Positions 1 to 64,000 of a stretch of 64,000 nucleotides of DNA are shown here, one piece after another. Within the stretch, counting starts at the first letter, position 1. Each line of letters begins with the position of its first letter. Source of the stretch: Paracidobacterium acidisoli (GTDB taxonomy: Bacteria > Acidobacteriota > Terriglobia > Terriglobales > Acidobacteriaceae); NCBI RefSeq assembly GCF_003428625.2, contig NZ_QVQT02000005.1, positions 310,001 through 374,000 on the forward strand, written 5' to 3'. The notes beneath the pieces were generated by a model. The model was not told the DNA's origin, did no database searches, and saw only the letters and a program-made list of their open reading frames with translations. The position numbers and the translations under genes were made by a program.

Positions 1-111
1 CGAAAACTTCCCTTTGTTGTGGAGAAGCTGATGGACTGCGTAAAGGGCATTCGCAAAGATATCGGATACAACATGCGCCACATGCGCGAAGCAAAATCAT
101 CCTCCGGCTAG
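1..111 (+). CDS. C-terminal fragment of an unidentified protein
   Basis: The first frame is open from the window edge to a TAG at 109-111 and encodes 36 residues ending in a basic, Ser-rich tail (EAKSSSG). The visible part has an amphipathic, helix-like look with alternating charged and hydrophobic residues. The fragment is too short to place in a family. It is followed at once by the terminator region of the convergent gene on the other strand. The N-terminal part lies outside the window. Confidence 0.5.
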   Translation, partial: RKLPFVVEKLMDCVKGIRKDIGYNMRHMREAKSSSG

Positions 112-201
112 CGGAGATAACTCGTGTAGAAGAAGTTCTCGCACCCCCACCTTGCCAGCAGATCGTACCGTTGTAACTTCTCCGAAAGCAAAAGAGAAAA
201 A

Positions 202-236
202 GCCGTTGGTGCGATTCCACTGCTGGCCCCAACGGC
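202..236 (-). terminator. Rho-independent terminator of the mannonate-dehydratase-like gene
   Basis: On the minus strand an 8-bp stem GCCGTTGG/CCAACGGC is followed by TTTTTCTCTTTT. It lies about 20 bases after the stop of the gene ending at 256. Confidence 0.75.
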
Positions 237-255
237 TGTCTCGCAAATACTGTGG

Positions 256-1392
256 CTAATGTCTCTCCAGCAGCAGAGCCGCCTGCAGCATGGCTTTTGC
301 GTAGGCAATGTCATAGAGATTACCTGCATAACCGCCGCCGCCGGGATAGCCGGGTATGGGTCCCCGCTCACGATCGTAGTCAATGGCGCGTGGATGTTCC
401 GGATACACCTCCCTCGTGTACTTCAGCTTCACGAGTTCGCGCATCACCGCCAGCATGTTCACGTCTCCCTCATCGATGAAACCCTCGTCATACTTTACGT
501 ACGGCTTCATCACATGTGGATTGCGATAGTGCACGTGGTTGATTCGATCTCGGCTGCCGAAATACTGGCACACCGTCACCGGATCTTCGCCCATCTCTCG
601 TGTAACACCGCAATCAAAGGTGATCCCGTTCGAAGGGCTGTCCACAATCGTGATCAGATGTTTCCATCCCGCGACAGTTCCCATAATCTGCTGCGATCCG
701 CGGCTTAACGGATAGGGCGGATCATTCGGATGCAGAGCAAGTCGCACATTGGACTTTTCAGCGGCTGGAATGACAGCTTTCAGAAAGTAAGTGATATTAG
801 CCCACATTTCGGAAAGCGTATGAGCGCCTTCCTCAGGCAGCGGTGGAAGGTTTTTCATGCGGTCATAATCTGATCCCGTTAATCCGGCACCGCCTCTGCC
901 GGTCTCTCCAAAATAGCCTTCCATGGCGCGATGTGCATAGAAGTTATACTCGACGACCGGAACGCCGACTTTGCCAGCCGTCTCGATCGAATGCTTCACC
1001 TTTTCAATCTCTTCATCTCTGCCCGGACGCCCGTAAAGCGTATTGGTGAAGCCGGCAATCATCAGATTGCCAAGCTGCACCCCATTGGCTTTGAGCTTGT
1101 CGACAATGGGCTGCAGTTCATTTACTTCCCACGGTATCTTCGGGCCGCCGGAGAGCGCGTGATAGACGCCGATCTGTACAAGGCCGCGTATTTCCTTATC
1201 GGTGACGCCATCGCCAAGGCTGATGGCGCTCGCAATCTTCGGAGTGCCGCTACTTTCCTGAGGCATGCCGTCACCTAGCCACCAGGGCTTTTTCTCCGCC
1301 TGCGCCGCGGCGAGAACAGGTGAAAGCACAGGCGCTAACGCTGTCGCCGCCATCCCCTTAAAGAGACTTCTCCGTGAAAACCCGGATTTCAT
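256..1392 (-). CDS. Tat-exported mannonate dehydratase-like (UxuA family) protein
   Basis: The 378-residue protein starts with a twin-arginine signal (SRRSLFK at residues 6-12, then a hydrophobic Ala-rich stretch ending near AAAQA). The mature part is a xylose-isomerase-like TIM barrel resembling UxuA, which dehydrates D-mannonate to 2-keto-3-deoxygluconate in the cytoplasm. UxuA-like stretches are LHPNDPP near residue 220, TFDCGVTRE near 260 and HVHYRNP near 290, which supply His, Cys and Asp metal-site residues. The start has a GGGAGCG ribosome site 7 bases upstream. Export of a UxuA-type fold is odd, so the real substrate may be a periplasmic sugar acid. The family is fairly sure; the substrate is unknown. 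Confidence 0.8.
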   Translation of the reverse strand: MKSGFSRRSLFKGMAATALAPVLSPVLAAAQAEKKPWWLGDGMPQESSGTPKIASAISLGDGVTDKEIRGLVQIGVYHALSGGPKIPWEVNELQPIVDKLKANGVQLGNLMIAGFTNTLYGRPGRDEEIEKVKHSIETAGKVGVPVVEYNFYAHRAMEGYFGETGRGGAGLTGSDYDRMKNLPPLPEEGAHTLSEMWANITYFLKAVIPAAEKSNVRLALHPNDPPYPLSRGSQQIMGTVAGWKHLITIVDSPSNGITFDCGVTREMGEDPVTVCQYFGSRDRINHVHYRNPHVMKPYVKYDEGFIDEGDVNMLAVMRELVKLKYTREVYPEHPRAIDYDRERGPIPGYPGGGGYAGNLYDIAYAKAMLQAALLLERH

Positions 1393-1811
1393 AATGAATC
1401 GCTCCCGAGATCAGTTGTGATCGTTGAAGTTATCAGGCTGCTTGTTACGCCATTCGGCTTTCATTCCCGGCTTCGGGTCACTTCCGCATGCAGATACTCT
1501 GCGGCTTCGGATTCTTCCACACAAAGTATCGTTTCGTCTAATGACCGCTTGTGGCGAACACGCATAGTTCAAATTCAGCAATTTTATTTCGAGTCCGAAA
1601 GTTCAGGGTTGATATTCCCATCAGGCTGTCTGGAAAGCGGATGATGCTTGCAGAAACATGCAATCAACCCCGCCCCACAGCGCATCGTCATCAATGAAAA
1701 AGGAAGGCAAACTCGCGCACGTTGTATCTCTCCGCTCTGCCGTGCGTGATAAGGCGCTGTGTATAATGGCCCCGCGCGTCATCCTGGATCGGAGCCGATC
1801 GTTCAAGAGTT
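1393..1811. other. Divergent intergenic region between the UxuA-like and RraA-like genes
   Basis: This 419-base gap must hold the promoters of both divergent genes. Short ORFs here look like noise. I found no clear -35/-10 pair, long inverted repeat or RNA gene by eye. Confidence 0.4.
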
Positions 1812-2765
1812 ATGAAAAGAATGATAGTTGCCGCAGTTATCGCCTCGACCTTTCTCGGAATGCATGTCCACGCTCAGGTCAGACAAACAAAAGAGCAGAT
1901 TATGTTCTATACCGCGGACTGGAAAGGGGACCGCTTTCCGGATGGACGCCCCAAAGTCCCGGATGATCTGCTTACTCGCGCCCTCGATGTTTCCATTGAG
2001 GACATATGGGACTTCCTCCGCGGTCATGGTTATCAAAATCAGTTCGAGAGCGACTGGCACGCATTGCATGCAGACAAGCCGACCGCCGGGCGTGCTCTGA
2101 CCGCACAGTACATGCCCTCCCGTCCCGATATCGCCAAAGCGGAGGCCGCTGAAGGCAAAGCGGAAGGCCGCATTACATGGAGCAATAACAACAGCTGGCC
2201 GATTCAGGAGCTGGTGCAGGGCGACATCTACGTCGCCGACGGCTATGGCAAGGTCGTTGATGGCACCCTCATCGGCTCCAACCTCGGAAACGGCATCGCC
2301 GCGCATACGCACAATGGATTTGTCTTTTACGGCGGCATCCGTGATGAGGCAGAAAACCGTGAAATCCCCAGCTTCAATGGATTCTATAAAGGCTACGATC
2401 CTTCAGCCTGGGCGCAGGAAGAGCTCACCTGTATCAACTGCCCCGTCCGCATTGGCCGCGCCGTTGTTCTGCCCGGAGATCTGGTGATCGCGAATGCTCA
2501 GGGAGTAATCTTCGTTCCCGCTATTCTGGCTGAGGACGCCATCAGCTCCGCGGAATTCACCAACCTGATGGATGCCTATAACTTCGAGCTCAATAAAGAG
2601 GGAAAGAATGGCGCTCAGTTTGAGGGCGGATGGAATGCACAAAAATTCGCCGGCTTCAAACAGTGGGTCTATGCCCATCCCGAAAAGCTGAAGATGTCTC
2701 GCGCAGAATTCGACACCATGTACACGGGAAGAATGGAGCGCATGACTCGGCATCCTGAGCAATAA
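1812..2765 (+). CDS. Secreted RraA-like / HMG-aldolase-like family protein
   Basis: The 317-residue protein has a Sec-type signal peptide (MKRMIVAAVIASTFLG, cleavage after HAQ near residue 22). The C-terminal half carries the RraA/demethylmenaquinone-methyltransferase-like fold: GDIYVADGYGKVVDGTLIGSN near residue 145 and PGDLVIANAQGVIFVP near 230, the latter typical of this family. Members either inhibit RNase E or act as metal-dependent class II aldolases (4-hydroxy-4-methyl-2-oxoglutarate aldolase type). A signal peptide makes the RNase E role unlikely, so an aldolase-like role in the periplasm is inferred. It is longer than typical RraA (about 160-230 residues) owing to extra N- and C-terminal segments. 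It faces the exported UxuA-like gene, which suggests a shared sugar-acid role. Confidence 0.75.
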   Translation: MKRMIVAAVIASTFLGMHVHAQVRQTKEQIMFYTADWKGDRFPDGRPKVPDDLLTRALDVSIEDIWDFLRGHGYQNQFESDWHALHADKPTAGRALTAQYMPSRPDIAKAEAAEGKAEGRITWSNNNSWPIQELVQGDIYVADGYGKVVDGTLIGSNLGNGIAAHTHNGFVFYGGIRDEAENREIPSFNGFYKGYDPSAWAQEELTCINCPVRIGRAVVLPGDLVIANAQGVIFVPAILAEDAISSAEFTNLMDAYNFELNKEGKNGAQFEGGWNAQKFAGFKQWVYAHPEKLKMSRAEFDTMYTGRMERMTRHPEQ

Positions 2766-2820
2766 AATGCTTCCTGAATTCCTGCGCACGAATATGCCGT
2801 GCAATTTTATAAATGCAATT

Positions 2821-2861
2821 GGGCTCATCCCCTCTGCGATGAACAGCAGCGGAATGAGCCC
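2821..2861. terminator. Inverted repeat between convergent rraA-like gene and kdpC
   Basis: The arms GGGCTCAT and ATGAGCCC form an 8-bp stem, extendable past one mismatch by CC/GG, in the gap between two convergent genes. Neither side has a clean T-run, so termination in both directions is only a guess from position. Confidence 0.4.
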
Positions 2862-2925
2862 CTGAATCTTCTGCTCAGTGTCTGAGCTATTTCTGCGTAA
2901 GCGCACTCCGGAAAAGACAGAGGCT

Positions 2926-3495
2926 CTAGTTGGAGCCCTTCTCTGCATCGAGTGCGAGATTCAGTTCAAGAACATTGACCCGCGGTTCGCCGAGAATTCC
3001 AAACTGCCGTCCCTCGATATGGGACTGCACAAGATCGCGCACCTGCGCTTCCGGTAAGTGACGAGCCGCAGCAATCTGGGGCACCTGATAATAAGCCGCT
3101 GCAGGAGAGATATCAGGGTCGAGCCCCGAGCCGGACGCCGTTACCAGGTTGATTGGAACAGGCTTTCCGGGGTTCGCTTTCTGATAAGCGGCTACATCGC
3201 CGGAAATACGATCGATGAGCTTTTGATTGGTTGGTCCGTAGTTCGACCCGCTGGATGAAGTGGCATCATATCCATTGCCCGCGGCCGAAGGACGGCTGTG
3301 AAAGTATCGTGCAGAAGTAAAACTCTGGCCGATAATCTCCGAGCCAATCACCTGGCCGTCGCGCACAATGAGCTGACCGTTCGCTTTGGAACGCATCGTG
3401 AGTTGTGCGATGACCGTGATCAGCAATGGATAGCCCACGCCGAGCAGAATCGTGGTGAAGATCGTGTAGCGAATTGCGGTATTGAGCGTGCGCAT
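2926..3495 (-). CDS. kdpC: K+-transporting ATPase subunit C
   Basis: The 189-residue subunit has one N-terminal membrane helix (residues about 8-32, TIFTTILLGVGYPLLITVIAQL) and a periplasmic domain with the family stretches GSEIIGQSF, YFHSRPS, NYGPTN and ITVASGSGLDPDISP-like DPDISPAAA. KdpC stabilises the KdpFABC complex and is thought to raise the ATP affinity of KdpB. The gene starts 20 bases after the kdpB stop, in the order kdpF-A-B-C. Length is normal for the family. Confidence 0.97.
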   Translation of the reverse strand: MRTLNTAIRYTIFTTILLGVGYPLLITVIAQLTMRSKANGQLIVRDGQVIGSEIIGQSFTSARYFHSRPSAAGNGYDATSSSGSNYGPTNQKLIDRISGDVAAYQKANPGKPVPINLVTASGSGLDPDISPAAAYYQVPQIAAARHLPEAQVRDLVQSHIEGRQFGILGEPRVNVLELNLALDAEKGSN

Positions 3496-3515
3496 AATGT
3501 CTCCTCCAGTTGAGC

Positions 3516-5546
3516 TCAGGCCAGATGAAGACCAGTCAGAACCAGATCGATGAGCTTGATTCCGATAAACGGCACGACGATGCCGCCGACGCCATAGACA
3601 ATAAGATTCCGCCGCAGCAGCGCCTGCGCCGACATAGGTTTATATTTCACGCCCTTAAGCGCCAGCGGAATAAGCGCAATAATAACCAGCGCATTGAAGA
3701 TCACAGCGGAAAGAATGGCGGAATGCGGCCTGGCCAGATGCATGATGTTCAGCGCATTCAGGACCGGAAAAGCTCCCGCAAACATGGCCGGAATAATCGC
3801 GAAATATTTTGCGACATCGTTGGCAATCGAGAAGGTGGTGAGCGCGCCGCGCGTCATCAGAAGCTGTTTGCCAATCTCTACGATTTCAATGAGCTTGGTC
3901 GGGTTGGAGTCGAGATCGACCATATTCCCGGCCTCTCTCGCCGCCTGAGTCCCGGTATTCATGGCGACGCCCACATCTGCCTGGGCCAGGGCAGGAGCGT
4001 CATTCGTCCCATCTCCGGTCATGGCAACAAGCTTGCCTTTCGCCTGTTCCCGCTTGATCAGGTCCATCTTGTCTTTTGGTTTCGCTTCTGCAAGAAAATC
4101 ATCCACTCCGGCTTCGCGGGCAATCACGGCTGCGGTAAGCGGGTTGTCGCCCGTGATCATGATGCTGCGTATGCCCATCGCGCGCAGGCGCGCCAGACGA
4201 TCGCGAAGTCCACCCTTCACAATATCTTTTAGATAAACCACGCCGAGGGTGGTGCTGTTTTCCGATACCACCAGCGGAGTACCGCCGAGCCGGGCAATCT
4301 CTTCCACACGATCGAGAACGGGCCGGGGAAGATTTGAGCCCTGCTGCTCAAGAAATCGTGTAATCGCATCGGCCGAGCCTTTGCGAATCCTGGTGCCAGG
4401 CAAATCGACACCCGACATGCGGGTCTGTGCCGTAAAGGGCACAAACTCGCAGCGCATGCCCGAGACGTCCCGTCCCCGCAGATTGTATTTCTCTTTGGCG
4501 AGAACAACGATCGACCGTCCCTCTGGTGTCTCATCGGAAAGAGAAGCAAGCTGCGCCGCGTCAGCGAGCCGCTCTGCGCTTATCCCAGGTGCCGGAAAAA
4601 ACTCCGTAGCCTGGCGGTTCCCCAGAGTAATCGTTCCTGTTTTATCCAGCAGCAGTGTGCTGATGTCACCGGCTGCTTCCACTGCGCGGCCGGACATGGC
4701 CAGCACGTTGTATTGCACCAGCCGGTCCATGCCCGCAATACCGATAGCAGAAAGCAGAGCCCCGATCGTTGTGGGAATAAGACACACAAGCAGCGAAACC
4801 AGCACAAAAATGGTCTGCGGTGCATGAGAGTAAATCGCGAATGGCTGCAGTGTCGCAACGGCGAGCAGAAAGACAATCGTCAGTCCGGAGAGCAGAATGC
4901 TCAGTGCGATCTCATTTGGAGTTTTCTGGCGTTGCGCTCCTTCCACCAGCGCGATCATGCGATCGAGAAAAGTCTCGCCGGGATTGGAAGTGATGCGCAC
5001 TCTGATCCAGTCAGAAAGAACGCGTGTTCCTCCCGTAACAGCGGAGCGATCGCCGCCAGCCTCACGAATCACCGGAGCGGACTCGCCTGTGACCGCCGAT
5101 TCATCCACCGAGGCGACGCCTTCCACCACTTCACCATCGCCTGGAATAAACTGGCCGGCCTCTACGCGAATCATGTCCCCGGCGCGAAGCTGAGAGCTCG
5201 ATACGGGTTCGATAGAGCCGTCAGGACGAATACGCCATGCGATAGTCTCGCCGCGCGCCTTGCGCAGCGTATCGGCCTGTGCTTTTCCACGTCCCTCCGC
5301 AATAGCCTCGGCGAAATTGGCAAACAGCACCGTGAACCACAGCCAGAGAGTGATCTGAAGATCGAAGCTGATCGGCTGATGGCGCAGCAGCTCTTCAGCG
5401 AGCAATACAGTAGTGATGACACTGCCGACCTCAACGACGAACATGACGGGGTTCTTCATCATGAGGCGCGGGTCGAGCTTGCGAAAGGAGTCGATCACCG
5501 CGTGCCGGAGGATAACTGGATTCCAGAATGTCTGCCTGTCTGTCAT
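3516..5546 (-). CDS. kdpB: K+-transporting P-type ATPase, catalytic subunit B
   Basis: The 676-residue P-type ATPase drives high-affinity K+ uptake. Visible motifs are TGESAPV in the actuator domain (near residue 150), the phosphorylation site DKTGTIT with Asp301, KGSAD in the nucleotide domain and [12 protein letters not shown] in the hinge (near 510). Several hydrophobic helices lie at both ends. Length matches the family. It starts 17 bases after the kdpA stop and precedes kdpC by 20, so the three are surely one operon. Confidence 0.98.
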
Positions 5547-5563
5547 AGATGTTTCTCCGTGCC

Positions 5564-7279
5564 TCAGGAAAACAAAATTCCGTGCTGCAGCAGCAGGTGC
5601 TCCAGAATGGGGCCAAGGCTGAGCGCCGGGAAGAAGGTCAGTGCGCCGACGATCAGAATCACGCCGGTCAGCAGGACTGTGAACAAAGCCGTATTCACAG
5701 GAAAGGTTCCAGGAGAAGGTGGCACGCTCTTCTTCATGGCAAGGTTTCCCGCGAGAGCAAGCATGGGGATCATCATGAGGAACCGGCCGGCCAGCATCGT
5801 GAATCCGAGGCTGATGTTGTACCAGTGCGTATTGGCGTTAAGCCCTGCAAAAGCCGAACCGTTGTTGCCTGCTGCTGATGTGAAGGCATACAGAATTTCA
5901 CTCAGACCGTGAGGACCCTGATTGGCAAGGGAGCTCAGCCCCATCGACGGAGAAAGCAGAGAGATGGCGGCGAAGGTGAGAATCACCAGAGGGAAGATGA
6001 GAACGTACAGCATCGACATCTTCACGTCGTACGCTTCGATCTTCTTGCCCAGATATTCCGGTGTACGCCCTACCATGAGCCCGGCAATAAAGACCGACAG
6101 GATGACGAAGATCAGCATGCCGTAAAGGCCCGAGCCCACACCGCCGATAACAATCTCGCCAAGCATGATGTTGATCAGTGGAATCATGCCTCCAAGCGGC
6201 ATGAAGGAATCGTGCGCGGCATTTACTGCGCCGCAGCTGGCATCGGTCGTGATGGTGGCGAAAAGAGCAGATTGAGAGATGCCGAACCGCGTCTCTTTGC
6301 CCTCCATATTGCCGCCGGACTGAAGCGCGCTGACATGCTGATCGACACCATGCAGTGCGGGGTTTGGGTGAGCCTCCGCCCAGTACGCGACGGTAAATCC
6401 GGCGATAAACAGCAGCGCCATACAGGCAAAAACCGCCCAGCCGTGCCCGGGCGATCCAGTCATGCGCCCCAGCGTTACAGTGAGTGCAGCGCCGATAAGA
6501 AAAATTAAAAACATCTCCAGAAAATTGCTGAAGGCCGTTGGGTTTTCGAAAGGATGCGCGCTGTTGGCATTAAAGAAACCGCCACCGTTGGTGCCGAGCA
6601 TCTTGATCGCTTCCTGAGAAGCGACGGGCCCCTGAGCGATTGTCTGTGTCTGGTGTTCAAGAGTATGAGCGACCGTGTATCCGTGAAGGTTCTGCACCAC
6701 TCCCTGGCTGACCAGAACAAGCGCGCTGGCGATGCAGATTGGAAGCAGTACGTACAGGCACGCGCGCGTGGTATCGACCCAGAAGTTGCCGATCGTCTTC
6801 GATTCGCGGCGGGCAATGCCGCGAACCAGTGCGATCGCAACTGCAATGCCGACGGCTGCGCTGAAGAAGTTGTGATACGCGAGGCCGACCATCTGCGTGA
6901 AATAGCTCATGGTCGTCTCTGGCACATACGACTGCCAGTTCGTGTTGCTCGTGAACGATGCAGCCGTGTTCCACGCAAGAACAGCTTCCACGCCCGGCAG
7001 GTGTTGCGGATTCCAGGGAAGGAAGTGCTGAAGCCGCTCGATGAAGTAAGTAAGCAGCATGGAGACAAAGCTGAAGAGAAGCATCGCCCCGGCATAATCC
7101 CGCCAATTCATCTCTTCGCTGCTGTCGATACCCGAGACGCGGTAAACAAGATTCTCGACGGGACGAAGAAAATGGATTTCTCCCGCAAAGACCCGCGCCA
7201 TGTAGATGCCAAGCGGGCGCATCGCCAGAAGGAGTACCACAAAATAAATCAGGAACTGGAGCCATCCGTTCAGGGTCAT
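5564..7279 (-). CDS. kdpA: K+-transporting ATPase, K+-channel-like subunit A
   Basis: The 571-residue membrane protein belongs to the superfamily of K+ transporters and provides the selectivity filter of KdpFABC. The four filter-like P-loop regions are visible: [10 protein letters not shown] near residue 110, [20 protein letters not shown] near 230, [14 protein letters not shown] near 345 and [14 protein letters not shown] near 465. About ten hydrophobic helices are seen. The start lies one base after the kdpF stop on the minus strand, so translation is probably coupled to kdpF. Confidence 0.98.
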
Positions 7280-7280
7280 G

Positions 7281-7370
7281 TCAGAATTTCTCCGGATACA
7301 GAAGCGCCGCTACCAGATAAGCGAGCAGTAAGACCGTAATCACCAGAATCACGAATGTTGTCAGAGCCAT
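7281..7370 (-). CDS. kdpF: K+-transporting ATPase small subunit F
   Basis: A 29-residue reading frame encodes MALTTFVILVITVLLLAYLV followed by AALLYPEKF: a single membrane helix ending in the LLYPEKF-type C terminus typical of KdpF. KdpF packs against KdpA as a lipid-like stabiliser. The frame is too short for most ORF callers. Its stop is one base before the kdpA start, and its own start lies 4 bases beyond the stop of another micro-ORF. Confidence 0.93.
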   Translation of the reverse strand: MALTTFVILVITVLLLAYLVAALLYPEKF

Positions 7371-7374
7371 GGCA

Positions 7375-7461
7375 TTACCTCAGCTTTGCGCACGCGCTCA
7401 CGTAAAGCAGCGCGACCAGAAAAAACAAAATGGTGAAAGCAACTGTCAGCAGGTCCCACAT
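7375..7461 (-). CDS. Second one-helix micro-peptide heading the kdp operon
   Basis: A 28-residue frame starts at ATG 7459-7461 behind a GGAGG ribosome site (6-base gap) and ends 4 bases before kdpF. It begins MWDLLTVAFTILFFLVALLY and ends VSACAKLR: one hydrophobic helix and a basic C-terminal tail with one Cys. The good ribosome site, the tight spacing to kdpF and the membrane character support a real gene. It may be a KdpF-like helper or an accessory subunit of the pump; I infer this from place only. Confidence 0.75.
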   Translation of the reverse strand: MWDLLTVAFTILFFLVALLYVSACAKLR

Positions 7462-7639
7462 AAGGCCTCCTCACCGGAATACTTGTTGAGCACTGTATCG
7501 CCACGCCGAAGTTGCAGCCGGTGTTCAGCGTCAGCGGGAGCGGGCGCAGTTATGCGACGCTGCATGGGTACGCCATGATTTGCATGAGCATGCGCCAGGA
7601 TTCGTGTGGGACAGGATGGGGGGAGGAAGAGAAATGTGT

Positions 7640-7722
7640 GCCGAAACCTACCGGCGGAGAGACAGGGAAGCTCCATAAGACGTCCTTAGCTGCCTCTTCA
7701 GTAGAACCCCCGAGTGCTAAGT
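7640..7722 (-). promoter_or_regulatory. Structured 5' leader of the kdp operon (candidate regulatory RNA)
   Basis: Read on the minus strand, the leader can form three stems in a row: CTTAGC (7716-7721) with GCTAAG (7685-7690), GGAG (7671-7674) with CTCC (7656-7659), and GCCG (7652-7655) with CGGC (7640-7643). Purine-rich loops such as CGGGGGTTC lie between. It sits about 180 bases ahead of the first kdp ORF. A K+- or c-di-AMP-type control would fit a kdp gene, but I could not match the ydaO/c-di-AMP consensus, so the class is unknown. Confidence 0.4.
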
Positions 7723-7754
7723 TGTCCGTAAGCGAGGCATAAAGAAGTCATAAA

Positions 7755-7779
7755 GACGGCACTATTCAGGAGTGCCGTC
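7755..7779 (-). terminator. Hairpin overlapping the kdpE stop codon
   Basis: GACGGCACT and AGTGCCGTC form a perfect 9-bp stem with a 7-base loop. On the minus strand it contains the kdpE stop (7762-7764) and is followed by TTTATGACTTC, a weak T-rich tail. It probably ends or attenuates the kdpE transcript before the kdp leader. Confidence 0.6.
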
Positions 7780-8451
7780 AGGCAGAAATCGATATCCTAC
7801 CCAGGGCTCAGTCTGGATATATTCCTTCTGTGCATCGCCCTGAAGTTTTCGGCGAAGCTGTCCTACAAAAACGCGAAGATATTCAGGCTGTTGCGCCGAG
7901 TTCGCGCCCCACACTGCTGTGAGCATCGTGCGATGCGTGAGCACGCGGCCGGCATTGCGAACAAAAAGCAGAAGCAGATCGAACTCCTTCGGCGTCAGGT
8001 GCACGGAATGACCGGAAACAGTCACAGTATGGGCCGATGGATCCACGCGGAAATCGCCAGTCTCAATCGGAGCATCGGCAGGACGATCCGGTGCGCGGCG
8101 AAGATGCGCGCGCACGCGGGCAAGAAACTCCTGAATGCCAAAGGGTTTTGTGACGTAATCATCGGCTCCGGCGTCCAGTGCCTCTACCTTCGACTGCTCC
8201 TGATCGCGCACGGAAAGAACCAGAATCGGGGTCCGGTTTTTCTTTCGTATAGCACGGCAAATGTCGACTCCCGTCATGCCGGGCATCATCAGATCGGTGA
8301 CAACCAGATCCGGATGCCACTCCTCGAAGAGACGCAGCGCTTCCTCCGGTTCATTGGCTGTTCTTACGTCATATCGCTGAGCGGAAAGCGCGGCTCGCAG
8401 CACTCGCGTGATCTGCGTTTCGTCGTCGATTACCAGAATTCGTTCCGTCAT
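7762..8451 (-). CDS. kdpE: OmpR-type response regulator KdpE
   Basis: The 229-residue regulator has a receiver domain with acidic pocket D9-D10, phospho-acceptor Asp53 (VVTDLMMPG) and the conserved Lys in VTKPFG, followed by a winged-helix DNA-binding domain (HLTPKEFDLLLLFVRN near residue 160, WVGYRFLPDG at the end). I chose the ATG at 8449-8451 because the receiver core begins there; an in-frame ATG 12 codons upstream is possible. KdpE activates kdp transcription at low K+ or high osmolarity. It lies on the same strand as the kdp operon, about 300 bases upstream. Confidence 0.93.
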   Translation of the reverse strand: MTERILVIDDETQITRVLRAALSAQRYDVRTANEPEEALRLFEEWHPDLVVTDLMMPGMTGVDICRAIRKKNRTPILVLSVRDQEQSKVEALDAGADDYVTKPFGIQEFLARVRAHLRRAPDRPADAPIETGDFRVDPSAHTVTVSGHSVHLTPKEFDLLLLFVRNAGRVLTHRTMLTAVWGANSAQQPEYLRVFVGQLRRKLQGDAQKEYIQTEPWVGYRFLPDGTPE

Positions 8452-8482
8452 GGTGGTGCCCCGGGTAGTATCATCCCCTGTC

Positions 8483-9940
8483 ATGGAGAAGCATACAGCA
8501 CGCGTCTGGCAGGCTCTCACTCGCTATCTCATCCTGACAGCGGCATCCTGCCTTCTGGTCGCGATATTCAAGAAGCTGATTCCCGTCAACCAGACGACCG
8601 TGGCGCTCAGTTTCCTTGTACTGATCCTGATTACGGCATCGCGATGGCGTCTCGCCTATTCGGTATATCTGTCCCTGCTTTGCACGTTGCTCTATAACCT
8701 GTTTTTCCTGCCGCCGGTAGGTACACTTACCATTGCTGATCCGCAGAACTGGATCACCCTCACTGCATTTTTATGCACAAGTGCATTGGTCAGCCATCTC
8801 GCTGCAAAAGAGCATCATCAGTCTGAAATGTCAGAGGTGCGGCGGCGCGACATAGAGCTTCTGTATAAGTTCAGCCAGCAGATTCTGCTTCAGGGAGACC
8901 TCCCCGGTCTCATTCGCAGTATCCCGTCAGTCGCCGCTTCCATATTTGGCCTTCGTGCTGCTGCTTTGTATGTTAGAGGCGAAGATACAGTATTCTATTC
9001 CGATCCGCACAACGAGTTAATCCCCCTCGTTGACCTTAAGCTGGTCGCGGAAAAGAGCGAAGCGGCAGTTTCTCAGACAAACGGAATTCATCTCATTCCT
9101 CTGCTGCTCGGCATGTATCACTCGCTCGGCATACTTGCTGTAACCGATGGCGGGTTTTCATCTGAAATGTATGAAGCCATCGGTAGCCTTGTTTCCATCG
9201 CGATGGAGCGCGCGACGGCCCTCGAACGAACCAGCCGCCTTGAGGCCTCTCGTGAGAGCGAGCGTCTGCGCAGCGCGCTGCTCGATTCCGTCACTCACGA
9301 TCTCCGCACCCCGCTGACAGGAATTCGTGCCGCGGCCACAACATTGCTTAGCCAGACTGATTTACCGGAACCCGAGCGCCTCGAGCTTGTTGCAGTCGTC
9401 GACGAAGAAAGCATGAGGCTCGATCGGCTGATTGGTCAGGCCATGGAGATGGCCCAGCTCGATGCAGAAACGCACAAGATCAACCCGAAGATGCAGGACG
9501 TAAAGGATCTCGTCGAGATGGCTGCGGAGGAGATGGCGCCTGTGCTCCGTGGTCACCCTGTCAAGGTTCATGTTTCAGAGAATGTGCCTGCGGTGCCGAT
9601 GGATCGCGAGTTGATCTATCGAGTCCTGAGACATCTGCTGGAAAATGCTGCGAAATATTCTGCTCCAGGTTCGCCGATTATATTGCAGGCGGAGCGCGAT
9701 CCATCGCGCCTCCTCGTTTCGGTCATCGACAAAGGCCATGGCATCGATCCAGAGGAGCAGCCCTTTGTCTTCGATAAATTCTTTCGCGGCAGAAAGCACC
9801 AGCCCCTCGTAAACGGTACGGGCATGGGACTCGCCATCGTCAAAGCAATTCTGGAAGCACACGGCGGAGGCATCGAACTCACAAGCACTCCAGGAGAAGG
9901 TTCGCGCTTCCGATTCTGGTTGCCTCTGCATCCTGCATGA
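8483..9940 (+). CDS. kdpD: Shortened KdpD-like sensor histidine kinase
   Basis: The 485-residue kinase has a DUF4118-type block of about four membrane helices (residues about 14-105), a GAF-like segment, a dimerisation helix with His272 (SVTHDLRTPL), the N box RHLLENAAKYS, the G1 box DKGHGID and the G2 box GTGMGLAIVK. It lacks the N-terminal KdpD domain with its Walker motif and the universal-stress-protein domain found in E. coli KdpD (894 residues). The missing part may be a separate gene elsewhere. It is transcribed away from kdpE with only 31 bases between the start codons, which is unusual because kdpD and kdpE are usually co-transcribed. Confidence 0.88.
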   Translation: MEKHTARVWQALTRYLILTAASCLLVAIFKKLIPVNQTTVALSFLVLILITASRWRLAYSVYLSLLCTLLYNLFFLPPVGTLTIADPQNWITLTAFLCTSALVSHLAAKEHHQSEMSEVRRRDIELLYKFSQQILLQGDLPGLIRSIPSVAASIFGLRAAALYVRGEDTVFYSDPHNELIPLVDLKLVAEKSEAAVSQTNGIHLIPLLLGMYHSLGILAVTDGGFSSEMYEAIGSLVSIAMERATALERTSRLEASRESERLRSALLDSVTHDLRTPLTGIRAAATTLLSQTDLPEPERLELVAVVDEESMRLDRLIGQAMEMAQLDAETHKINPKMQDVKDLVEMAAEEMAPVLRGHPVKVHVSENVPAVPMDRELIYRVLRHLLENAAKYSAPGSPIILQAERDPSRLLVSVIDKGHGIDPEEQPFVFDKFFRGRKHQPLVNGTGMGLAIVKAILEAHGGGIELTSTPGEGSRFRFWLPLHPA

Positions 9941-9974
9941 TCACGTGCTGTATCTCTGAACCTGGCAATAAAAA

Positions 9975-10023
9975 AGATCGGCGTGTCACAAGGAGCATGT
10001 AGCCTCACAAGACACGCCGATCT
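9975..10023 (-). terminator. Terminator of the GH36-like gene
   Basis: A perfect 12-bp stem, AGATCGGCGTGT with ACACGCCGATCT, is followed on the minus strand by TTTTTTATT. It sits between two convergent genes and should end the transcript arriving from 12501. Confidence 0.85.
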
Positions 10024-10041
10024 GCTGGTTGAAAGTATCGA

Positions 10042-12501
10042 TTATTGTGCTTCCGGTGCAAGCCTCCGCTGCGTGTCCGGATGGAAGCGGGTGGGCATCG
10101 AGCCGGTGATCGAGATGGCAGCGTGTGCCTCGGCAGAGACTTCACCGAGTCCCACCGCCGTGAGCGTCACCTGATATTCACCCGCTCGCGTATAGGTGTG
10201 GGTCAGGTGCTGACCCTCTGCACTCGTCCCATCGCCAAAGTTCCAGCGATAATGCAGAACCGGATTGTCCTCGCTGGCCTCAGGCGCGTTGAAGTCGATA
10301 CCGACGCCGGCCGTGCCGCTGGAAGTAGCAACGATCTCTGCGACAGGTTTCTGTTCCGGTGCAGAGGTATCAACCAGCTTCAGCAGGCGGACCGAATGAG
10401 GCGGCTGTTCGATGTGCAGCGTACCCTGCGCCTTCGTCGTTGTGGGCGACGACGCCAGGATTTCTGTCACGTCATACGCTGCATTGCCATTCAGTCCAGT
10501 CTGGGAGAGAGAAAGATCGTGCGTGCGAGATCCTTCGGTCCAGTTGAAGACAGCGAGCATGCTCTGGCGGTTGCTCTCTTTGAGAAGAAAGATGCTTGGC
10601 TGAAGATCTTCCTTCGCATACGTCATCAGGTCCACCGGTTTTGACGCGCGGCCCAGCTCCACCATATCGAGCAGATCGCGGTTCTTCAGCCAGGCAAGGC
10701 GATCGGGCGATTTGCCCAGCGTTGGCAGGTCATCGCCGATCTCAAACAGACCGCCTGAAACTGCCGACAGAGTCATAGAGACCATGGCCTCGTCCGAAGA
10801 CAAAGGCTTCGTGCCGCCATGCCATGCGTGATCTTCGATAACCTGAGTGGAGACGGTGAACGCATCCGGATCTGCTACGAAATAATTGCGATTCATATAG
10901 AACCGCGCAGCAATGCCCGTGGCCGCGTCTTTACTGGATGAAAAGGAGTGGCCCGTGTCCTGCGAAATGCGGCCCATGTCCAGAATGCCTACAGGGTTCA
11001 GCATCTCGGAACCGTCTTTGTCCAGCAGCACAGAGTCGCCGACGGCATCGCGGATCGTCTGCAGACCGATGCGTTGCGCTTCGAGCGCCGTGGTATGAGG
11101 GCGGTAATAGTACCCTTCCACCGCGCTGTCTTCCATAAAGTCCATCTTGATGTAGCGAAGATTCCAGTCGCGGGTCAGCGTGCGATAGGTTTGGTGAAGA
11201 TATTCCTGCGCACCCGGGTTCGTTGTATCCAGTTCGAAAATTAGATCCTTCTGCTGAGAAACCGAGCCAATGTGAATCGGGTTCCCCTGCGCATTCTTCA
11301 CAAGCCAGTCCGGGTGATGGGTATACACCCATGAACGTTCGGATACCTCGAACGGCGCTGTCCAGATTCCAGGTGTCAGCCCGAGATTCGTGATCTTCCT
11401 TTCGACGGAAGCCAGCCCGTGCGGGAACAGATCGGCGTCCGGCGTGGTGTATTCGCCGCGGGCATACTGGTATCCCTCGTCGATGTGAAAGAACGTGTAG
11501 CCGTACGATTTGAGATTATCCGCGAGCCACTCTGCATTGGTAAGGGCCGCGCCTTCATTCAGTCCGAAGTAATATGCCGTCCAGCTCCACCAGCCAAGCG
11601 CCACAGGAGCTGAAACCCGGGCATGATGCAGATCGCGGATCAGGTGGCCATAAGTTTCGAGCTGCTTTACCGGATCATTGCCGAGTCCGAAGAGAAGCCG
11701 TTCAGAGTCGAGTGTTGCCCCCGGCTCTACGGGAAGGCTGAGCATGACGTGATCTTCCGGCGGTGACCGCCGCAGCGAGTTTTCATTCAGCAGTTCGGTT
11801 GTGCCCGTGTCTTCCACTTCATACGAGGCCAGTTTCTGCGGATTGTCCGGAGAAACATGCATGCGAAGAACGGTGAGGAACTTGTCCGATGTGAGAGTCC
11901 CTACGAACCAGCTGCGATGGTTTTCGAGGTTGTAGACGATCTGACTTCCCACGCCGCGATGCATGCCATGAACCGGATCGCTGAAGTCATGAATCTTCAT
12001 CGCCGGGCGATCTTCGCTGAAGCTGTCGGAAAGCACACGCTCCTCTGCGTGTGAGCCGCCAAGGTTAAGCGAGTCAGCTCCCGCATCGATAGCGCGAATC
12101 GCCTGGACCACTATTTGTTTTCCGGTCGTGTTGACGACGCTTACCTGTACATCTCCAAACGGCTGGTTCTGATAAGAGCGAAGTCGAATCTGCAGATCGG
12201 GAGCGTCTGATTTGCCGGTATAGGTGAGAGTCCACTCCTCCGCCGGCCCAAGTTCGCCGGTCGAAGTGCTTTTCGCGAGCGTGTGCTTCGGATAATCCGA
12301 TGCCTTCAGCCATGCTCCGTTCACCTCTGCGGCTGCACCGGCCTCCAGAATGGGATGTGCAATCTCCTCCGCAGAAATGCTGTAGCGTCCGTCTGCCTGG
12401 TTGGCTTTGATCTGCAGGTGCCCGGTCTGGCCGTTCAGCGGCAGGGTGAGCGCGGCGGCGGACAAAATGAAAGAAGTAAGCGAGGTGCGTAAACCGTGCA
12501 T
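10042..12501 (-). CDS. Exported GH36/GH27-like alpha-galactosidase with C-terminal PKD domain
   Basis: The 819-residue protein has a Sec signal peptide (cleavage after NGQ near residue 25), an N-terminal beta-sandwich, and a clan GH-D TIM barrel: GWWSWTAYYFG near residue 305, FHIDEGYQ near 340, the likely nucleophile Asp in YIKMDF near 445 and GRISQDTG near 515 in the acid/base region. A C-terminal beta domain is followed by a PKD repeat (RWNFGDGTSAEG with HTYTRAGEYQVTL, residues about 735-790), which often aids binding to polymers. Expected action is hydrolysis of terminal alpha-galactosides outside the cytoplasm. A strong promoter and the DeoR regulator gene lie upstream. Confidence 0.85.
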   Translation of the reverse strand: MHGLRTSLTSFILSAAALTLPLNGQTGHLQIKANQADGRYSISAEEIAHPILEAGAAAEVNGAWLKASDYPKHTLAKSTSTGELGPAEEWTLTYTGKSDAPDLQIRLRSYQNQPFGDVQVSVVNTTGKQIVVQAIRAIDAGADSLNLGGSHAEERVLSDSFSEDRPAMKIHDFSDPVHGMHRGVGSQIVYNLENHRSWFVGTLTSDKFLTVLRMHVSPDNPQKLASYEVEDTGTTELLNENSLRRSPPEDHVMLSLPVEPGATLDSERLLFGLGNDPVKQLETYGHLIRDLHHARVSAPVALGWWSWTAYYFGLNEGAALTNAEWLADNLKSYGYTFFHIDEGYQYARGEYTTPDADLFPHGLASVERKITNLGLTPGIWTAPFEVSERSWVYTHHPDWLVKNAQGNPIHIGSVSQQKDLIFELDTTNPGAQEYLHQTYRTLTRDWNLRYIKMDFMEDSAVEGYYYRPHTTALEAQRIGLQTIRDAVGDSVLLDKDGSEMLNPVGILDMGRISQDTGHSFSSSKDAATGIAARFYMNRNYFVADPDAFTVSTQVIEDHAWHGGTKPLSSDEAMVSMTLSAVSGGLFEIGDDLPTLGKSPDRLAWLKNRDLLDMVELGRASKPVDLMTYAKEDLQPSIFLLKESNRQSMLAVFNWTEGSRTHDLSLSQTGLNGNAAYDVTEILASSPTTTKAQGTLHIEQPPHSVRLLKLVDTSAPEQKPVAEIVATSSGTAGVGIDFNAPEASEDNPVLHYRWNFGDGTSAEGQHLTHTYTRAGEYQVTLTAVGLGEVSAEAHAAISITGSMPTRFHPDTQRRLAPEAQ

Positions 12502-12572
12502 CGTCTGCCTTTCTCGTGGGCTCGATCGTCTTTTCCGGTAGGTAGCGGAGAAGATTATCGAGGTTTTCCTGT

Positions 12573-12584
12573 TATTTCGATTTC
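12573..12584. promoter_or_regulatory. Possible DeoR-type operator near the GH36 transcription start
   Basis: TATTTCGATTTC (CGAAAT on the GH36 sense strand) lies 10-20 bases after the predicted start of the GH36 transcript. A similar CGAAA core recurs around the promoter of the TonB-dependent gene at 14104. Repressors of the DeoR family often bind such A/T-rich CGAAA repeats. Confidence 0.35.
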
Positions 12585-12600
12585 TTACTAATGGTTAGCA

Positions 12601-12628
12601 TTTATACAGTGGCTAAAAAGATTGTCAA
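12601..12628 (-). promoter_or_regulatory. Promoter of the GH36-like gene
   Basis: On the minus strand TTGACA (12623-12628) and TATAAA (12601-12606) are 16 bases apart, close to the sigma-70 consensus. Transcription would begin about 95 bases ahead of the start codon at 12501. Confidence 0.7.
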
Positions 12629-12740
12629 GAACTCTGTTTGAGGGCGAAAAGACTGAAATGGCCGTTTCTGCCGCATACTCGGCCGGTCTCTGCTCGTCTT
12701 GCAGGGAATCGAAGGCGTGGTATTTTAGTTTCGCAAGGAA

Positions 12741-13577
12741 TTGAAACGATCGCTGGTTGTCGTGGGAGTCGATGTGACTGGAAAGCCGAAGAAACGGAAT
12801 GTGGACCAGAACTCAATGCTGATCGAGGAGCGCCGTCAGCATGTGCTTACCACGATCAATCGTGACGGCCGTGTACTGGTATCTGAGCTTTCGGACGCTC
12901 TGGGAATTTCGCGCATCACCATCCGCAAGGATCTGGCATATCTCGAAGAGCGGGGTCTGCTGCAGCGCACACATGGCGGAGCACTCGCGCCGCGCAGCGG
13001 AGCACTCCTCGATCCGACGCTTACCGAAAAAGAGCAGCAGAGGCTGCAGGAGAAGCACCGTATTGCTGAAGCTGCCGTAAAACTCGTGAGCGAGGGAGCC
13101 TGCATCATCCTCGACTCGGGCAGCACCACAACGATGATTGCCCGGGCCCTGCGCAGCTTCTCGAATCTCACCGTAATTACGAATGCTGTGAACATCGCGA
13201 GCGAGCTCACCAACACTACGTTCGAAGTGATGCTGACCGGCGGCATGCTGCGGCGCAACTCCTACTCCCTGGTGGGGCCGCCCGCCGAAGACACACTGCG
13301 CGATATTCATGCCGACATTCTTTTTCTCGGCGTCGACGGCTTCGATCCGGAGATCGGAATCACCACACCAAACGTGCTCGAGTCGCGCGTGAACCGGGCC
13401 ATGGTGCGTGTCTCGCGAAAGGTAGTCGCCGTATGCGACTCCACCAAATTCAGCCGCCGCAGCCTGGCGCTGATCGTGCCGCCCTCGGCTGTCCATACCG
13501 TCATTACAGACAAGGGCATTTCGCCTGCTGATCTCGAAGCTCTTCGAAGCGCCGGGATCGAAGTCATCGTGGCATAG
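12741..13577 (+). CDS. DeoR/GlpR-family transcriptional repressor
   Basis: The protein is 278 residues from the first ATG; the conserved core begins at MLIEERRQH (ATG 12816), so the true start may be there or at GTG 12774. The N terminus has the DeoR helix-turn-helix (ISRITIRKDLAYLEERGLL with THGGAL following), and the rest is the sugar-phosphate-sensing isomerase-like domain (DSGSTTTMIA, NAVNIA, TGGMLRRNSYSLVGP, GVDGF, CDSTKF). Regulators of this type repress sugar genes until a phosphorylated sugar binds. It lies between the GH36 gene and a TonB-dependent transporter gene, whose promoters carry similar CGAAA motifs, and it likely controls both. Confidence 0.9.
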   Translation: MKRSLVVVGVDVTGKPKKRNVDQNSMLIEERRQHVLTTINRDGRVLVSELSDALGISRITIRKDLAYLEERGLLQRTHGGALAPRSGALLDPTLTEKEQQRLQEKHRIAEAAVKLVSEGACIILDSGSTTTMIARALRSFSNLTVITNAVNIASELTNTTFEVMLTGGMLRRNSYSLVGPPAEDTLRDIHADILFLGVDGFDPEIGITTPNVLESRVNRAMVRVSRKVVAVCDSTKFSRRSLALIVPPSAVHTVITDKGISPADLEALRSAGIEVIVA

Positions 13578-14103
13578 CTCACACGCTTCCCGCCCCGGCC
13601 GCCATTTGTGCAGGTCGCGGGCTGGCTCTTCAGCATCGAGTTGGGCGCAGCCTGCAAAGACGCTTCAGCCGCACGCCGAAGAAGCGTGCGCATTCGTCGG
13701 CAGCCCTGCCGCCGCTGCTCGCAAAGGCTAATGACCCGTCGAGAGCAAACGCTCATAAAAGAACCTGCGTCGGGGAGCGTACTCAATCGTTTCACTATGA
13801 GAGACGGGCAGCGAAAGCAAGCGAAATAGAGTTTCGGCATTGCTGAAGCTCCATCGCCGGATCTGACCGAGCCTCTCCTGTCTCGTTTATCTCCCGCATT
13901 AACGATAGGAATAATGGATCGGACCTTCGCCTGCGCTGATAGTCCCGGCTTGAACGGAGTAGAAACGAAAAAATACGAAATAGCTTGACATGGGTAATAA
14001 AAGACAATAAAAAATCAAACACAAAGTAAAACGAAACAAAGACCCGCAGCAAAAAAGTCATGCAGGGCTCTTAATCACCCAACTTAGTTTCCCTGGAGGT
14101 TTC
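13578..14103 (+). promoter_or_regulatory. Long leader and promoter region of the first Oar-like gene
   Basis: This 526-base gap holds a hairpin ACGCTTC/GAAGCGT (13660-13687) and an A-rich stretch with a likely promoter: TTGACA at 13985-13990 and TAAAAA at 14008-14013, 17 bases apart. CGAAA motifs lie at 13963-13983 and 14028-14037, flanking the promoter. A GGAGG ribosome site sits just before ATG 14104. Confidence 0.5.
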
Positions 14104-17100
14104 ATGCGTCCGTTCCGAATGGCTCTCGCGGCTCTTTTGCTTTTTGCAGCGAATCTGCCGCTCCACGCTCAGCTCACATCGGCCACAATCACCGGGCAGA
14201 TTACCGATAATTCAAAGTCGGCGATACCGGGCGCCTCCGTTGTTGTGGTCGATACCGCAACCGGTCTTACCTACAAGGCGACCTCGGACAGCCAGGGAGC
14301 CTATGTTCTGACGAACCTGACGCCGGATACCTACCGGCTGACCGTCTCCATGGCCGGCTTCCAGACCAGTACCCAGGAAAATCTGATCGTCAGGGTCGGT
14401 GATCGGGCGACGGTGGATGTGATGCTTCAGGTTGGCGCCATCACTGAAAACGTCACGGTGCAGGCTGCGGCCGCGTCAGTCGATCTGCAGTCGCCCACCG
14501 TCTCCACGGTGATCGACAACACCATGACCAAAGAGCTGCCGCTGAATGGACGCGATGTGCTGCAGCTTGCGCAGCTGGCGCCCGACTCGGGCCCAACCTC
14601 GCCTGGACCGTATAACCAGGGCGCATCGCGGCCGGACCTCAGCAACGCGTATGTCGGCATCAGCGGTGGCCGCGGCGATTCGACCGCCTTCTATCTCGAC
14701 GGCGCTCTGAACGAGGATGTGCTGACGCAGATTGCGAACGTCTTCCCAAACCCCGACGCTATTCAGGAATTCAGCCTCGACACAAGCACCTTCAGCGCGA
14801 AGTTCGCCGGGCTCGGTGGTGGTGTGATGAACGTGGTCACGCGCGGCGGCGGTAACCAGATACATGGCACCGCGTTCGAATTCCTCCGGAACAGCGCGCT
14901 CAATGGCCGCAACTACTTTCAGGCCACACAGGATGGCCTGAAGCGTAACCAGTTCGGTGGAACCATCGGTGGGCCGATCCGTAAGGATCGCGCATTCGCC
15001 TTCTTCTCTTTCCAGCGCACCACCGTGCGTCAGAATCCCATCAACTCGACCACGGTTCTCACGCAGGCGCAGCGCAACGGAGACTTCTCCTCGAGCAGCA
15101 AGCAGCTGTCCAACCCGTTTACCGGAGCTAAGTATGCGGGAAATCAGATTTCGCCTTCTACTTTTGATTCGGCAGCATCGCAGATCCTTGCTCTCCTCCC
15201 GGTCGGTGCGCCCGGAAGTGGTCTCGTCTTCTATACCACTCGTCTGATACAGAACAACAACCAGTTCGTCACTCGCGTCGATGTCAACCCGACCGACAAG
15301 CTGCATCTGTATGCGAGTTACCTGTATGACCAGCTCAATCAGCCCGATCCTTCCACGCCTGGCAACATTCTGAGCGCGGGCACCTCCGCTGGCTCCGGTC
15401 CGGTATCGAGCTGGCTCAGCCAGTTTGCTGTGCTCAACTCCACCTACACCTTCACGCCGAAGCTCACGACCACAGTGGTCGGTTCCATGAGCCGCCGCAG
15501 CAACAAGGCGCTCTCCTCTCCGGGTTTTCCCGGATGGTCACAGCTGGGCGTCCAGATCCCAAGCCTCGTCACTCCGGGCTATACCGCAATGAGTCTCGGA
15601 ATCTCAAACTACTTCAGCGTCTCCTGGACCGGCGTCTATCGAATCCCATCGACGGAAGGCGGCTTCTCCAACATGTGGACCTGGGTCCATGGAAGGCACA
15701 CCTTCGAATTCGGAGGCGATACGCTGTGGAGCAAAGTCGTTAAGGCGCAGGATTACGAGGGCGACGGCGCATACACCTTCAGCAATTCACGTTCGGGCGA
15801 TAATGCGCTGGACTTCCTGCTTGGTGCTCCGACTCAGTTCATTCAGCAGGCGTCGTTCTATGAAGTGCCGACCCGCATGTTGCCGGCGGCCTATTTTGTG
15901 GATACCTGGCAGGTCAACAACCGCCTGGTTCTCACCCTTGGAGTTCGCTGGAACCCCTTCGTTCCCGTATTCGACTCCGCATATCACCAGGAAGGCATCT
16001 TCAGCGCGAAAGCGTATGCGAACGGCACGCGCTCCACACTCTATCCCACTCTGCCTCCGGGCCTTCTGCTTGCCGGCGACCCTGGTGTACCCAGCCGTGT
16101 GATCGACACCAACTATCACCTCTTCAATCCGCGCATAGGTTTTGCGTGGGATATGTTCGGCAACAATAAAACGAGCCTGCGCGGCGGCTATGGCCTCTAT
16201 CAGGACCAGATGACCGCGAACATGATCAACCTGAACTACAGCCCGTTTAACGTCAACGTCACCATCACCAATCCGGCCAGCACCGAAAACCCATACGAAG
16301 GGCAGGTGGACCCCTTCCCGATCACCAAGCCGACGCCGCAGTCCACGCCATTCCAGGTCCCTCTGGCTGCCGGACCATTCGTTCCGGATATGAAGCCCCC
16401 CACAATTCAGCAGTGGAACCTCACGCTGGAGCAGCAGTTGCCTCTCAGCACCGTCTTTCGCCTCAGCTATCAGGGATCGACGGCCTATCATCTCCTCGGC
16501 GCAATTGAAGGCAACGCCGCAGTCTATAACCCGGCCCTGACTCAGAAGCAGAACGTCTCCAATTACAATGTGCGTCGTCCAATGGGGCAGTTTTACCAGG
16601 GCCTGTCACTGAACGAAGACATCGGCACCTCCAACTACAACGCAATGGTTGCAGCCGTGCAGCGCCAGATCGGGCACGGATTTACCTTCCTCGCCGGATA
16701 CCGCTGGTCCCGGTGTATGACGACTGCTGATCCCGGAGGCTTTAACTCAGACGTGTATGCCACGCCCGTCCGGTCTGCAGACTACGGACGCTGCAGCTAC
16801 GACGTGCGCAATCAGTTCAAGACCTCGGCTGTGTGGCAAATGCCCCATACTCACTTTCAGTTCGCGCCGGCCAATGCCGCACTCTCCGGCTGGGAAGCGA
16901 ACGGAATCCTCACGCTGCGTACCGGCGAGCCCTACACCGTGCTCTCAGGTGTAGACAATTCGACGAGCGGCATCGGCAAAGACCGTGCCGATCTGGTCGG
17001 CAATCCCACCCTGTCCACGTCGCGTTCTCATGCGCAGCTCGCTGCCGCTTTCTTCAACAAGGCTGCCTTCGCGCCGAATGCGCTGGGCACTTACGGCGAT

Positions 17101-17346
17101 ACTCCGCGCGACTTTCTGACCGGTCCTGGATACGAGGATCTGGACTTCTCCCTCAATAAGGCATTTGCCCTCCCGTTCCATAAGATGGAGGGGGAGCGCC
17201 TGCAGTTCCGGGCTGAGGCCTTTAACCTGCTTAACCGTGTCAACTTCAATAATCCGAACGCGACGATTTCATCGAAGAGCGCCGGAACCATCACCTCGGC
17301 AAATGATCCTCGCATTCTGCAGTTCGCACTGAAGTACATGTTTTAA
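14104..17346 (+). CDS. Oar-like TonB-dependent outer-membrane protein
   Basis: The 1080-residue protein has a signal peptide (ending LHAQ near residue 23), a carboxypeptidase-regulatory-like beta sandwich (ATITGQITDNSKSAIPGASV, with DSQGAYVLTNLTPDTYRL; residues about 27-110), a plug domain (TKELPLNGRDVLQLAQLAP near 140) and a large beta barrel with a C-terminal Phe as in outer-membrane proteins. Such proteins are abundant in Acidobacteria and are thought to import glycans, in the manner of SusC. The GGAGG site 4 bases before ATG 14104 sets the start. It follows the DeoR gene, shares motifs with the GH36 promoter, and ends in a strong terminator. Confidence 0.92.
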   Translation: MRPFRMALAALLLFAANLPLHAQLTSATITGQITDNSKSAIPGASVVVVDTATGLTYKATSDSQGAYVLTNLTPDTYRLTVSMAGFQTSTQENLIVRVGDRATVDVMLQVGAITENVTVQAAAASVDLQSPTVSTVIDNTMTKELPLNGRDVLQLAQLAPDSGPTSPGPYNQGASRPDLSNAYVGISGGRGDSTAFYLDGALNEDVLTQIANVFPNPDAIQEFSLDTSTFSAKFAGLGGGVMNVVTRGGGNQIHGTAFEFLRNSALNGRNYFQATQDGLKRNQFGGTIGGPIRKDRAFAFFSFQRTTVRQNPINSTTVLTQAQRNGDFSSSSKQLSNPFTGAKYAGNQISPSTFDSAASQILALLPVGAPGSGLVFYTTRLIQNNNQFVTRVDVNPTDKLHLYASYLYDQLNQPDPSTPGNILSAGTSAGSGPVSSWLSQFAVLNSTYTFTPKLTTTVVGSMSRRSNKALSSPGFPGWSQLGVQIPSLVTPGYTAMSLGISNYFSVSWTGVYRIPSTEGGFSNMWTWVHGRHTFEFGGDTLWSKVVKAQDYEGDGAYTFSNSRSGDNALDFLLGAPTQFIQQASFYEVPTRMLPAAYFVDTWQVNNRLVLTLGVRWNPFVPVFDSAYHQEGIFSAKAYANGTRSTLYPTLPPGLLLAGDPGVPSRVIDTNYHLFNPRIGFAWDMFGNNKTSLRGGYGLYQDQMTANMINLNYSPFNVNVTITNPASTENPYEGQVDPFPITKPTPQSTPFQVPLAAGPFVPDMKPPTIQQWNLTLEQQLPLSTVFRLSYQGSTAYHLLGAIEGNAAVYNPALTQKQNVSNYNVRRPMGQFYQGLSLNEDIGTSNYNAMVAAVQRQIGHGFTFLAGYRWSRCMTTADPGGFNSDVYATPVRSADYGRCSYDVRNQFKTSAVWQMPHTHFQFAPANAALSGWEANGILTLRTGEPYTVLSGVDNSTSGIGKDRADLVGNPTLSTSRSHAQLAAAFFNKAAFAPNALGTYGDTPRDFLTGPGYEDLDFSLNKAFALPFHKMEGERLQFRAEAFNLLNRVNFNNPNATISSKSAGTITSANDPRILQFALKYMF

Positions 17347-17355
17347 GCATGCTCC

Positions 17356-17391
17356 AGACAGGGCCGGTACATTTCCTTACCGGCCCTGTCT
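17356..17391 (+). terminator. Terminator after the first Oar-like gene
   Basis: A perfect 14-bp stem, AGACAGGGCCGGTA with TACCGGCCCTGTCT, starts 10 bases after the stop codon and is followed by TTGC. The stem is long and strong, though the T-run is short. Confidence 0.7.
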
Positions 17392-17478
17392 TGCATGTAA
17401 CCCTTCGGTGCATATAATTTTCAAAAAATCTGTGTGCGCTGTTCCGTGTGCCGTCAGCGATGGATTACAGGAGGATGT

Positions 17479-18591
17479 ATGGCTGGAAGATGGTTCACCT
17501 GCGGTATGGCATTCGCCGCATTGCTCACAATCGGCTCGCCACAATCCACGCTTCTGCATGCGCAGCAGAATCAGAGCGCCCGGGGCTTTAGTGAAACCGA
17601 TCTGAAGACCTTTGCTGCACTCCGCCCCATCGACAGCCATACCCATATATATGAGTACGCGCCTGAGTACGTGGCGCTGCTTGCGAAGCTTCACATGCAC
17701 ACTCTGGACATCATGGTGGTCTCAGACAACGCCAATCCTGAGCGGAAGGGCCTGACCAAAGAGAGTCATGATGTATTCGATCTGGTGCACAGAAGTGATG
17801 GCCGCGTATTTGCCTGCACCACCTTCGATGCCTATCGCTTTAACGACCTCGGCTTCGCGAAGAATGCAATCGCCGGCCTGGATCGCGCCTTTGAAGAAGG
17901 AGCCGTCGCGGCAAAGGTGTGGAAGAACATCGGCATGGAGATTAAGGACAGGCAGGGCAAATACATTCTCCCCGACGATCCGGCACTTGCTCCGATCTAT
18001 CGTGAAATCACCGCAAAGCACAAGACGCTGATCATGCACATCGCTGATCCGGATACAGCGTGGCAGCCGCCCAACTCCAATGCGCCCGATCAGCAGTATT
18101 TCATCGAGCATCCCGAGTGGTACATGTATAAGATTCCGGGATCGCCTTCGAAGGAACAGATCCTTGAAGCCCGTGATCATGTACTGCGCGATAATCCTCA
18201 TCTGAAAGTGGTTGGCGCTCATTTAGGCAGCATGGAAGGGGATTTCGACAGAATTGCCGCTGATCTCGATAAGTATCCCAACTTCGCCGTCGATATGACC
18301 GCACGCATGCCCTACATCATGAGGCTGCCGCGAGCCAAAGCCATTGCATTTTTTACGAAGTATCAGGACCGCCTCATCTACGGCACCGACGATACTTTGT
18401 ATCCGGATAACGACGTTTCAAAGTTCGTGCGCGGAGCAGAAAACACCTACGCGCGCGATTGGCGCTTTCTCGCAACCGACGCGCAGTTCTCGTTCCGCGG
18501 CATTCAGTCGCAGGGACTCGCTTTGCCGGAAAGCATTCTGCGGAAGATCTATCACGACAATGCCGTGCACTGGTATACGGGGATGCAATAG
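17479..18591 (+). CDS. Exported amidohydrolase (amidohydrolase-2 / TIM-barrel) family protein
   Basis: The start is ATG 17479, set by AGGAGG 4 bases upstream; a longer frame from 17434 has no such site. The 370-residue protein has a hydrophobic signal-like N terminus (ending LLHAQ), then the family pattern DSHTHIYEY near residue 45 with HxH metal ligands, KVWKNIG near 155, MHIADP near 195, GAHLGS near 260 and YGTDD near 310. These fit metal-dependent decarboxylase/lactonase types of the amidohydrolase-2 family. The substrate is unknown. It lies between two Oar-like genes in the sugar region, so a sugar-lactone substrate is possible. Confidence 0.82.
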   Translation: MAGRWFTCGMAFAALLTIGSPQSTLLHAQQNQSARGFSETDLKTFAALRPIDSHTHIYEYAPEYVALLAKLHMHTLDIMVVSDNANPERKGLTKESHDVFDLVHRSDGRVFACTTFDAYRFNDLGFAKNAIAGLDRAFEEGAVAAKVWKNIGMEIKDRQGKYILPDDPALAPIYREITAKHKTLIMHIADPDTAWQPPNSNAPDQQYFIEHPEWYMYKIPGSPSKEQILEARDHVLRDNPHLKVVGAHLGSMEGDFDRIAADLDKYPNFAVDMTARMPYIMRLPRAKAIAFFTKYQDRLIYGTDDTLYPDNDVSKFVRGAENTYARDWRFLATDAQFSFRGIQSQGLALPESILRKIYHDNAVHWYTGMQ

Positions 18592-19229
18592 CCGGCGTTC
18601 GAAAACGCATAGCCGTACCCGCATCCCTTTACTGAGACGCACAGATCCCGCAGTCTGCAGAGCGGAACATAGCAGGGCTGGACATAGAGAAATATCCCTC
18701 GCAGATTTTCCGAAGTTATCCCGGCTATATATACGGCGCCGCCTCCTGCGGCCGCATAAAAACGTGGCTTCATACGGTCCCCGCGAGCGTAAGAAAAAGG
18801 GGAGGGAGCGTTTTATTTCGTTTTCCCGATCTCGCCGCATTCCCGCCTTGCAACGAAAAGATTCAAAAGGTATTAGGTTCGCCTGATTCTGGCCAATGCG
18901 AGGCGCCCTCTGGTCCGGATAAATTCCGGTACCGGAGGTATGATTCGCTGTGAAAGCCTTTTCATTATTGCTCAGAAAGGGCCCATCCATAAGTCGGCAA
19001 CCGGTCCGGTTTCTGAAAAATTTCCCATTTGAAAAGAAATTTGCAGATATTCCATTGACAGAGTTGCTGTCGATCTTTACTTTGCTTTCATTACGTTTTC
19101 TATCCATTAAGAACCTTTAGAAAAATCGGAAATTTTCAGGCGCTGGCATTTGCGCGTGTATGGGTTCACCTCACCGTTCATCAGCGCCGCTATTGCAGTT
19201 TCTATATCCGAATTGTGGGGGACTGTGTA
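18592..19229 (+). promoter_or_regulatory. Upstream region of the second Oar-like gene
   Basis: This 638-base gap shows no convincing gene. It contains TTTCGTTTTC at 18816-18825, AACGAAAAG at 18852-18860 and an A/T-rich stretch at 19060-19140 with TTTCATTACGTTTTC, resembling the CGAAA motifs of the DeoR-linked promoters. A defined -35/-10 pair could not be fixed by eye. Confidence 0.35.
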
Positions 19230-22200
19230 ATGAAGAAGCTCGCGCTTATTGCGTTAGGGCTGTTTGCTCCGTTTGCCATCGCGGCATTTGGACAAACAAC
19301 CAATGCCACGTTGTCGGGCACCGTTCTCGATCCTCAGGGAGCGGTGATTCCAAACGCATCCGTCGTAGCCACACAAATTGACACGGGCCAGGACCACAAA
19401 GCTCAGAGCTCCTCAGATGGTCAGTACATCATCTCGAATTTGCCTATTGGCAGATATCGATTGAGCGCCGAGGCGCCGGGCTTTAAAAAGCTTCTTATTC
19501 CATCGATCGTGCTGCAGGTAAATCAGTTGGCCGAGGTCGATCTGAAGCTTGCTGTCGGCGCTGCCACTGAGCAGGTCACCGTAACAGAAGAAGCGCCGCT
19601 GATCAGCACCGAAGATTCATCGATCGGTCAGGTCGTACAGCAGCAATCGATTGAAAGCACGCCACTCAACGGCCGCAACTTCTGGCAGTTGATCGCACTG
19701 GTCCCCGGGGCCAGCTACACGCCCGGCGGCCAGGGAACGGCGACTGGTGGAAGCTCGCTTCGCGCCTCTGTCGTCAATGTCCAGATCAATGGCACCGGCT
19801 CGATCTGGAATGGCTGGCGAATGGACGGCTCCGACATTACGGAGTACGAACAGGGCGGCACGAATATTCAGCCGAATGTGGATGCTCTCTCCGAGTTCAA
19901 AGTCTTTTCAGCAAACATGCCGGCGGAGTACGGTCAGTCGCCTGACGTAGTCAGCGTGACCATGAAAAGCGGCACGAACAGCCTGCATGGCACGGTTTAC
20001 GAATTTCTCCGCAACGACATCATCGACGCGCACAACTACTTCGCCACAACGTCAAAGAATGTTCTGAAGCGCAATCAGTTCGGCGGCACGCTCGGCGGGC
20101 CTATCCGCAAAAACAAGCTCTTCTACTTCCTCGATCTTGAGGAATCCCGTCAGCTGCAGGGCATCACCTTCTCCGATATCGTTCCCACGGATGCTGAGCG
20201 CACCGGCGACTTCAGCGGAAGCACGAAGACCATCAGGAATCCATTCACGGGAACGCCCTTCGCCGGCAACATGATTCCGCACGACATGATATCCAGCCAG
20301 GCGCAATTCTTCCTGCCGTTCATGCCGACCACCAGCCAGGCGACATTCAATGCCAATCAGGTGCTGAACATCACAAAGGGCGACATAAAGGTCGACGCTG
20401 TATTGACCGGCTCCGATCACCTTCTTGCGCGCTATTCCATCGCCGACAATCACGAGACAGATCCCAACCAGTTTCCCGCGCTCAAGACGCAGGACCTCAC
20501 CAGCAGAGCTCAGAACTTTGCCTTCAATGAAACACATACCTTCGGGAGCCGCTGGCTGAACGAAGCGACGGCAAGTTACTACCGCGACTACTTCGTCTTC
20601 GGTCCCATCCTCGGAGGAACGAACTATACACAGGAAGCCGGAATCGCCGGTTTTCAGGAAACGGAACTAAGCCCCAGCTTCCCTTACATCTCGTTATCCG
20701 GTTACTCGTCTTTCAATGGTTCCGGGACCGGCAACTTCCCCAAATCAAATCGAATCCGTACCTGGCAGTATGGCGACACGCTCAGCTACACGAGCGGGAA
20801 AAATGATATCCGCTTTGGCGGTCAGATGTGGGTGCAGCGGCATAGCTTTTACAACGGGCAATACCAGGAAGGCCAGTTCGGATTCTCGACCCAATTCACC
20901 GGAGATGCCTTCGCAGACTACCTGCTGGGATTGCCCGCCACTGTGGGGCGCGCCTATCCGTTAACGCTATTTGGAAATCGCGCCATTCAGTGGGCCGCAT
21001 TTTTTCAGGACAATTATCGCGTCAACAGTCGGCTGACATTGAACCTTGGTTTCCGCTGGGAATACAACCCCTTCTACCGGGGCATCAACTCGCAGACATC
21101 CGCATTCGAGCCGTCGACAAGGACAGGTTTTAATCCCAACTCGAACGGAAAGATCATCATCCCTACAGACAAGTCGGGACACCTGCTCGATCCAACAGCG
21201 CAGCCGGTAACCTCGCAGCTCATTCCACTCTTCACCGATCGGTTCGATGGAACAGGTCCGCTGCATCTGCCCGAATCCATTAGAAAGACCGGCCCAGGTT
21301 TATATGTTCCACGCCTCGGCTTTGCCTTCCGGCCAATGAACGATGAAAAGACCGTCATTCGCGGCGCATTCGGAATGTATCCGGTCTTCCTCGACACCAA
21401 TATGGCTCTTCAGTGGGCCAAGGTTCCGCCCATCACCAGCCAGCAGTCTCTCAACAATCCCGTTCCGGCTCCCGTCTTCGTCAATTCACCGGCGACAGGC
21501 GAATTCTTCTGGTCGAATCCCTTCCAGTTTGTCGGATCATCCCTAGTTGCTCCGAACCCGAATCCTGGACAGCCCTGCACAGGTTCAAGCTGGCCCGGCG
21601 GTGTAGGCCCCATGCTGCTCAGCTGTGTACAACCGGCAATCTCTTCCGCATCCGCCGAGATGAACCACACCATGATGTATCAGTACAGTCTCGCGGTACA
21701 AAGACAGTTATTCAAAGAAGCGTCGATGACCATCGCCTATACGGGCAACAGGACAAGCCACAATCAGTTGATCGATACGCCGGAGAACGTTCCGGAGCCC
21801 GGTCCTGGCAACATTCAAAGCCGCAGACCCTTCCCGCAGTGGGGAGTCGCGTCCATCGGCACAACTATGGGTATCGCGAACTACAACGCACTGCAGGCCA
21901 CATTTGAAAAGCGGTTGAGCTCCGGCGTCTATGCGCTTGTCTCCTATGCGTGGAGCAAATGCCTCGATAACGGATCGGTGGAAAGCTCGCCGCCTTCGCT
22001 CGAGCTGCTGCACCGCAACTACGGACCCTGCAGCTACGACATCGCCAGCAACCTGACCGTCAGCTCCGTCTATCAGTTGCCCCTCGGAAAAGGTCACTTC
22101 CTGCTGGGCGACTCCGGCCGGGTCATGAATGCCATTGTTAGTGGCTGGGAGTTTGCCGGAGTGCTGACCGATCACACCGGCCAGCCCTTCACTCCCACGC

Positions 22201-22583
22201 TTTCAAGCGATGTGGCAAACACCGGCATCTCCGGAGAGTGGCCTAACAGAATTGGCAGCGGAAAGCTCTCTCATCCCACGCGCACTCGCTGGTTCGATAC
22301 TTCCGCGTTTACAATTCCTGCCCAGTACACCTATGGCGATTCAGGACGCGACATTCTGCGTGCCGATGGACTTGTGGATGTGGATGCGACGCTGAAGAAA
22401 ACCTTCGGGCTTGGTGAATCTCAGGACCGCAAGCTTGAGTTTCGGTTTGAGAGCTTCAATGTCGCAAACCATCCGACATTTTCAACTCCAAACGCTACGA
22501 TCGGATCTTCGTCTGCCGGAAAAGTCACCGGTACGCTCAATGCCAACCGTATCTTCCAGGTTGCCGGAAAGTTCTACTTCTAA
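19230..22583 (+). CDS. Oar-like TonB-dependent outer-membrane protein
   Basis: The start is ATG 19230 (MKKLALIALGLFAPFA), behind GGGGGA; a GTG five codons upstream is in frame but less likely. The 1117-residue protein has a signal peptide ending AAFGQ, a carboxypeptidase-regulatory-like domain (TNATLSGTVLDPQGAVIPNA, DGQYIISNLPIGRYRL), a plug region with ESTPLNGRNFWQLIALVPG, and a barrel ending VAGKFYF with C-terminal Phe. It is a likely transporter for a glycan or glycan fragment. The downstream neighbour is a Tat-exported TIM-barrel protein only 107 bases away, possibly co-transcribed. Confidence 0.92.
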   Translation: MKKLALIALGLFAPFAIAAFGQTTNATLSGTVLDPQGAVIPNASVVATQIDTGQDHKAQSSSDGQYIISNLPIGRYRLSAEAPGFKKLLIPSIVLQVNQLAEVDLKLAVGAATEQVTVTEEAPLISTEDSSIGQVVQQQSIESTPLNGRNFWQLIALVPGASYTPGGQGTATGGSSLRASVVNVQINGTGSIWNGWRMDGSDITEYEQGGTNIQPNVDALSEFKVFSANMPAEYGQSPDVVSVTMKSGTNSLHGTVYEFLRNDIIDAHNYFATTSKNVLKRNQFGGTLGGPIRKNKLFYFLDLEESRQLQGITFSDIVPTDAERTGDFSGSTKTIRNPFTGTPFAGNMIPHDMISSQAQFFLPFMPTTSQATFNANQVLNITKGDIKVDAVLTGSDHLLARYSIADNHETDPNQFPALKTQDLTSRAQNFAFNETHTFGSRWLNEATASYYRDYFVFGPILGGTNYTQEAGIAGFQETELSPSFPYISLSGYSSFNGSGTGNFPKSNRIRTWQYGDTLSYTSGKNDIRFGGQMWVQRHSFYNGQYQEGQFGFSTQFTGDAFADYLLGLPATVGRAYPLTLFGNRAIQWAAFFQDNYRVNSRLTLNLGFRWEYNPFYRGINSQTSAFEPSTRTGFNPNSNGKIIIPTDKSGHLLDPTAQPVTSQLIPLFTDRFDGTGPLHLPESIRKTGPGLYVPRLGFAFRPMNDEKTVIRGAFGMYPVFLDTNMALQWAKVPPITSQQSLNNPVPAPVFVNSPATGEFFWSNPFQFVGSSLVAPNPNPGQPCTGSSWPGGVGPMLLSCVQPAISSASAEMNHTMMYQYSLAVQRQLFKEASMTIAYTGNRTSHNQLIDTPENVPEPGPGNIQSRRPFPQWGVASIGTTMGIANYNALQATFEKRLSSGVYALVSYAWSKCLDNGSVESSPPSLELLHRNYGPCSYDIASNLTVSSVYQLPLGKGHFLLGDSGRVMNAIVSGWEFAGVLTDHTGQPFTPTLSSDVANTGISGEWPNRIGSGKLSHPTRTRWFDTSAFTIPAQYTYGDSGRDILRADGLVDVDATLKKTFGLGESQDRKLEFRFESFNVANHPTFSTPNATIGSSSAGKVTGTLNANRIFQVAGKFYF

Positions 22584-22690
22584 GGCTCAGACCTGAACTA
22601 TGAGATGACGCTGACAGGATAAAAAGCAAAACCCCTGCCGGTACGGAATAACAGTGACAGCGCTTCAACAACCGAAAGGAAAATGTCGAG

Positions 22691-24175
22691 ATGGATCGCA
22701 GGGAATTTATGCAGGGTGCGGGCGCCGCAGCGTTAGGACTGATGCCGGCGGCGCGAGCGGTGGCCGCAGCAACAACGCCTGATCCAATGGTCGGAATTCA
22801 GGTGGGAGCCGTATCGTTCGTGGATGAAGGTGTCGAGAAATGTCTTGACATCTTCCAGCAGGATGGCGCCGTCAACACGCTCTTCGTCGCTACGTTCACT
22901 TACGGCCGCGGTATCGCCGGCCGTCAGGTGCCCGGCCAGCCTCTGCCTGACCATGGCAAGCAGCAGTACGACACCGCTACCTTCCATGGTGGCTGCTTCA
23001 CTGACCTCAATCCAAAGTACTTCGCCAACTCTCCTCTGAAGGTGAGCGACTTCCGCGCTCCTGACTTCGGAAACTATGACGTTTTGAAGGAAGTAATCCC
23101 CGCGGCGAAGAAGCGCGGCATGAAAACTATCTGCTGGTTTGAAGATGTGTTCCGCCGAGACATCCCCAACATCGACCAGTTCCAGGAGAAAGAGCTCTCC
23201 GGCGCGAACGCTCAGACGCTTTGCTTCAACAATCCCAACTACCATAACTGGCTGCTGGGCATGGTTGAAAACTGGGGTCATTCCTATGACGTCGATGGAA
23301 TCATGTGGGGCTCGGAGCGTCAGGGAGCCTTCGCTAATGTGATTGAAGCAACCCACGACGAGGCCAGCTCGCCGCTGCGTGCAACCTGCTTCTGCCAGTA
23401 CTGCCGTGCAAAGGCGAAGGAGCGCGGCATCGATCCCGAACGCGCCCACAAAGGCTTTATGGAGCTGGTGAAGTACGTCGACGCAAGCCGAAAAGGGCAG
23501 CGCCCCACCGATGGCCATTTCGTCACGCTCTGGCGTTTCATGCTCTACTATCCGGAGCTTCTTGCATGGGAGATGTTATGGACCCAGAGTCTGCGCGACA
23601 CCTATGCCGCCATTTATGCAAAAGTAAAAGAAGTCCGGCCATCCCTTCAGATAGGCTGGCATATCTGGCATAACAACTCATTTAATCCGATTTATCGCGC
23701 TGAGCAGGATCTTCAGGCAATCGCTCCTCACTCTGACTTCCTGAAAATCGTCATGTATAACAACTGCGGCGGCGAGCGCATGGCCGAGTACATCGATAAC
23801 GTCCACAGCACCATCTACGGCGATGTGCCGGAGGAAGAACTCCTTCAGTTCCACTACCGCGTCCTGAACTATCAGGAAAAGGGCCTCGCTGAAATTCCTT
23901 TAACGGGTCTCTCTTCCGACTATGTTTACCGCGAAGCGAAGCGCGCGCACGAAGGACTCAAAGGCACAAACACTCGCCTCTGGCCTGGCATCGACATCGA
24001 TATTCCGACCGCCAAAGGTCACAGCACCTGCACGCCGCAGGGCGTTCACGATGCCGTATTGGCAGCTCTGCACGGAGGCGCAGACGGCGTGCTGCTCTCT
24101 CGCAAGTACTCCGAGATGAAGCTCGCCGATCTCAAAGGCGCCGGCGACGCCATTCGGCAATTCAGAAAAGCCTGA
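22691..24175 (+). CDS. Tat-exported TIM-barrel protein, possibly glycosidase-like
   Basis: The 494-residue protein starts with a twin-arginine signal (DRREFMQ, then an Ala-rich helix to about residue 28). The rest looks like a TIM barrel of the uncharacterised glycoside-hydrolase-like type: TLFVATFTYGRG, GMKTICWFEDVF near residue 140, a short Cys cluster CFCQYC near 235 that could bind metal, and GADGVLLSRKYSEM near the end. I do not recognise a named family with certainty. It follows the Oar-like gene and has a strong terminator, so it likely acts on the sugar imported or bound by that system. Confidence 0.6.
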   Translation: MDRREFMQGAGAAALGLMPAARAVAAATTPDPMVGIQVGAVSFVDEGVEKCLDIFQQDGAVNTLFVATFTYGRGIAGRQVPGQPLPDHGKQQYDTATFHGGCFTDLNPKYFANSPLKVSDFRAPDFGNYDVLKEVIPAAKKRGMKTICWFEDVFRRDIPNIDQFQEKELSGANAQTLCFNNPNYHNWLLGMVENWGHSYDVDGIMWGSERQGAFANVIEATHDEASSPLRATCFCQYCRAKAKERGIDPERAHKGFMELVKYVDASRKGQRPTDGHFVTLWRFMLYYPELLAWEMLWTQSLRDTYAAIYAKVKEVRPSLQIGWHIWHNNSFNPIYRAEQDLQAIAPHSDFLKIVMYNNCGGERMAEYIDNVHSTIYGDVPEEELLQFHYRVLNYQEKGLAEIPLTGLSSDYVYREAKRAHEGLKGTNTRLWPGIDIDIPTAKGHSTCTPQGVHDAVLAALHGGADGVLLSRKYSEMKLADLKGAGDAIRQFRKA

Positions 24176-24198
24176 CTCCCGTATCCAAAAATCCTCAG

Positions 24199-24231
24199 CA
24201 GGCCAAAGATGTGCAGATGCACTTTGGCCTG
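24199..24231 (+). terminator. Rho-independent terminator
   Basis: The stem CAGGCCAAAG with CTTTGGCCTG is followed directly by TTTTTTGTT, 23 bases after the stop of the TIM-barrel gene. Confidence 0.92.
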
Positions 24232-24357
24232 TTTTTTGTTCTATAGCGGCCGTCTGCCGCAGGGAAATAGAGAGCTCTTCCTGCTGCCCGTGCAATACAA
24301 CTCGGGAAAGTTGGTAGTCTTCCGGTCTTGAGCGATCATGGCTTTGAGGGAGCCAAC

Positions 24358-24957
24358 TTGATCTTTCGAACCATGCGGAGAGCGGCAATCGCCTCCGGGC
24401 CTACCATCGTGGCCGGCAGCCTTATTGCCGGCAATGTCGGACTCCTGATCCGTCATGGCTTCCATCCAAATCTGGAAACAGTGGTGGGACTCCTGTGGAT
24501 CGCATCCGACTACGCGCTGCGTCAGAAGCCGCGTCATCCAGTGGCGGCGCCGCGTCTCAATGCTGCCGGCGTTATCCTTGGAAGCATTCTTCTGTCGGCA
24601 AGCGGCATCCACGCTCACTCCATAGACTGGTACCGGGTGCGCACGCCTCTTGGTTACATCCCTGCCGTAGCGATCATCGGACTCCAGAAGGAATTACGCG
24701 AGGCAGGAGCCACACTGTCCTCATCGCCGCGCCTGCTTCGAAGGCTGCTCAGCGGAATCCTCGCGCATCCTTACACCGCCGCCGCCGTCGTCAACGGCTA
24801 CGGCGTTCTGGAACTCGCGCGCAGCGCGCAGGGGGCACATGACAAAGGTCTGCTGGGCATCAGCATCGCCTACGCACTGGCGACCCTGGCGCTTCCGCTG
24901 CTCGACTTCGACAACGAGCCTCTTCCGGTCTCGCTGCCTGCACGCGTATCCCTGTGA
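24358..24957 (+). CDS. Small multi-pass membrane protein of unknown function
   Basis: The frame is open from TTG 24328 to TGA 24957. I chose TTG 24358 because GAGGGAG lies 5 bases before it; ATG 24373 is another option. The product (about 199 residues) has about six hydrophobic segments, for example SGPTIVAGSLIAGNVGLLI, TVVGLLWIASDYAL, VILGSILLSASGI, GYIPAVAIIGLQ and GISIAYALATLALPLL. No catalytic motif is visible and the family is not recognised. It stands alone behind a terminator and is convergent with the marR-like gene. Confidence 0.55.
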   Translation: MIFRTMRRAAIASGPTIVAGSLIAGNVGLLIRHGFHPNLETVVGLLWIASDYALRQKPRHPVAAPRLNAAGVILGSILLSASGIHAHSIDWYRVRTPLGYIPAVAIIGLQKELREAGATLSSSPRLLRRLLSGILAHPYTAAAVVNGYGVLELARSAQGAHDKGLLGISIAYALATLALPLLDFDNEPLPVSLPARVSL

Positions 24958-25023
24958 AGATGTCGACAATGCGGGCAGGCCACCTGTAAACGGCCAGACT
25001 GGCTCTCATCTTATGATCTTAAT

Positions 25024-25491
25024 TCAGTTTTCTTCACCGATCACTCGGTTGAGCGCAGCATCTCCCAAAGATCGGATTACCAGGAGCGCCGACTGCAGCG
25101 TGTCCCTGCCCACTTCGTTTTCAAACTCTCGCTGAACTTTGTCTAAGGCGCCTATTACTCGGATCGCCGTCTTCCTCCCCGGCGGCCTGAGCGCGAGATG
25201 GTATGCCCTTGCATCCTCCGGATCGATTTTTCGCTGAACCAGACCTTTTGCCTCCAGCGAAGAGATGCAGTGGCTTACATTCCCCCTCGTGGTCCCGAAC
25301 GTTTCAGCAAGTTGAGAGGGTTTGACGACCGCCGGCGATTCAAAAAAAAGTGTTGCAAGGATCAACGCCTCAAGAAAGTTCAAGCCATCCGCATCGAGTA
25401 TCCGCGCCGTAAGCGCATCGAAACGGCGGGCTGCAAGGCCAACGCAAAACATTGGGCTCTGTTTCAGAAAGGTTTCAATTCGCATAGACAT
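25024..25491 (-). CDS. MarR-family transcriptional regulator
   Basis: The 155-residue protein has the winged-helix core of MarR regulators: FLEALILATLFFE, KPSQLAETFGTTRGNVSHCISSLEAKGLV (residues about 58-86) and the wing RKIDPEDARAYHLAL with the usual Asp and Arg. The C-terminal helices would form the dimer. It is divergent from bioB with a 39- to 87-base gap that holds two palindromes, so it probably controls bioB, the receptor gene and itself. The ligand is unknown; biotin or a precursor is a reasonable guess. Confidence 0.85.
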   Translation of the reverse strand: MSMRIETFLKQSPMFCVGLAARRFDALTARILDADGLNFLEALILATLFFESPAVVKPSQLAETFGTTRGNVSHCISSLEAKGLVQRKIDPEDARAYHLALRPPGRKTAIRVIGALDKVQREFENEVGRDTLQSALLVIRSLGDAALNRVIGEEN

Positions 25492-25494
25492 TTG

Positions 25495-25522
25495 ATTGAA
25501 ACAATAAATTATCTACGATAAT
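25495..25522. promoter_or_regulatory. Two adjacent operator-like palindromes between marR and bioB
   Basis: ATTGAAACAAT (25495-25505; arms ATTG/CAAT) and ATTATCTACGATAAT (25508-25522; arms ATTATC/GATAAT) each have a 3-base spacer. They overlap a possible bioB promoter, TTGAAA at 25496 and GATAAT at 25517, 15 bases apart. Binding of a MarR dimer here would block transcription. Confidence 0.6.
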
Positions 25523-25578
25523 ACAAAACCATGCTTGAAAGTTCTTTCCCCGAGCCACAAGCTCTGGGAGAGGTATCT

Positions 25579-26502
25579 GTGACTCCGCTTCTTGAACGCG
25601 CTCTCGAGCTCTACCATCTCCCGCTCTTCGACTTGATCGATCAGGCCCACCAGGTACATCGGCAGTTCCATCACTCCGCAGATATTCAGCGGTGCGTGCT
25701 GCTCTCCATTAAAACCGGCGGCTGCCCGGAGGACTGCGGCTATTGCTCACAATCGGCTCACCACGATGCCAATGTGCCGCGTCAATCTCTCCTCGCGCTT
25801 GAGGAAGTGCGAGCGGCGGCGCTACGCGCGAAGGAGCGTGGAGCAACTCGCTTCTGCATGGGGGCCGCATGGAGAAGCCCCCCAAATGGTGAGCCCTTCG
25901 AGCGAGTGCTGAACATGGTTCGGGAAGTCAGGGCAATCGGTCTTGAAGCGTGCGCAACGCTCGGGATGCTGAATCAGGAGCAGGCCGACAGCCTGAAGGA
26001 AGCAGGTCTCGATGCATACAACCACAACCTGGACACAAGCCGCGAGTTCTATGGGCAGATCATCACGACTCGAACGTATGACGATCGCCTCCGCACCATT
26101 GCAGCGGTGCGCAAAGCTGGGATCGCCGTTTGTTGCGGAGGCATTCTCGGGCTGGGGGAAAGCGAGCTTGATCGCTGCCGTCTTCTCGCTGAGCTCGCTT
26201 CGATGCAACCGCAACCGGAATCGGTCCCGATCAATCTTTTAGTTCCGATTGAAGGAACGCCCCTTGCGTCTGCTGATCCCGTGAAGAGCACGGATCTGAT
26301 ACGAGTCATCGCCGTAGCGTGCATTCTCATGCCGCAGTCGCGGGTGCGCCTTTCCGCCGGTCGTCATTTCCTCAATCGTGAAGCGCAGCTGCTCGCATTC
26401 TTTGCCGGAGCGAGATCAATCTTTATTGGAGACAAGCTTCTAACGACGGCCAACGTTGCAGAGGACGACGACGCATGTCTCCTTGCCGAGGTGAGCGCCT
26501 GA
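25579..26502 (+). CDS. bioB: Biotin synthase
   Basis: This radical-SAM enzyme inserts sulfur into dethiobiotin, the last step of biotin synthesis. The [4Fe-4S] motif CPEDCGYC (Cx3Cx2C) lies near residue 50, followed by [32 protein letters not shown] with the cluster-binding region, [22 protein letters not shown] and [11 protein letters not shown] chose GTG 25579 because GGGAGAGG lies just upstream and [17 protein letters not shown] matches usual BioB N termini; ATG 25531 is the longer option (323 residues). No other bio gene is near. Its stop overlaps the start of the receptor gene (TGATG). Confidence 0.96.
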
Positions 26503-28298
26503 TGCACCCGCGACTTCTCTTTGTCATCGTTTTTCTGGCAGCTTCCGCTGGCGCGCAACAAAAGCCCACATTGCCGTCCGTCAACACAACCGTTGTTGTT
26601 CTCGGCAGCCCCGTCCCTGTCTCCGAACAGGATTCCGCTCGGGCGGTGGTGAGTCTGGATACGCAGCGCGCCCCCCTCGCGTTTCATCAGATTGAAGACT
26701 ACCTGCGCACCGATTCATCTGTGGACATCCAGCAGCGCGGTGGCGGTGGAATCATGGCTGATATATCCGTGCGAGGCGCATCCTTTGAACAGACGCTCGT
26801 GCTGGTCGATGGCCTCCGCATGGACGACTCCGAAACGGCTCATTTCAACATGGATCTGCCGATCCCTCTCTTAGCCATCGAGCGCCTTGATGTGCTGCAT
26901 GGCGACGGTTCAACGTTATACGGCTCCGATGCCATCGGCGGTGTCGTCGACCTCAGCACCGTTAAGCCTGCGGATACAGATATTCGTCTCAGGACGGGAG
27001 CCGGCAGCTTCGGCGAAAACGAGCAGGCTGCGATTGGCTCCATCACGAGAAAGAAGTGGAGCGATGTACTCGCTGGAGATCGCGAGCTCTCGACAGGTTT
27101 CATGACCGACCGTGATTATCGAACCGAAAACGCCAGCAATGAATTCCGCTTTGCCTCCCTGCTTGGTCATAGCGACTTGCTCTTCGCTGGAGATGACCGA
27201 GCCTACGGTGCCAATCAGTTTTACGGACCCTATGAGTCGTGGGAAAGAACCAAAGGGTGGTTTGCCGCCCTAACCCAGCAACTCAACTCCAGCACGCAGC
27301 TCGCAGCGGCATACCGCAGGCATTCCGACATCTATCTGCTGGAGCGGGACCAGCCCGAGGGATATAAAAACCAACACATCGATGACGGATTTGAAGGAGC
27401 GATTCGCGATCAGCGCACACTTGTCAGGAATCTGACACTCTCGACCGGCCTCGAAGAAGATACCGATCAAATCGTCAGTACCAACCTCGGACAACACGGC
27501 AGAAACCGGGGAGCAGGCTATGCGGCAGCTGAGTGGCTGGAATCGTCGCGCGGCTCAATCTCACTGGGGGCACGCGAAGAGATTTTCAGCGGTGGCCGCT
27601 CCGTGTTCAGTCCAATGATCTCCGCTACGCGGTGGCTTTCCAGAAGCACCACGCTTCACGCCTCCGTCGGTCACGGATTTCGCATTCCCACATTCCTCGA
27701 TCTTTACTACAGCGATCCGTCAACCCTCGGGAATCCAAATCTCAGGCCGGAATCGGCCTGGAACTTCGACGCCGGTGCCAGCTGGTTTCCGGCAGCTCGG
27801 GTGGCCGCGACCATTACCGCTTTCTATGCGCGGCAGCACGACACCATCGACTACACGCGCGCCTCTGTTGCCGACCCGTGGCAGGCCAGCAATCTGCCTG
27901 GTGTGCGGTTCACCGGTGTTGAGGCATCCGTCACATGGCAGCTCAGCTCAACTGAGCGTCTCGCCGCAGGCTGGACCAATCTTGTTGGAGCTCAAAGCGC
28001 CCTGCACGGCCTGCAGTCCGAGTACGTCTTCAATTACCCCGTTAACAACGGCCGTATGGACTGGATGCAGCAGCTCTCACGACAGGTGGTGCTGGATACG
28101 CGCCTTGGGGTCGTTCAGCGCTTCGAGAAGAGTCCCTATGCCGTCTGGGACGTCTCGGTCGCGCGTCAGCTGGGCCGGGTGCGGCCCTATCTTCAGATGA
28201 CCAATCTCGCGAATACGGGATACGAAGAAATCGTGAACGTGCGTATGCCTCCGCGGGGATTCGTCGGTGGACTCGAAATCATGCTTGGCGGGTTCTGA
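26502..28298 (+). CDS. BtuB-like TonB-dependent receptor coupled to bioB
   Basis: The start ATG 26502 overlaps the bioB stop in TGATG. The 598-residue protein has a signal peptide ([18 protein letters not shown]), a short TonB-box-like region (NTTVVVLGSPVPV), a plug domain (IEDYLRTDSSVDIQQRGGGG, VLVDGLRMDD, IERLDVLHGDGSTLYGSDAI) and a 22-strand-type barrel ending EIMLGGF with terminal Phe. It has no carboxypeptidase-regulatory domain and belongs with the vitamin/metal receptors, unlike the three Oar-like proteins. Coupling to bioB suggests uptake of biotin, a biotin precursor or an iron/sulfur source needed by BioB. Confidence 0.88.
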   Translation: MHPRLLFVIVFLAASAGAQQKPTLPSVNTTVVVLGSPVPVSEQDSARAVVSLDTQRAPLAFHQIEDYLRTDSSVDIQQRGGGGIMADISVRGASFEQTLVLVDGLRMDDSETAHFNMDLPIPLLAIERLDVLHGDGSTLYGSDAIGGVVDLSTVKPADTDIRLRTGAGSFGENEQAAIGSITRKKWSDVLAGDRELSTGFMTDRDYRTENASNEFRFASLLGHSDLLFAGDDRAYGANQFYGPYESWERTKGWFAALTQQLNSSTQLAAAYRRHSDIYLLERDQPEGYKNQHIDDGFEGAIRDQRTLVRNLTLSTGLEEDTDQIVSTNLGQHGRNRGAGYAAAEWLESSRGSISLGAREEIFSGGRSVFSPMISATRWLSRSTTLHASVGHGFRIPTFLDLYYSDPSTLGNPNLRPESAWNFDAGASWFPAARVAATITAFYARQHDTIDYTRASVADPWQASNLPGVRFTGVEASVTWQLSSTERLAAGWTNLVGAQSALHGLQSEYVFNYPVNNGRMDWMQQLSRQVVLDTRLGVVQRFEKSPYAVWDVSVARQLGRVRPYLQMTNLANTGYEEIVNVRMPPRGFVGGLEIMLGGF

Positions 28299-28375
28299 GA
28301 GATATTGCAGAAGCAAACGACATCGAAGCAGAGCAAAAAACACGGCTCCCGCGATTTGCAGCAAAACGCAACAAA

Positions 28376-28395
28376 GCCCGATCGCGAGACCGGGC
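28376..28395 (-). terminator. Terminator downstream of tRNA-Val
   Basis: On the minus strand GCCCG and CGGGC enclose a 10-base loop and are followed by TTTGTTGCGTTTT. It lies about 20 bases after the tRNA 3' end. Confidence 0.5.
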
Positions 28396-28413
28396 CTAAG
28401 TCGTTGAAAAATA

Positions 28414-28488
28414 TGGTGGGCACAGCAGGATTCGAACCTACGACTTCCACCGTGTGAAGGTGGCACTCTACCGCTGAGTTATGCGCCC
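28414..28488 (-). tRNA. tRNA-Val (anticodon CAC)
   Basis: The 75-base gene, including the encoded CCA, folds as a cloverleaf. The acceptor arms are GGGCGCA/TGTGCCC with one G-T pair, the D arm contains CTCAGCGGTAGAG, the anticodon stem is CCACC/GGTGG with loop TTCACAC and anticodon CAC, and the T arm contains GGTTCGAATCC. The anticodon reads GUG, so the tRNA carries valine. Confidence 0.96.
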
Positions 28489-28610
28489 GAAAAAGCGGGG
28501 ATCGGGGTGGGGTTTGACTCTCAACAGAATATCATCGTCGAAAGCCGCCGCCAAACCCGCGAAACCGTTCCGTTCCGTCACGGTTTCCTCGTAGAATCTT
28601 GAGAGCAGGT

Positions 28611-29444
28611 ATGGCCCCCCGTGAAGATTCGCCATTTTCGGACGACTCTATGCGCCCCGAAACACCCGGCGATGGCGATTTCGACGATCCGCCTCCGGAA
28701 GACTGGGAAAACACCGCCCGGGAAGATGGAGAAGAGGCCGTAGAACCGCAACCTGATGAACCCGGTCGGGTTCACAGGGATATGGCGACCGTAGCTCTGG
28801 ATCAGTCACTTTTGAAGGGTGCTCGGGAAAAGGCAGCCGCCCGTTCCGGGGTTGCGGACTGGAGCACCATGACCGATGCGGAGATTATGCTCCGCGTGCG
28901 GGACGGCGACGATGCCGGATTTAATATCCTCATCGAAAAGTATCGTAAGCCGATCATTCACTTTATGTTCCGCATGGTCCATAATCAGGCCGTTGCCGAG
29001 GAGCTGGCGCAGGAGGTCTTCCTGCGGGTCTACCGTTCGCGGCAGACCTACCGGGCAGAGGCCCGCTTTACGACCTGGCTGTATCGCATCGCAACAAATT
29101 TAGGGGTCAACCACGCGCGCGACACAAAACATGAGCGCGCGGCGCAAAATGTATATCTGGATCAGCCGGACCCGGAGACGGGCACCACGCCGGATGTAGC
29201 GGACAGCCGGCCGACCGTTGAGTACGAGATTGTGCGGGATGAGCGGATGCGGGCCATCCGGCAGCATGTCATGGCTTTGCCGGAGCGGCAGCGCACCGCG
29301 GTACTGATGCACAAATATCAGGGGCTGGATTACAGGGAGATCGGAGAGGTGCTGAAGCTGAGTGAATCAGCCACCAAGTCGCTCCTCTTCCGGGCCTATC
29401 AGACCCTGCGGGAAAAGCTGAAGGACTTCGTTGTGGAGAAATAA
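28611..29444 (+). CDS. ECF-type RNA polymerase sigma factor with acidic N-terminal extension
   Basis: From ATG 28611 the protein has 277 residues. The sigma-70 region 2 runs from about residue 90 (EIMLRVRDGDDAGFNILIEK, EELAQEVFLRVYRSR, ARFTTWLYRIATN) and region 4 from about 210 (LPERQRTAVLMHKYQGLDYR, EIGEVLKLSESATKSLLFRA). The first 80 residues are Asp/Glu/Pro-rich and are not part of a standard ECF factor of about 190 residues. The zinc-binding anti-sigma gene follows 13 bases later, so the pair forms one unit and answers an envelope or redox signal. An in-frame TTG at 28599 is less likely. Confidence 0.92.
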   Translation: MAPREDSPFSDDSMRPETPGDGDFDDPPPEDWENTAREDGEEAVEPQPDEPGRVHRDMATVALDQSLLKGAREKAAARSGVADWSTMTDAEIMLRVRDGDDAGFNILIEKYRKPIIHFMFRMVHNQAVAEELAQEVFLRVYRSRQTYRAEARFTTWLYRIATNLGVNHARDTKHERAAQNVYLDQPDPETGTTPDVADSRPTVEYEIVRDERMRAIRQHVMALPERQRTAVLMHKYQGLDYREIGEVLKLSESATKSLLFRAYQTLREKLKDFVVEK

Positions 29445-29457
29445 CTGGGGAAACACT

Positions 29458-29961
29458 ATGATCTGCCGAAATGTGAAATCGAACCTTGCGAATCTGCTCC
29501 TTGAGCCGGAGGCGGTGCCGGTCGAGGTACGCGCCCATGTGGCCGGCTGCGCAGAGTGCGGAAGGGAGCTGGCGGAGCTGAAGGCCACCATGGCGATGCT
29601 GGATACATGGGAAGCGCCCGAGCCCGGTCCCTTCTTCGACGCTCGCATGGGCGCTCTGCTCCGCGAGGCACAGCAGGCGGAGCCTGCCGGATTCTTCGAG
29701 CGTCTGCGCACGCGGCTGATGTACGGCAATACGCGGCATCTGCGTCCGCTGGCAGCGGCTGCTCTGGTATTGCTGCTCGCTATCGGAGGCGGAACCTACG
29801 CCGGCTTTGTGAGCTCCAGTCATCCGGCGCCGGCAGCGGCCTCGGCAACCGTCAGAGATCTGCAGTCGCTGGATGAGAATGCTCAGGTCTTTCAGCAGAT
29901 GAATCAGCTCGATCAGCAGGACGACAGCGATAACAGTCAGGCCTCTCCGAACAGTCTGTAA
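29458..29961 (+). CDS. Membrane-anchored zinc-binding anti-sigma factor
   Basis: The 167-residue protein has the ZAS pattern Cys3, His27-x3-Cys31-x2-Cys34 (HVAGCAEC), which holds zinc and binds ECF sigma factors. One membrane helix follows at about residues 98-120 (LAAAALVLLLAIGGGTYAGFV), and the C-terminal 45 residues are rich in Gln, Asp and Ser on the outside. It starts 13 bases after the sigma-factor stop. Release of the sigma factor would follow oxidation, or cleavage of the anti-sigma factor. The frame upstream of 29458 is spurious. Confidence 0.88.
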   Translation: MICRNVKSNLANLLLEPEAVPVEVRAHVAGCAECGRELAELKATMAMLDTWEAPEPGPFFDARMGALLREAQQAEPAGFFERLRTRLMYGNTRHLRPLAAAALVLLLAIGGGTYAGFVSSSHPAPAAASATVRDLQSLDENAQVFQQMNQLDQQDDSDNSQASPNSL

Positions 29962-30059
29962 GGACTCGGGCGAAGGACTGAAAATGCAGGAATTGGGCCA
30001 AACGATCAGAGAGAACGGATGGCCTGTCAAAAGGCGCGGTTTTCTCGGGAATATAAGAC

Positions 30060-30821
30060 ATGCTGGAAGAAAAAGGGCACAGAACGATGAGCCGCCTTGC
30101 GCGGTGGATGAGCAGAAGCTTGTCCGGAGTGCTGATGGTTCTTCTGGCCCTTCCCCTGGCGGCAGAGGCGCAGCGCGGAGCACATCCGGCGCCCGCGCCC
30201 GCACCGCACTTCCAGCCATCGCGTCCCGCTGTCCAGCCCGCGCGGCCGGCTCCTCAGGCGCAGCGCCAGCAGCCATTCGGTGGAGAGCGGCCCGGCTCGC
30301 CCGGTAACAGTCAAAGACATTTCGACGCGTATCGTCCCAGCGCAGGCCGCCCCGGTCAGCAGCATCTCCCGGAGTGGCTGAACAATCACCAGAATATGAC
30401 GTCGCGCCAGCGGGAAGATGCTCTGCGGCGCGAGCCTGGCTTCAGCCGCCTTCCTCAGGCCCAGCAGCAGCGGCTGATCGATCGCATGCATACCCTCGAA
30501 GAGAAGAGCCCGCAGCAGCGTGAGCGCATCCTCGGCCGGCAGGAGGCCTTCGAGCAGCTCTCGCCCCAGCGCCGGCAGGAGGTGCGTGGCGCGTCCCAGG
30601 CCTTCAGTCAGATGGCACCCGGACGGCGTCAGCTCATGGGGCGGGCCTTCAACGATCTCCGCCGCATGCCCCCGGAGCAGCGCCAGCAGGTGCTGAATTC
30701 TCCGCGTTTCGCCGGCCAGTTCTCGCCGCAGGAGCGCACCGTCCTGGGAAACCTGCTCTCGATCGAGCCCTATCAGCCGCGTCCCCAGGCGGTTCCTCAG
30801 CCTTATTTCGGGCGCCCCTGA
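30060..30821 (+). CDS. Exported DUF3106-like Gln/Arg/Pro-rich protein
   Basis: The 253-residue protein (or 244 from ATG 30087) has a signal peptide ending AAEAQ, a Pro/Ala-rich linker (residues about 40-105), then repeats of the DUF3106 kind: SRLPQAQQQRLIDRM, LSPQRRQEVRG, MAPGRRQLMGRAFNDLRRM, PPEQRQQVLNSPRFAGQFS and SPQERTVLGNLL. These helical P-x-x-R-Q repeats recall the periplasmic metal-sensing CpxP/CnrX kind of helical repressor, but that is a loose likeness. It follows the sigma/anti-sigma pair by 98 bases and ends in a terminator, so it may be the third member and a periplasmic sensor. Confidence 0.78.
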   Translation: MLEEKGHRTMSRLARWMSRSLSGVLMVLLALPLAAEAQRGAHPAPAPAPHFQPSRPAVQPARPAPQAQRQQPFGGERPGSPGNSQRHFDAYRPSAGRPGQQHLPEWLNNHQNMTSRQREDALRREPGFSRLPQAQQQRLIDRMHTLEEKSPQQRERILGRQEAFEQLSPQRRQEVRGASQAFSQMAPGRRQLMGRAFNDLRRMPPEQRQQVLNSPRFAGQFSPQERTVLGNLLSIEPYQPRPQAVPQPYFGRP

Positions 30822-30839
30822 GACTCTTTCTGATCACAG

Positions 30840-30878
30840 CGGGCGCTTAAGGCATCCGCTCACTCCTGCCTAAGCCCG
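30840..30878 (+). terminator. Terminator after the sigma-factor operon
   Basis: CGGGCGCTTAAGGCA and TGCCTAAGCCCG form an imperfect stem with a T-run (TTTTTCC) behind it, 20 bases after the stop codon. Confidence 0.7.
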
Positions 30879-30886
30879 TTTTTCCG

Positions 30887-31918
30887 TTACTCCGTTCCTT
30901 CGCGGGCGCCTTTCCACAGATCGATGTCGCTCTCCTGCGCATAGCGGTCAATCTCCTTCAGCTCCGCCTCCGTGAACGCCAGCTTTTGCACCGCATCGAG
31001 TGAGTTGTCGAGCTGTTCCACATTCCGGGCTCCGATCAGTGCCGAGGTCACGCGCCGGTCGCGCAGCACCCATGCAATCGCCATCTGAGCCAGAGTCTGC
31101 CCGCGTCCCCGCGCAATTTCATGAAGCGCGCGCACCCGGCCCAGATTCTCCTCGTTCAGAAACTCCCGGGGAAAGGAGCCTTCCACGCCCGCGCGTGAGC
31201 TCTCCGGCACGCCTTTCAGGTACTTGTTCGTCAGCAGTCCCTGCGCCAAAGGAGAAAAAGCAATGCAGCCCACTCCCAGTTCGTCCAGAGTCTCCAGCAG
31301 TCCCGTTTCGATCCAGCGATTCAGCATCGAGTACGACGGCTGATGAATCAGCAGCGGCACGCCTTCGCTCTTCAGAATCCGCGCCGCCTCCCGCGTGCGC
31401 TCCGGGCTGTACGAAGAGATGCCGGCATACAGCGCCTTGCCCTGTCTCACCGCCTGCGCCAGCGCGCCCATGGTCTCTTCGAGCGGCACCTCCATGCTCG
31501 GCCGGTGCGAGTAGAAAATGTCGACATATTCCAGCCCCATGCGCCGCAGGCTGTCGTCGAGCGAGGCCAGCAGATATTTGCGCGAGCCGCCAATGCCATA
31601 CGGTCCTGGCCACATATCCCATCCCGCCTTCGATGAAATCAGCAGCTCATTCCGCAGCGGGCGAAAATCCTTTCGCAGAATCTCCCCAAAGTTCTCCTCC
31701 GCCGACCCATACGGAGGGCCGTAATTGTTCGCCAGGTCGAAGTGCGTCACACCCCGGTCAAAGGCGCGCCGGACCATCGCTCGTCCGGTCTCGAACACAT
31801 CGCTGCCGCCGAAGTTCTGCCACAATCCCAGCGATACCGGCGGCAATACAATGCCGGACCGGCCGCACCGCCGGAACTGTGCCTCGTCATACCGCGTTGT
31901 CTCGGGTACGTAGCTCAT
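30887..31918 (-). CDS. Aldo-keto reductase, YghZ / glyceraldehyde-3-phosphate reductase type
   Basis: The 343-residue NADPH-dependent reductase matches the YghZ/AKR14 type: LGLWQNFGG near residue 32, the catalytic Asp and Tyr in FDLANNYGPPYGSAE, the Lys in LLISSKAGWDMWPGPYG, the His in DIFYSHRPS, and AFSPLAQGLLTNKYL near 220. Members reduce L-glyceraldehyde-3-phosphate or methylglyoxal. The gene is alone, with GGAGAC 8 bases before its ATG. A sugar-aldehyde detoxifying role would fit a sugar-degrading organism. Confidence 0.92.
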   Translation of the reverse strand: MSYVPETTRYDEAQFRRCGRSGIVLPPVSLGLWQNFGGSDVFETGRAMVRRAFDRGVTHFDLANNYGPPYGSAEENFGEILRKDFRPLRNELLISSKAGWDMWPGPYGIGGSRKYLLASLDDSLRRMGLEYVDIFYSHRPSMEVPLEETMGALAQAVRQGKALYAGISSYSPERTREAARILKSEGVPLLIHQPSYSMLNRWIETGLLETLDELGVGCIAFSPLAQGLLTNKYLKGVPESSRAGVEGSFPREFLNEENLGRVRALHEIARGRGQTLAQMAIAWVLRDRRVTSALIGARNVEQLDNSLDAVQKLAFTEAELKEIDRYAQESDIDLWKGAREGTE

Positions 31919-32097
31919 TCGTCTGTCTCCTCACTGCGCTCAAAGATTTCAGACTACCAGCCTGGCCCTGGGCCCGTGTTACAGACACTGCATGACAGGC
32001 GTTGCATCGTTGCGCGGCAGCAGTGAACACGCATGTCAAATGGCATGTTTATCCTCCGGCAACCGCCGCGGCATTTTCTTTTGTAAGGTGCCGACAA

Positions 32098-33024
32098 TTA
32101 TTTCTTCAGCATGTTCTTCGCCAGGAAGAGCATGTTGGCAGGTCGCTCGGCCAGCCGCCGCATAAAGTATGGATACCACTCCGTTCCGAAAGGAACATAC
32201 ACGCGAACCCTGTACCCGCTCGCGACAAGCGAGCGCTGCAGGTCGCGGCGAATTCCGTACAGCATCTGGAATTCGAAACTGTCGGATGCGATGCCCTGCT
32301 CCTGCACATATTGTTTGGTTGCAGCAACCATCGCTTCGTCGTGTGTGGCGATGCCGTGATAAATCCCGCTGCGAAGCATCGTATGCATCAGCTTCACGAA
32401 GTTCGCGTCCACATCTTTCTTGTCAGGAAAGGCAACCGCGGGTGGCTCTTTGTAAGCCCCTTTGCAGAGGCGGATGCGAATGCCCTCGCTCGTCAGGTCT
32501 GCAATGTCCTGAGCGCTGCGGCGAAGATACGCCTGAATCACAACACCGACGCGGCCCTTGTTTTCAGGAGCCGCATGCAGTCGTCGGACAAGATCGATGG
32601 TGGCCTGAGTGTATGCGGAGCCTTCCATATCCACCCGGACAAAGCTGTCGCTGGCTGCGGCATGCTCCACAAGGCCGGACACAATCTCTTTCGCCAGCTC
32701 ATGACCCAGATCCATGCCCATCTGTGTCAGCTTCACGCTCACGTTGGCATGCAGATGATGCTGCCGGATGATATCGAGAAGCCGATGATAAATAGCGGCT
32801 GAGCGATGTGCCTCCTCCGGCGAGCCGACATTCTCACCCAGGCTGTCGAGCGTCACCGCCATCCCCTGGGAGTTCACCGCCTGGGCCGCGCGCAGAGCAT
32901 CGTCCAGGGTAAGGCCGGCAACAAACCGGGAAGACATGCGCCGGCCCAGGGCTGAGCTTTCCGAAAGGTGACGGAGGGTGCCATTGCGGGAAAGAGAGAT
33001 GAACGTTGAGCGCAGCCAGGGCAT
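32098..33024 (-). CDS. Proline dehydrogenase (monofunctional)
   Basis: The FAD-dependent enzyme oxidises proline to pyrroline-5-carboxylate. I chose ATG 33024 (308 residues) because the family starts near MPWLRSTFISLSRNG and the promoter lies close to the longer GTG start at 33060. The barrel motifs are visible: VTLDSLGENV near residue 58, VSVKLTQMG, RVDMEGSAYT, VIQAYLRRS near 165, IRLCKGAYKEP, ATHDE near 230, FEFQMLYGIR and VPFGTEWYPYFMRRLAERPAN with the two substrate-binding Arg residues. No P5C dehydrogenase domain is fused, so it is not PutA. Confidence 0.93.
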   Translation of the reverse strand: MPWLRSTFISLSRNGTLRHLSESSALGRRMSSRFVAGLTLDDALRAAQAVNSQGMAVTLDSLGENVGSPEEAHRSAAIYHRLLDIIRQHHLHANVSVKLTQMGMDLGHELAKEIVSGLVEHAAASDSFVRVDMEGSAYTQATIDLVRRLHAAPENKGRVGVVIQAYLRRSAQDIADLTSEGIRIRLCKGAYKEPPAVAFPDKKDVDANFVKLMHTMLRSGIYHGIATHDEAMVAATKQYVQEQGIASDSFEFQMLYGIRRDLQRSLVASGYRVRVYVPFGTEWYPYFMRRLAERPANMLFLAKNMLKK

Positions 33025-33077
33025 AACCGGTAGGAGATAGAACTGCTCATTCTCGCACACTGTAAAAAAATAGGATT

Positions 33078-33106
33078 TTTATCGAATTTTATGGAAAAAT
33101 TGCCAA
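33078..33106 (-). promoter_or_regulatory. Promoter of the proline dehydrogenase gene
   Basis: On the minus strand TTGGCA (33101-33106) and GATAAA (33078-33083) are 17 bases apart in an A/T-rich stretch. Transcription should start near 33071, leaving a leader of about 47 bases to ATG 33024. Confidence 0.6.
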
Positions 33107-33359
33107 ACTGAGCGAGAATAAGCGCACAGTGCTCCGTTTCCTGATGCATTTCCGTTCGTAAGAGCACAGAGTCCCCCTGTATGCGGAAAACCACAGATGC
33201 GCAGTAAAGCATCTGAACTCCGGGAAGAAGAAATACGTATTTGGGCGGGGAAGGTTGTTAGGCCTTCTGCACTTTATGGGCTTCGCCCCGTAATCCATCA
33301 GGAATGTGAACCCTGTAGTAGCGCACGGCGCCGAACACGGCGAATGCGGGAGACTCCCC

Positions 33360-33614
33360 ATGGTCAATAATTGTGCTAATCCTAAATGCGCGAAGCCGCT
33401 CCATTACCTGCGTGAAGGCCGGGTGTTCGCCTTTGAAATTGCGGAACCTGCCCCTGTGGAAGAGAAACGCACGCGCCGCCTGGAGCATTTCTGGCTTTGC
33501 GGTCCCTGCTCTCAGGTCATGATGCTGACCCAGAGTGCGGATGGAATCCGCCTGGTTCCGAGACCGGCCCTCCGGTTTACAAACGGGCCCATCAAGACCG
33601 CGATTGCAAGCTGA
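33360..33614 (+). CDS. Small zinc-ribbon-like protein of unknown function
   Basis: The 84-residue protein has Cys5-x4-Cys10 and Cys47-x2-Cys50 (CANPKC ... LCGPC), a spacing that fits a zinc ribbon or treble clef with a long insert, and a basic C-terminal half. GGGAG lies 7 bases before ATG 33360, which fixes the start; the frame upstream is noise. A strong terminator follows 22 bases after the stop, so it forms a single-gene unit. It does not resemble a named family to me; a nucleic-acid or protein-binding role is possible. Confidence 0.75.
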   Translation: MVNNCANPKCAKPLHYLREGRVFAFEIAEPAPVEEKRTRRLEHFWLCGPCSQVMMLTQSADGIRLVPRPALRFTNGPIKTAIAS

Positions 33615-33636
33615 TTTCAGCCGAAAGTCCAGCAGC

Positions 33637-33663
33637 AAAGGCGTCCGGTTTCCGGACGCCTTT
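33637..33663 (+). terminator. Terminator of the zinc-ribbon gene
   Basis: A perfect 12-bp stem, AAAGGCGTCCGG with CCGGACGCCTTT and a 3-base loop, is followed by GTTTTTC. Confidence 0.93.
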
Positions 33664-33717
33664 GTTTTTCGCCGCGAAAGTGGCTTTAGAAGAAATGCCT
33701 GGCTTTCCTGAAAATAG

Positions 33718-34497
33718 TTAGTTGCGGACGGCAGGTAACTTCGGAATATCCGGCATAAACTCACGGACCGGGCGCCTGTAAACGCCCGTGAGCGCATTCC
33801 AGCGGATATAAACCAGCTCCTGAAGCATCTGAAGGCCGTCACGCAGGTAACTGATGCGCGAGCGTTCGTCATGGCCCCAGGTGACGGCAATCTCTCTGAC
33901 CGAGTAGCCCCGCTTGAGCGCGATGAACAGAATCTCCGGATCGAAGCCCCAGCGCTCGATCTGCTGCAGCCGGAAGATCGTCTGAGCCGCGCTGCGCTGA
34001 AATGCTTTAAAGCCGCACTGCGTATCCGCAAAGGGCAGGCGCATAATCATGCGCGTAACTCTGTTGAAACACCGGCCAAAGAAGCGGCGATAGAGCGGCT
34101 GATGCGCCGTCTGCCTTCCGCGATCCAGCCAGCGCGAGCCGATGGCGACATCGACCCCTTCGCGGATGGCTGCAAACAGGCGCTCGGCTTCCTCGATCGG
34201 AGCGGACAGATCGGCGTCTGTGAACATCACGATCTCGCCCGATGCATGCAGAATTCCATTGCGCACGCTGTAGCCTTTGCCTCGGTTGCCAGGGTTCTGC
34301 AGCAGGTGAACCTCAGGATGATCAGCGGCAAAGCGCTCCACAATGGAAGCAGTATCGTCAGTCGAACCGTCATCGACCACGATCACTTCTGCGGGCCACC
34401 GTCGTATCCGGATGACGCGGAGAACTTCCTCGAGAGCGTATCCGATACGAGCTGTCTCGTTATATGCCGGTATAACGATGCTGTATTCAGGGTTCAC
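33718..34497 (-). CDS. Family 2 glycosyltransferase, dolichyl-phosphate glucosyltransferase type
   Basis: From GTG 34497, with GGAG 7 bases upstream, the protein has 259 residues. It shows YSIVIPAYNE at the N terminus, VIVVDDGSTDDT near residue 40, NRGKGYSVRNGIL near 70, the DxD-like MFTDADLSAPIEE near 88, GSRWLDRGRQ near 115 and DTQCGFKAF near 155 with the GFDPEILF site. These match the Alg5-like transferases that put a sugar on a lipid phosphate carrier. The longer frame from 34587 overlaps the neighbour's promoter area. It may supply the donor for the GT39-like enzyme at 36544. Confidence 0.9.
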   Translation of the reverse strand: MNPEYSIVIPAYNETARIGYALEEVLRVIRIRRWPAEVIVVDDGSTDDTASIVERFAADHPEVHLLQNPGNRGKGYSVRNGILHASGEIVMFTDADLSAPIEEAERLFAAIREGVDVAIGSRWLDRGRQTAHQPLYRRFFGRCFNRVTRMIMRLPFADTQCGFKAFQRSAAQTIFRLQQIERWGFDPEILFIALKRGYSVREIAVTWGHDERSRISYLRDGLQMLQELVYIRWNALTGVYRRPVREFMPDIPKLPAVRN

Positions 34498-34654
34498 GAG
34501 GGGACTCCGTAATCTGCCACGTTCGTATCTTAAACCCTTTATGATCAGGCTGCAGCCGGGTGACTGTCCAGAGCCTGTTCCGCTCACCGAGCGGGCTGAA
34601 AACCGGGTTCAGAGAGTTCGGACAGGGGCTGCAAACGGTGCTAAACTCGCCGCT

Positions 34655-35575
34655 ATGAGTGAAGAGAAGCGCCGGTCATTCTGGTTCTGGCTGCTGCTGG
34701 GCGGCGGAATATTTGTCGCTTTTATAGTTGTTGTGTCGGTATTGGGATATGTTGCCGTACGTTCCGTCAGCGGTAATTCCTCCTCTGCCTTTTCCGGAGT
34801 CGGCAGCAGTATCGCCGTGGTCGACGTCGACGGCGTCATCATGAACGCGGACAGCACCATCGATCAGCTTCGGAAGTTCGACGACGACAGTTCCGTCAAG
34901 GCGATTATCCTGCACATCGACTCCCCTGGCGGTGCCGCGGCCCCTTCACAGGAGATCTACCACGAGGTCGTGCGGATTCGCAGTGAGAAGAGAAAGCCCA
35001 TCATTGCTTCGATTGAGAGCGTGGGCGCCAGCGGAGCCTATTACGTCGCCTCCGGAACCAACAAAATCTATGCCAACGATGCCAGTCTGGTCGGCTCCAT
35101 CGGCGTGATCATGGAATGGACCAACTATGGCGATCTGCTGAAATGGGCAAAGCTGCGGCCCGAAGTCATCCACGCCGGTGCGCTGAAGGATGCAGGCGAT
35201 CCGTCCCGTGACATGACACCCGAAGAACAGGTGTATTTTCAGGGTCTCGTCAACAATATGTATGGTCAGTTTGTCGGCGATGTCGCCAATGGCCGTCACC
35301 TCAGTGTGGATCAGATCAAAGCGCTTGCAACCGGCCAGGTCTGGACCGGCCAGCAGGCCATGCCGCTTCATCTCATCGATAAGGAGGGAGGCTTCCGCGA
35401 TGCGCTGCTCGACACCGCGAAGAGTGTCGGTATCACCGGCGAGCCGTCCGTCGTCCGGCCCATGGTCAGACACCGGTCGCTGCTGGATATTCTGACAAAC
35501 AACGCCGACGACCTCTTCCCCAATCCGAGCCAGTTGCTCGAAAAGAATCCGGGCTTTTATTTTCTATGGCGGTAG
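34655..35575 (+). CDS. sppA: Signal peptide peptidase SppA (36K type)
   Basis: The real start is ATG 34655; the 306-residue protein has one N-terminal membrane helix (residues about 9-35) and an S49 protease domain outside the cytoplasm. The nucleophile Ser126 lies in VGASGAYYVAS and the general base Lys178 in GALKDAGDPSRDMTPEEQ, exactly 52 residues apart as in B. subtilis SppA. HIDSPGG near residue 92 is the oxyanion region. It degrades signal-peptide remnants in the membrane. It is divergent from the glycosyltransferase gene. Confidence 0.95.
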   Translation: MSEEKRRSFWFWLLLGGGIFVAFIVVVSVLGYVAVRSVSGNSSSAFSGVGSSIAVVDVDGVIMNADSTIDQLRKFDDDSSVKAIILHIDSPGGAAAPSQEIYHEVVRIRSEKRKPIIASIESVGASGAYYVASGTNKIYANDASLVGSIGVIMEWTNYGDLLKWAKLRPEVIHAGALKDAGDPSRDMTPEEQVYFQGLVNNMYGQFVGDVANGRHLSVDQIKALATGQVWTGQQAMPLHLIDKEGGFRDALLDTAKSVGITGEPSVVRPMVRHRSLLDILTNNADDLFPNPSQLLEKNPGFYFLWR

Positions 35576-35754
35576 CGCATCCGGCGCGTTCCTGCATCTA
35601 CAATCATTATCAGGGGTTAAGGCGATTTTCAGGGATGGCGGCAGTTCAGGCGCTGTGCGGGTCTCACGTCTGCGCGGAGCCCTCCATCTGTTGCCGATGA
35701 TTTCGCTTTGGCCGTTTTGTACAATGCTAACCTGAACTGGGGGCAAAACTTAAC

Positions 35755-36087
35755 ATGACCAAAGCAGATCTGGTGGAGGAAGTTACCCAACTCGGCGACC
35801 TGACGCGGCGCGACGGTGAGGTGATTGTGGACACCATATTTGATTCCGTCATTGGCGCGCTGAAATCCGGCGACAAGATTGAGATTCGTGGATTCGGCAG
35901 TTTTCGTATCAGGCAGCGCAAACCACGGGTGGGACGCAATCCGAAAACCGGTGAGAAGGTGGATGTTCCGGCAAAGCGGGTTCCTTATTTCAAGCCGAGC
36001 AAGGAATTGCGCGACCTTGTAAACCCCGGAGAAAAGACATCTGCGGAAGCACCGGCAGACAGCGGTGCCGCGGGCCCGGCAGCGTAA
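35755..36087 (+). CDS. HU/IHF-family DNA-binding protein
   Basis: The 110-residue protein has the HU/IHF fold: MTKADLVEEVTQ with DAVFDSVI-like IVDTIFDSVIGALKSGDKIE, GFGSFRIRQRKPRVGRNPKTGEKV-type arm with the DNA-intercalating Pro, and PYFKPSKELRD. A 20-residue Ala/Pro/acidic tail follows, absent from E. coli HU. It bends DNA and probably acts as a nucleoid protein or IHF alpha-like subunit. A possible -10 TACAAT lies near 35719 and a strong terminator follows at 36154. Confidence 0.95.
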   Translation: MTKADLVEEVTQLGDLTRRDGEVIVDTIFDSVIGALKSGDKIEIRGFGSFRIRQRKPRVGRNPKTGEKVDVPAKRVPYFKPSKELRDLVNPGEKTSAEAPADSGAAGPAA

Positions 36088-36153
36088 AAGCGGGGAAGCA
36101 GCAGCCCGAAGGGTATCTGGCACATTTCTTGTTACAGGTAAGTTGTCATGGCA

Positions 36154-36179
36154 GGTACGGCGAAAGCCGTGCCTTTGTT
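36154..36179 (+). terminator. Terminator of the HU-like gene
   Basis: GGTACGGC and GCCGTGCC, with one G-T pair and a GAAA tetraloop, are followed by TTTGTTTTTT. Confidence 0.92.
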
Positions 36180-36249
36180 TTTTGGGACGATATCCGAAAT
36201 GAGCGGCAAGTTTTCCTGGTAGTCGGTCGGTTTGAATGATTTTGGGAAG

Positions 36250-36335
36250 GGCACGGCTTCAGAGCCCGCTCTGAGAGAAGTTGAAGGGTGCCGTAAAAGG
36301 CTCAAATGGAGTGCGGCTTCAGCGGCTCTGAGGGA
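36250..36335. repeat. Imperfect intergenic repeat pair
   Basis: Two near copies of CGGCTTCAG-(n)-CGCTCTGAG and CGGCTTCAGCGGCTCTGAGG lie about 60 bases apart in a 364-base gap without a gene. The reverse reading gives a peptide of the STSLRAGSEAVPF kind often seen over dispersed intergenic repeats. It may be a degenerate dispersed repeat; copies elsewhere are not visible in this window. Confidence 0.35.
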
Positions 36336-36543
36336 TGGTTTGTTTTCCCTGCATTGCAAACTGTCCCACGACCTTTTTTCCTGCTGTCTTGCCAGGCGGC
36401 AATGCTACACTCCAGCCAGCCCCCCTTAGTCAGTTGTCCTCGCTCCAATCCACTCCCCCGGTGACAAAAACCAGCATTCTTCGTTCGGCAGCAGCCGGAC
36501 TCGGGTTCAGTCCGAAGACCGGAACCTGACGGATCAGATCATC

Positions 36544-38250
36544 ATGCCAGTTCCGCAAGCCCTGGGTACACAAGCTCTCTCTCAGCCTGCCTCCGAACTC
36601 AATCGTCTTTCCGTGAAGACATCCTGCCTTCTGCCGCGTGGCACAGTTCTTCTTGCGCTGCTGATCTCGCTCGTAATGATCGGCGTAGTCTATCGCGATC
36701 TCAGTCCCACCTGGGATGAGCCGGCTCACATCGGCAACGGCATCGCCTGGCTGACACCTCCGCACCGCATGATCGATCCGGTCGATCCACCAGCAGGACG
36801 TGTCTCCGCAGCCCTCGGTCCTTGGCTCTTCGGAGCAGAGGCAGTCAATATCCATCGCCCCTGGGATGCCGGCAATCTTGTTCTCAGTCAAAGCGGTCAT
36901 TACTGGCGAACGGCCACACTGGCCCGTCTTGGCATTCTGCCGTGGTATCTCCTCGCCGTCTTTCTCGTCTGGAGCATGACCAGGCGCTGGCTCGGCGAGT
37001 GGCCGGCCGCGCTCGCTGCCGTGCTCTTCATCTTCTGTCCACCGATTCTCGCCAATGCCAGCCTCGCCACCACAGACGTACCGTTTCTGGCGGCTTTTCT
37101 GCTGGCCGTCGACCGTATCTGGATCGCTCTTCTGCATTCCGGATGGCGCAATTACGCCTGGGCAGGCTTCGCCATTGGCCTGGCCTGCGCTTCGAAGATG
37201 TCCGGTCTGCCGTTCCTCTTTCTGATGGTGCTGGTCCTGGCCGGTTATCTCTGGTTCGCTGAGCGGAAAGCTCCTGCTGAGGCGCGTCATCCTCTGCCGC
37301 GCTTCACAGCCGTCGTCTTTACCTTTGCCGTGATGCTGATCACCATCTGGGCCGCGTATCGGTTTCAGACATCTCCGGTCATATCCTCTGCCGCGGGTCA
37401 GCGGCATGCGGCTCGCCTGGCTGCGAAGACCGGTCCGCTCCGTCCGGCGATCATGGCTCTGCTGAATCACATGCCGGCCAGCCAGTTTCTCCAGGGAATC
37501 CGCGACGCCCGCACGCTGGCCAAACATCCTCCACGCGACTACCTCTTCGGCCACAACTATACGCGGGGATATACCTGGTTCTTCTTCTTCATGCTCATGG
37601 TGAAGACGCCGATCCCCCTGCTCATTCTGGGACTCGCCGGCCTCTGCCTGGCGCTGCGAGCATTGCTCTCCGGCGGCGACCTCTTCGTCATCGTGCCCCT
37701 CGCCGGATTCTTCATCCCCATGCTGATCGCCACAGCCTCTCACGTACACCTTGGGATCAGGCACATCCTGGTCGTGTATGCGTTCCTTGCCATGCTGAGC
37801 GCCTTTGCCGCGCGGTGGCTCATCGCCCGGAGCGGAATCGCAAAGCCCGTAAAGATCGGCGCATTATGCGCGCTTGTAGCCTGGAACGTGACGGCCACTC
37901 TCATTGCCACGCCGGATTTCCTGCCCTGGTACAACGAAATCTCTGCTCCCTGGGCAACAGAGATTCACCTGGGCAGCGACTATGACTGGGGACAGGATCT
38001 CAGCCGTCTCAGCACGAAGCTGCGCGATCTCCACGCCGATCAGGCATGGATCACCTACAATGGCTCACTCGATCTGAACCAGTTCAGCCTGCCTCCGTGG
38101 CAGCCGTTGCCTGAAGGCAAACCGGTCACGGGATGGATCGCCATCAGCGAAGCGCGTTATCGCACGCAGCCCGAGGCCTATGGATGGCTCGCCGCATACA
38201 AGCCCGTAGCCATAGCCGGTAAGACCATACGCATTTACCACATTCAGTAA
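36544..38250 (+). CDS. GT39-like integral membrane glycosyltransferase
   Basis: The 568-residue protein has about 10-12 membrane helices after a short N-terminal tail. The first outer loop begins TWDEPAHIGNG near residue 57, a DE(x)H-type motif like that of dolichyl-phosphate-mannose protein mannosyltransferases (GT39/PMT). Other loops hold TTDVPFLAAFLLAVDR, ASKMSGLPFLFLM and LGSDYDWGQDLSRL near 480, typical of this PMT-like group. It likely transfers a sugar from a lipid-phosphate carrier to protein or an envelope glycan. It lies near a dolichyl-phosphate-type transferase gene. The acceptor is unknown. Confidence 0.82.
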   Translation: MPVPQALGTQALSQPASELNRLSVKTSCLLPRGTVLLALLISLVMIGVVYRDLSPTWDEPAHIGNGIAWLTPPHRMIDPVDPPAGRVSAALGPWLFGAEAVNIHRPWDAGNLVLSQSGHYWRTATLARLGILPWYLLAVFLVWSMTRRWLGEWPAALAAVLFIFCPPILANASLATTDVPFLAAFLLAVDRIWIALLHSGWRNYAWAGFAIGLACASKMSGLPFLFLMVLVLAGYLWFAERKAPAEARHPLPRFTAVVFTFAVMLITIWAAYRFQTSPVISSAAGQRHAARLAAKTGPLRPAIMALLNHMPASQFLQGIRDARTLAKHPPRDYLFGHNYTRGYTWFFFFMLMVKTPIPLLILGLAGLCLALRALLSGGDLFVIVPLAGFFIPMLIATASHVHLGIRHILVVYAFLAMLSAFAARWLIARSGIAKPVKIGALCALVAWNVTATLIATPDFLPWYNEISAPWATEIHLGSDYDWGQDLSRLSTKLRDLHADQAWITYNGSLDLNQFSLPPWQPLPEGKPVTGWIAISEARYRTQPEAYGWLAAYKPVAIAGKTIRIYHIQ

Positions 38251-38342
38251 GCCATCAGGGAACGGCTTTAGCCGCAGAGGGATGCTCTGCCTTCTCCACA
38301 CTTTTCAAAAACGACACGCCGGAAGCATCGCAGCAGGGGCAG

Positions 38343-39866
38343 TTACTTTGCGCTGCCCTGCTTTTCCCGCGCCCGCACTTTGAACCAGATCGGCGATCCT
38401 TCAAAGCCGAAGGCCTCCCGCACCTGGTTTTCAAGGAACCGCTCGAAAGAGAAGTGCAGCTTCACCTGCCGGTTGGTGAACAGAACGAAGGTCGGCGGTG
38501 CGACAGCCGCCTGCGTCATATAAAAGATGCGCATCTTCTTCGCCAGCGGCACACCGGCACGCTGAAAGTCGACGCGCTCCAGAAAGCGGTTCATCTGCCC
38601 GGTCGTAACACGCTTGCGGCGTTCTGCGGCAACGCGCACTACAGCATCCAGAACCCGGTGAATATTGCGCCCTTCCGTCGCTGAAATAAAAATCACCGGC
38701 GCATAGTCCAGATACTTCAGCGAGTGGCGAAGCTGCTCCTCGAAGATTTCGCGGTCGGCGGGCGGTTTGCCGTCGGTTCGCCCCGTGGTCACCAGATCCC
38801 ACTTGTTGACGACGATCACGACCGACCGTCCGCTCTCATGCGCATAGCCGCCGATCGTCGCATCCGAGGCCGTCACGCCTTCCGTGGCATCGATCACCAG
38901 CAGCGCCACATCCGATGCCTCCAGATGCCGCCGCGCCATCACCACCGACAGCTTCTCCGCCATCAGGTTGGTTTTGCCCTTGCGCCGGATTCCGGCCGTA
39001 TCGACAATGCGCAGGTGCCGGCCCTGGTACTCGATCACCTCATCGACCGCATCCCGTGTTGTTCCCGCAATCGGCGACACAATTGCCCGCGTCGTCCCCG
39101 TAAGCGTATTCAGCAGCGTGGATTTACCTACATTCGGACGGCCGATAATCGCCACCCGGGTCTCATGCTGCTCAAACTCGCCATGCGTGCGATGCACCGC
39201 CGGCTTTTCCGCAGCAGCCTCTTCCTCCTGCGCCGGTTCTTCTGGCTCCGTGTCTTCTTCTTCAGCCTCTTCGTTCCCGAAGGGAAGCACCGCGAACACC
39301 TCATCCAGCAGATCGCCGATATTGTGTCCGTGTTCGGCCGAGATCGGAACAAGGTTATGAATCCCGATCCGCCGAAAGTTCTCTGCCGTGGCGTCCAGCG
39401 CCACCGTATCGATTTTATTCACCGCCAGAAAAAGAGGCTTGCCGGTTTTCAGCAGCAGCCGGGCAAGATCGATATCCGGAGCGGCAAGCTCCGTTCGTCC
39501 ATCGACAACCATGACGATGGCATTGGCTTCTTCCAGCGCGACGCGTGCCTGCCGGAAAATCTCCGACGGAATCAGCGCCTCATCGTCCGGAACAATCCCG
39601 CCCGTATCCACCAGCCGGGCCGTATGCCCGTTCCATCGAACCTCTCCGTAGATGCGGTCGCGTGTAATGCCCGGTTCGTCGCCGACAATCGAGCGCCGCG
39701 ATCCCGTAAGACGGTTGAAGAGCGTGGACTTGCCTACATTCGGCCGTCCGACGATGGCAAAGACCGGCCCCTTCGACGAACCCTGCACCGATGGCTCGGG
39801 GAAATGCACCTTCGAAGCGCTTTGAGCAGGGCGGGGACGTTTCACATTATGTTTTCGGGGTTTCAC
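38343..39866 (-). CDS. der: Ribosome-assembly GTPase Der (EngA)
   Basis: The 507-residue protein starts at GTG 39866 and has two GTPase domains in tandem. The first P-loop GRPNVGKST is at residues 40-48 with DTGGI and NKID; the second GRPNVGKST lies near 243, with DTAGIRRKGK and NKWDLV. A KH-like C-terminal domain ends in FEGSPIWFKVRAREK. A Glu-rich linker of about 35 residues between the domains and a basic N-terminal extension of 30 residues are longer than usual. Der matures the 50S subunit. Confidence 0.97.
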   Translation of the reverse strand: MKPRKHNVKRPRPAQSASKVHFPEPSVQGSSKGPVFAIVGRPNVGKSTLFNRLTGSRRSIVGDEPGITRDRIYGEVRWNGHTARLVDTGGIVPDDEALIPSEIFRQARVALEEANAIVMVVDGRTELAAPDIDLARLLLKTGKPLFLAVNKIDTVALDATAENFRRIGIHNLVPISAEHGHNIGDLLDEVFAVLPFGNEEAEEEDTEPEEPAQEEEAAAEKPAVHRTHGEFEQHETRVAIIGRPNVGKSTLLNTLTGTTRAIVSPIAGTTRDAVDEVIEYQGRHLRIVDTAGIRRKGKTNLMAEKLSVVMARRHLEASDVALLVIDATEGVTASDATIGGYAHESGRSVVIVVNKWDLVTTGRTDGKPPADREIFEEQLRHSLKYLDYAPVIFISATEGRNIHRVLDAVVRVAAERRKRVTTGQMNRFLERVDFQRAGVPLAKKMRIFYMTQAAVAPPTFVLFTNRQVKLHFSFERFLENQVREAFGFEGSPIWFKVRAREKQGSAK

Positions 39867-40013
39867 GGTGCTTCGCCGGCTTTCCTTGAGCGGCTCAGGC
39901 CGCGAATCTCAGCGCCTGGCTGTAAAAAGGTACTTCTCTGATTCTAGACTGGTTTTTCGGCTTTTCCGGTCCTGGAGGTCGTATCCGGCATCGCTGTCGG
40001 GTTGCCGCAGCGG

Positions 40014-41408
40014 CTATTTCGAGGAATTTCCCGCCAGAATATGGCACGCGGCGACATCGATATTGCTTGGCGAGCCCGCCATCGTATGGAGATGCAGGAG
40101 TAGTTCGAAATGCTGCAGAGGGCCTGAGGATGAAATCCCGCACTTCTGCAGGATGGTCGAAAGCCGCGGCAGATCGGTGACAAGCCTTCCGGCCGCCTCG
40201 GTCCCTTCTCCGTTCGCTCCCGCCAGAAGCAGAACCTGGCCATTCTGATCCGGGTTTTGAACCAGAGCAATAATGGCGTACGATTCGCCCGTCGCCCATC
40301 CCAGCGCAGTCGGCACATAGTCCACGGACTCATGAGGCCGCGGATGGGTATTGTGAATCACTTCCTGTTCCGATGCCTGATCGAAGACAAAGCGGAAGTC
40401 CAGCTCATCGTTGAACAGCGCCGACCAGGGATCGGAGCGCGGGCTGCCCAGCAGAATGAAGTTGTCGTCCGTCTCAAGGTCCGACAGTCTTACGCTCCGC
40501 GCCGCATGCACCGATATCTTTCTGGCATTCGTCTCTGCCAGCTCCGCAATGTTGACGGCAATCGGCGTATCCACCGCTGCCGCCTTATCGCCGCGCAGAT
40601 AAACCCTGGCGAACTGAAGCACCTCGGGCGTCAGCTTGTCCGGATCGGGAATGTAATTCCGGTTCGCATAATCCGAAACCGAAATCCGCGAGTGAGTGAG
40701 CCCCTGCATCTCCGCAATATTCGGATCGCTCGTGATCAGCTGTGTCGGCCGCGGTGAATGGAAAAACACCGACCACGGCAGCACGGAAGCCGACGGCGGC
40801 GTGGCATGCGAGAAATGGTTCCACACCATCGCCCATATCGCCAGATTCAGCACCACTGCACCGCACAAAAAATACAGCCATCCCTTTTTCGTGCTCTGCG
40901 AATGTGCCGGTTCTGCCGTCGGAACCGATGAGACCGCCTCCTGCGGAGAGGGAATTGCGTCAGCATGCGCCGCTGCCGGAACCGCAGCCGCTGCGGTGGC
41001 ATGATTCGCTTCCGCCCGCGCCTCGCGAGTGATCTCCGGAATATAGGAGCCAAGCGGCAGGGCGATGCGGAACTCGGAAACACCTCCCTGCTGCCCGTAA
41101 TGCTGCAGCAGGCGCTTCCGCACATCGCTGGCCGTTACGCGAACGATGGCATCATCGCTGGTATCGTAGGTGGTCGGTCTCCCGAAAAGCTCCACTCCGA
41201 TCACTCGCTCTTTCAGGGATTCGAAATGACCGGCCAGCGATTGCTCGACAATGTATTCCAGAAACTGCCGGCTGCGATGGCTTCCTTTAAAGGCTGCGCC
41301 CTCGATCACTTCCTGAAGATGACGCTTGAACGCGGCAATGTCCTCTTCAGTTTCCACGATCTTTGCAATTTCGGCGGTTCGGAGATCGGTTGGGCTGGCA
41401 GGATGCAT
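40014..41408 (-). CDS. Membrane-anchored regulator with N-terminal DNA-binding-like domain
   Basis: The 464-residue protein has an N-terminal domain (residues about 25-125) with FKGSHRSRQFLEYIVEQSLAG, LKERVIGVELFGR, TSDDAIVRVTASDVRKRLLQ and ALPLGSYIPEI, an Acidobacteria-typical block resembling winged-helix DNA-binding regions of membrane one-component regulators. A Pro/Ala linker is followed by one membrane helix (about residues 178-198) and an outer C-terminal domain of about 260 residues. The orientation suggests direct signalling from the periplasm to DNA. It is divergent from the GH92 gene, with inverted repeats between them, so it probably controls the glycan locus. Confidence 0.7.
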   Translation of the reverse strand: MHPASPTDLRTAEIAKIVETEEDIAAFKRHLQEVIEGAAFKGSHRSRQFLEYIVEQSLAGHFESLKERVIGVELFGRPTTYDTSDDAIVRVTASDVRKRLLQHYGQQGGVSEFRIALPLGSYIPEITREARAEANHATAAAAVPAAAHADAIPSPQEAVSSVPTAEPAHSQSTKKGWLYFLCGAVVLNLAIWAMVWNHFSHATPPSASVLPWSVFFHSPRPTQLITSDPNIAEMQGLTHSRISVSDYANRNYIPDPDKLTPEVLQFARVYLRGDKAAAVDTPIAVNIAELAETNARKISVHAARSVRLSDLETDDNFILLGSPRSDPWSALFNDELDFRFVFDQASEQEVIHNTHPRPHESVDYVPTALGWATGESYAIIALVQNPDQNGQVLLLAGANGEGTEAAGRLVTDLPRLSTILQKCGISSSGPLQHFELLLHLHTMAGSPSNIDVAACHILAGNSSK

Positions 41409-41637
41409 ACAGGGGTCGGCGTCGCCATTCTAGCATTCTGGAAGCACCGCCGGTTGTCAGCCGCCCCGCAGCCTGCATCTGCTTCGCAGATATCAGGCGT
41501 TGCGATCAGCAGCCATATTTCATTCCGCATTTCATTCCACGCGCGGAACCGAGCCAGACCGCGGTAATTTGCAGACGGTATCTACCGTTAGCGAACCGGG
41601 AGCTTCCTTAACGCCATGTTTTTCTGCGATATGGAGA

Positions 41638-41661
41638 AACGTTAGAAGCACATCTAACGTT
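41638..41661. promoter_or_regulatory. Inverted repeat (candidate operator) between regulator and GH92 genes
   Basis: AACGTTAGA and TCTAACGTT form a perfect 9-bp inverted repeat with a 6-base spacer. A further CGTTAG half site lies at 41587-41592. This is a likely binding site for the divergent membrane regulator. Confidence 0.55.
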
Positions 41662-41689
41662 GCAATCTTCTTTGCGGTCTTTTAGCGTA

Positions 41690-41699
41690 AAAGCGCTTT
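41690..41699. promoter_or_regulatory. LacI/cre-like palindrome upstream of GH92
   Basis: AAAGCGCTTT is a 10-base perfect palindrome, close to the core of LacI-family and cre sites. It lies 175 bases before the GH92 start. A further hairpin TTTCACC/GGTGAAA lies at 41741-41761. Confidence 0.45.
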
Positions 41700-41873
41700 A
41701 AGGAAAAAATGCGAAAAGCAGGCATGGTATGGGAGGTCTTTTTCACCCCGAAGCGGTGAAACCACCCGCCTCGTTATATTTCGCGGCCACAACAATCTGA
41801 TCTGCAGTAAAGAAATCCGGCTGCCGATCCTTATGGAATCTCTGCTGAAAAGAATCCGGCAGAAGGCTACAGG

Positions 41874-44183
41874 ATGATTTGGATGATGAAGCGTTTACCC
41901 GTACTGCTCTGCCTGATTTTCTTCAGTACCTCTGCATGGATCACCGCGCAGACGCATAAGGATCCGGTCGATTACGTCTCCCCCAACATTGGCGGCATCG
42001 GGCAGCTGCTCACCGCGACCATTCCTTACGTGCAGTATCCGCACGGCATGGCTCGCATCGCGCCCGTCACCACGCCCGGCATCACCGATCGCTATCTTGC
42101 TGACAAAATATATGGCTTTCCCGCCGGCCCCGCCGTGCTGATGGCCTCCACCGGCACGGCGACTACGCATCTGAAGGACTACGCCTCAGACTTCGACCAC
42201 GACTTTGAAACCGCCACGCCGTATTACTACGCAACCGATCTGCTCACCTGGAAAATCAAAGCGGAGCTCACTGCAGGGAAGCAGTCGGTATTCTATCGCT
42301 TCACTCTGCCCGCCAGCCCGCATGCCCATCTCGTGCTTGGCCTCAAAGAAGGCTCGGAGCTGAAGGTTGTGGGTGACGCCGCGATCGAGGGAAGCCAGCG
42401 CATCGTCTCGCCCATCACAAAGGCCACCGATACCAGCGGTGAAACGCGCGAGTATTTTTATGCGGAGTTCTCACGCCCCTTCGGCGAGTACCAGACATGG
42501 AGCAGCGGCGCGCTCTCGCATCAGGCAGCGCAGACCGGCAATCGCATCGGCTTCGTGACGGATTTCCCCGCAACCGCTGGCGACCAGATCCAGGTGCGCG
42601 TCGGCCTGTCGTACATCAGCGCCGATCAGGCCCGTCGCAACCTTGAGCGCGAGATCCCGCAGTGGAACTTCGATCGCGTAAAGGCGGACGCTCGTGCCGC
42701 CTGGAATCAGGCGCTCGGAGCTGTCGATACAACCGGTGGCACGGAGCAGCAGCGGACCATCTTTTACACCGCGCTCTACCGCTCCCTCGGCCGCATGACC
42801 GACATCACCGAAGATGGCCGCTACTACAGCGCCTATGACCACGCCGTCCATCAGGCCGACGGTCATGACTTCTACATCGACGACGGCCTCTGGGATACCT
42901 TCCGCTCCCTTCACCCGCTCCAGCTTCTGCTCAACGCCCGCCAGCAGCAGGACATGATCCGCTCCTATCTGCGCATGTACGAACAAAGCGGCTGGCTGCC
43001 GTCTTTCCCGTCTATTGCCGGTGAGCAGGCCGTTATGATCGGCCATCATGCCGCTCAGTTCATCCTCGATACATACGAGAAGGGATACCGCGACTTCGAC
43101 GTTCGCGAAGCCTACGCTGCGATGCGAAAGAACGCCACCGACGCGACCATGCTTCCCTGGAGGCGCGGCCCGCTCACCTCTCTCGATCATGTGTATTTCG
43201 ATAAAGGATTTTTCCCCGCTCTGGCCTGGGACGAAGAAGAAACTGTGCTGGAGGTGACAGAAGAGCGTCGCCAGTCCGTCTCCGTCACCATTGAGAACAG
43301 CTACGATGACTGGTGTGTCGCGCAGCTCGCCAAAGCGCTCGGCAATCAGGCCGACTACCTCTATTTCACGAAGCTCGCGCACAATTACGAAAATCTCTTC
43401 AACCCCGAGATCGATTTCATGGCCCCCAAAAGCGCCGACGGCAAATGGGTCGCCCATTTCGATCCCAAACTTGGCGGCGGTCAGGGAGCCAGAGATTACT
43501 TCACCGAAGTCGATTCCTGGATCTACACCTTCGGCGTGCAGCATGACGTTGCCGGCCTCATTCATCTCATGGGTGGACGCGATGCCTTCAACGCAAAGCT
43601 TGATCAGCTCTTCGTCGAGCAGTACGGCACCTCGAAATGGCACTTTCTCGATCAGTTTCCCGATGCAACAGGACTGGTTGGCCTCTATGCTCAGGGCAAC
43701 GAGCCCAGCTTTCACATTCCTTATCTGTACGATTTCTCCGGACAGCCCTGGAAGACGCAGCGCCGCGTGCGCCAGCTGATGGATCTCTGGTACACCGACA
43801 CTCCGCTCGGCATTCCAGGTGACGACGACGGCGGAGCTACTTCATCGTGGTATGTCCTCAGCGCGCTCGGCTTCTATCCCGTCTGCCCCGGCAGCCCGGT
43901 CTATGAAATCGGCAGCCCGATCTTCGAGAAGAGCACGATCCGCATGGGCAATGGAAAGGACTTCACGATCCTTGCAAATCACGTCTCGGCGCAGAACAAA
44001 TACATTCAGTCGGCGACTCTGAACGGAAAGTCTCTGAACAAAGCGTGGTTCAGCCAGTCCGACATCGAGAATGGCGGAACACTCGTGCTGCAGATGGGCG
44101 GCACGCCGAATGAGCAGTGGGGCAGCGCGCCGCAGGACGCTCCGCCCTCGATGACGCCGGTCGCCGCCTCAGCCGGGCAGTAG
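41874..44183 (+). CDS. Exported GH92 alpha-mannosidase
   Basis: The 769-residue protein has a signal peptide (ending WITAQ near residue 26), an N-terminal beta domain and an (alpha/alpha)6 barrel. GH92 signatures are VSPNIGG, YPHGMARIAP, LWDTFRSLHPL near residue 340, LPSFPSIAGEQAVMIG near 380, QGNEPSFHIPYLYD near 610 and GIPGDDDGGATSSWYVLSA near 640, the last two holding the acid and Ca2+ site. These Ca2+-dependent exo-alpha-mannosidases trim mannose from N-glycans or mannans. It opens the glycan operon; the next gene starts 17 bases after its stop. Confidence 0.95.
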   Translation: MIWMMKRLPVLLCLIFFSTSAWITAQTHKDPVDYVSPNIGGIGQLLTATIPYVQYPHGMARIAPVTTPGITDRYLADKIYGFPAGPAVLMASTGTATTHLKDYASDFDHDFETATPYYYATDLLTWKIKAELTAGKQSVFYRFTLPASPHAHLVLGLKEGSELKVVGDAAIEGSQRIVSPITKATDTSGETREYFYAEFSRPFGEYQTWSSGALSHQAAQTGNRIGFVTDFPATAGDQIQVRVGLSYISADQARRNLEREIPQWNFDRVKADARAAWNQALGAVDTTGGTEQQRTIFYTALYRSLGRMTDITEDGRYYSAYDHAVHQADGHDFYIDDGLWDTFRSLHPLQLLLNARQQQDMIRSYLRMYEQSGWLPSFPSIAGEQAVMIGHHAAQFILDTYEKGYRDFDVREAYAAMRKNATDATMLPWRRGPLTSLDHVYFDKGFFPALAWDEEETVLEVTEERRQSVSVTIENSYDDWCVAQLAKALGNQADYLYFTKLAHNYENLFNPEIDFMAPKSADGKWVAHFDPKLGGGQGARDYFTEVDSWIYTFGVQHDVAGLIHLMGGRDAFNAKLDQLFVEQYGTSKWHFLDQFPDATGLVGLYAQGNEPSFHIPYLYDFSGQPWKTQRRVRQLMDLWYTDTPLGIPGDDDGGATSSWYVLSALGFYPVCPGSPVYEIGSPIFEKSTIRMGNGKDFTILANHVSAQNKYIQSATLNGKSLNKAWFSQSDIENGGTLVLQMGGTPNEQWGSAPQDAPPSMTPVAASAGQ

Positions 44184-44200
44184 AACGAGATAGCATACAC

Positions 44201-46666
44201 ATGGAACAGATTCTTCGCCCCGTCTGTCCCGTGCGGGGCTCGTGGAGATGTGGTTTGAACAGCCCCCGTATCAGAGTCATCCTGCCTGTCCTGCTGGTTC
44301 TTCTCCTTGGCGCGGGTCGCGAAAACGCCCGCGCGCAGTCTCCCTCCACCGCCTGGCACGATGGCCGCTTCCATGTCGATACCGCCGGCGTCGTCGGCCG
44401 CTCCGATATTGTTCTTGGACAGCCCAACCTCAAACCGGCACAGGCCATGCCTCTGGGCAACGGCACTCTGGGTGCCGCCGTCTGGTCCGCCGACGGTCTG
44501 ACCGTGCAGCTCAACCGCGCTGATACGCTGCCTGATCGCGATTCTCCAGGGCAGGTCGTCATTCCCGGCCTCTCCGCTGTCACGCAGGCAAAGGACTACA
44601 GCGGACGGCTCGACCTTTATAACGGAGAGTTCAAGGAGAGCGGCAATGGAATGAAGGCGACGGTCTTCGTGCAGCCGCATACCGACACACTGATCGTCGA
44701 CGTCACCGGAGCCGATCCCAAAACGCCGCAGACCGTTCAGCTGAAGCTGTGGGCGCCTCGCACTCCAAAGGCATCGATCGAAGGCCAGACCGGCCTGCTC
44801 GCACAGTCGTGGATCGACAATAAGAACCCCGGCTCGTCAGGCCGTCCCTTCGGCTCCCTGGCCGCCGTAACCGCTCTTGGACAAAATGTATCTGCTGCTG
44901 TTACCGATCCTCTCACCATTACCGTAAGCGTTAAGCCTTACGCCGATGGCCACTTCCGTGTCATCGTTGCGTCGCCGCATTACGACGGACGGGAGAGCGC
45001 GGCATCTCTGATTCATCCCGCGCTCGCGGATACGTCGGCCATCGCGCATCGCGAGTGGTGGCACGGCTTCTGGGACCACGCCGCCCTCATCCGTATCAGC
45101 TCTGCCGACGGCTCCGGTGAGTACATGGAAAACCTCCGGCACATCTATCTCTTTGCCGCCGTCGCCGAAAAAGGTTCCGAGTATCCCGGCACCCAGGCGG
45201 GCGTTGCCGACATGCTCTCCTCGGCGCGCGATGTCCATCACTGGGACTCCTCCGCCTTCTGGCACTGGAACCTCCGCATGCAGGTTGCCGCGAATCTCGG
45301 AGCCGGCCTTACCGACGTCAACGCTCCGTACTTCAATCTCTATCGCGAAAGCCTTCCCGGCATCGAAGACTGGACCCGGCAGAATATGCACAACCTGCCC
45401 GGCATCTGTGTTCCGGAGACGATGCGCTTCAACGGTCCCGGCATTGAATACGAATCGAGCTGGACTCCGGCTACCATGGGCCGCGACTGCGATGCAGGCT
45501 ACAGGCCTTACTACAACGCGCGAACCATCTCCACCGGAGCCGAAGTCTCTTTCTGGATCTGGCAGCAGTATCTCGCCACCGGCGACCGCAAATTCCTCGC
45601 CGAAAACTATCCGGTCATGGCCGCCTCCGCGCGCTTTCTCCTTGCTTATCAGAAGCCGGGAACGGATGGCCTGCTCCACACCAGTCCCTCCAACGCGCAC
45701 GAAACGCAATGGGACGTGATCGACCCCACCACCGATCTCGCCGGGATCAAAACGCTCTACCCCGAGACCATCGAAGCGGCAAAGCTGCTCGGCAAAGATC
45801 CCGATCTCATCCGCCAGCTGCAGGCAGCGCTGTCAAAGATCCCTGCATTTCCACGCACGCAGGAATCCGGTCCTCTGACACTGCTTCCGCCTACGGCCGA
45901 TGCCTCTGGCCAGGATGTGATCGCGGCTTCGTATCAGCCCGCCGCTGAAAAGCACAATATTGAGAACATCGGCCTTGAGCCCGTGTGGCCCTATGGACTA
46001 ATCGGCGATGCCTCGCCTGACTTCGCGCTCGCTCGCCGTACCTATGAGCATCGCCCCTTTGTGGCTCAGGCCGACTGGAGCTGCGATCCCATGCAGGCCG
46101 CCCGCCTCGATCTGGGCAGCGAGGTGCAGGCCACTCTGGTGAGTCTCACCGAGCATTACCAGGAGTTCGCCAACGGCCTCGCCAACTGGGGCGGCCACTT
46201 TGGCGAGTTCTATGTCGAGGAATCCGGCGTCGTCGCAGACGCTCTGCAGGAAGCCCTCGTGCAGGACTACGACGGTCTGATCCGCATCGCGCCCGCCATC
46301 CCCTCCGGATGGGACTTCGACGGCAGCGTATATGTGCGCGGAAAGACAAAGGTCGATGTTCAGGTAACGAAGGGCGTTGTGACCACCGCCGTCATCGAGG
46401 CTGGAACGACAGAGCAGCTTAAAGTACGCAACCCCTGGCCCGGCCGGAAGGTCGATGTCATCTCCTCCACCGGAGCAAAGGCGATTACGGCAGATTCCGG
46501 ACCGGTACTCACCTTTCATGCCGTCGCCGGTACCCGTTATCTGCTCGCGCCGCAGGACGCGCCATCATCGGCGCAGCCCTTCGCGCCCGTCACCGGCACT
46601 CCCGCCACGGCTGCAAAGCGTCTCGGCCCCGTGCAGATTGGCCTCTTTCCCGGCAGCGGTGAATGA
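44201..46666 (+). CDS. Exported six-hairpin glycosidase, GH95-like (alpha-L-fucosidase type)
   Basis: From ATG 44201 the protein has 821 residues; TTG 44255, with GGAG upstream, gives a cleaner signal peptide (LPVLLVLLLGAGRENARAQ). The N-terminal beta domain has MPLGNGTLGAAVWS near residue 90, a GH95-type opening in a weaker form, and the helical barrel includes HHWDSSAFWHWNLRMQ, NLPGICVPETMRFNGPG, GAEVSFWIWQQYLATGD and SPSNAHETQWDVIDPTTD. GH95 enzymes cut alpha-1,2-fucose or galactose. The match is partial, so the substrate is open. It overlaps or abuts the esterase gene that follows and lies 17 bases behind GH92. Confidence 0.75.
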   Translation: MEQILRPVCPVRGSWRCGLNSPRIRVILPVLLVLLLGAGRENARAQSPSTAWHDGRFHVDTAGVVGRSDIVLGQPNLKPAQAMPLGNGTLGAAVWSADGLTVQLNRADTLPDRDSPGQVVIPGLSAVTQAKDYSGRLDLYNGEFKESGNGMKATVFVQPHTDTLIVDVTGADPKTPQTVQLKLWAPRTPKASIEGQTGLLAQSWIDNKNPGSSGRPFGSLAAVTALGQNVSAAVTDPLTITVSVKPYADGHFRVIVASPHYDGRESAASLIHPALADTSAIAHREWWHGFWDHAALIRISSADGSGEYMENLRHIYLFAAVAEKGSEYPGTQAGVADMLSSARDVHHWDSSAFWHWNLRMQVAANLGAGLTDVNAPYFNLYRESLPGIEDWTRQNMHNLPGICVPETMRFNGPGIEYESSWTPATMGRDCDAGYRPYYNARTISTGAEVSFWIWQQYLATGDRKFLAENYPVMAASARFLLAYQKPGTDGLLHTSPSNAHETQWDVIDPTTDLAGIKTLYPETIEAAKLLGKDPDLIRQLQAALSKIPAFPRTQESGPLTLLPPTADASGQDVIAASYQPAAEKHNIENIGLEPVWPYGLIGDASPDFALARRTYEHRPFVAQADWSCDPMQAARLDLGSEVQATLVSLTEHYQEFANGLANWGGHFGEFYVEESGVVADALQEALVQDYDGLIRIAPAIPSGWDFDGSVYVRGKTKVDVQVTKGVVTTAVIEAGTTEQLKVRNPWPGRKVDVISSTGAKAITADSGPVLTFHAVAGTRYLLAPQDAPSSAQPFAPVTGTPATAAKRLGPVQIGLFPGSGE

Positions 46667-46695
46667 AGCATGTATCCACCTGCAGGAGCGAGCTC

Positions 46696-47952
46696 ATGAG
46701 CCATCATCCGCATGACCGGTTCCGCAGCTTCTGGATGGCAGCTCTGCTGCTGGCCGTCACTGCCATGCCGGCCGCGGCCCAAACCGGCGCTGCATCGTGG
46801 GTCGGAACCTGGGCCACCGCTCCCGTTCGCGACGACGCAGCCTCCAGCTTCACCCGGCAGACCCTCCGCCAGGTGATCTGCACCAGCGTTGGTGGTTCGT
46901 CCGCGCGCATACACATCTCGAACCTCTTCGGCACGCGCCCTCTGCGTGTGGAAGATGTGCACATCGCCCGGCTCGGCGACGGCTCTTCCATTCTTCCGGA
47001 TACCGACCGCGCCGTCCTCTTCCGCGGCAGCCGTTTCATCGTCATTGCTCCCGGCAAAGAAGCCGTCAGCGATCCCGTCGCCTTCCAGGTTCCGGCTCTC
47101 AGCGATATCGCCATCAGCTTCTGTCTGCCGAGACCTTCAGGCCGGGCCACATTCCATGGCGCTGCCCATCAGACCAGCTACCTTGCCTCCGGAGACGTCA
47201 GCAGCAGCAAAGACCTGTCGGATGCGAAGACAACAGAAAGCACCTGGTTCCTCACCGGTCTTGACGTGCAGGGAGCCGGGCTCCACGGCGCCGTCGTGAC
47301 CCTCGGAGCCTCCATCACCGAAGGCTATTTCTCCACGCCCGGCGCCAATCGCCGCTGGCCAAATGTCCTCGCGCAAAAGCTGGTGGAAGCCGGATTCGGC
47401 ATCGGCGTGCTCAACGAGGGCATCAGTGGAAACCGCCTGCTCGCCGACGGCGCAGGAGCCAGCGCCAGGCATCGCTTTCGCCGCGATGTGCTGGAGCTGC
47501 CCGGAGTCCGCTGGGTCATCTTCGCCGACGCCCCCATCAACGACCTCGGTTCCACAAAGCCGCAGCCCTCGGCCGCGCAGCTCATCGCCGGCATCGGGCA
47601 GCTTATTGCGCTGGCGCATCAGAGCCATATTCAGTTTTTCTGCTCCACCCTCACTCCGTATGAGGGTGCAAACTACTGGACTCCCGCCGGCGAAGCGGCC
47701 CGCGAGCGCGTCAACGATTTTCTTCGCAGTGAGGCGAGTGGCTGCGACGCGGTCATCGATCAGGACGCCGCCACGCACGATCCCGCTCACCCCACCCGCT
47801 TTCTTCCCGCCTACGATCACGGCGATCATCTGCATCCCAACGACGCCGGCCTTCAGGCCATCGCCGGCGCCGTAAATCTGGCCCTCTTTACCCAGGCATC
47901 GGGCCGCGACGGAATGCGCAGTTCTCCGTCCGCCGGCCGTCACCGGCCATAA
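46696..47952 (+). CDS. Exported SGNH/GDSL-family hydrolase (esterase)
   Basis: AGGAG 7 bases before ATG 46696 sets this start; an in-frame ATG at 46663 overlaps the preceding stop (ATGA). The 418-residue protein has a signal peptide ending AAAQ, then a beta domain and the SGNH core: block I LGASITEG near residue 210 with the nucleophile Ser, block II Gly in NEGISGN, block III Asn in PINDLG and block V DHLHPND with Asp and His. It probably removes acyl groups such as acetate from glycans, helping the two glycosidases in the same operon. Confidence 0.9.
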   Translation: MSHHPHDRFRSFWMAALLLAVTAMPAAAQTGAASWVGTWATAPVRDDAASSFTRQTLRQVICTSVGGSSARIHISNLFGTRPLRVEDVHIARLGDGSSILPDTDRAVLFRGSRFIVIAPGKEAVSDPVAFQVPALSDIAISFCLPRPSGRATFHGAAHQTSYLASGDVSSSKDLSDAKTTESTWFLTGLDVQGAGLHGAVVTLGASITEGYFSTPGANRRWPNVLAQKLVEAGFGIGVLNEGISGNRLLADGAGASARHRFRRDVLELPGVRWVIFADAPINDLGSTKPQPSAAQLIAGIGQLIALAHQSHIQFFCSTLTPYEGANYWTPAGEAARERVNDFLRSEASGCDAVIDQDAATHDPAHPTRFLPAYDHGDHLHPNDAGLQAIAGAVNLALFTQASGRDGMRSSPSAGRHRP

Positions 47953-48409
47953 GACTTCAGCCCGGAAAAAGCCCCCGGTCTCTTCCCCCCGCTCCAGATC
48001 CATACCGGTGCGGCGATCCCCTTATCCGTTTTTACGGAAACCTCATCCTCGCTACGGCTAACAGGGGTACCTACCGTTACGCAACGCCCCCTCCTTTAAG
48101 TAGCTGATTACAGGAAAGATGTAGGAGCGTTACAGCGCCTCTCTAACCTTGTTCGCCGTTCAAACCGCAAATTATGGTGTTTTGCGGTTGTGAAATTCCG
48201 AAAGCGGTCGGCGCGCAGACAGGCGCTCTCTCTCAGCTCACCGGGTATTCCCGCCAGCCGCAATCCGTACCAGCAATGCGCTGTATTCCGTTCGTCTGTG
48301 CAGCTCATTGCCTGTTTTTTGCGGACATTACAAAGTGCAAGAGAAATTGCACAATACGCAACAAATTGGGTCGAGCCGGAATAAACTCCGGCAGCCCAGG
48401 AGGCCAATT
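47953..48409 (+). promoter_or_regulatory. Upstream region of the third Oar-like gene with two inverted repeats
   Basis: This 457-base gap has no convincing gene. AACCGCAAA (48163-48171) and TTTGCGGTT (48181-48189) form a perfect 9-bp inverted repeat, and GTGCAA (48335-48340) with TTGCAC (48347-48352) form a second, 6 bases apart, close to a GCACAATAC that recurs upstream of the PQQ dehydrogenase gene. CTACCGTTA near 48071 also occurs near 41583 upstream of GH92. Confidence 0.45.
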
Positions 48410-51400
48410 ATGGTTCGAAAAATTGCCACACTCCTTCGTGAAGCGCACACAGGCTTTGTCATCCTCTGTCTGCTCCTTACGGCTCCCTTTGTCCAGGCGC
48501 AGATACGCTCAGGAACGATCACCGGATCGGTCACCGACCCCAGCGGGGCGATCGTCGTTGATGCCGGCGTCACCGTAACCGACACGGGCACGAACGCCAC
48601 CTACACCACCAAAACCACCTCTTCCGGCTCGTATACGGTTCCATACCTCGAGACGGGCACCTATTCGGTGTCCATCACCCATTCGGGCTTCGTCACGTTT
48701 TCAGAGACCGGCCTGCAGCTGAACCCTTCACAGACGGCTCGCGTCGATGCCGTCCTCCAGATTGGAGCCGCCTCCACGAAAGTTGAGGTCCACGCTCTCG
48801 CCGAACAGCTCCAGACCGACAGCAGCACCGTCTCCGCCGGAGTCGATTCTCTGGTCATTGACTCCATCCCGAACGTCACTGAGAACCCGCTCTACTACGC
48901 CACGCTGCAGAACGGCGTGCAGCCCCGTAATGAAGCTTCGACCAGCCAGACGCTGAACTCCTTCGGCATCGGTGTCGCCGGCCGCGCCCAGTTTTCCGCC
49001 ATCGGCGTGAACGGTGGCCGTGCTTTTGAAAACGACATTCAGCTCGACGGTCTTCCCATCATGGGCGACGGCTTCAACGAAGCGTCGATCATCCCCAACG
49101 AAGAAGGCATTCAGGAAGTTCGCGTCATCAGCAACGACTTCGATGCACAGTACGGACGCGGCCAGGCCGTCATGTCCATCACCACCAAATCCGGTACGAA
49201 TGAGTTTCACGGTCAGGCCTCGTACATGATCCGCAACGAAGCCCTGAATGCCAATACCTGGGGGAACAACGATCAGAACATCTCCAGGAAGGCCTTCAAG
49301 GTGAACGATTTCGGCGGAGCGGTCACCGGCCCTATTAAGAGGAACTCCATCTTCTTCTCTTCCAGCTACCACCTGCTGCGCTTCAACCAGGGGCAGACCT
49401 ATCTTGAGACCGTTCCCACCGCGCTCGAACGGGTCGGCAACTTCAGCAATACATTTCAGCAGGACGCCAACGGCGCGGCCCAGCCTGCGCAGATCTTTAA
49501 TCCCTTCTCCGTCACGCAGCTCGGTCCGGATCTCTATCAGCGTGCGCCATTTCCCAACGCCATCATCCCCAATCCCAATCCTGAAGCGGTCTACATGTAC
49601 AGCTTCTATCCCACGCCCAACCGCACACCGGACGACGTATACAACACCAATAACTTCACCTCGACCGTTGTAAATACTGTGCGTCGCCAGACACTCAACA
49701 ATCGCATCGATTACAAGCGCGGCATTCACTCCATCTACGGCAGCGGCGGATTTGACTTCGGCACCATTCTTCAGCCGAACGCCTTTGGCACAGCCGGCTT
49801 TAACAATGACCCGGCTACGACGAAAGATCGCAATCCCTATGCGCAGATCGGTGACACCATCGTTCTGAGCCCCACTCTCTTCGTCGACGTTCGTTACGGC
49901 GCAACCCGGACAGACACCATCAACTTTGCCGGCAACCACTCCGGATTCACGCAGTACGATAAGTTCGGTATCCCCTCTGCAACGCAGTCTCTCTTTGCGG
50001 AGCCCGGCGCCGCGCCTGTCGTCAATCCCAATGGCTTCGGCGGCTCGACCGGCGGCAGCAACTGGGCGGCGCTTTCAGGCGGCCAGTTTGCCAATAAGCA
50101 GGAACATCAGATCAGCCACGCCATCAACGGCAGCGTCACCAAGGTGCACGGCAACTGGACCTTCAAGGAAGGCGCCGAATACCGCGTCATCCTGGCAAAC
50201 TACACGGATTTCGAAGAGGGCTCGGCCAATATCGGCGGATGCTGCGCTGGCGATCCTGGCGGCAACTACACATTCGAATATGCAACCGCAGAGGGCAAAG
50301 TTGCGCCTGGAAATACCTCTCCTCTGGAGAGTGGTATGAGCGGCGCGACCATGCTGGTGGGTGAGGGTGTCTGGTTTGTCCGTCCCGGTGCCAACCTCAA
50401 ACCGGCTTATGCCGCCAAATACTTTGGTATCTATTCGCAGAATGACTGGCAGGTCCGCCCCGGCCTCACGCTCAATCTCGGATTGCGCTGGGACGTCCAG
50501 CCCGGTGTCACCGAGCGCTACAACCGCATGAGCGGCATCGACTTCACGAAGAAGAACGCATTCGGCACTATGGGTGCGATCGATTTTCCGGGAACCATGG
50601 GCTACAGCCGTAATCTCTGGGATACCGAATATCATGACTTCCAGCCGCGTCTCGGCGCAGCCTGGCAGGTCCGTCCCGGCACCGTCGTGCGCGCCGGCTT
50701 TGGCATCACCTATCTGCCCAGTAACACCGGATACTTCTCCAGTCCGAACGATTACGGCGAAGCTCCGTTTGCTCCCGGCAATCAGGCGCTGCCTTACGGC
50801 TCCAACCCGCATGGAGTTCCGGTAACGCAGTTTACCGATCCTTCTCCTCTTGTCGTGGCCACCGGGTCGAACGCCTCCGCTCCTCAGATCTACGGAACGG
50901 GCGAGGCCCTCTTTGACCGGCACCTGAAAAACCAGATCGCCAAACAGGGCAATGTCTTCATCGAGCAGGCCTTCGGCGGACGCTCGCAGTGGCTGTTTTC
51001 GCTCGGCTGGAGCGGCTCCTGGTCCGATCACCTCACCACCCGCAATCTCCCCTTTGAAGACCTTCAGAGCCTTCCCGCGGCCACGCTCGCCGGGTGGAAG
51101 AACCAGTACATCGCCAGCAACGGCGCCACCGATCCGTCCTCTGTGCAGGTAGCCAACCCCTATCAGCCGGCAACGGGTCCACTCACTCCCTTTCAGGGCA
51201 GTCTGGCCGCCAGAACCATTGAGCAGTTCATTCCGCTGCTGCCTTATCCGCATCTTTACGGCGCGGGTCTCAACGGATCGACGGGATTTGCCCGCTACAA
51301 CTCGCTGCAGGTTCGCCTCAACCACGCCTTCTCCTCCGGGCTCCACCTCGATCTCAACTACACCTGGGGCAAGGAACTCGACTTCACCACCACCGGCATT

Positions 51401-52183
51401 GAAGACGGTCAGGGCGTGAACTACGGTGGCAACACCGGCACTCCCGATCTGGTCGATAACCGGCTCAACCAGAACTATGGACTGGCCGATCTCCCGCATC
51501 GCTTCGTTGCCACCCTCGTCTATGAGTCGCCCTTCGGCTCGAAGGGTCATTTCACCCTCAGCAATGCAGTCGCGCGCCAGGTGCTCGGTGACTGGAGCCT
51601 CGGCTCCGTCGTCACCGCGCAGGATGGAATGCCCTTCGTGATCAGCATGTCGAATGCTGGTTCCATCACCTCGCGCGTCGATCGCGTCCCTGGCCAGCCC
51701 CTGCAGGTTCCAAAGGGCCTGCAGCACTGGTACAACGGATCGACCACGGTCACGCTGCCCTGCGGCAAGACGGTCACGCCGCAGAAATACACTTTCCTCA
51801 AATACAACGCCTGCGCCTTTACCGGAGAAACGCTGACCACTCCGGACGGAAGCATCCATCCCAATCTTTACTGGAACGGTGATGCCGCTCAGACCAGCGG
51901 CGGTCTTCGTGGCCCCGGACGCTTCAACGTTGACTTCAGCCTCAGAAGAAGCTTTCCGGTCACCGAGCGCATCAGCCTGCAGGTTTCGGCGGAAGCCTCC
52001 AACCTGCTCAACCATGCGGAATTCAACGGAAGCTACACCGGAAGCCTCGGAAGCCCGAACCTGGTCAACAATCCCGGTGGGGGTCTCATTCCGGGCCTCG
52101 GCACCAGCAGTACCTATGGAACGCTCGGTGTCACAACCTTTGATCCGCGTCAGATTACGATGCACGCCAGAGTCGTCTTCTGA
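48410..52183 (+). CDS. Oar-like TonB-dependent outer-membrane protein
   Basis: ATG 48410, with GGAGG 6 bases upstream, is the start. The 1257-residue protein has a signal peptide ending FVQAQ, a carboxypeptidase-regulatory-like domain (GTITGSVTDPSGAIVVDA, SGSYTVPYLETGTYSV), a plug region and a very large barrel ending MHARVVF with C-terminal Phe. It is a candidate transporter for products of the GH92/GH95-like/esterase genes just upstream. A hairpin follows at 52218. Confidence 0.92.
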   Translation: MVRKIATLLREAHTGFVILCLLLTAPFVQAQIRSGTITGSVTDPSGAIVVDAGVTVTDTGTNATYTTKTTSSGSYTVPYLETGTYSVSITHSGFVTFSETGLQLNPSQTARVDAVLQIGAASTKVEVHALAEQLQTDSSTVSAGVDSLVIDSIPNVTENPLYYATLQNGVQPRNEASTSQTLNSFGIGVAGRAQFSAIGVNGGRAFENDIQLDGLPIMGDGFNEASIIPNEEGIQEVRVISNDFDAQYGRGQAVMSITTKSGTNEFHGQASYMIRNEALNANTWGNNDQNISRKAFKVNDFGGAVTGPIKRNSIFFSSSYHLLRFNQGQTYLETVPTALERVGNFSNTFQQDANGAAQPAQIFNPFSVTQLGPDLYQRAPFPNAIIPNPNPEAVYMYSFYPTPNRTPDDVYNTNNFTSTVVNTVRRQTLNNRIDYKRGIHSIYGSGGFDFGTILQPNAFGTAGFNNDPATTKDRNPYAQIGDTIVLSPTLFVDVRYGATRTDTINFAGNHSGFTQYDKFGIPSATQSLFAEPGAAPVVNPNGFGGSTGGSNWAALSGGQFANKQEHQISHAINGSVTKVHGNWTFKEGAEYRVILANYTDFEEGSANIGGCCAGDPGGNYTFEYATAEGKVAPGNTSPLESGMSGATMLVGEGVWFVRPGANLKPAYAAKYFGIYSQNDWQVRPGLTLNLGLRWDVQPGVTERYNRMSGIDFTKKNAFGTMGAIDFPGTMGYSRNLWDTEYHDFQPRLGAAWQVRPGTVVRAGFGITYLPSNTGYFSSPNDYGEAPFAPGNQALPYGSNPHGVPVTQFTDPSPLVVATGSNASAPQIYGTGEALFDRHLKNQIAKQGNVFIEQAFGGRSQWLFSLGWSGSWSDHLTTRNLPFEDLQSLPAATLAGWKNQYIASNGATDPSSVQVANPYQPATGPLTPFQGSLAARTIEQFIPLLPYPHLYGAGLNGSTGFARYNSLQVRLNHAFSSGLHLDLNYTWGKELDFTTTGIEDGQGVNYGGNTGTPDLVDNRLNQNYGLADLPHRFVATLVYESPFGSKGHFTLSNAVARQVLGDWSLGSVVTAQDGMPFVISMSNAGSITSRVDRVPGQPLQVPKGLQHWYNGSTTVTLPCGKTVTPQKYTFLKYNACAFTGETLTTPDGSIHPNLYWNGDAAQTSGGLRGPGRFNVDFSLRRSFPVTERISLQVSAEASNLLNHAEFNGSYTGSLGSPNLVNNPGGGLIPGLGTSSTYGTLGVTTFDPRQITMHARVVF

Positions 52184-52217
52184 TCGTCGCGTAATCCATC
52201 GCACATAACAGCAACCT

Positions 52218-52256
52218 CGAGGCTGAGACGCGCCGTACAAGGCGATCTCAGCCTCG
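52218..52256 (+). terminator. Stem-loop after the third Oar-like gene
   Basis: A perfect 11-bp stem, CGAGGCTGAGA with TCTCAGCCTCG, starts 35 bases after the stop. There is no T-run, so Rho-independent termination is less certain. Confidence 0.5.
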
Positions 52257-52347
52257 CAGTCATCTCCGGACAAAAAATCGCACAATACACCCAGGCGGCG
52301 ATGAGCAGAGCCACGCGTGGCTTTCACGAAAGGATCGGGCAGTATCG

Positions 52348-54630
52348 ATGAGGAATGTGTTTAGACGTGTGGCAGTCGCAGCCGCCGGAGGAGCGCTGGC
52401 TGCTGCGATGGCGGGTTATTTCAGCTTTGGCCGTGTATCCGCCGCCGAATCCCACGATCACAAAACATGGACGGAATATGAGGGCAGTCTCGACTCCTCT
52501 CAGTATTCCGCGCTGAAGCAGATCGACAAATCGAATGTCACACATCTGCAGCAGGCCTGGTTCTACCCCGCCGGCAATAACGGTCTTCTCTTTGGATTCA
52601 ATCCCGTCGTCGTCGGCAACACCATGTACGTGATCGGGAAGAACAACGCGATCGTCGCTCTCGACGCCGCAACCGGAAAAGAAATATGGGTCCACGACAA
52701 CGACAATCCGCGATTCATCACCCATCGCGGCATCAGCTACTGGCAAAGTAAGGACGGCTCCGACCGCCGCCTCTTCTTCGGAACCGGCTATCTGCTGCAC
52801 GCCATCGACGCGTCAACCGGAAAGGCCATCGACTCCTTCGGCGATCATGGCAGCGTCGATCTTCGTGTGGGCCTCGGACGCGATCCCAACTCCATCCACC
52901 AGATTCAGTCCGGAACCCCCGGACGCGTCTTTGAAAATCTGATCATCATGGGCTCTGCCACCGGAGAAGAGTACGGATCGCCTCCCGGCGATCTTCGCGC
53001 CTACGACGTGCGCACCGGCAAGCTGGTCTGGACCTTTCACACCGTTCCTCATCCCGGAGAATTCGGCTATGGCACCTGGCCCAAAGACGCCTGGAAGTAC
53101 ATCGGTGGAACCAATACCTGGGCCGGCATCACCATCGACGAAAAGCGCGGCATCGCCTACTTTCCACTGGGCTCGCCCACGTATGACTTTTACGGAGCCG
53201 ACCGCGCTGGAGCCGATCTCTTCTCCGACTGCCTCCTTGCTCTCGACGCGCGCGCCGGAAAATATCTCTGGCACTTCCAGGCCGTGCATCACGACCTGTG
53301 GGACTATGACTTCGCCAGCTCGCCCAAGCTGCTGACCATTCGCCACAACGGAAAGAAAGTCGATGTCGTGGCGCAGGCCGGCAAGAATGGCTTCCTCTAT
53401 GTGCTCGATCGCGTCACCGGCAAGCCGATCTGGCCCATCGTCGAGCGCCCCGTTCCTCCTTCTGATGTTCCCGGAGAACATGCCTCGCCCACGCAGCCCT
53501 TTCCCACCGCACCGCCGCCCTTTGCGCGGCAATCGTTCACTCCGAACGACATCGATCCGTATATTGCGGACCCCGCCGAGCGCGAGAAGATTCGCAAAGA
53601 GGTTGCAGACGCACGAAATCTTGGCCTGTTTACGCCGCCTGGCCTCACCAATACCATCGAGATGCCCGGCAACGGCGGTGGCGCCAACTGGGGCGCCAGC
53701 GCCGCAGACCCCGCTGCAGGATTTGTCTACATTCAGTCGAAGAACGCGCCATCCATGCTCAAACTCGAGCCCAAAGCGCCGCGCCGTCCGCTCTCCGGAT
53801 CGCCCGCAATCCAGGGCCGCATCCTCTATCTGCAGAACTGCCGTATGTGCCACATGTCCGAGCTTCAGGGCCAGCCGCCGAGCATCCCCTCTCTGATAAA
53901 CATCGTGCCCCGCATCGGTGTCGACCGCATCCGAAGCGCCGTCACCAACGGACTGTCACCCATGCCTGCATTCACCGACCTCACCCCCGGAGACGTTGAT
54001 TCCCTGATCACCTACCTCACCGATCCCTCCAGCGCTCAGGTGCCTCCCGGCGTTCTCGCGCGCCTCAAATCGCCGCCGCAGTCGGAAGGTGGAGCGCCCG
54101 TACGCTACTGGACCGGCTACGGCTACATGGACTCAACCGACGGCCTGCCCGCCGTCCGCCCGCCGTGGTCCACCCTCACCGCCTATGACCTCAACAAGGG
54201 CACCATCGCATGGCAGGTGCCTCTGGGAGAGGTCTCCAGACTCGCCGCAAAGGGAATCACCGACACCGGCAGTTACTGGCCGCGCGGAGGTGTAGCTGTC
54301 ACCGCCGGTGGTCTCATCTTCGCCGGCACCAAGTCCGACTCCATGATTCGCGCCTACGACAAAGACACTGGAAAGGTCCTTTGGGAAAAGGAAATGCCCG
54401 CAGCGCCCGAAGGAATCCCCGCTGTCTATGAAGTCGATGGCCGTGAATATCTGGTGGTCTGCGCAAGACCGGGCGCCGTGCTGGCAGGATCGGACGCCGG
54501 CTCTCGCCAGAACAGTGAGCAGGCCCCCGGGCCGGATGCCGGAGCATCGGCAAACTCCTCCGGCAAGGCGGAAGTACAGGGCTACTATGTCTTCGCTCTG
54601 CCTTCAGGCGATCAGAGCAGCAGCCACTGA
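52348..54630 (+). CDS. Exported PQQ-dependent dehydrogenase with cytochrome c domain
   Basis: The 760-residue quinoprotein has a signal-like hydrophobic N terminus, then tryptophan-rich propeller repeats (YVIGKNNAIVALDAATGKEIW, LLALDARAGKYLWHFQAVHH, FLYVLDRVTGKPIW, IRAYDKDTGKVLWEKEMP). A cytochrome c segment sits in the middle of the propeller, with Cys498-x2-Cys501-His502 (CRMCH) and the axial Met in PMPAF near 536. These proteins oxidise sugars or alcohols in the periplasm and pass electrons to the respiratory chain. The insertion of the heme domain between propeller blades matches a glucose/sugar dehydrogenase type seen in Acidobacteria. The substrate is not known. Confidence 0.88.
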   Translation: MRNVFRRVAVAAAGGALAAAMAGYFSFGRVSAAESHDHKTWTEYEGSLDSSQYSALKQIDKSNVTHLQQAWFYPAGNNGLLFGFNPVVVGNTMYVIGKNNAIVALDAATGKEIWVHDNDNPRFITHRGISYWQSKDGSDRRLFFGTGYLLHAIDASTGKAIDSFGDHGSVDLRVGLGRDPNSIHQIQSGTPGRVFENLIIMGSATGEEYGSPPGDLRAYDVRTGKLVWTFHTVPHPGEFGYGTWPKDAWKYIGGTNTWAGITIDEKRGIAYFPLGSPTYDFYGADRAGADLFSDCLLALDARAGKYLWHFQAVHHDLWDYDFASSPKLLTIRHNGKKVDVVAQAGKNGFLYVLDRVTGKPIWPIVERPVPPSDVPGEHASPTQPFPTAPPPFARQSFTPNDIDPYIADPAEREKIRKEVADARNLGLFTPPGLTNTIEMPGNGGGANWGASAADPAAGFVYIQSKNAPSMLKLEPKAPRRPLSGSPAIQGRILYLQNCRMCHMSELQGQPPSIPSLINIVPRIGVDRIRSAVTNGLSPMPAFTDLTPGDVDSLITYLTDPSSAQVPPGVLARLKSPPQSEGGAPVRYWTGYGYMDSTDGLPAVRPPWSTLTAYDLNKGTIAWQVPLGEVSRLAAKGITDTGSYWPRGGVAVTAGGLIFAGTKSDSMIRAYDKDTGKVLWEKEMPAAPEGIPAVYEVDGREYLVVCARPGAVLAGSDAGSRQNSEQAPGPDAGASANSSGKAEVQGYYVFALPSGDQSSSH

Positions 54631-54654
54631 CGCATTCAATCCGATGCACCGCTG

Positions 54655-54683
54655 AGGGCCTGCCTGAAAAGCAGGCCCTTTTT
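54655..54683 (+). terminator. Terminator after the PQQ dehydrogenase gene
   Basis: AGGGCCTGC and GCAGGCCCT form a 9-bp stem followed by TTTTTA. It lies between two convergent genes. Confidence 0.9.
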
Positions 54684-55542
54684 ACTTCATGCCCGCCAGA
54701 ACCCCGCGCATATACGCGTAGCTCTTGGTCACGCCCGGCATGGGATCGTCGCCATGCACCTCGTATTCGAGGTCGACATATCCCGGATAACGAATCTCCT
54801 GCAGCGCCTCGAAGATTTCGCGCACCGGCATCTTTCCGTCTCCCACTGCCACCTGGCTGTCCTTTTCATGAAAGTCGGTAAGGTCTTTCATGTGCATATT
54901 GAACAGCCGTGGTCCTGCTGCGTGAATGGCCTGCACCACATCTGTCCCTGCGCGAACCGTATGGCCCACGTCGATGCAGCAGCCCATCCGCGCATCCATA
55001 TGACCCACCGCCTTCAGCACATCGAGCGGAGAATGCCATATCTTATCCTCCGGGCCATGATTATGAATCGCAAGCCGGATGTCATACTCCTTCACAAACT
55101 TCTCAATGCGCGGCAGCACATTTGGCGCCGGATCGCCCGCGACAATCACCGGTATGCCGGCCCGTTTGCAGTACTCGAACTTGCTCCGAATATCGTCGTC
55201 ATCATCTTTACTGAAGTAGATGGCCCCGGCAGCATGCAGCTTAATACCCGCAGCGGCGTAGTCAGCCAGCGCCTGGCTCTCTCCCTGCGGGTCCATCGGA
55301 AGATGATCTTTGGCATCCTTCGCATTCAGATCGCTGATGCTGAGCTCTTTCATAAAGCCGATCATCTGCGCCCGGCTGAAGTTGCGGAACGTATAGCTGG
55401 CCAGCCCCAGACGAATCGGCTCCTTCGCTCCCTTTGCCGAAGTCGCCCGAAAAGCGGATGACGACAACGGTACCGCCGTTAGGGCCGCTGCCGCCGCTCC
55501 GGTCCGAAGAAAGCCGCGCCGCGAAAATGTGTCCTTCATCAT
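54682..55542 (-). CDS. Tat-exported xylose-isomerase-like TIM-barrel protein
   Basis: The 286-residue protein starts with a twin-arginine signal (SRRGFLR at residues 7-13, then an Ala-rich helix). The barrel matches the sugar-phosphate isomerase/epimerase (AP-endonuclease-2-like) family: LGLASYTFRNF, LAIHNHGPEDK near residue 160, CIDVGHTVRAG near 195, MHMKDL near 220 and YVDLEYEVHGDDP near 260, supplying His, Asp and Glu metal ligands. Export implies action on free sugars, not phosphates. It is the last of three genes read from 57939 and follows the Gfo/Idh gene by 40 bases. Confidence 0.88.
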   Translation of the reverse strand: MMKDTFSRRGFLRTGAAAAALTAVPLSSSAFRATSAKGAKEPIRLGLASYTFRNFSRAQMIGFMKELSISDLNAKDAKDHLPMDPQGESQALADYAAAGIKLHAAGAIYFSKDDDDDIRSKFEYCKRAGIPVIVAGDPAPNVLPRIEKFVKEYDIRLAIHNHGPEDKIWHSPLDVLKAVGHMDARMGCCIDVGHTVRAGTDVVQAIHAAGPRLFNMHMKDLTDFHEKDSQVAVGDGKMPVREIFEALQEIRYPGYVDLEYEVHGDDPMPGVTKSYAYMRGVLAGMK

Positions 55543-55582
55543 GACAAATCGCTCCTGCTTTTCAGGATATGGATCACGCCGC

Positions 55583-56902
55583 CTAAATATGCGGTGCCCA
55601 GCCCTTCTCGTACTCTCGTCCCCACATCTTCATCGCTTCCGCATCCTCCAGGATGCGCCCATCCTGAGGATTCAGCTTCAGCTCCCGATGGACCTCCCAC
55701 GCAATATTGGAGAGCTGCAGCATCGTCACCGCAACATTGCCTACCTCAATCGGAGCATGCAGCTTCTCGCCCGTGCGGATTCCGGCGATAAAGTTGGCAA
55801 AGTGCGCATCGGTCATGGAATCGCGCCCGACCAGATCGGCGGATGAGGTCGCCTTGCCGGTTCGGTACTCGCTGGTCTTCTTTCCGCCCAGATCGTAGAC
55901 CTCGTAACCGTCGCGATCCACCAGCACCGTACCGGTCGTCCCCATAATCGTCGAGCCGCGATCGCGATTGTAGAGCTTCATCCCCTGGCAGCTTTTACCC
56001 TCCCAGGAAAGCATCTTGTCGTCGTACTCGAAGTTCGTCACCAGCGTGTCATAGAACTGCCAGTCGTCTTTGAACTGGTACCGGCCGCCCGACGAGCTCA
56101 CCCGGTTCGGATAATCGACGCCGAGCGCCCACCGGCACACATCGACCTCGTGCGTCCCGTTGTTCAGCGCCTCACCCGTGCCCCAGATGCGGAACCAGTG
56201 CCAGTTATACGGCTGCACGTTGTCTTTGTAAGGCCGCCGTGGTGCAGGCCCCTGCCAGAGGTCCCAGTCCAGAGTCGCCGGCACCGGCGCCGGCTTACCC
56301 GTCCCGATCGACTTTCTCGTATTGCTGTACCAGCATTTGGCGTAATACGCCCGGCCAATCAGCCCGTCGTGAATCTTATTTACGATCTCGATCGTGTGCG
56401 CCGACGAGCGCTGCTGCGTGCCCATCTGCACCAGCTTGTTGTACTTCTTCTGCGCTTCGATCAGCAGCGCGCCCTCTGCCGGATTATGGCTGCACGGCTT
56501 TTCCACGTACACATGCTTGCCCGCCTGCAGTCCCGCAATGGCCATCGGCGTGTGCCAGTGGTCCGGCGTGGCAATCGTGATCGCGTCCACATCTTTGCTC
56601 GCCAGCACCTTCCGGAAATCCTTCTCCGTCGCTGCCGAATAACCCATTTCCTTTTGCACGCCGCCGGCAAATTTTTCCAGAATGTTGCTTTCCACATCGC
56701 AGACATGCGTAATGCGGACCGCGTCGCTGTTGGCCTTCAGGGAGGACAAATGTGCATAGGCCCGGCCGTTCAGCCCGATCACCGCGAAGTGAAGGCGCTC
56801 ATTCGCTCCCGGAATCTGTGCATAACTTTTGGCCGTCGCGTTTATAGCAAGCCCTGCGGCGCCCACGGCAAGTGTGTCCAGAAATTCGCGTCGAGTAACC
56901 AC
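55583..56902 (-). CDS. Tat-exported Gfo/Idh/MocA-family oxidoreductase
   Basis: GTG 56902, with GGAGAG 5 bases upstream, gives 439 residues that begin at once with the Tat motif TRREFLD; ATG 56944 is a longer option overlapping the upstream gene. After the signal comes a Rossmann fold (FAVIGLNGRAYAHLSSL), VEKPCSHNPAEG near residue 115 with the catalytic Lys of the EKP motif, and the C-terminal alpha/beta domain (GTHEVDVCRWALG, PYNWHWFRIWGTGE). Such enzymes use a tightly bound NAD(P) to oxidise or epimerise sugars, as in 3-keto-glycoside pathways. It lies in a three-gene unit with two exported isomerase-like genes. Confidence 0.88.
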   Translation of the reverse strand: MVTRREFLDTLAVGAAGLAINATAKSYAQIPGANERLHFAVIGLNGRAYAHLSSLKANSDAVRITHVCDVESNILEKFAGGVQKEMGYSAATEKDFRKVLASKDVDAITIATPDHWHTPMAIAGLQAGKHVYVEKPCSHNPAEGALLIEAQKKYNKLVQMGTQQRSSAHTIEIVNKIHDGLIGRAYYAKCWYSNTRKSIGTGKPAPVPATLDWDLWQGPAPRRPYKDNVQPYNWHWFRIWGTGEALNNGTHEVDVCRWALGVDYPNRVSSSGGRYQFKDDWQFYDTLVTNFEYDDKMLSWEGKSCQGMKLYNRDRGSTIMGTTGTVLVDRDGYEVYDLGGKKTSEYRTGKATSSADLVGRDSMTDAHFANFIAGIRTGEKLHAPIEVGNVAVTMLQLSNIAWEVHRELKLNPQDGRILEDAEAMKMWGREYEKGWAPHI

Positions 56903-56961
56903 TTTTCTCTCCGTCGTCTGTTCTTTTGTATGGAAATGGCCCATCCGGCGCTGCCGGAAAC

Positions 56962-57939
56962 TCAGCAGCCCAGACCGTCGCTTTCGAGGTCCTGCTTCAG
57001 CCCCTTAATGCTGATGCGCGTCGAAGCCTCCGGAGTGCCCGCGCCGCGCCAGTGCGTCTCCAGGCTGACCGCCTCTTTGTATCCCTGCTTCGCCAGCGCG
57101 CGAAACTGTCCGCGCCAGTCAATGATGCCGCCGCCTACGGGAGCCCACTCATATCCGCCTCCCGGCTTCCGCACGACATCTTTGCAGTGGCAGTGGCCGA
57201 TCCGGTCTTTGGGAAGCAGCTTGTACCCGTTCGGATAAGGAGTTTCTCCGGCCGCGGCGGCATTGCCCGGATCCCAGTTCAGCATGAAGTTGCTGTTCGT
57301 CACCGCCGCCAGCGTCTCCGCGGCCTCGGCGCCCGTCGCCGTGTTGCACGACATCTCGTTTTCCAGCAGCAGAATCATGCCGTCTTTTTCGCAGCGCGCT
57401 GCCGCCTCCCGCAGCTTCTGGTTCATCGCCGCGCGATACGGCTTCTGATCATCGAGCCGCCAGAAATCGAAGCAGCGAATACGCCGCGTGCCGAAGGCCT
57501 TCGCCAGTTCTATCGAGCGCTCAAGCACTCCGTCCTGTGCCTTAAAATCCGCATCCGCGTGAAACTGATCGCGGCGCTCGCCCTTTGAGGAAAGCGGCGC
57601 GCCCGGCCAGTCCACCTTGAAGAGCGGACTGGCAATATCGGTCACGCGAAGCCTGTACTTCTCCAGAATCTTCCGGCTCTCGTCGACTTCCTTCGCGCTC
57701 AGATCGGTGATGTTCTTGTTCCACATCCCGCGCAGCTCAATCCAGCTCAGACCAAAGTCATGCGCAGCGACCGAGCAGCTGTGCTCAAAGTCCTGAGAGA
57801 TTTCATCGTTGATCACGGACAGGCGAAACGGGCATGTCTGCAGTGCCGGTTCAGCGAATAAAGGCATCGCACCGTCCACAGCCGAAAATGCAGCAGCCGA
57901 GGCTGTCGCCTGAAGAAACTGCCTGCGAGAAATGCCCAT
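56962..57939 (-). CDS. Tat-exported xylose-isomerase-like TIM-barrel protein
   Basis: The 325-residue protein begins MGISRRQFLQ, a twin-arginine signal, with cleavage expected near FAEPA. The barrel shows the isomerase/epimerase pattern: INDEISQDFEHSC, GLSWIELRGMW near residue 65, LLENEMSCNT near 170, LNWDPGNAAAAGE near 205, HCHCKDV near 230 and VSLETHWRGAG near 290, with Glu, Asp, His and Glu as likely metal ligands. It is the first gene of the unit and is followed 59 bases later by the GTG start of the Gfo/Idh gene. A role in handling keto-sugars made by that enzyme is inferred. Confidence 0.87.
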   Translation of the reverse strand: MGISRRQFLQATASAAAFSAVDGAMPLFAEPALQTCPFRLSVINDEISQDFEHSCSVAAHDFGLSWIELRGMWNKNITDLSAKEVDESRKILEKYRLRVTDIASPLFKVDWPGAPLSSKGERRDQFHADADFKAQDGVLERSIELAKAFGTRRIRCFDFWRLDDQKPYRAAMNQKLREAAARCEKDGMILLLENEMSCNTATGAEAAETLAAVTNSNFMLNWDPGNAAAAGETPYPNGYKLLPKDRIGHCHCKDVVRKPGGGYEWAPVGGGIIDWRGQFRALAKQGYKEAVSLETHWRGAGTPEASTRISIKGLKQDLESDGLGC

Positions 57940-58063
57940 GAGTTTTCAATGCTCCCGGTCGCATAATATGGCTTCCGGGAAACCATCATTCACGCAATCA
58001 TCCGGAAATGCAAGGCCGGGGGCATGATAGACAGCCTCATATCTGGAGCTGCGGGCATGTTAT

Positions 58064-59080
58064 TTATCGCTTCGGTTCTGCCCATCCTCCGGATACTGCC
58101 GACTGAAAGATCGCCTCGATAACAGCCATGTTTTTGATCGCGTCTTCCACCGGAACCGGCACTTCCGTATTGTCCAGAATGGCTCTCGAAAACGCGTCGC
58201 CCTGCACTGTGTACTGGTCGCATGTCGGAAAGGTCTCCGTCGTGATCCCCGCGCCGAAAAGATCACCTCCCAAATCGAGGAAGAGGCGCGTAGGCCGATC
58301 GATGGGCGCATTAAATGGAATTTCAATCTCGATGCGTCCTTTCGTTCCCAGAAACTGCACGCGCTGGTAAGGAACAATCTGCGTGCTGCAGGTAAAGATC
58401 GCCTGCCCATGAGGGAAGTCGAGAATCGCCGAGGTCAGCCGGTCCGTCTTCATCTGCGGATCGCGATCGATCAGAGAGACCACACGCGTCGGCTCCTGCT
58501 CAAAGGCAAAGCGCGAAGCCTGAACCAGATAGCATCCGATATCCATCATCGCGCCGCCGCCGGTTTCCATCTGATTCCGAATATTCGCCGGATCGATGTT
58601 GAAGTAGCTGAAGGCCCCCATGATCGAGCGCAGCTCGCCAATTCTTCCCTCGCGAAGCAGCTCTCGCAGCCTCACCCACTGCGGCGCCGTGCGCACCATA
58701 AAGGCTTCGCCGATCTTCACTCCCGTGCGTGCGCGGACGGCAAGCAGCGTCTCCGCTTCAGCCACCGTAAGGCTGACCGGCTTCTCGCACAGCACGTGCT
58801 TGCCGGCCTCCGCGGCTTTGATCGTCCACGGCACATGGAGCTGATTGGGAAGGGGATTGTAAATCGCATCGACATCCGGGTCGGCAAGAAGCTCCTCATA
58901 CGAGCCGTATGCTGTCGCAATCCCGAGCGGCCCCGCGGCTTCTCTGGCCTTCGTCAGATCGCGCGATGCTATGGCGGTTACGCTGCTGAGCTGGCCCAGT
59001 TGCATTGCGGGAATCACCTTCTTAACGCCGATCGCGGCAGTGCTGAGAACACCCCAGCGCACTTTTTTGTTCGTAGCCAT
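58064..59080 (-). CDS. Cytoplasmic Gfo/Idh/MocA-family oxidoreductase
   Basis: ATG 59080 (MATNKKVRWGVLSTAAIG) is the likely start; the frame upstream is noise. The 338-residue protein has no signal peptide. It carries a Rossmann motif GVLSTAAIG, the catalytic EKPVSLT near residue 95 (CEKPVSLTVAEAE), MDIGCYLVQASRF near 175 with the conserved His replaced by Cys-Tyr neighbours, and the family C-terminal domain. It resembles dehydrogenases acting on sugars or sugar alcohols, such as glucose-fructose oxidoreductase relatives. It is 124 bases from the exported unit and may finish the pathway inside the cell. Confidence 0.88.
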   Translation of the reverse strand: MATNKKVRWGVLSTAAIGVKKVIPAMQLGQLSSVTAIASRDLTKAREAAGPLGIATAYGSYEELLADPDVDAIYNPLPNQLHVPWTIKAAEAGKHVLCEKPVSLTVAEAETLLAVRARTGVKIGEAFMVRTAPQWVRLRELLREGRIGELRSIMGAFSYFNIDPANIRNQMETGGGAMMDIGCYLVQASRFAFEQEPTRVVSLIDRDPQMKTDRLTSAILDFPHGQAIFTCSTQIVPYQRVQFLGTKGRIEIEIPFNAPIDRPTRLFLDLGGDLFGAGITTETFPTCDQYTVQGDAFSRAILDNTEVPVPVEDAIKNMAVIEAIFQSAVSGGWAEPKR

Positions 59081-59445
59081 GGAAATCGAATCCATCCCTT
59101 TCAGGACGCATAAGCGTCTTCGCTGAAAAAACAAAATTATGGTCAGAAAGCCTGTTCGGTACAGAACGACGGTGCCATCGCGTGCAGCTCTCTCAGCCAC
59201 CGGTACAGGCCCGGCCTTTCGCGGCAGGCTCCATCATACTCAATCATTTTGGGCAGTGCTTTTCATCATGGAAGTCACCGGCGAAAGGCGGCGCGCCCCG
59301 CCGGGAAAGCCATCTGGTTGACAGCCGTCTCAGTGCGGAGATAAAAGGACTGCCGTCATCGTACAGCCTCACTCCTTCGCCGCCGCGCTTCGCGGCAGTT
59401 ATCAAAATCTGTAATCATCCGAACGCAAAGCTTAAGAGAGAGCCC
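59081..59445. other. Divergent intergenic region between Gfo/Idh and enolase-superfamily genes
   Basis: This 365-base gap must carry promoters for both divergent genes. A frame open through it in line with the gene at 59446 has no protein-like character. I saw no clear operator or RNA gene. Confidence 0.35.
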
Positions 59446-60708
59446 ATGATCAGCGATCGAAGAGCATTCCTCAAAATGGTTGCAGCCGGTTCCGTCGCCT
59501 TCGCTGAACCCTGCCGGCTCGCGGCCGCTGCCCTGCGCAATAAAGTCCGCATCACCGACGTGAAGTGCATGATCGTCCGTGGAACGTGGGACTGGAACCT
59601 CGTGAAGGTGGAAACAGACTCCGGCCTGTATGGCATCGGAGAAGCATACTGGGGTCCGGGCATAAAAGACCTCATCCTCCGCGAGCTGAAGCCTGCCATC
59701 ATTGGCGAAGACCCACTCAATGTCGACAAACTCTACACCTGGATGCTGATGAGAAGCGCCGGCGCGGGCGCCATCGGCGGTCAGACCGTCTCAGCCGCCA
59801 GCGGCGTTGAGATCGCTCTGTGGGATCTGGCCGGAAAGATTCTGGGAACCCCCGTCTGCAACCTGCTTGGTGGCCGCTTTCGCGATCGTGTGCGCTTCTA
59901 TCGAACGCTGCAGCTTCCGCACGGCAATATCGCCGATCCCGTCGCCTGGCGCGACCAGGTTGCAGAAGCCCGAGCGGAAAAGTGGGGCTGGACGGCATTT
60001 AAATTTCAGGGGAACGGGATTCCTCCCGCGCTTGATCCTCAGTTTAAAGAGCCCGGCCACGATCGGTTCACCCGCAATCTCACGGCAAAAGATATTCGCG
60101 AAATCGTGACCGCCATGGATACAGTTCGCGACTCTCTCGGTCCCGACATACCCTTCGCCATCGACTTTCACTGGGCCTATGACCTTCATGACGCCATCGC
60201 GCTGGGCAAAGCGCTCGAGCACCTGAATCTGATGTGGATGGAAGACCCTCTGCCGCCAGAGAATCCCGAGCCTATGGCGATACTTGCGCGCTCCACCTCC
60301 ACGCCCATCTGCACCGGCGAAAATCTCTATGGATTTCAGGGATTCCGCCGCCTGATCGAAGCGCAGGCCTGCGCCGGCGTTCACATCGATATTCCCAAGT
60401 CCGGCGGGCTGCTCGAATCCAAACGCATCTCTGACTTTGCCGACGCTTATTACATCTTCACTGCGGCGCATAATCCCGCCAGTCCTGTGGGCACCACCGC
60501 TTCAGCGCACGCGGCAGCCGCCATGCGTGGCTTTCGCATCCATGAGCTCGCGAACTGGATCGACTGGTGGCCCGATCTCGTCATGCGCGACGGGCCTTTC
60601 TGGCAGGACGGCTATTTCACCATTCAGGACAAGCCTGGCCTCGGCATAGAAATCAATCCCGATGTCGCTAAAGCTCACCTGATGCCGGGAGAAACCTGGT
60701 GGGGTTAG
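59446..60708 (+). CDS. Tat-exported enolase-superfamily (mandelate racemase type) sugar-acid dehydratase
   Basis: ATG 59446 starts a 420-residue protein with DRRAFLK in its first 11 residues, a Tat-like motif, and a hydrophobic stretch to about residue 28. The enolase-superfamily core is clear: GIGEAYWGPG near 66, VEIALWDLAGK near 120, the lysine-bearing TAFKFQGNG near 185, metal ligands Asp in AIDFHWAYD near 240, Glu in MEDPLPPENP near 266 and Glu in ICTGENLYG near 290, and AAHNPASPVG near 345. It fits galactonate- or glucarate-type dehydratases. Export is unusual and links it with the other Tat-carried sugar enzymes nearby. Confidence 0.87.
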   Translation: MISDRRAFLKMVAAGSVAFAEPCRLAAAALRNKVRITDVKCMIVRGTWDWNLVKVETDSGLYGIGEAYWGPGIKDLILRELKPAIIGEDPLNVDKLYTWMLMRSAGAGAIGGQTVSAASGVEIALWDLAGKILGTPVCNLLGGRFRDRVRFYRTLQLPHGNIADPVAWRDQVAEARAEKWGWTAFKFQGNGIPPALDPQFKEPGHDRFTRNLTAKDIREIVTAMDTVRDSLGPDIPFAIDFHWAYDLHDAIALGKALEHLNLMWMEDPLPPENPEPMAILARSTSTPICTGENLYGFQGFRRLIEAQACAGVHIDIPKSGGLLESKRISDFADAYYIFTAAHNPASPVGTTASAHAAAAMRGFRIHELANWIDWWPDLVMRDGPFWQDGYFTIQDKPGLGIEINPDVAKAHLMPGETWWG

Positions 60709-60904
60709 AGACTTATCCTACGGGCGAAACTACGGAGTTACCGATGCTTCCGTGACTGTAGCCTGATCACACCCCGAGAAGCAGAAGGATCATGTTCAGG
60801 GTGCGGAGGGTCTCTGTTATTCGCAGAGCCCCTCCCGGATCTCACCGCGCCTCATGCTGCTATGAGAGGTGGCCCATGCTGGTTATATCTGTGACGATAT
60901 GGAT

Positions 60905-61111
60905 TTACGCCGCGTTCTTTCTGGCCTTGGCCCATCTCTTTTTCTGGGCGGCGGCAATTCTGGCTCGTGCTTCCGCGCTGAGGGTACGTTTCTTCGATGC
61001 CTTCGCGCCTTTGGGCGACGATGTTCCAGCCAGCAGATTCCGTGCTTCCCGCAGCCGGGCAATTTCCTTGTTCAGTTCAGGAATCAGATTCGCAGTATCC
61101 ATACATTGCAT
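60905..61111 (-). CDS. Small basic protein with RIAAAQKKRWAK-type tail
   Basis: The 68-residue frame (65 from the second Met) starts with a coiled-coil-like helix (LNKEIARLREARNLLAG), then a Lys/Ala-rich linker and a basic segment TLSAEARARIAAAQKKRWAK. This Ser-Ala-x-Ala-R-x-R-I-A-x-A-Q-x-x-R-W pattern is seen in small DNA- or nucleoid-associated bacterial proteins with an AT-hook-like or HMG-like tail. I treat it as a likely nucleic-acid-binding protein. It stands alone; the overlapping frames on the other strand look random. Confidence 0.65.
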   Translation of the reverse strand: MQCMDTANLIPELNKEIARLREARNLLAGTSSPKGAKASKKRTLSAEARARIAAAQKKRWAKARKNAA

Positions 61112-61467
61112 TGTAGATCGGAACTAAGCATAGCCTCACGCATACAGAACTATTCTTCCTGCCGCACTCTGCCATAGGCGCGGTAACTGCGCATAAATTC
61201 CGCCAGTACTCGTGGTGAATCACGCAACGATATCTGCGCGAATGGGATTATGTACGAGAACAATGCAAAATGCCATGTTTTCGCTCCGGCTTACACTTTT
61301 TCTGCCTCAATCCACTTCCCGGTTCTGTCCGGATATCAATTTCAGAAATATCTCGCAGCATCAATAACGAGCGCAGGTCCGAACTGCCTCCCGCAGAAGC
61401 CGCATCCATCTGCGAAAAAGCGGAGATCCGTTCTATTAAACTGAAAGTTCTACCGACGGAAAGCCGC
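61112..61467 (+). other. Intergenic region upstream of the J-domain/Sel1 pair
   Basis: This 356-base gap separates a minus-strand gene from the J-domain gene and should hold promoters for both. A frame open from 61270 has no protein-like character. TATTAA near 61433 may be a -10 element, and GGAAAG precedes ATG 61468. Confidence 0.35.
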
Positions 61468-62250
61468 ATGCCAGCCGAAATCATCCTTCAGCAAACCCCG
61501 GACGATGCCGCCCTCCCCGATAAGCGCGAGCAGCTGGCCGCCATCCGCACCAGGCTTGCCGAGCGCGCATCTGAGCTCGCCCAGATCCGTGCGCAGCTCA
61601 GAACCTTCGAAGGCCGCTATCTCCGCCAGGTCGGCATCCTCTATGCCGAGCTCGACGATATCGAAGCACGCATTGCCGAGCGCGAAGTCGATCTTTACGA
61701 CTCCGACTCAGCTCGCAGCCGCGCCGAAGAAGCTCGCCAGCGCGCCCAGGAGACTCATGATGCCGCATTCGCCGCTGCCCGCGAGGCCGAAGAATTCGAC
61801 CCGCCGCCCAGCCTCAAAACCCTTTTTCGCGACGTCGCCAGACGTATCCACCCCGACTTCGCGCGCGATGAGGCCGAGCAGAAGCACTTCACCCTGCTGA
61901 TGGCTCGAGCGAATCAGGCCTACAGCCGCGGCGACATCGAAACCCTCCAGCGGCTCCTTGATGACCATCGCGAAATCAACGCCTCCATCGCCGGCGAAGG
62001 CGCTGCCGCCGAGCTTCTCCGCATCACGCGCCAGATCCGGCACGCCGAGCGCGATATCGCCGTCCTTGATGCGGAGCAGCACACGCTGCTCGCCAGCGAA
62101 ATCGCCCAGCTACACCTCGACGCCGAAAGCGCCGCGCGCGAACACCGCGATCTCCTCACCGAGCTCGCCACCAGTCTCCGCGAGCAGATCGCCGACGCCC
62201 GTCGCCGCTTCGAGCTCATCGACCGCCAGATCGGCGCTCATGGAAGATAA
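61468..62250 (+). CDS. Coiled-coil protein with central J-domain-like segment
   Basis: The 260-residue protein starts at ATG 61468 with GGAAAG just upstream. Residues about 20-112 form a long charged coiled coil (REQLAAIRTRLAERASELAQ...). A short J-domain-like region follows, SLKTLFRDVARRIHPDFARDEAEQKHF..., with His128-Pro129-Asp130 (HPD), the motif that stimulates Hsp70 ATPase. A second coiled coil runs to the C terminus (residues about 190-255). It lacks the Gly/Phe and zinc regions of DnaJ, so it is a type III-like J protein. It overlaps the Sel1-repeat gene by 11 bases. Confidence 0.78.
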   Translation: MPAEIILQQTPDDAALPDKREQLAAIRTRLAERASELAQIRAQLRTFEGRYLRQVGILYAELDDIEARIAEREVDLYDSDSARSRAEEARQRAQETHDAAFAAAREAEEFDPPPSLKTLFRDVARRIHPDFARDEAEQKHFTLLMARANQAYSRGDIETLQRLLDDHREINASIAGEGAAAELLRITRQIRHAERDIAVLDAEQHTLLASEIAQLHLDAESAAREHRDLLTELATSLREQIADARRRFELIDRQIGAHGR

Positions 62251-63028
62251 AGCCAAAACCGGCCTGCAGCACATCGCGACCGGCGCCGCGCTGTCGCTCC
62301 ATTCCACGCGCTCCGGCATCATCGCCCGTGGCCGGCGTGACGCCGCTAACGCAGCCTCTAATCCCCACTATCGTCAGGCCGTCATCGACTACAACGCGCG
62401 TAACTTCACCGCAGCTGCATCCGGCTTCCGGCTCGCTGCCGAGCAGGGCCACGCCGAATCGCAATACCTTCTCAGCACGATGTACGACGCGGGTCAGGGC
62501 CTGCCGCAGGACGAGACGCAGACCGCTCACTGGGAGCGAAAGGCAGCCGAGCAGGGTCACGCTTACGCGCAGGCCAACCTCAGCTATCGCTGTTACATCG
62601 CGAGCAACTTTTCCGAGGCTTTTGCATGGTGCCAGCGCGCCGCTTACAGTAACCTCGCCTGGGCGCAGTACAACCTGGGTCTCATGTATCGCAAAGGCGA
62701 AGGAGTCGCGCAAAACAATACCGAAGCGGCTCACTGGTATCGCCTGGCCGCCACCCGGAACTTTGCTGAAGCCCAGCAGAAGCTGGCTGACCTTTACTGT
62801 TTTGGTCAGGGCGTTCCGCGCAGCTATGCGCAGGCCGCCGCGTGGTATCGTAAAGCCGCCGATCAGGGCAACGCCGAAGCCCAGTTCCAGCTCGGTCATC
62901 TTTATGCCATCGGCCAGGGCGTCGAGCATGACTACACCCAGTCCCGCCACTGGATACGTCAGGCCGCTCTCCAGGGTCACGAACAGGCGCTCCGCGAGCT
63001 CAGGCGTCGCGAGTACCGTGACCCATAG
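62240..63028 (+). CDS. Sel1-like repeat protein
   Basis: ATG 62240 lies inside the last codons of the J-domain gene (11-base overlap), so translation is likely coupled. The 262-residue protein has about five or six Sel1/TPR-like repeats from residue 50 to 245, with the pattern AAEQGHAESQYLLSTMYDAG, AAEQGHAYAQANL, AQYNLGLMYRKGEGV, AEAQQKLADLYCFGQGVPR and AEAQFQLGHLYAIGQGV. No signal peptide is seen. Such superhelices bind partner proteins; with the J protein it may deliver a client to Hsp70. Confidence 0.88.
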   Translation: MEDKAKTGLQHIATGAALSLHSTRSGIIARGRRDAANAASNPHYRQAVIDYNARNFTAAASGFRLAAEQGHAESQYLLSTMYDAGQGLPQDETQTAHWERKAAEQGHAYAQANLSYRCYIASNFSEAFAWCQRAAYSNLAWAQYNLGLMYRKGEGVAQNNTEAAHWYRLAATRNFAEAQQKLADLYCFGQGVPRSYAQAAAWYRKAADQGNAEAQFQLGHLYAIGQGVEHDYTQSRHWIRQAALQGHEQALRELRRREYRDP

Positions 63029-63076
63029 CCCACGCCGCAACGCTCGTTAATCCTGAGCGTCTGGCTGTCGGCACTC

Positions 63077-64000
63077 TCAGGAATTCTCTTTCAGGATGTT
63101 GCTCTTCATTCTTATAAATAAAGCCAGACAGCGATCGCGCCATGCCTTCCGCTTATCCAGTTGTTCCATCGGCGTCCTCTGCCGCATCTGGTCATGCACG
63201 TCTGCCAGCAATACGTCTGTCCACTTTCTCGGATCGACCTGCTCTTTGGCAATCGCATAGTTCATCGGCGCAAGTTTGGCGCAGTAGTCCGCCAGGCCGC
63301 CCTGCGCATTCAGGTCGATGTTTTCAAACGGTCCGATAAAGAACCATCGCAGGCCAAGCCCTTCTGTCATAGCGGCATCAATGTCCGCGGCAGAGCAGAC
63401 GCCATCTTCAACCAGACGAAAGGCTTCATTCAGGATCGCACCCTGCAGCCGGTTCACGATAAAGCCGGTGACCTCACGGTTAAGCCGTATCGGCACCTGT
63501 CCCAGCTGCCGCATCAACGCCTCAGCCGTGTCCACTATCGATGGCAGCGTCCACGGTGCGGGCACAAGTTCGACCAGCGGAATCAGATGCGGCGGATTCA
63601 ACGGATGCACTACCATGCACCGTTCCCGGTTAGGAACATCTTCCGTGAACGACGATGGAGGCAAACCCGAGGTAGAACTGCCGATCATGGCATCCGGCTT
63701 AATCAGTGGCGCCATCTCTTTATAAAGAGCCTGCTTGATGGGCAGGCGCTCCGGCGAGCTCTCCTGTACATAATCCGCATCATGCACCGCCTCTTCCAGA
63801 CTGCCCGCCGTCTTCAGCCGCGCGGCAATATCTTCCGGCTTCTGGCCTCGCAGCAGGTCCATCTCGGCCAGCGCTGCCGAGGACTTTTTCACAAACTGCA
63901 GCGCAATGTCGATCGATGCAGGCGACGGATCATACAGCGTCACAGAAAAGCCTGCGCGGGCAAACACCAGGCTCCACGACCCGCCAACCAGTCCACAGCC
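63077..64000 (-). CDS. 3-hydroxyacyl-CoA dehydrogenase family, L-gulonate 3-dehydrogenase-like (partial)
   Basis: The frame stays open to the window edge, where GCGLVGGSWS shows the end of the NAD-binding GxGxxG region, so the N terminus is missing. The 307 visible residues match the lambda-crystallin/L-gulonate 3-dehydrogenase type: STSGLPPSSF, MVVHPLNPPHLIPLVELVPA near residue 130, REVTGFIVNRLQ near 175 and EGLGLRWFFIGPFENIDLNA near 210. The His in VHPLNPP is the catalytic base. Such enzymes oxidise L-gulonate or 3-hydroxyacyl compounds; a sugar-acid role would fit the neighbourhood. It is convergent with the Sel1 gene. Confidence 0.88.
   Translation of the reverse strand, partial: GCGLVGGSWSLVFARAGFSVTLYDPSPASIDIALQFVKKSSAALAEMDLLRGQKPEDIAARLKTAGSLEEAVHDADYVQESSPERLPIKQALYKEMAPLIKPDAMIGSSTSGLPPSSFTEDVPNRERCMVVHPLNPPHLIPLVELVPAPWTLPSIVDTAEALMRQLGQVPIRLNREVTGFIVNRLQGAILNEAFRLVEDGVCSAADIDAAMTEGLGLRWFFIGPFENIDLNAQGGLADYCAKLAPMNYAIAKEQVDPRKWTDVLLADVHDQMRQRTPMEQLDKRKAWRDRCLALFIRMKSNILKENS

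Follow-up and report, generated by a model that had tools for sequence, protein, structure and literature searches.

A conserved Tat-tagged three-gene cassette in Paracidobacterium acidisoli and its possible role in periplasmic glycoside cleavage

A non-Koshland pathway is said to have been set out by Nasseri and others in a 2024 Nature paper. The YcjQRS system of Escherichia coli combines a Gfo/Idh oxidoreductase with a TIM barrel working on 3-keto glycosides, a pairing also found at the locus described here; it is cytoplasmic and epimerises its substrates without cleaving them. The chemistry of Zymomonas GFOR and Caulobacter AAOR takes place at C1. These two are also Gfo/Idh enzymes with Tat signals, each coupling the oxidation and reduction of two sugars within a single enzyme (PMC4628093). 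In the C-glycoside cleavage system DgpA-DgpB-DgpC (PMC8563793), Gfo/Idh oxidation is followed by a metal-dependent TIM-barrel lyase, an arrangement the present cassette shares by family, whereas none of the three cassette genes is a small-subunit gene, all carry Tat signals and the first metal ligand is His rather than Glu. The Agrobacterium tumefaciens operon for GlycDH, AtOGE, AtHYD and Gfo (PMC10628242) likewise holds one Gfo-type oxidoreductase and two 'sugar phosphate isomerase' TIM barrels, and the metal-binding and catalytic residues of AtOGE recur at the same spacing at our locus; in contrast to that operon, all three cassette proteins are Tat-tagged, no flavin dehydrogenase lies among the neighbours scanned, and the sequence similarity to AtOGE is weak. 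Furthermore, the Bacteroides BT_2158/BT2157 pathway (NF058561; BT2157 as cited in PMC9007349) includes the nearest named family of the cassette oxidoreductase, which nevertheless falls far below the family cut-off. A TIM barrel takes the place of PF06439 in the window; a PF06439-type gene is found beside the corresponding gene pair in five relatives.

Herein, a window of 64,000 nucleotides (the whole stretch of P. acidisoli DNA analysed) was found to contain a minus-strand cassette with the gene order P3-P2-P1 and intergenic gaps of 17 and 40 nt. The first gene, P3 (56962-57939, minus strand), encodes a Tat-tagged (SRRQFLQ) xylose-isomerase-like TIM barrel, P2 (55583-56944, minus strand) a Tat-tagged (TRREFLD) Gfo/Idh oxidoreductase, and P1 (54682-55542, minus strand) a second TIM barrel, likewise Tat-tagged (SRRGFLR), whose beta-5 carries an H-x-H motif. 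The three genes probably form one transcription unit. The convergent genes of P1 and of the PQQ dehydrogenase P6 may belong to separate units, as hinted by a stem-loop between them at 54654-54680 that is terminator-like on the plus strand; it is suggestive only, since the region holds seven terminator-like sites against a mean of 4.1 in shuffles. A promoter scan was uninformative (one site, against a mean of 1.8 in shuffles). Across the genome, six AP_endonuc_2/Gfo-Idh pairs lie no more than 2 kb apart where 0.27 would be expected, and none of 20,000 random placements reached that number. The sequence-only reading had located four sugar-enzyme genes here; their places are confirmed, as are their families by Pfam and NCBIfam, and its motifs SRRGFLR, TRREFLD, SRRQFLQ and DRRAFLK do lie near the N-termini of P1, P2, P3 and P5.

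P1 belongs to Pfam AP_endonuc_2 (6.9e-18), and its model and fold matches also indicate a xylose-isomerase-like TIM barrel. In AtOGE, His132, Asp163, His189 and, weakly, Glu233 are the metal ligands and His134 is the catalytic residue (PMC10628242). When the P1 profile was run against the PDB with hmmsearch, AtOGE (8bvk) was matched at E 0.0017 (rank 10), and H160, H162, D191, H217 and E261 of P1 correspond to AtOGE His132, His134, Asp163, His189 and Glu233 under one ungapped offset, a register set by the ends of the match together with the spacing, and for the Glu by the spacing only. All five residues are kept in 114/114 P1 homologues, a count that, like the P2 and P3 residue counts and the twin-arginine, cassette and outer-membrane-protein counts below, includes duplicates because some named loci share genomes with sampled loci. 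In addition, P1 is the only one of the 18 AP_endonuc_2 matches of the genome (17 of them above the Pfam cut-off) to fit the strict AtOGE spacing. Because its residues match those of AtOGE, we lean towards P1 as the candidate eliminase. The same profile is far closer to 3lmz (E 2.4e-61), a structure without assigned function, and also matches YcjR (6wn6, '3-keto-D-glucoside 4-epimerase') at 4.8e-5; the best NCBIfam family is IolE (TIGR04379), at 31.5 bits against a cut-off of 290.

P2 is a member of Pfam GFO_IDH_MocA (1.5e-19), and its nearest named family is glycoside 3-dehydrogenase (BT_2158, NF058561), with 148.7 bits against a cut-off of 750, twice the score of the next NCBIfam family, IolG (TIGR04380; 70.5 bits, cut-off 355). 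On NF058561, P2 does not stand far above two other Tat-tagged Gfo/Idh proteins of the genome (122.5 and 111.4 bits), and no match exceeded the cut-off in a sample of 149 genomes from the phylum, with at most nine candidates scored per genome; the acidobacterial proteins that fit the model best all have a twin-arginine start (12/12). The best PDB relatives of P2 are 8tdf and 8tdh, followed by DgpA (7xr9), and GFOR is a weak match (E 6.7e-7). In glycoside 3-dehydrogenase, the Lys of the EKP motif and the D-x-x-x-H motif are of functional importance. The EKP and NNGTH motifs are conserved in the P2 homologues; the Asp of D-x-x-x-H, present in 8tdf and DgpA, is Asn in P2, with EKP and the His kept. 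Of 94 homologues, 88 have Asn at this position and 3 have Asp.

P3 is also an AP_endonuc_2 protein (5.9e-32; model pLDDT 86). It lacks an AtOGE-type catalytic His and has a metal/acid-base quartet E-D-H-E (E193, D223, H249 and E294). Among 69 homologues, 66-68 share these residues, and the others have gaps at the columns concerned. The Glu/Asp/His/Glu quartet is that of ketose epimerases and is common to many. A PDB search with the P3 sequence alone gave no match at E 0.01, and the P3 profile gave weak, mixed matches, with Art22 as the best. Assigning function from fold, by means of two models, Foldseek and VIA-align, was tried and rejected, as for each barrel the matches to dozens of isomerases and epimerases differ by only a few Z units, and a fold common to many epimerases does not discriminate. 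The P3 model superposes on AtHYD (8ro4) over 281 residues with Z 25.2 and an rmsd of 3.3, and many epimerases fit it at least as well; Foldseek lists 8ro4 for both barrels (ranks 49 and 28), to which no weight is given, and the place of AtOGE 8bvk outside the best 50 fold matches of P1 says nothing either way.

Further information came from the surroundings of the cassette. A PF06439-type gene, resembling the 3-keto-disaccharide hydrolase, adjoins P2-P1 in five loci of distant families, in four of them in the slot of P3, and no PF06439 match was found beside the cassette in the others of 132 loci. PF06439 is absent from the cassette of the window, with eight matches elsewhere in the genome. 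Glycan-active genes of the GH31, GH39 and PF06439 types were seen beside relatives. In 30 of 65 P3 copies, the gene directly upstream encodes a TonB-type outer-membrane protein (OMP), but this is not so in the window; the sequence-only reading contained no such cassette-linked OMP. Of 32 cassette loci, among them the window, 19 hold a member of the class, and few other families recur there; since these 32 loci were selected for holding cassette genes, only the OMP counts as an independent finding in the set. P7 (48308-52183, plus strand), a CarboxypepD_reg/OMP beta-barrel of TonB-dependent type by Pfam, is 25-33% identical to the OMPs of cassette loci, which are of its class but are not its orthologues. 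It was not taken as the cassette transporter, given this low identity and a class so common that it has three matches in the window.

On balance, we slightly favour the view that the cassette encodes a Tat-exported form of the oxidise-eliminate-hydrate-reduce pathway already known for glycosides. It would cleave glycosides in the periplasm with no need for a glycosidase of the classical kind. P2, exported in folded form with NAD(P) on board, would oxidise C3 of the sugar; with no flavin dehydrogenase among the scanned neighbours, this first oxidation would fall to P2 itself. As the C3 ketone would make the C2 proton acidic, a metal-dependent TIM barrel could then eliminate the aglycone, leaving a 2-hydroxy-3-keto-glycal that the other TIM barrel would hydrate (or epimerise). 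P2 would reduce the 3-keto sugar again, and since its bound cofactor would be regenerated in every round, no free NAD(P) would be needed outside the membrane. The opposite assignment may also hold, with P3 cleaving and P1 hydrating, because P3 occupies the slot where four relatives have the PF06439-type gene. A likeness to 3-keto-glycoside pathways had been suggested earlier, and it gains support from the P1 active site, the nearest relatives of P2 and the PF06439-type gene by P2-P1 in five relatives; the dehydration of free sugars proposed alongside gives way to action on 3-oxidised glycosides as the better reading. A fuller version, which we put forward only tentatively and regard as rather doubtful, is that of a self-contained, redox-neutral glycosidase machine wholly outside the cytoplasmic membrane. 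Its first and last steps would fall to a Tat-delivered dehydrogenase that holds its NAD(P) captive, with elimination and hydration left to two Tat-delivered barrels, and the P3 family, often with its own OMP feed, would be a new functional stand-in for PF06439 in many Acidobacteriaceae.

The E-D-H-E quartet of P3, which agrees with the YcjR type, and the presence of YcjR 6wn6 among the P1 profile matches would fit a periplasmic epimerisation like that of E. coli YcjQ-YcjR-YcjS, in which P2 makes a 3-keto glycoside, P3 as a Glu/Glu barrel inverts a neighbouring centre and P2 reduces the product, no glycosidic bond being cut. This is considered unlikely: YcjR 6wn6 is not among the 24 profile matches of P3 up to E 1, and the H-x-H eliminase-type site of P1, together with the PF06439-type gene by P2-P1 in five relatives, argues for bond cleavage.

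With respect to export, P1, P2 and P3 each have a twin-arginine motif and a hydrophobic stretch at the N-terminus, and TatC of the Tat translocase is encoded in the genome. The signal is kept in 109/111 P1, 81/83 P2 and 60/65 P3 copies, a count that left out eight shortened copies. Judged from sequence, the Tat export postulated earlier is likely for all three, given signals conserved in the orthologues and the presence of TatC. The Pfam TAT_signal model scores 22.1 bits on P1, just below its cut-off of 22.7, and is not listed for P2, P3 or P5. Two relatives (L057 and L056) begin MVTRREFL or MPTRREFL, so that translation of P2 may in fact start further in. Word searches of a limited literature set found no paper on Tat-exported barrels of the P1/P3 kind. 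Tat-like starts are common in this genome, on 11/18 AP_endonuc_2 and 7/16 Gfo/Idh matches (12/18 and 8/16 by script, before L086, with an odd motif, and L102, which is P4 with the motif in an upstream extension, were set aside), and such frequent tags on these families weaken the signal as evidence.

Conservation of the cassette was found to be patchy. In the phylum sample, all three genes occur in 22 of 297 genomes (from 60 P1, 81 P2 and 31 P3 rows, with at most the best 5-8 candidates scored per genome); they lie within 6 kb in 10 of these 22 and not all within 6 kb in 12. Named P1 loci number at least 580, and the 80 best of them, short contigs included, were used for counting. At identity thresholds of 45% for P1-P3 and 40% for P4-P6, P2 is near P1 in 61 and P3 in 36, with P2-P1 consecutive on one strand in 61 and P3-P2-P1 in 29; the remaining 19 are without P2 beside P1, some of the contigs being short. 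The order P3-P2-P1 is also consecutive in nine loci examined further, and in relatives P3 stands with other Tat-tagged Gfo/Idh genes as well. This pairing with other partners, like the frequency of Tat-like starts, could point to a generic Tat-tagged sugar-enzyme cluster produced by family expansion, its three genes not serving one substrate, yet such an origin appears improbable in view of the 29 and nine loci with consecutive genes and the few other families that recur.

IolE, too, removes water at a position adjoining a ketone. A periplasmic inositol-type route, with P2 as an IolG-like dehydrogenase, P1 as an IolE-like ketone dehydratase and P3 as an isomerase, would agree with IolE as the best NCBIfam family of P1 and IolG as the second of P2. 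It is nonetheless quite improbable, as both scores are far below their cut-offs, glycoside 3-dehydrogenase scores twice as high as IolG for P2, and the glycan-active genes (PF06439 type, GH31 and GH39) lie beside relatives.

The sequence-only reading had extended the sugar module to five families. Outside the module as now drawn are P4 (58064-59095, minus strand, start at 59095), a Gfo/Idh without Tat signal and with a DIGCY motif; P5 (59446-60708, plus strand), a Tat-like (DRRAFLK) enolase-superfamily protein resembling acid-sugar dehydratases; and P6 (52348-54630, plus strand), a PQQ dehydrogenase fused to a cytochrome c. The models nearest to P5 are those of galactonate dehydratase (192.3 bits, cut-off 311) and ManD (171 bits, cut-off 550), and among 40 relatives P5 has no homologue above 43% identity over the matched piece outside its own genome. 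In the best 80 named P1 loci, homologues of P4 and of P5 (at least 40% identity) occur in none and a P6-like gene (45%) in one. The P3-P2-P1 cluster is kept in other Acidobacteriota and remains of that module, whereas the five-family form was dropped, P4, P5 and P6 not being conserved beside the cassette. Although all the genes lie within 8.5 kb and P5 is nearest to galactonate/mannonate dehydratase models, the full route, in which P6 makes aldonates for dehydration by P5 and the remaining steps fall to P2, P4 and the two barrels, is highly improbable on these counts, with P5 and P6 on the opposite strand and the stem-loop between P6 and P1.

If the favoured exported oxidise-eliminate-hydrate-reduce pathway is true, many soil Acidobacteria would share a conserved means of opening glycosides in a compartment that lacks free NAD(P), and its substrates might extend to glycosides that ordinary glycosidases cannot cut. 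Several proteins so far known only as xylose-isomerase-like barrels and Gfo/Idh oxidoreductases would become a testable three-enzyme route, with a concrete reason for their Tat signals, and the structural-genomics entry 3lmz ('putative sugar isomerase') would gain a candidate chemistry.

Three adjoining minus-strand genes occupy the centre of the locus: P3 (56962-57939), an AP_endonuc_2 TIM barrel starting with SRRQFLQ; P2 (55583-56944), a Gfo/Idh oxidoreductase with TRREFLD; and P1 (54682-55542), a second such barrel with SRRGFLR. Gaps of 17 nt (P3-P2) and 40 nt (P2-P1) separate them. P4 (about 58064-59095, minus strand), a Gfo/Idh gene without a signal, lies 124 nt upstream of P3. On opposite flanks, all on the plus strand, are the enolase-superfamily P5 (59446-60708, DRRAFLK) and the pair formed by P7 (48308-52183), an outer-membrane barrel, and P6 (52348-54630), a PQQ dehydrogenase with cytochrome c. 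Families were assigned with Pfam and NCBIfam, and the open reading frames proposed by the sequence-only reading were borne out in the window sequence.

That reading had suggested a sugar-conversion module with four Tat-tagged enzymes next to a PQQ dehydrogenase, and had proposed looking for the five-family cluster in other Acidobacteriota. Of 297 genomes sampled across the phylum, 53 had P1-like genes, 49 P2-like and 29 P3-like genes under the thresholds applied; all three were present in 22 genomes, and within 6 kb in 10 of these. Pairwise, the same distance held for P1 and P2 in 20 of the 38 genomes having both, for P2 and P3 in 14 of 26, and for P1 and P3 in 14 of 23. Across 41 near genomes, including the host's own, the distribution of P1 and P3 was patchy. 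Gene order in the compared loci was P3-P2-P1 in nine (window included) and P2-P1-P3 in one. The best 80 named P1 loci (of at least 580; some on short contigs) were, judged by title, all from Acidobacteriota; among them P2 was near P1 in 61 and P3 in 36, with consecutive one-strand runs of P2-P1 in 61 and of P3-P2-P1 in 29. A P6-like gene was near P1 in one of these 80 loci and P4 and P5 in none, and among 40 relatives no P5 homologue exceeding 43% identity over the matched piece was found outside the host genome. Conservation thus extends to P3-P2-P1, and P4, P5 and P6 drop out of the set. Because the former recur together and the latter do not, the module is taken to be P3-P2-P1, frequently accompanied by an outer-membrane transporter.

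The proximity of Tat-tagged sugar enzymes was also upheld, with less weight on the tags themselves. The host assembly (5.0 Mb, 15 contigs) holds 18 AP_endonuc_2 and 16 Gfo/Idh matches, which form six pairs within 2 kb against 0.27 expected, a number equalled in 0 of 20,000 random placements; three of the six lie in the window. With two doubtful positives set aside, Tat-like starts occur in 11 of the 18 and 7 of the 16, and since they are habitual in both families here, neighbouring tagged enzymes are less striking than first seen. Conserved gene arrangement is better evidence than mere vicinity. A further adjoining Tat-tagged AP_endonuc_2 and Gfo/Idh pair is found elsewhere in this genome (C14:117516-118814). 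In addition, a UxuA-like D-mannonate dehydratase (256-1392, minus strand; Tat-like start SRRSLFK) seems to be another normally cytoplasmic sugar enzyme that is exported. Near it, just left of the window (C11:306022-308685), lie a Tat-tagged AP_endonuc_2 gene and the best-scoring P5 paralogue (35% identity), perhaps a second exported acid-sugar set.

The twin-arginine signals of the cassette were kept in relatives: the motif and a hydrophobic stretch were present in 109 of 111 P1, 81 of 83 P2 and 60 of 65 P3 copies (counting duplicates but not 8 truncated copies), and TatC is encoded in the genome. Pfam TAT_signal lists only P1, with a score just below the cut-off. From signals and conservation, the three proteins are probably periplasmic.

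For P2, the best named family is the glycoside 3-dehydrogenase NF058561 (148.7 bits), followed by inositol dehydrogenase (70.5). Among solved structures, 8tdf, 8tdh and DgpA are the best relatives of P2. Membership in NF058561 was rejected against the cut-off of 750 bits, which no match in 149 sampled phylum genomes exceeded (highest 578). The lead is modest, because two other Gfo/Idh proteins of the host reach 122.5 and 111.4 bits. Four residues ahead of the catalytic His, where Asp is expected, 88 of 94 homologues have Asn. All twelve closer NF058561 relatives examined in the phylum have twin-arginine starts, which makes Tat export look usual in this branch; Tat-signal-bearing Gfo/Idh enzymes are known, among them GFOR and AAOR (PMC4628093).

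A CarboxypepD/TonB-type outer-membrane protein was the sole further widely recurring family, found in 19 of 32 loci picked for containing the cassette (window included; next best 6), in a class common in such genomes generally. The cassette type was near P1 in 24 of the best 80 P1 loci. Of the 65 P3 copies for which sufficient sequence was available, 30 have an outer-membrane protein of this kind immediately ahead of P3 on its strand; 29 of these 30 proteins are at least 47% identical to one reference, its own locus counted. In the window, P4 and not this protein is directly upstream of P3. P3 relatives are also found with a different Tat-tagged Gfo/Idh in four loci (L059, L061, L062, L065), three of which have a TonB-type protein nearby; in L059 an ApbE gene separates P3 from the Gfo/Idh. 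Upstream of P7 and P6, a GH92, a GH95-like protein and a GDSL esterase make 41874-47952 a glycan-use region. GH31 enzymes adjoin cassette genes in two genomes (L057 9402-12137; L230 4804-7461), and a ROK-family protein, a possible regulator, is near them in L224, L232, L233, L234, L246 and L248 (Pfam on the L248 copy only).

In gene composition, P1, P3 and P2 match an Agrobacterium tumefaciens operon of AtOGE (a 3-keto-glycoside eliminase), AtHYD and a Gfo protein, although that operon has a flavin dehydrogenase in addition. Either barrel could be the eliminating one, and fold comparison does not decide between them. Slot position suggests P3. A PF06439-like gene (3-keto-disaccharide hydrolase) adjoins P2-P1 in L239, L241, L242, L243 and L244, all from other families; the call rests on a Pfam match in one locus (E 9.9e-46) and on similarity to that gene in the other four. 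It takes P3's slot in four, where it precedes P2 and P1 on one strand, and the L244 copy is divergent. Beyond the family to which the window belongs there are seven P1-P2 loci, and five have such a neighbour (L240 and L250 do not); no other match was found among 132 loci. PF06439 proteins have been tied to cleavage of 3-ketotrehalose and 3'-ketolactose (PMC9007349). P3 itself carries an E-D-H-E quartet, which is also found in ketose epimerases, and has Glu at the position of the eliminase catalytic His.

Active-site residues suggest P1 instead. AtOGE binds its metal through His132, Asp163, His189 and weakly Glu233, with His134 catalytic (PMC10628242). A profile of eight P1 proteins matched the AtOGE chain 8bvk (E 0.0017; 156-247 against 128-222). 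In an ungapped register from the hit ends, rather than a residue-by-residue alignment, H160, H162, D191 and H217 (full-length numbering) fall exactly on His132, His134, Asp163 and His189; the matched stretches are unequal in length by three residues, which implies a gap at some point within them. E261 is spaced like Glu233, although it falls outside the aligned stretch. Every one of the 114 homologues keeps all five residues. The strict pattern occurred in 113 of 4,989 six-frame segments from the 132 loci, all P1 copies, and in one of the host's 18 AP_endonuc_2 matches, P1 itself; a loose form fits three more. The closest solved structure by far, 3lmz, shares the H-x-H and has no assigned function.

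Altogether, the earlier observation was confirmed in part and its interpretation supported in part, through P3-P2-P1 with kept signals and without P4, P5 and P6. The analysis establishes the sequence, its conservation, the signals and the residue match; everything chemical, the cofactor, the location and the substrate are inferred. The likeliest role of the cassette is a cycle in which glycosides would be oxidised at C3, undergo elimination and hydration, and then be reduced. Because this cycle would be redox-neutral, a captive NAD(P) carried by P2 would suffice in the periplasm.
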